This document shows, one piece after another, positions 1 to 11,054 of a stretch of 11,054 nucleotides of DNA; positions within the stretch are counted from its first letter, which is position 1; each line of letters begins with the position of its first letter. The DNA lies in the NCBI GenBank assembly GCA_016926595.1, contig JAFGOG010000090.1, positions 1 to 11,054 of the forward strand. The letters are read 5' to 3'. The position numbers were made by a program, and so were the translations under genes. Under the pieces are notes generated by a model. The model made no database searches, was not told where the DNA came from, and saw only the letters and a program-made list of their open reading frames with translations. The stretch is from Anaerolineae bacterium. Lineage in GTDB: Bacteria; Chloroflexota; Anaerolineae; JAAYZQ01.

Positions 1-698
1 ACCGGAGCGGTGGTCTGATCGAGCCAGCAGATGCAAAAGGCGACGAGGCTGCCGTCCGGCGCGACGGCCACCAGATCCAGGTCTGGGACATATCGCGGCT
101 GTTGTAGGGTGCGGCTGCGCCACTCCACCGTCATGTTCTCGGTGCCAAACACAGTCCACTGCAGGTCGACGTAGGCTCTGATTTCGCTCTCTCCCGCCAA
201 AGGACGGACCGTCACTCCTGCCGGCAAGGCATAGTCGGGCACTGGCATCTCAGTCAGGCGCCGCATCAGCGCCTTCGACCAGGAATCCTCGCCCATGTCT
301 GCCTGTGAGACGAACCCGGCCTGCTCCAGATCGCGGATCCGGCCGCTCTGGTCGGAAAACACGTTCACATACCATTTAGAAAGCCCACTGGGGGTCCCCA
401 AAATCTGGCGGGCGCGCCCATCGGCCCAGGCCAGGATCTGCCGGTGAAGGTCCTGGCCAGCTCCAGCATGGCAGGCATAGTCGATCGCCCACCACGGCGT
501 CTGCATCACCGCCCAGGCGAGCAGTTGCCCGCCGGCGTCGACCCACAGCCCGACATTGCCAGGATCGTCAAATGCCCAGGAACTGAAACGCCAGGGCAGA
601 TCGGCTACATGGAGGTTGTCGGCAGGAGAATCGTGGACAAGCGCCGCCATAGCCCGCAGGTCTGCCTCGCCGAAAAACTCGCGCTGGATGAACTTCAT
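1..698 (-). CDS. GNAT family N-acetyltransferase, two-lobed, C-terminus beyond the window
   Basis: The reading frame stays open from an ATG at 698 to the left edge (232 codons plus 2 nt), so the C-terminus is missing. The protein starts M-K-F-I-Q-R-E and has a first lobe (about residues 1-150, with a conserved-looking D-L-P-W-R-F segment near 34). A second lobe starts near residue 162 (T-V-R-P-L) and leads into D-L-D-L-V-A-V-A-P-D-G and F-C-I-C-W-L-D, the beta4-type strand that precedes the acetyl-CoA loop in mycothiol-synthase-like GNATs. The acetyl-CoA loop itself would lie beyond the edge and cannot be seen. Such enzymes transfer an acyl group from acyl-CoA to an amine; the substrate cannot be inferred. 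The start overlaps the dehydratase stop by 4 nt (ATGA), implying translational coupling. Family call is by remembered pattern only. Confidence 0.8.
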   Translation of the reverse strand, partial: MKFIQREFFGEADLRAMAALVHDSPADNLHVADLPWRFSSWAFDDPGNVGLWVDAGGQLLAWAVMQTPWWAIDYACHAGAGQDLHRQILAWADGRARQILGTPSGLSKWYVNVFSDQSGRIRDLEQAGFVSQADMGEDSWSKALMRRLTEMPVPDYALPAGVTVRPLAGESEIRAYVDLQWTVFGTENMTVEWRSRTLQQPRYVPDLDLVAVAPDGSLVAFCICWLDQTTAP

Positions 699-2158
699 GG
701 TCCGTCCTGTTCCTCAATCCCCGCCAGCTTTCTAGCCAGCCGCATCTTTTCCTCCAGGCCCGCCAGCCGGGCGAGCATGATCCGCTGCGCCTGTGGCGAT
801 CCGGCGCCGTGCATCGACTCGACAAGATAGGCCGCCGCCCCCGGCCCCAACGTGAGGTTCTCGGCCAGGCGCAGCATCTGGCAGCGCTCCTCGGTAGGAT
901 AGCGGTCCACGCTGTGCAGGTACTTAACCAGGTAAGGCCCCACCTCCGGATTGGCCAGGTCCTTCTCTGAGGGCAGTGTGACCAACAGGCCGCCGGCGAC
1001 GTCCTGGGCCAGCCGGGCAATCTCGTAGGGGAAGCGGGTTACGTTGAGCTTGCATACGTTGGCCAGCAGCAGGTCGATCAAGTAGGTGCCTGAAGCAGTC
1101 GGCCTGCCTTCTGCCGAGCAGGCGATGCCGCAGGCATAGATGGTCTCGTTGAGGTGAACCATTTCCACGATCTTGTCCCTGATGTGCGAGGCGTGGTCGG
1201 CGCCCTGGTAGCGGGCCAGCGACTGGGCGGTCCCGATCAGCACGTCGCCAACGCCCACCTTGCAGCCGCCGTAGCTCTGACGATGATAGCCGGCGAAACG
1301 CTCGACGAGCAGCCGGCTGTAGCCGTATTCGCCGGCCATAAACACCCGTTCCCAAGGGACGAACACGTCGTCAAGGACGATCACCGCCTCGTGCCCGCCA
1401 AACTCGCGATTGCCCACGTCGAGCCGGCCCCCTTCCAGCTTGCGCGTATCCGATGGCTGCCGGCCATAGATCATCACGATGCCCGGTGTATCGGCAGGGA
1501 CAGCGCAGGACACGGCATAGTCCTGGTCTTGCTCCGCCAGCGCCAGTGTAGGCATGATGAGGATCTCGTGCGAGTTCAGAGCCCCGGTCTGGTGGAGCTT
1601 GGCGCCGCGCACCACAATGCCATCCGCCCGCCTGTCAACGATGCGCACAAACAGGTCCGGGTCGGCCTGCTGCGAAGGGCTCAGCCGCCGGTCGCCCTTT
1701 GGATCGGTCATCGCCCCATCCACTACCAGGTCGTGCTCCTGCACCTGCTGCAGGTAGCGGCGGAACCTGGCGTGATAGCCTGTCCCCAGCGCCTGATCCA
1801 TCTCGAAGGTCACCGAATCGAGGGCGTTAAAGGCGTCCATGCCCACGCAGCGCTGGAAACAGCAGCCGGTCGTCTGCCCCAGCAGGCGTTGCATCTTGAC
1901 CTTGGCCACCAGGTCTGCCGTGCCCTGGTGCAGGTGGGTGAAGCGGTTGACCGTCTGGCCGGTCAGGTTGGAGGTGGCCAGCATCAGCCCAGCGTGCTCG
2001 GGCTGGTGGGCCAGCTCGTAGGTCATGGCACAGGCATTGAGCGACGGCCGGACCAAGGGGTGGTCGACCAGGTTGTCTACCTCCTGGCCCATGATGAACA
2101 CCCGCCTTTTCAACCTGCGCAGGCTGTCAATGTATTCGTCCCTGGTCATCAGCGCCAT
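695..2158 (-). CDS. 4-hydroxybutyryl-CoA dehydratase / vinylacetyl-CoA delta-isomerase family protein (HpaB-like flavoprotein fold)
   Basis: At 487 aa it is close to AbfD of Clostridium aminobutyricum (about 490 aa), which dehydrates 4-hydroxybutyryl-CoA to crotonyl-CoA using FAD and a [4Fe-4S] cluster. AbfD cluster ligands are C99, C103, H292 and C299. Here C100 and C104 lie in C-C-F-Q-R-C, and H292 and C299 lie in Y-H-R-Q-S-Y-G-G-C-K, with Y296, K300 and E257 at the same numbers as residues reported as catalytic in AbfD; T191 in H-Q-T-G matches T190. All ligands are thus present, which separates it from the cluster-less 4-hydroxyphenylacetate 3-monooxygenases of the same fold. The ATG at 2158 has AGGAGG 6 nt upstream. 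It follows ptuB by 36 nt and overlaps the GNAT gene. No other 4-hydroxybutyrate pathway gene is visible, so the true substrate remains open. Confidence 0.88.
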   Translation of the reverse strand: MALMTRDEYIDSLRRLKRRVFIMGQEVDNLVDHPLVRPSLNACAMTYELAHQPEHAGLMLATSNLTGQTVNRFTHLHQGTADLVAKVKMQRLLGQTTGCCFQRCVGMDAFNALDSVTFEMDQALGTGYHARFRRYLQQVQEHDLVVDGAMTDPKGDRRLSPSQQADPDLFVRIVDRRADGIVVRGAKLHQTGALNSHEILIMPTLALAEQDQDYAVSCAVPADTPGIVMIYGRQPSDTRKLEGGRLDVGNREFGGHEAVIVLDDVFVPWERVFMAGEYGYSRLLVERFAGYHRQSYGGCKVGVGDVLIGTAQSLARYQGADHASHIRDKIVEMVHLNETIYACGIACSAEGRPTASGTYLIDLLLANVCKLNVTRFPYEIARLAQDVAGGLLVTLPSEKDLANPEVGPYLVKYLHSVDRYPTEERCQMLRLAENLTLGPGAAAYLVESMHGAGSPQAQRIMLARLAGLEEKMRLARKLAGIEEQDGP

Positions 2159-2164
2159 GATAAT

Positions 2165-2170
2165 CCTCCT
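2165..2170 (-). promoter_or_regulatory. Shine-Dalgarno of the dehydratase gene
   Basis: On the minus strand AGGAGG stands 6 nt before the ATG at 2158. It supports this start over the internal Met4 and allows independent initiation after the ptuB stop. Confidence 0.8.
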
Positions 2171-2194
2171 GTTAGAGTTGGCGGAGAGGCACAG

Positions 2195-3079
2195 TCACGA
2201 GATCGAATCGATCAAGGCCGCAGCGCCCTCAAAGATGGCCTGGGCTTCCACGGGATCGCTTTCAAACAGGCGCTTGAAGCTGCGAGCACAGTTTGTGTGG
2301 GGTGCGGTTGAGCTCGTGAACCCATCCACGATCTGCGTGGCAACCGCCTTGACAGCGCCGGCGGCGCTGCTGGCCAGACTTAGCTGCGGGTGGAGCGCTA
2401 CGATAATCGCGGCACGCTCACGCACGAGGTTCTTTCGCGTGTCTAGGTTATCCAGCTCAAAGAACTCGATGGTCACCAACGCCCGAGCCCGGTCGTGTCC
2501 GCCGTTGGCAACCGCCTGGGGTGATATACCGTGGAACTTGATCAGCTCTTCTGGCACCGCATCAAAGTCGCCAATCGGATAGATCAGGTAGGGCTTTTCC
2601 TTTAGCAGGTCCACCGGATCCTCGCCGGTCAGATCATAGTCGCCGGCGATCGGAAAACAGGTCTTCTTTAGCTGGGAATTACAGACCTTGCATGAGGCAA
2701 GATAATTGAACGGATGATACGGCAGCAAAAAGTACCCCCGATCCTCCGCCGGGACTGGGCTGGCGTCAATCCCCTGCTCTTTCAGATGCTCGGGCATCTC
2801 CCATGCCAGCACCCTGCCTTTAGGCCGAAAGTGCTCTACGTCCAGCTCGATGGAGCCGTGGGGAAGATCTGCAAACTTGCGCTCGCAATAGGCGCATTTG
2901 CTTCCGCCTTGAAGTGTCATATACACTGATTTGACTTCGTTCCAGATTGAGCTCCTTTCTTCGTACCGGGCCTTTTTGCGGAGCCTCCCGATGCGATTTG
3001 CTGCTCTCCTCAGCCAGGAAGCTGACTTGGCTGCGATCCGTGCTTCCAGATCGGCCTGAGAGATGGGGTAGCCGATCAT
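2195..3079 (-). CDS. ptuB: Septu-type HNH endonuclease PtuB
   Basis: A 294-aa protein with a zinc-finger-framed HNH/beta-beta-alpha-metal nuclease. C62 and C65 (C-A-Y-C-E) and C130/C133-N134 (C-K-V-C-N) form the knuckles, and D80-V-E-H83-F-R-P-K carries the catalytic histidine. This C-x2-C...EHFRPK...C-x2-C-N layout is that of the TIGR02646 family, the nuclease of the Septu antiphage system and of Ec78-type retrons. In Septu the nuclease acts with the PtuA ATPase to restrict phage by cutting nucleic acid. Its ATG lies 1 nt after the ptuA stop, with GAGGAG inside the last ptuA codons, so the two are coupled. No reverse transcriptase or msr/msd-like element is seen nearby, favouring stand-alone Septu over a retron. 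The C-terminal half (after about 150) has no motif I recognise. Confidence 0.88.
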   Translation of the reverse strand: MIGYPISQADLEARIAAKSASWLRRAANRIGRLRKKARYEERSSIWNEVKSVYMTLQGGSKCAYCERKFADLPHGSIELDVEHFRPKGRVLAWEMPEHLKEQGIDASPVPAEDRGYFLLPYHPFNYLASCKVCNSQLKKTCFPIAGDYDLTGEDPVDLLKEKPYLIYPIGDFDAVPEELIKFHGISPQAVANGGHDRARALVTIEFFELDNLDTRKNLVRERAAIIVALHPQLSLASSAAGAVKAVATQIVDGFTSSTAPHTNCARSFKRLFESDPVEAQAIFEGAAALIDSIS

Positions 3080-3080
3080 C

Positions 3081-4316
3081 CTACTCCTCCATCCCCCGGC
3101 TCATTTGCTCCAACAACCGCTTGGCTGCCTCGGTATCCCCACCACGTGCCTTGAGCGTTAGCTCTTTCAGCGAGTGGCGCTTTCCGGGGGCCCGGGTCGA
3201 TTCCAAGCCAAAGAAATCAGTTAGCAGCACCTGGTCGGCATCCAGGCCGTGCACAGATTGCCTGATCCGCGTCATTTCGCTGGCCTGCCCCTCTTCTGGC
3301 AGCATGACGACGATATTCATCCACTCCAACGAGCCGACCAGGAGCGGGCTGTGTGAGGTTACGATGAACTGGATATTGGGAAGCGCCCTGCCCAGAATGG
3401 GGAGGAGCGTCATCTGCCATTTGGGGTGCAGATGGAGGTCGATCTCATCCACCATGACGATCCCATGATTGTCGACCAGCTTGTTGCCAGAGGGACAGGT
3501 CACGCAAATGTGGTAGAGCAGGTCGCCCACCCAGCCCAGGAAAGCGCGATAGCCATCGGACAAAGCCGGGTACGGGATCTTGAGCCCTTGGTGATCGAAC
3601 AGGTACTCGCCGTCCTCCATTTCCCCGGTAAACTCGTAGTGATCTTCGCCGATCAGCCTGTCGATGAGGCCGACAGCCTGTTTAAAGCGCCCTGGGTTCT
3701 CGGCTTTGTACTTGGGGAGCCATGCACTTAGAGGAACGAGCGTGTACGCTTCTTCGAACAGGCTCTGTACACGCTGGGCCCGGACAAAGGACGAGCTCCG
3801 GCGGCTGCCCAGATCTATCTGGTCTCGTTTCTCCACACGACGGGTAGCGCCATAGCCGACGAAAAAGAAGGCGTCCGAGCTCGCACTAAAGATCGGGTGC
3901 CAGAGTTTTTCTTCGGGGTGCGCCCAGTGCAGAGATTCAAGATCGCCACGCCGCCGTACAAGCACGCGAGACTCTAGCCAACGCACCCCTCCCGCCCCGT
4001 CCTGTAAGTGGGGCGTGAACCTGGCTTCCAGAACCGCTTCCTTGCCCTCAGGGACCTGCTCACAGTCAGGCTCCTGCCGGATGAGCCGGTAGGGAAAGAT
4101 CCCCGAGTCACCCACTGCGGGCCCCAACGCCGCGAGCGCGATAGCCTTGAGCAAGGTGGTCTTGCCCAGCCCATTATCGGCCAGCAGCAGGTTAATGTTC
4201 GGCAATTTGGGCTTGGGCAGGTCTACATTGCGCCAACGCAAATCGGGATGGACGAGTGTGATCTCGGTCTCCCGAAAGACCCGGAAGTTGCGTATCTCTA
4301 TCGAGTCGATAAACAT
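3081..4316 (-). CDS. ptuA: Septu-type ATPase PtuA (AAA_21/SMC-like)
   Basis: A 411-aa ABC/SMC-like ATPase of the overcoming-lysogenization-defect type. Beta strands 1-2 (I-E-I-R-N-F-R) lead to Walker A A-D-N-G-L-G-K-T-T at 46-54, where the first Gly is Ala. A signature-like L-S-D-G-Y-R is at 252-257, Walker B G-I-V-M-V-D-E-I-D at 285-293, and the H-loop T-S-H-S-P at 320-324. PtuA binds ATP and controls the partner nuclease PtuB; it is a cytoplasmic defence sensor. The start at 4316 has AAAGGAGG at 4322-4329, a near-perfect ribosome site. The downstream neighbour ptuB begins 1 nt after its TAG. Family-level alternatives are other AAA_21 ATPases paired with HNH nucleases, but the tight pairing makes Septu the simplest reading. 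Confidence 0.88.
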   Translation of the reverse strand: MFIDSIEIRNFRVFRETEITLVHPDLRWRNVDLPKPKLPNINLLLADNGLGKTTLLKAIALAALGPAVGDSGIFPYRLIRQEPDCEQVPEGKEAVLEARFTPHLQDGAGGVRWLESRVLVRRRGDLESLHWAHPEEKLWHPIFSASSDAFFFVGYGATRRVEKRDQIDLGSRRSSSFVRAQRVQSLFEEAYTLVPLSAWLPKYKAENPGRFKQAVGLIDRLIGEDHYEFTGEMEDGEYLFDHQGLKIPYPALSDGYRAFLGWVGDLLYHICVTCPSGNKLVDNHGIVMVDEIDLHLHPKWQMTLLPILGRALPNIQFIVTSHSPLLVGSLEWMNIVVMLPEEGQASEMTRIRQSVHGLDADQVLLTDFFGLESTRAPGKRHSLKELTLKARGGDTEAAKRLLEQMSRGMEE

Positions 4317-4340
4317 TCTACCCTCCTTTGTCCAGACCTC

Positions 4341-4346
4341 ATCATA
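4341..4346 (-). promoter_or_regulatory. possible extended -10 promoter for ptuAB
   Basis: In the gap between the upstream short gene and ptuA, the minus strand reads TGG followed by TATGAT, an extended -10 element (TGn-TATGAT) ending 24 nt before the ptuA ATG. No convincing -35 is present at 16-18 nt. If used, the mRNA would have a leader of roughly 18 nt holding the AAAGGAGG site. Confidence 0.4.
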
Positions 4347-4391
4347 CCACAGGAGCAGGTCCGCCTATCTCACTACAGCCAAAAGACCACC

Positions 4392-4679
4392 TTACGGCAG
4401 CGGCACCGTCTCTTCACGGCCCTCGCAGTATTTGACAATGACCGACTGTTCGTCTGGCGCAATGGCGACCTCGCATACGCCGGAGAGACGATAATCCTCC
4501 CACATGCCGGTGGTTGTGCTCAGGCTCGCCTCCATCTGGCCTTCGAAGACCATTACGACCTGCCCCGAACGCCTGTGGACAACCTTGTAGTAGATCGTCT
4601 GCTCCAGCTCATAGAGGCCACCGTGCGGAGGCCCTTCTTCGACTAGCACCTCGAACCGGCCTGTCTGTTGCTCGCACAC
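4392..4679 (-). CDS. hypothetical protein, about 95 aa, upstream of ptuA
   Basis: Not recognised. The frame is open between a TGA just upstream of 4691 and the TAA at 4392. GTG codons at 4691 and 4679 are possible starts; I prefer 4679 because GGTGAGG stands 6 nt before it. Composition is protein-like: a mostly beta-looking chain with a Y-E-L-E-Q-T-I-Y-Y-K-V-V run, a Trp-Glu-Asp-Tyr segment and an alternating hydrophobic C-terminus (V-I-V-K-Y-C-E). No membrane segment or signal peptide. It lies about 20 nt after the CDGSH gene and 75 nt before ptuA on the same strand, so it could belong to either transcript. It could be a divergent small accessory to the defence pair, but nothing shows this. 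Confidence 0.55.
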   Translation of the reverse strand: MCEQQTGRFEVLVEEGPPHGGLYELEQTIYYKVVHRRSGQVVMVFEGQMEASLSTTTGMWEDYRLSGVCEVAIAPDEQSVIVKYCEGREETVPLP

Positions 4680-4712
4680 ATCGGGCCTCACCCATCACGG
4701 CCGCATGCCGGG

Positions 4713-5426
4713 CTAATGGGCGGCCGCTTGCCGGTGCGCGCCATCGCACAGCGGCTTGTTTTTCGACCGCCCACAGCGGCACAGGGTGACCCGGTTGCGC
4801 GTTTCGAGAGGCTGTCCGTCGGCGCGCTCGATGGGGATGTTGCCGGTTACCCACAGCGGGCCGTCTATCGGGCCATCCGAGGTGATCTCGGTAGTCACCG
4901 CAATCTGCTGGGGGAGATCGGGCTCGATGTCCTCCTCACCCTCTTCGATCGAATAGACATACGAACCGGATGGGCAGCGCTCGACCATGGCCATGACCAG
5001 CGACCGGACCTCCGTGTCGTCGGTGTGAGGAACCATGTCTTCGATGCGCTTGAACCGATTTGCGCAAAAGCCTGCTTCCGAGCACAGCGAATGGTCGCGC
5101 TTGACGACGATGTTGGTGCCGCCCGGAAAGGTGACCTGGCGATCTGCGGTCGGCCGGGTGTCGGCCGACTCGGCGCCGTCGAAATCGACCAGGGCATGGG
5201 TGACGTCGCAGAACGGCTTGAAGCTGGACTGCCCACAGCGGCACAGCTCGTACGTCTCGGGAGTGGGGATCGCCTCTCCCGTTTTCCAGGTAAGCGGCTC
5301 GCCATACTCTGACACAACCTGTGTCTTGTGCACCAACGGAATACCCCCGTGCACAACGTACGGGCCGTCCTCGGTTATCACGATCTTGCTGCCGTCACTG
5401 GGGCTGCGTTCCTGCCGCTTGGCCAT
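4713..5426 (-). CDS. CDGSH iron-sulfur protein with two CDGSH motifs and a central divergent 4Fe-4S domain
   Basis: A 237-aa protein from the ATG at 5426, chosen over an upstream in-frame start because GGGAGG lies 6-7 nt before it. The first CDGSH motif has C62-R-C64, C73-D and H77; the second has C216-R-C218, C227-D-G-A-H231. Each 3-Cys/1-His set binds a [2Fe-2S] cluster in mitoNEET-type proteins. Motif 1 is degenerate (C-D-V-T-H instead of C-D-G-S-H) but keeps all four ligands. Between them, C115, C121 and C151 (C-P-S-G-S) match the divergent mono-cluster 4Fe-4S domain (DUF1271/Fer4_19) often fused to CDGSH. It is likely a soluble redox or cluster-transfer protein; partner unknown. It heads a minus-strand gene run leading to the Septu pair. 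Confidence 0.88.
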   Translation of the reverse strand: MAKRQERSPSDGSKIVITEDGPYVVHGGIPLVHKTQVVSEYGEPLTWKTGEAIPTPETYELCRCGQSSFKPFCDVTHALVDFDGAESADTRPTADRQVTFPGGTNIVVKRDHSLCSEAGFCANRFKRIEDMVPHTDDTEVRSLVMAMVERCPSGSYVYSIEEGEEDIEPDLPQQIAVTTEITSDGPIDGPLWVTGNIPIERADGQPLETRNRVTLCRCGRSKNKPLCDGAHRQAAAH

Positions 5427-5478
5427 CGGTTTCCTCCCGCATCGTAGCCGCACCTGTGTCGTGCCTGCGCTTGCCAAG

Positions 5479-5507
5479 ATTGTATCACCAGGAACTACTT
5501 TTGTCAA
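5479..5507 (-). promoter_or_regulatory. sigma70-type promoter of the CDGSH gene
   Basis: On the minus strand TTGACA (5502-5507) and TACAAT (5479-5484) are separated by exactly 17 nt. Predicted transcription start is near 5472, giving a leader of about 45 nt that ends in the GGGAGG ribosome site before the ATG at 5426. Confidence 0.75.
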
Positions 5508-5621
5508 TCACATCCTTGTTATGCCATTGTCCTAAACAACGTAAAGGCGTGACCAGCTTGCGCCATTGTAGCCAAAGGCGTGGGAACGATCTAGATCCGA
5601 CGTCCCATACCTATACGGCGG

Positions 5622-6146
5622 CTATTCAGGGCTTAATTTGTACCATATCTCAGACAGGAAGCCCTGCGCGTCGGGCTGGAAGACCTGTTTGACGATCTCT
5701 GGGGCGCCGTCGCGGCAGCGCCATTCGTAGACGGTCTCGCGTCCGGTGACGACCGCCGGGATGAAATCGGAGCTTGGGTTCGCCTGGCAGAAATCGATCT
5801 CCTCCTGCGTCGGCGTCCGATCGGTGTTGGCTTGGGCTTCGCAGGGCAGGTTTGCCCCGACGAAACAGGCATAGACGTCGCCGTCCATGCAGCGCCAGGA
5901 GGATCCGGCCTGGAGGATGTCCAGGGGCGTGTCGGGCGCGTTGAGCGCTTTTTGGAGTCCCTGGGCCACCGATTCAGGGACCTGAGGGCCGGTGTAGTCG
6001 GCGCCGGGCGTATCGATGATGCCCACCGCGGCGCAGTAGGCAAAGGGATCGGCGTAGGATGCAGGGGTCGCCGTGGCCCCACAGCGGGCAAGGCCGGCGA
6101 CGACAAGCAGCAGGGCAAGGGACAGAGCCATTCGTGGCAGTTGCAT
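5622..6146 (-). CDS. conserved secreted or membrane-anchored protein of unknown function
   Basis: The ATG at 6146 is chosen over two upstream Mets because GGAGGAG stands 7 nt before it, giving 174 aa. The N-terminus has a basic start and a hydrophobic core (M-A-L-S-L-A-L-L-L-V-V-A-G-L-A) followed by R-C: a signal peptide. The lipobox would be L-A-R-C, whose Arg at -1 is atypical, so lipidation is doubtful. The mature part begins with D-P-F-A-Y-C-A-A-V-G and carries several cysteines (in W-R-C-M-D-G, Y-A-C-F-V-G and W-R-C-R-D-G), suggesting disulfides in an exported protein. I recall similar D-P-F-x-Y-C proteins in Chloroflexota and other environmental genomes, with no known function. It is separated from the CDGSH gene by about 195 nt and from the next gene by a repeat-rich gap. 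Confidence 0.7.
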   Translation of the reverse strand: MQLPRMALSLALLLVVAGLARCGATATPASYADPFAYCAAVGIIDTPGADYTGPQVPESVAQGLQKALNAPDTPLDILQAGSSWRCMDGDVYACFVGANLPCEAQANTDRTPTQEEIDFCQANPSSDFIPAVVTGRETVYEWRCRDGAPEIVKQVFQPDAQGFLSEIWYKLSPE

Positions 6147-6192
6147 GAGAACTCTCCTCCGGTTCATGGTTTTGTGCAGGGGCCGTCCCCAC

Positions 6193-6222
6193 GGGAGGGC
6201 GGCCACTGGGAGGGCGGCCACA
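6193..6222. repeat. two tandem 15-bp GC-rich direct repeats
   Basis: The unit gggagggcggccac(t/a) occurs at 6193-6207 and again at 6208-6222 with a single difference. It is followed by gggggccgcccctacggg, the kind of G/C-rich 'ggcggcc...ggccgcc' element dispersed in many Chloroflexota and cyanobacterial intergenic regions (remembered, not searched). Confidence 0.75.
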
Positions 6223-6233
6223 GGGGGCCGCCC
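6212..6233. repeat. GC-rich hairpin, 8-bp stem
   Basis: GGGCGGCC (6212-6219) and GGCCGCCC (6226-6233) are perfect complements around a 6-nt loop. It lies between the metallopeptidase-like gene and the secreted-protein gene. No T-run follows on either strand, so an intrinsic terminator is not clearly supported; REP-like DNA is the simplest label. Confidence 0.6.
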
Positions 6234-6236
6234 CTA

Positions 6237-6253
6237 CGGGCTATTATAGCCCG
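6237..6253. repeat. inverted repeat around a TATAAT
   Basis: CGGGCTA (6237-6243), TTA, TAGCCCG (6247-6253) is a perfect 7-bp dyad with a 3-nt loop. On the minus strand it contains TATAAT about 100 nt upstream of the secreted-protein ATG, but I see no -35. Immediately beside it, CCGGCGCGCCGG at 6255-6266 is a 12-bp perfect palindrome. Confidence 0.6.
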
Positions 6254-6312
6254 ACCGGCGCGCCGGCGCTCGACGCTTGGGCAGCGCTAGACCCACGCTC
6301 GAGGAAACAGGC

Positions 6313-6903
6313 TCAAGATGTCAAAGTGGGTCTTGGGAACCTTTTCTGGAACCACTTGGTGCGCACCAGTAGTCTGTTCAGCCAGAACAGCGGCGCCAAA
6401 TAAGAGTACCTTTGCCGGACAAACTGAGCCGTCAGACGCATAGCCCACTTGTCCGCGACGTCTTCCCTTTCACAGTACTCTCGCCGCAGAGTGGCATGGA
6501 TGTGATGGCCGATCTCATGATACAGGGTATGAGCCAAGGCCATGTCTCTCAGGAAGGGGATAGCTCGGAACGCACGGTGTTTATACTGCCGGATATTGTC
6601 AACAAATATGTCAATGTAGGCTTGCTGGCTGCTTGTTTTGCGGTGGTACAAGCCCGAACACTCTGCGATTCGAACCTTTCGCTTGCGTGCCCGCGTTTTT
6701 CCTCTGCGGAGATCTCGGGGGAGCGCCGCCGAGTTCGTAAGCACTATTCGATCGAGTCCACGCAGGCAGATCGGAGGAACATGCTGCATCAGCCTGTTCG
6801 CGACCATCATGATATTGATTGGCGGATTGTAGTCTTGGTAGGCCTCTACGATCTCGACGACATCTTCTGAATCGGAAGCGGCGTTATCACGATTGTCTAG
6901 CAA
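6313..6903 (-). CDS. HExxH zinc metallopeptidase-like protein, function unknown
   Basis: About 196 aa if translation starts at the TTG at 6903, which follows GGAGGAG (6906-6912) by 2 nt. The frame extends upstream, but there it only reads the DUF1722 pseudogene out of frame, so I exclude it. The best motif is Y-H-E-I-G-H-H-I-H with H129, E130 and H133, the HExxH zinc site, followed by E-R-E-D-V-A-D-K-W-A; E147 or D151 may be the third ligand. A basic stretch (R-G-K-T-R-A-R-K-R-K) lies near residue 70. No signal peptide is seen, so it is likely intracellular. It begins 29 nt after the DUF1722 stop of copy 1. It resembles small peptidase-like proteins of unknown substrate; whether it is a toxin, a phage-related protease or housekeeping cannot be told. 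The start is uncertain. Confidence 0.65.
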   Translation of the reverse strand: MLDNRDNAASDSEDVVEIVEAYQDYNPPINIMMVANRLMQHVPPICLRGLDRIVLTNSAALPRDLRRGKTRARKRKVRIAECSGLYHRKTSSQQAYIDIFVDNIRQYKHRAFRAIPFLRDMALAHTLYHEIGHHIHATLRREYCEREDVADKWAMRLTAQFVRQRYSYLAPLFWLNRLLVRTKWFQKRFPRPTLTS

Positions 6904-6932
6904 GACTCCTCCAAGATACCAGGCAGAGACAG

Positions 6933-7544
6933 CTACACATGATTGCGCAGCATCAGCTCCTTCGGATACGGGTTCAGGTACACCTGCTGCCACACCCAGT
7001 CCGGCACCGGATGCCGCCGCAGGTGATGCTGGAGCAGCGTCATCGGCACGATCAGCGGCACCAGCTCCTGCCGGTAATCCTCGATCAGCCCCAGCATCTC
7101 CTGCTTGTCCTCACCAGACAGATCTTTCTCAAGGCAACCCATCAGGTGCTGGAGCACATTCACGTGCTTGCGCCGCGTGCCCAGCAGCGCCAGCCCGGCC
7201 ATGAACTGGGCGCCGTAGGCGGCGATCAGCTCGTCCCACGGCAGCGTCCCCGCCTGGGCTACCAACCGCCCCAGCTCCTGGTAGTGCTTTGGGCTATGCG
7301 CCATCAGCGTCAGCTTGTGCGCCGTGTGAAATCACACCAGCCCGCCCGGCGTCGGCTCGTTCTTTAGCATCTCGGTCCAGCGGTAGTAGGCAAAGGCCCG
7401 CTCGATGAAATTCTCCCGCAGCAGCAGGTCATTCAGTCGCCCTTACTCCTCCAGCGGCAACAGCGGAAAGCGCTGCATCGCCGCCCGCGGAAACATCCCC
7501 GTCCCGGTGCGGCTGGGGTTGCCATGCTCGTCGTACACTTTCAC
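6933..7544 (-). pseudogene. DUF1722 (YbgA) domain gene fragment, copy 1, broken by two stops
   Basis: The frame matches copies 2 and 3 over their full 203 codons, from V-K-V-Y-D-E-H-G to L-M-L-R-N-H-V. Codon 34 (Glu in the others) is TAA (7443-7445) and codon 71 (Arg) is TGA (7332-7334). Upstream, one A is missing in the KKNSP region compared with copy 3, a frameshift outside the annotated span. The last 123 codons remain open from an internal ATG at 7304, which might still give a partial protein. DUF1722 has no established activity; it usually follows a DUF523 domain, whose characterised member TudS is a thiouracil desulfidase. Here only the DUF523 tail S-P-S-S-G survives upstream. Confidence 0.85.
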
Positions 7545-7627
7545 ACGGAATAAGCCTGAACTTGGCGAATTCTTTTGTAAGAGTGGACACAATCAACAAA
7601 ACACGCTTTCGCTGACTACTCGAATCC
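7545..7627 (-). repeat. 5' flank of DUF1722 copy 1 shared with copy 2
   Basis: Upstream of the possible GTG, this flank reads TGTGTCCACTCTT on the minus strand, exactly as in copy 2. After an equal spacer of 35 nt it ends with GGATTCGA, also shared. The duplication therefore includes DNA beyond the coding fragment. Confidence 0.6.
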
Positions 7628-7702
7628 TGATCCAGGCACACAGAGGAGTGGGGAACTTACTTGAGTGAACTCTCAAAACAAACCGTCATTGGTCATGCCT
7701 GG

Positions 7703-7770
7703 ACAAGTCCTCGCTGAGCACCACCCAGCTGGGCACAGGTGACCTCAGCGGTTAGAAATCAGGCACTTGT
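7703..7770. repeat. nested inverted repeats downstream of the Phd antitoxin gene
   Basis: ACAAGT (7703-7708) pairs with ACTTGT (7765-7770), CGCTGAG (7712-7718) with CTCAGCG (7744-7750), CACC (7719-7722) with GGTG (7738-7741), and the centre CCCAGCTGGG (7724-7733) is self-complementary. This gives a long bulged hairpin starting at the antitoxin stop codon. No T-run follows, so it is not a standard terminator; it could stabilise the mRNA end or be a recombination-type single-strand fold. Confidence 0.5.
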
Positions 7771-8036
7771 TAGGAGGGCACAGTTTCGTCCTCAACCTCA
7801 GCGTCTTCTATTCTTACCCCTCGTCCTTGGCGCAGGCTTTGCCTGGCTGCCTCAATACGCTGCAAAAAGCGTGGGTCGTTTTCGAGCCGATAATCAAACC
7901 AATCATCTTCCGACTCGAATCCGATAAGCACGCCGGCAGGCTTCCCGTGGCGAGTAATGACTACCTCCTCGTCTTCTGCAAGACGCAGGTACCTTGATAG
8001 ATCATTCTTGACTTCGCCTAGTGCCACTCGTTTCAT
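7770..8036 (-). CDS. Phd/YefM-family antitoxin
   Basis: 88 aa. The N-terminal half (K-N-D-L-S-R-Y-L then E-E-V-V-I-T-R-H-G-K-P-A-G-V-L-I-G) is the classic Phd/YefM fold: a helix followed by V-V-I-T-R-H-G-K-P. This fold dimerises and binds operator DNA. The acidic C-terminal third should be the disordered segment that wraps and neutralises the toxin. The start ATG overlaps the toxin stop by 4 nt (8033-8036), so translation is coupled. Toxin-first order is the reverse of the usual Phd/Doc or YefM/YoeB arrangement. It probably represses its own promoter through the palindrome at 8331-8343. Confidence 0.9.
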   Translation of the reverse strand: MKRVALGEVKNDLSRYLRLAEDEEVVITRHGKPAGVLIGFESEDDWFDYRLENDPRFLQRIEAARQSLRQGRGVRIEDAEVEDETVPS

Positions 8037-8326
8037 TCTCGCTTTTCCACCCTTTCCAACCAGGCATCCGCTTCCGACTTGAGAACGATTCCGAGAACTT
8101 CTACAAGATTGTCCGATACGTCGTAATACACCCGGATCTCACCTACTCGCAGTCGAAACTGCGGACGCGACAGTCCTCGAAGACGCTTGATGCGGCTCTT
8201 GCTCTCCATCACAGGGTCGTGTCTCAAGTGCGTTTCGATCGCGTCACGCACTTTTGCACGCCAGTGCGCCTTTAGGGTTCGTAGATCTTTGATAGCTGCT
8301 GGTGATAGAATGATCTCGTAACGCAT
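8033..8326 (-). CDS. RelE/ParE-superfamily toxin
   Basis: 97 aa with the RelE/ParE pattern: Y-E-I-I-L-S-P-A-A-I-K-D-L at the start, a helical pair, R-L-R-G-L near 48-52, then F-R-L-R-V-G-E-I-R-V-Y-Y-D-V (about 57-70), the strand pair typical of the family, and a final helix A-W-L-E-R-V. RelE-type members cleave mRNA on the ribosome and ParE-type members poison gyrase; the sequence does not settle which, although R-L-R-G and the R-V-Y-Y-D strand favour the RelE branch. It is first in a two-gene operon with the Phd-type antitoxin and carries its own strong promoter with an almost absent leader. Confidence 0.9.
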   Translation of the reverse strand: MRYEIILSPAAIKDLRTLKAHWRAKVRDAIETHLRHDPVMESKSRIKRLRGLSRPQFRLRVGEIRVYYDVSDNLVEVLGIVLKSEADAWLERVEKRE

Positions 8327-8330
8327 TCTG

Positions 8331-8343
8331 GCTATATTATAGC
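8331..8343. promoter_or_regulatory. candidate antitoxin operator
   Basis: GCTATA-T-TATAGC is a perfect 6+1+6 dyad that covers the -10 element of the toxin promoter. Autorepression by a Phd/YefM dimer at such a site is usual for the family; binding here is inferred. Confidence 0.55.
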
Positions 8344-8364
8344 TAAAATCGATTCTGGAGTCAA
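8336..8364 (-). promoter_or_regulatory. sigma70-type promoter of the RelE/Phd operon, apparently leaderless
   Basis: On the minus strand TTGACT (8359-8364), 17 nt, TATAAT (8336-8341). The expected start site is near 8329, only 3 nt before the toxin ATG at 8326. No Shine-Dalgarno exists between them, so the transcript should be leaderless or nearly so. Confidence 0.8.
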
Positions 8365-8378
8365 GTTTCCTACCCCTC

Positions 8379-8411
8379 CAAACTGGTATTCTCGTCTACT
8401 CGAATGATCGC
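8379..8411 (-). pseudogene. remnant of the start of a second copy of the 89-aa gene
   Basis: The minus strand encodes I-I-R-V-D-E-N-T-S-L-E, matching I-I-Q-V-D-E-N-I-A-L-E at the start of the 89-aa gene (8 of 11 identical). The ATG is replaced by GCG and a stop follows two codons later. It lies 37 nt beyond the DUF1722-type C-terminus of the adjacent remnant; the intact pair has 38 nt. Same order and spacing argue for a duplicated then deleted unit. Confidence 0.6.
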
Positions 8412-8445
8412 CTCCACACTATGTAAAGGCTCTCGGACGCAGCCT

Positions 8446-8510
8446 CACGTGATTCCTCAGCATCAGATCCTTCGGATATGGTCGCAAATACACCTGCTCC
8501 CACACCCACC
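8446..8510 (-). pseudogene. DUF1722 fragment, copy 4 (last ~21 codons only)
   Basis: On the minus strand this encodes W-V-W-E-Q-V-Y-L-R-P-Y-P-K-D-L-M-L-R-N-H-V, the exact C-terminal block of the three long copies with few changes. The stop codon is lost (AGG instead of TAG). The 5' side ends abruptly at the truncated gene next to it. Confidence 0.85.
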
Positions 8511-8573
8511 CCGAAGCTGTGAGATGGGCACCGACAAATCCTTCTCTGCAAGGACTCTGATATAGTAGCCCAT
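8511..8573 (-). pseudogene. truncated 5' end of an unknown small gene
   Basis: From an ATG at 8573 the frame reads M-G-Y-Y-I-R-V-L-A-E-K-D-L-S-V-P-I-S-Q-L, which looks like the genuine start of a small protein type I loosely recall as hypothetical 'M-x-Y-Y-I-R-V-L' proteins. After about residue 21 it runs into the DUF1722 remnant out of frame and stops at 8463. It begins 18 nt after the stop of copy 2; AGGGGGG lies about 9 nt before the ATG. Most of the gene appears to have been removed by the event that joined it to copy 4. Confidence 0.5.
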
Positions 8574-8591
8574 GGCATTCTACCCCCCTGC

Positions 8592-9197
8592 TTACACGTG
8601 ATTGCGCAGCATCAGCTCCTTGGGGTACGGATTCAGATACACCTGCTGCCACACCCACTCGGGCACCGCGTGTCGCCGCAGGTGATGCCTGAGCAGCGTC
8701 AGCAGCACAATCAGCGGCACCAGCTCCTGCCGGTAATCCTCGATCAGCCCCAGCATCTCCTGCTTGTCCTCGCTCGACAGCTCCCTCTTCAGGTAGCCCA
8801 TCAGGTGCTGCAGTACGTTCACATGCTTGCGGCGGGTGCCCAAGAGAGCCAGCCCTTCCATGAACCGAGCCCCGTGCGTAGCGATCAGCTCGTCCCACGG
8901 CAGCGCGCCAGCCTGGGCCACCAGGCGGCCAAGCTCCTGGTAGTGCTTTGGGCTGTGTGCCATCAGCGTCAGCTTGTGCGCCGTGTGGAACCGCACCAAC
9001 CCGCCCGGCGTCGGCTCGCTCTTTAGCATCTCCGTCCAGCGATAGTAGGCAAACACCCACTCGATGAAATTCTCCCGCAGCGGCAGGTCGTTGAGGCGGC
9101 CTTCTTCTTCCAACGGCAGCAAGGGGAAGCGCTGCATGACGGCGCGGGGAAAGATGCCGGCGCCGGCGCGGCTGGGGTTGCCGTGCTCGTCGTACAC
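8592..9197 (-). CDS. DUF1722 (YbgA) domain protein, copy 2, lacking its DUF523 domain
   Basis: 201 aa from a GTG at 9197. The conserved DUF1722 order is present: R-F-P-L-L-P-L-E-E-E-G-R-L-N-D, R-E-N-F-I-E-W-V-F-A-Y, F-H-T-A-H-K-L-T-L-M-A-H-S-P, G-T-R-R-K-H-V-N-V-L-Q-H-L, I-E-D-Y-R-Q-E-L-V-P-L-I-V and L-M-L-R-N-H-V. Upstream of the GTG the frame continues with K-S-K-S-P-S-S-G-L-Y-R-V, the tail of a DUF523 domain, until a TGA about 80 nt upstream. In DUF523 proteins this motif is usually S-P-S-C-G. No ribosome site precedes the GTG and no other start is clear, so translation is uncertain, yet 200 codons are free of stops. It is about 93% identical to copy 3. Confidence 0.75.
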   Translation of the reverse strand: MYDEHGNPSRAGAGIFPRAVMQRFPLLPLEEEGRLNDLPLRENFIEWVFAYYRWTEMLKSEPTPGGLVRFHTAHKLTLMAHSPKHYQELGRLVAQAGALPWDELIATHGARFMEGLALLGTRRKHVNVLQHLMGYLKRELSSEDKQEMLGLIEDYRQELVPLIVLLTLLRHHLRRHAVPEWVWQQVYLNPYPKELMLRNHV

Positions 9198-9287
9198 CCT
9201 GACCCGATACAGGCCAGACGAAGGCGATTTCGATTTGCAAGAGTGGACACAAACGCTACTGCCTGTTCACGATGACGAGTCGAATCC
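9198..9287 (-). repeat. 5' flank of DUF1722 copy 2 shared with copy 1
   Basis: Contains the DUF523 tail codons, TGTGTCCACTCTT, a 35-nt spacer and GGATTCGA in the same order as the flank of copy 1. The rest of the gap up to the hicB stop (9288-9377) holds nothing I can name except a weak GGCC-gaa-GGCC hairpin around 9335. Confidence 0.6.
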
Positions 9288-9377
9288 ACGTTGGGATGCT
9301 GACCTTGGACAGGGGTGGAGGGTCGCCTTTGGGCCGAAGGCCAGATGACCTGTAAACGGGCCGAACTGCTTGTGCCT

Positions 9378-9602
9378 TCAGGAAGCCATGGAAGGAACGG
9401 CAACGTACTCGGCGAAAGAATGCGACTCTGGTACTGGCAGCGCGTCTTCGAGTAGACCGCGCACGTGCATTTCAATTGCTTCGTACATGTTGCGTGTGGC
9501 TTCGTCACGACTCTTACCCGTTGCCACGCAGCCCGGCAAGTCCGGTGAATAGGCTGAATAGTTGCCGTTGGCTCGTTCGATGACGATAAGAAAGCGATAC
9601 AT
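9378..9602 (-). CDS. hicB: HicB-family antitoxin (short form)
   Basis: 74 aa from the ATG at 9602; upstream in-frame codons belong to the hicA region and are excluded. The pattern Y-S-A-Y-S-P-D-L-P-G-C-V-A-T-G-K-S-R-D-E-A is the hallmark partial RNase H-like fold of HicB: a beta strand, P-D-L-P-G-C, then a helix starting E-A...E-A-I-E-M-H. It ends soon after the helix with no helix-turn-helix or ribbon-helix-helix segment, so it neutralises HicA but may not bind DNA itself. It begins 4 nt after the hicA stop, and the two form one operon. Confidence 0.92.
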   Translation of the reverse strand: MYRFLIVIERANGNYSAYSPDLPGCVATGKSRDEATRNMYEAIEMHVRGLLEDALPVPESHSFAEYVAVPSMAS

Positions 9603-9606
9603 CTCG

Positions 9607-9816
9607 CTAGTCGCCCTTTCCCTTCCCTGACTTGTCCACCTGTGCTTGCTTGAGAACACTGTTGAGTGTACCAGGGGCCAAATCATCGCCTAGATGTCCG
9701 GCAATGGTCACACGGCCTGGCTTGGCAGGATGCTTGTATTGCCGGTGACTACCCTTCGTCACAGCCAGATACCAGCCATCCTCTTCAATCAGTTTGATCA
9801 CGTCGCGGATCTTCAT
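9607..9816 (-). CDS. hicA: HicA-family mRNA interferase toxin
   Basis: 69 aa, the normal length for HicA. It has the double-stranded-RNA-binding-like fold pattern: M-K-I-R-D-V-I-K-L-I-E-E-D-G-W, then G-S-H-R-Q-Y-K-H-P with the catalytic His at residue 24, followed by G-R-V-T-I-A-G-H and a C-terminal helix T-L-N-S-V-L-K-Q-A. HicA cleaves mRNA independently of ribosomes; HicB blocks it. Toxin-first order is normal here. It has its own promoter and a GAGGA ribosome site 6 nt before the ATG. Its tail (K-S-G-K-G-K-G-D) is basic. Confidence 0.93.
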   Translation of the reverse strand: MKIRDVIKLIEEDGWYLAVTKGSHRQYKHPAKPGRVTIAGHLGDDLAPGTLNSVLKQAQVDKSGKGKGD

Positions 9817-9834
9817 GGCTGTTCCTCAGACGAA

Positions 9835-9863
9835 AGTATACCACCGCCAGGGCAAAAGTGCAA
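9835..9863 (-). promoter_or_regulatory. sigma70-type promoter of hicAB
   Basis: On the minus strand TTGCAC (9858-9863), 17 nt, TATACT (9835-9840). The expected start is near 9828, giving a leader of about 12 nt. The ribosome site GAGGA (9823-9827) lies directly in it. Confidence 0.75.
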
Positions 9864-9893
9864 GTCATCGTTGCGAGCGACGGCCACGTTGGG

Positions 9894-10163
9894 TCAGAAA
9901 TCTACATCTGGATTCGGGACTCTAGGGAATACTGAGCGTGGGATGCTTCTGGCTTTGGCTGCTGCCTCCTGCAAACCAGCCGCCAATTGCTCCGCCTGCT
10001 CAATAGTCAGCAGGAAGCTCGTCTCGTCTGCCGCAAAGATTCTGATACTCTCAGGACCAGACTCGCGGATGCTGAACCGGATCTCATCGCCCATGCCCTC
10101 TTCCCGATCCATCAGGTCAAAGTACACCTCAAGTGCGATGTTTTCATCTACTTGAATGATCAT
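9894..10163 (-). CDS. hypothetical protein, 89 aa
   Basis: Not recognised. The ATG at 10163 is preceded by AGGGGTGA with suitable spacing; the open frame continues upstream only by reading the DUF1722 gene out of frame. The protein is acidic (M-I-I-Q-V-D-E-N-I-A-L-E-V-Y-F-D-L-M), with alternating strands to about residue 45 (I-R-F-S-I-R-E-S, I-R-I-F-A-A-D-E-T-S-F-L-L-T) and then a helix I-E-Q-A-E-Q-L-A-A-G-L-Q-E-A-A. No signal or membrane segment. It starts 32 nt after the stop of DUF1722 copy 3 and ends about 30 nt before the hicA -35. A decayed second copy of its start lies at 8379-8411, also behind a DUF1722 end. Confidence 0.7.
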   Translation of the reverse strand: MIIQVDENIALEVYFDLMDREEGMGDEIRFSIRESGPESIRIFAADETSFLLTIEQAEQLAAGLQEAAAKARSIPRSVFPRVPNPDVDF

Positions 10164-10195
10164 CGGCTCACCCCTGTCAAGACCCCTAATGCGAC

Positions 10196-10807
10196 CTACA
10201 CGTGATTCCTCAGCATCAACTCCTTGGGGTATGGGTTCAGATACACCTGCTGGTGCACCCACTCCGGCACCGCATGCCGCCGCAGATGGTGCTGAAGCAG
10301 CGTCAGCGGCACGATCAGCGGCACCATCTCCTGCCGATAGTCCTCGATCAGTCCAAGCAGCTCCTGCTTGTCCTCGCTCGACAGCTCCTTCTTCAGATAC
10401 CCCATCAGGTGCTGCAGCACATTCACATGCTTCCGCCGCGTCCCCAGCAGCGCCAGCCCTTCCATGAACTTGGTCCCGTAGGTGGCGATAAGCTCCTCCC
10501 AGGGCAGGCTGCCTGCCTGCGCCACCAGCCGCCCCAGCTCCTGGTAATGCTTCGGGCTGTGCGCCATCAGCGTCAGCTTGTGTGCCGTGTGAAACCGCAC
10601 CAGCCCGCCCGGCGTCGGCTCGTTCTTCAGCATCTCCGTCCAGCGATAGTAAGCAAACACCCGCTCGATGAAATTCTCCCGCAGCGGCAGGTCGTTCAGC
10701 CGCCCTTCCTCCTCCAGCGGCAGCAGCGGAAAGCGCTCCATCACCGCCCGCGGAAAGATGCCGGCGCCCGCCCGGCTGGGGTTGCCGTGCTCATCATACA
10801 CTTTCAC
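10196..10807 (-). CDS. DUF1722 (YbgA) domain protein, copy 3, lacking its DUF523 domain
   Basis: 203 aa from a GTG at 10807. It contains the same blocks as copy 2 (R-F-P-L-L-P-L-E-E-E-G, R-E-N-F-I-E-R-V-F-A-Y, F-H-T-A-H-K-L, R-K-H-V-N-V-L-Q-H-L, I-E-D-Y-R-Q-E, L-M-L-R-N-H-V). Upstream the frame continues as K-K-N-S-P-S-S-G-L-F-R-V, again only the last residues of DUF523. No ribosome site is seen. Stand-alone DUF1722 proteins exist (E. coli YbgA, about 169 aa), so a functional single-domain product is possible. The biochemical role of DUF1722 is not established; fusion to DUF523 suggests sulfur chemistry on nucleobases or thiolated substrates, which this fragment alone could not perform because the DUF523 cysteines are absent. 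Confidence 0.78.
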   Translation of the reverse strand: MKVYDEHGNPSRAGAGIFPRAVMERFPLLPLEEEGRLNDLPLRENFIERVFAYYRWTEMLKNEPTPGGLVRFHTAHKLTLMAHSPKHYQELGRLVAQAGSLPWEELIATYGTKFMEGLALLGTRRKHVNVLQHLMGYLKKELSSEDKQELLGLIEDYRQEMVPLIVPLTLLQHHLRRHAVPEWVHQQVYLNPYPKELMLRNHV

Positions 10808-10954
10808 GCGGAATAAGCCTGAACTGGGCGAATTCTTTTTATAAGAGTGGGCGCAATAGACACAATGGGTTCAGCTTTTGCGTTTGGATTGCCCTAGCAG
10901 ACGGTGCGCCACAATCGAGAGCAAGATCCACATGATTCGCCGACACCTCACTGC

Positions 10955-11054
10955 CTACTCGACCGCTGCATCGATGACCTCGAATCGCCGATTCTCGCCA
11001 TCAATCCTAGCGCGGCATCCTATAGGAACAGTGAACTGCGGTGCTGTGTGTCCG
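10955..11054 (-). CDS. C-terminal end of an unknown gene entering from the right edge
   Basis: A frame open at the right edge ends with TAG at 10955-10957. Its last residues read G-H-T-A-P-Q-F-T-V-P-I-G-C-R-A and R-R-F-E-V-I-D-A-A-V-E. The balanced composition suggests a genuine C-terminus, but 32 residues are too few to name it. The 100 nt between this stop and DUF1722 copy 3 hold no feature I can support. Confidence 0.4.
   Translation of the reverse strand, partial: GHTAPQFTVPIGCRARIDGENRRFEVIDAAVE

Follow-up and report, generated by a model that had tools for sequence, protein, structure and literature searches.

Displaced DUF1722 gene tails and toxin-antitoxin cargo in an Anaerolineae bacterium: a probable tandem array of recombinase-less mobile cassettes

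The window, that is, the whole analysed stretch of 11,054 nucleotides, carries a series of displaced gene tails interleaved with small accessory genes. This series is probably a tandem array of recombinase-less mobile cassettes that accreted into a conserved gene, rebuilding the gene and displacing its old tail downstream. In the proposed mechanism, each cassette would begin with the 3' portion of a conserved gene, starting at a set codon, and continue with the stop codon of that gene, cargo, and a conserved right end of about 55 nt. Entry would take place where the 5' portion (A) of an intact gene meets its 3' portion (B), presumably through site-specific recombination at the right-end/tail junction, with the recombinase supplied in trans. 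The tail that the cassette brings from its donor (B') would restore the gene as A-B', a product that is probably functional, and the cargo would come to lie downstream of it. The old tail B would be shifted downstream behind the right end, where it would be freed from selection and decay. Repeated entry would produce an array in which the newest unit lies closest to the intact gene. A similar right end serves at least four housekeeping genes (RudS/DUF523-DUF1722, YyaL, metG and glmS), while cargo would be gained, lost and swapped between conserved flanks, probably via homologous recombination.

The DUF1722 fragments of the window comprise three long copies (c3, c2 and c1) and one tail remnant, and all of them lie in one orientation, as a preliminary description of this DNA had stated; their coordinates (Table 1) are on the minus strand. 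The long copies are 84-86% alike, and each matches PF08349 (Pfam; 8e-39 to 1e-43). As that description also claimed, all three begin at the last residues of DUF523 (KKNSPSSG, KSKSPSSG and QKNSPSSG, respectively), and the rest of this domain is absent from them. The reading frame is open in c3 and c2; that of c1 is interrupted by two stops and slips by one base where the copy begins. The spacing from an intact stop to the next ORF is about 32, 18 and 29 nt in three cases. Copy c3 is followed by an 89-aa gene, HicA and HicB, c2 by an MGYYIRVL stump, the remnant by an 89-aa-gene stump and then a ParE-type toxin with Phd, and c1 by an HExxH ORF. The HicAB and RelE/Phd genes, which the preliminary description had named, match Pfam families (PF07927, PF15919, PF05016, PF02604). 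The cargo varies, but the claim of a different gene after each copy is too strong, since both c3 and the remnant precede members of the 89-aa gene family. The longer form of the HExxH ORF (6313-6993) has no match in Pfam, NCBIfam or PADLOC, and no Rfam match at E ≤ 0.5 was found in 6300-11054. The window's own array head would lie past base 11054.

Table 1. Features of the window array, and fragments lacking the right end at other loci (window positions unless a locus is named)
Feature	Positions	Strand	Basis
Right end R3 (conserved non-coding, degenerate), directly upstream of c3	10848..10905	-	model R2 21.1 bits; in training set
c3, tail fragment of DUF523-DUF1722 (RudS-type) gene, open KKNSPSSG to stop	10196..10840	-	PF08349 1.3e-43
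89-aa cargo gene (MIIQVDEN...)	9894..10163	-	relative at L002:7404-7640, same position; containing ORF without Pfam match
HicA toxin, cargo	9607..9816	-	PF07927 9.7e-22
HicB-like antitoxin, cargo	9378..9602	-	PF15919 1.2e-11 for longer ORF 9378-9686 (start 9686)
Right end R2, upstream of c2	9244..9298	-	model R2 21.4 bits; in training set
c2, tail fragment, open KSKSPSSG to stop	8592..9236	-	PF08349 1.4e-40
Cargo-gene stump (MGYYIRVLAEKDLSVPISQL), fused to next DUF1722 tail	8514..8573	-	sequence reading
Remnant of a DUF1722 copy, final ~21 codons, stop lost	8446..8513	-	sequence comparison
Stump of 89-aa-gene relative (IIRVDENTSLEG*)	8370..8408	-	sequence reading
ParE/RelE-type toxin, cargo	8033..8326	-	PF05016 9.5e-07
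Phd/YefM antitoxin, cargo	7770..8036	-	PF02604 1.2e-11
Right end R1, upstream of c1, best preserved of three	7584..7639	-	model R2 37.4 bits; in training set
c1, tail fragment, most decayed long copy	6933..7580	-	PF08349 7.9e-39 for part 6933-7304
Cargo after c1, HExxH protein (YHEIGHH), start taken to be TTG	6313..6903	-	ORF reading
Further fragments without right end	L002 8314; L094 1677, 6797; L159 rc 2219, 3548		model R2
More fragments without right end	L130 1143; L111 3931; L196 rc 7402		model R2

A conserved non-coding stretch, overlooked in the preliminary description, lies immediately upstream of each long copy. This right end spans about 55 nt, precedes the shared codon at which each long DUF1722 fragment begins, and is present at 16 fragment starts across the window and the genomes G002 and G003. 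Its DUF1722 motif form (≤3 mismatches) occurs at two sites in G002 and one in G003, every one an array junction, and at none in the four other genomes searched. Among the 120 best metagenome cluster relatives listed, six have the S(P/L)SSG motif but lack the body of DUF523, and five of these six begin with the right end in frame (C[VA][HQ]SY). An assembly artefact, which the preliminary description had named as grounds for abandoning its reading, is unlikely because the copies differ by about 15%, the same junction recurs in three assemblies (window, G002 and G003), and separate metagenome protein clusters contain it. Viral contigs yielded no exact match to the end motif and no DUF1722 relative. 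A stem-loop in the right end was considered and is not supported: individual folds differ, the pairing of a box with its own partner is no better than with shuffled partners (fraction 0.31), and pairing exceeds that of letter-shuffled boxes only slightly (-9.3 vs -8.4, sd 0.7). No covariation supporting a fold was found. With up to four mismatches allowed, the 19-nt core of the right end was found on a single strand in the 11 array sequences searched, and no inverted partner, as in the terminal inverted repeats of an insertion sequence or transposon, was found; a diverged partner end may exist.

The right end was also used as a search model. Model R1 was trained on nine DUF1722 and YyaL ends only and applied to ten genomes, with 150 candidates scored per genome. 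This blind test gave three new matches at E ≤ 0.1, two of which directly abut fragments of other genes in G002 (glmS at C189, metG at C146); the third, G647:C481, is without a gene assignment. G002 therefore contains tail fragments of four housekeeping genes, RudS/DUF523-DUF1722, YyaL, metG and glmS, again with toxin-antitoxin cargo. A system based on DUF1722, as originally proposed, is too narrow a description, given that a similar right end borders the YyaL, metG and glmS fragments of this genome as well. Model R2 was built on 14 of the 16 ends, excluding two ends on C128 that are interrupted by about 45 nt. A class-wide search with this model, for which E-values are rough, gave matches in 40 of 396 genomes at E ≤ 0.05; chance alone would give about 20. 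At E ≤ 1e-3 it matched eight of 396 genomes, which were used as leads; all ten G002 matches at this level are training members. Four of the 13 non-training matches lie at recognisable fragments or cassettes. The other nine are off recognised fragments; those in G604 lie next to the beginning of a reverse ORF, G451b lies next to an apparently intact gene, and the rest are without assignment. Model R2 finds no right end at nine or more further fragments, the window remnant among them.

Relatives provide the array heads. Most loci are short MAG contigs for which mis-binning is possible. In L002 and L003, a full-length DUF523-DUF1722 (RudS-type) gene heads the array, with a displaced fragment downstream in the same orientation; the full-length parent that had been predicted thus exists. 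Breakpoints recur in the other genes as well. G002 has seven metG pieces that start within a contig; four of them begin at residue 344-345, before KMSKS, and the remaining three are masked (C146), decayed or cut. The two glmS pieces for which the start can be assessed share the codon at which they begin. The metG fragment of G658 is not adjacent to that genome's own metG, and G640 has only a gene remnant beside a cassette, on a scaffold with 100-N gaps (G640:C1). A shared short target motif, TTYRARAAG, was suggested by the first two genes and fell once metG and glmS were added; no obvious common motif is found among the target sites.

The divergence between copies at one locus bears on how the tails arose. 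The intact and displaced DUF1722 copies of L003 differ with pS 0.59, pN 0.067 and dN/dS 0.062, and c3 and c2 of the window with pS 0.46, pN 0.051 and dN/dS 0.076; neither pair contains stops. Strong silent-site difference, little protein change and the lack of stops make it most likely that the copies of these two pairs were functional genes of different lineages while they diverged, and speak against local duplication. A displaced YyaL tail is open over 417 codons; its protein and that of the full-length gene in the same genome are only about 60% alike. The closest pair found, glmS, is 92% alike over 457 nt. Translation of the displaced tails, with selection acting on them where they now lie, would likewise give a low dN/dS.

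Insertion with long target duplication, in which the entry of a cargo block leaves the host with a second copy of its own gene tail, has been described for restriction-modification genes. Its tail-cargo-tail geometry matches the arrays. However, the copies should then be identical at birth, with the useless one decaying, whereas the two DUF1722 pairs differ at about half of their silent sites with dN/dS 0.06-0.08 and no stops, and the open displaced YyaL tail retains only about 60% protein likeness. The divergence argument fails if the displaced tails are themselves under selection; even so, this explanation is very improbable. Scarcely more credible is a natural form of home-and-rescue, in which a protein- or RNA-guided nuclease would cut a conserved motif in cassette-free cells, repair would copy the cassette, and the recoded tail would rescue the gene and resist recutting. 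Such a process would account for breakpoints that adjoin KKNSPSSG, HFEK/MLYDE and KMSKS, motifs taken here to be conserved, for the 59% of silent sites that differ between the L003 tail in use and the displaced one, and for a conserved end that directly abuts the target sequence. Nevertheless, neither a nuclease nor a guide was seen, 6300-11054 has no Rfam match, the right-end fold lacks covariation in its support, and the silent differences fit ordinary divergence between lineages.

The cargo consists of free-standing genes. Pfam assigned 16 of 34 scanned cargo ORFs to toxin-antitoxin-type families and seven to other families, leaving 11 without a match. No recombinase is among these 34 ORFs, and a motif scan of 1159 ORFs in 32 array loci revealed none in or near the arrays, its eight matches all being judged by eye to be chance. 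Neither analysis detected an IntI tyrosine recombinase, and the 32 loci contain no convincing serine recombinase motif of the DsiB/CcrB-like type. A stop codon stands between tail and cargo in every tail with a preserved end; the exceptions are stops lost by decay. Cargo turnover between conserved flanks, anticipated by the preliminary description, is seen at a sister YyaL array: HicB/HicA lies in G002:C108, and the same flanks are joined directly in G001. An empty-versus-filled pair for a whole cassette was not obtained. HicAB DNA is shared by L002 and G640 (87% over 702 nt), and in each case it lies downstream of DUF1722 tail sequence.

Cargo exchange is also what plain homologous recombination would produce. 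According to this explanation, DNA from relatives enters via gene homology, non-homologous downstream genes ride along in an rhs/cdi-like accretion, and the right end is an inherited flank. Divergent tails with dN/dS of 0.06-0.08 and the intact array heads in L002 and L003 agree with it. However, fragments of four unrelated genes are bordered by a similar right end in one genome, the end model found metG and glmS blind, and breakpoints recur at fixed codons. Homologous recombination could spread and reshuffle arrays, but it leaves one end in several genes unexplained; as a full account it is unlikely, while clearly the most serious of the alternatives.

The cassette pattern suggests a mode of gene collection that has not been described before and that leaves the host gene unbroken. 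The matches listed in a literature search included no description of gene-tail cassettes of this kind, which is no proof of absence. The arrays are seen in some uncultured Chloroflexi as small cassettes, often toxin-antitoxin, behind ordinary housekeeping genes. If cassette accretion is correct, essential genes act as docking sites and are restored with foreign tails, and the host would therefore carry hybrid metG- and RudS-type genes. Toxin-antitoxin modules are known to move; to our knowledge, how small modules move alone is poorly understood. Many free-standing modules here share a recurring frame, a gene tail on one side and a conserved end on the other, and their route of movement therefore becomes testable. 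Model R2 is a tool for listing such cassettes in other genomes. Toxin-antitoxin cargo may stabilise the array. A bolder and rather doubtful possibility is an undescribed Anaerolineae gene-capture platform, in which cassettes with their own end dock in housekeeping genes, foreign tails rebuild the gene and toxin-antitoxin modules lock the array. Were this true, the docking sites would include metG and glmS, capture would be seamless via a foreign, differently coded tail, and the platform would amount in function to an integron that has none of an integron's parts, or to a natural equivalent of the home-and-rescue constructs made by engineering.

Several known systems resemble these arrays in part. 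Chromosomal integrons hold one-orientation arrays of small, often toxin-antitoxin or accessory cassettes with a recurring site of about 60 nt. The orientation, cassette size and site size are similar here, and a Cass2 gene, from an integron-associated family, occurs among the cargo. In contrast to integrons, no IntI was seen in the array loci, a paired attC-like fold lacks support, entry lies inside a housekeeping gene, and full units include a gene tail. In the orphan modules of rhs and cdi loci, too, variable cargo comes after displaced constant ends, all in one orientation, and new modules are proposed to push older ones downstream (PMC4927057). The geometry suggested by the preliminary description (constant gene end, variable cargo, one orientation) therefore stands; an rhs/cdi-type system does not, since the cargo consists of separate genes beyond a stop codon rather than toxin tips fused to the constant part, and the host gene does not encode a toxin-delivery protein.

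The nearest known systems are instead cis-mobilizable elements (CIMEs) and the ssrA islands of Dehalococcoides. In CIMEs and tandem accretion, elements without integration genes stack beside a target gene with the target end repeated at unit boundaries, as is found here within the array loci. Unlike CIMEs, the units here often measure about 1-2 kb with hundreds of bases of coding tail, several genes are served by one end type, and no helper element is seen. In the ssrA islands, also from Chloroflexota, the repeat measures 20 bp and comes from a single RNA gene, and sixteen islands have CcrB-like serine recombinases (DsiB) (PMC3146451). The arrays described here differ in that they have several protein genes rather than ssrA as targets, long coding tails, toxin-antitoxin cargo, and no recombinase seen in the array loci. 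Nevertheless, the same source reports a conserved motif adjacent upstream of the repeat and terms islands without an integration module possible cis-mobilizable elements (PMC3146451). The ssrA islands also share with the present arrays a tandem position downstream of an essential gene and a repeat of the gene's 3' end at unit boundaries.

The array in the window comprises three long DUF1722 fragments (c1, c2 and c3; PF08349, Pfam) and one short remnant, all in one orientation, as the preliminary description had stated, and on the minus strand. It had also described the long copies as sharing a start at the end of DUF523 and lacking the rest of that domain. This holds for all three: each begins with the last DUF523 codons, and more of DUF523 is present in none (0/3). 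Proteins of the DUF523-DUF1722 type are RudS tRNA desulfidases (PMC11417400). Where the stop codon of such a displaced 3' part (tail) is intact, the following gene, here called cargo, starts after about 18–32 nt. Cargo does follow every copy, but not always a different gene, as had been claimed, since the 89-aa family occurs after both c3 and the remnant. A Septu-type pair and a monooxygenase relative also lie in the window.

The parent gene was present in relatives. Scanning one genome per species yielded 40 relatives, and the full-length DUF523-DUF1722 gene predicted to exist elsewhere was found in loci L002 (Anaerolineae B4-07, genome G002) and L003 (genome G003). In L002 it is followed by an 89-aa-gene relative, a HicA-like ORF (named by eye, without a Pfam match), HicB, a DUF1722 tail remnant, an NTase/HepT pair, a second tail remnant and the contig end, and in L003 by a block of 1.5 kb, then a displaced tail with an open frame and another, degenerate piece. 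Searching six close genomes with the repeated unit gave six matches in G002, some of them pieces of one copy, two in G003 and one in each of the other four. In the sample of the class, 43 of 396 genomes contain a match, and in G003's order only 2 of 400. Each of these 43 genomes has a single match, apart from G002 (six) and G616 (two).

A conserved non-coding stretch of about 55 nt, the right end, immediately precedes displaced tails and is seen at c1–c3, at the second copy of L003, in L002 and on contig C64 of G002. Its core (at most 3 mismatches) coincides in the window with the three junctions (3 matches vs a mean of 1.1 in shuffles); it occurs at two places in G002 and one in G003, all array junctions, and at none in the four other genomes searched. 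The sequence model R2, representing 14 of 16 ends, did not detect the right end at nine pieces, namely the window remnant, one piece each in L002 and on C64 (Table), and six more fragments. In two short G002 units the DUF1722 tail is internally deleted in a similar way, as if this short form had itself spread.

Right ends also adjoin tails of other genes. A YyaL (DUF255) tail is located on a G002 contig that also holds a DUF1722 remnant. Searching G002 with it gave 11 matches including the query; four fragments start at the codon after HFEK, three with a right end, which is absent at the one on C64. In a blind search, a sequence-only model derived from nine DUF1722 and YyaL ends was run on ten genomes and gave three matches at E<=0.1 beyond the trained ends (G002:C146, G647:C481 and G002:C189); scores of ends in the training set follow from the construction. 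The C146 right end abuts a metG tail at the KMSKS motif, with the junction partly masked, and the C189 right end abuts a glmS tail. Follow-up in G002 placed four glmS pieces on C189; for metG, pieces were located on C146, C128 and C37. Of the metG pieces, four start at residue 344-345, three of them on C128 and the other on C37; all four have a right end, which is interrupted by about 45 nt in two cases. Very large ORFs, possibly further cargo, share contigs with YyaL and metG arrays.

Features of the window and of related loci (rc, reverse complement coordinates as reported)
Feature	Location	Coordinates	Strand	Remarks
Cargo after c3	window		-	89-aa gene, then HicA/HicB
Cargo after c2	window		-	gene stump
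Cargo after c1	window		-	HExxH ORF
Cargo after remnant	window		-	stop of remnant lost; 89-aa-gene stump, then ParE-type toxin, then Phd
Septu-type anti-phage pair	window	2195-4316	-	PtuA ATPase (PADLOC PDLC00301, 6.6e-141), PtuB HNH protein (PDLC00318, 2.8e-74)
Relative of HpaB-like 4-hydroxyphenylacetate 3-monooxygenase	window	695-2158	-	score below curated NCBIfam cut-off
Right end	L002	9038-9091
Right end	G002 C64	6569-6626
Piece, no R2 match	L002	8314
Degenerate copy, no R2 match	G002 C64	1677
Short unit	L094	6569-6735		tail deletion by eye
Short unit	L002	9038-9202		tail deletion by eye
Right-end match	L129 (G647:C481)	179-229	-	18.8 bits, then open frame without assigned gene at contig end
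metG piece	G002 C37	3548		decayed or cut
metG piece	G002 C37	2219		decayed or cut
Very large ORF	L112	rc 396-4943		all three resemble SARP/AfsR regulators with fused AAA or WD40 parts (by eye)
Very large ORF	L128	rc 770-5209
Very large ORF	L113	rc 4067-5575
Transposase-like ORF	L195 (G640)	rc 9748-10869		IS110-like by eye
Transposase-like ORF	L211 (G587)	5016-6095		IS630-like by eye

In the sample of 396 genomes of the class, R2 has matches at E<=0.05 in 40 genomes, roughly double the number expected by chance; at E<=1e-3 the number falls to 8. At this stricter threshold, 13 matches are not training members. Two of them stand in front of proteins with a shortened N terminus, in G587 (DJ-1/PfpI, matched from position 24 of 165 in the profile) and in G451 (metallophosphoesterase, from 15 of 154); two, one of those in G640 and the single one in G658, sit at cassettes of DUF1722 or metG; and nine are not at fragments or lack an assignment. 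In G604 (loci L199-L203), a 5' gene fragment may have been displaced instead of a tail, because right-end-like R2 sites lie beside the region in which a reverse ORF starts (MTSQHPP..HWW, by eye).

A Pfam scan of 34 cargo ORFs across arrays assigned 16 to toxin-antitoxin-type families (HicA, HicB, Phd, ParE, NTase, HepT, DUF433, DUF4258, UPF0175, DUF3368 with a match just under its cut-off, TumE and PIN); DUF433, DUF4258, UPF0175 and DUF3368 are here presumed to be such families. Seven belong to other families (NUDIX, radical SAM/SPASM, WYL, Cass2/GyrI, UPF0158, DUF1858 and subtilase), and 11 are without a Pfam match. Beyond the 34, HicB and HicA of contig C108 also matched Pfam. No recombinase was found among the 34 ORFs with Pfam, and scanning 1159 ORFs from 32 loci for motifs gave no convincing one. 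Transposase-like ORFs adjoin right ends in G640 and G587.

The HicAB DNA of L002 and that of G640 are 87% alike over 702 nt; DUF1722 tail sequence precedes this segment in both, and in G640 a decayed tail, identified by eye, follows it. At the YyaL site, G001 and G002:C108 have common flanks, and C108 contains a stretch of about 480 nt, encoding HicB and HicA on the reverse strand, that G001 lacks; the G001 flank scores 2.4 bits with R2, and the right end there is therefore decayed or absent. From a search across 5.8 billion proteins, the best 120 of 4118 relatives were examined. The DUF523 body is absent by length and sequence in 26 of these 120; contig ends may have truncated some of the 26. 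An S(P/L)SSG motif is present in six of the 26, preceded by an in-frame right end in five and by a different sequence in the sixth (P0020); the overlap is labelled PF04463 in three of the six. The same contig size and source are reported for fragments P0007 and P0014 and full-length P0008, and likewise for P0010 and P0017, which would fit arrays on one contig without proving them.

Between the intact and displaced tails of L003, 59% of silent sites and 6.7% of replacement sites are changed (dN/dS 0.062), and neither tail contains a stop; the values are 46% and 5.1% (0.076) for c3 versus c2, and 68% and 27% (0.19) for the open C64 YyaL tail versus full-length G002 YyaL. Divergence of this kind is not what a useless copy made in place would show, so the most likely history of each tail is evolution within a functioning gene somewhere else; the alternative left is that displaced tails are under selection where they now lie. 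G658 has a metG of its own that is 64% like the G001 gene, and a metG fragment, not beside its own metG, that is 82-86% like the G001 gene. This agrees with import, and mis-binning of the contig is possible.

The arrays fit an accretion model, in which a cassette of tail, cargo and right end would enter at the junction between the 5' part (A) and 3' part (B) of the conserved gene, rebuilding it with the cassette's tail and displacing the old one. Copies in the window and in L003 are mostly more decayed the farther they lie from the head. Among the matches listed in a literature search, no description of gene-tail cassettes of this kind was found; the nearest known systems are CIMEs and the Dehalococcoides ssrA islands.
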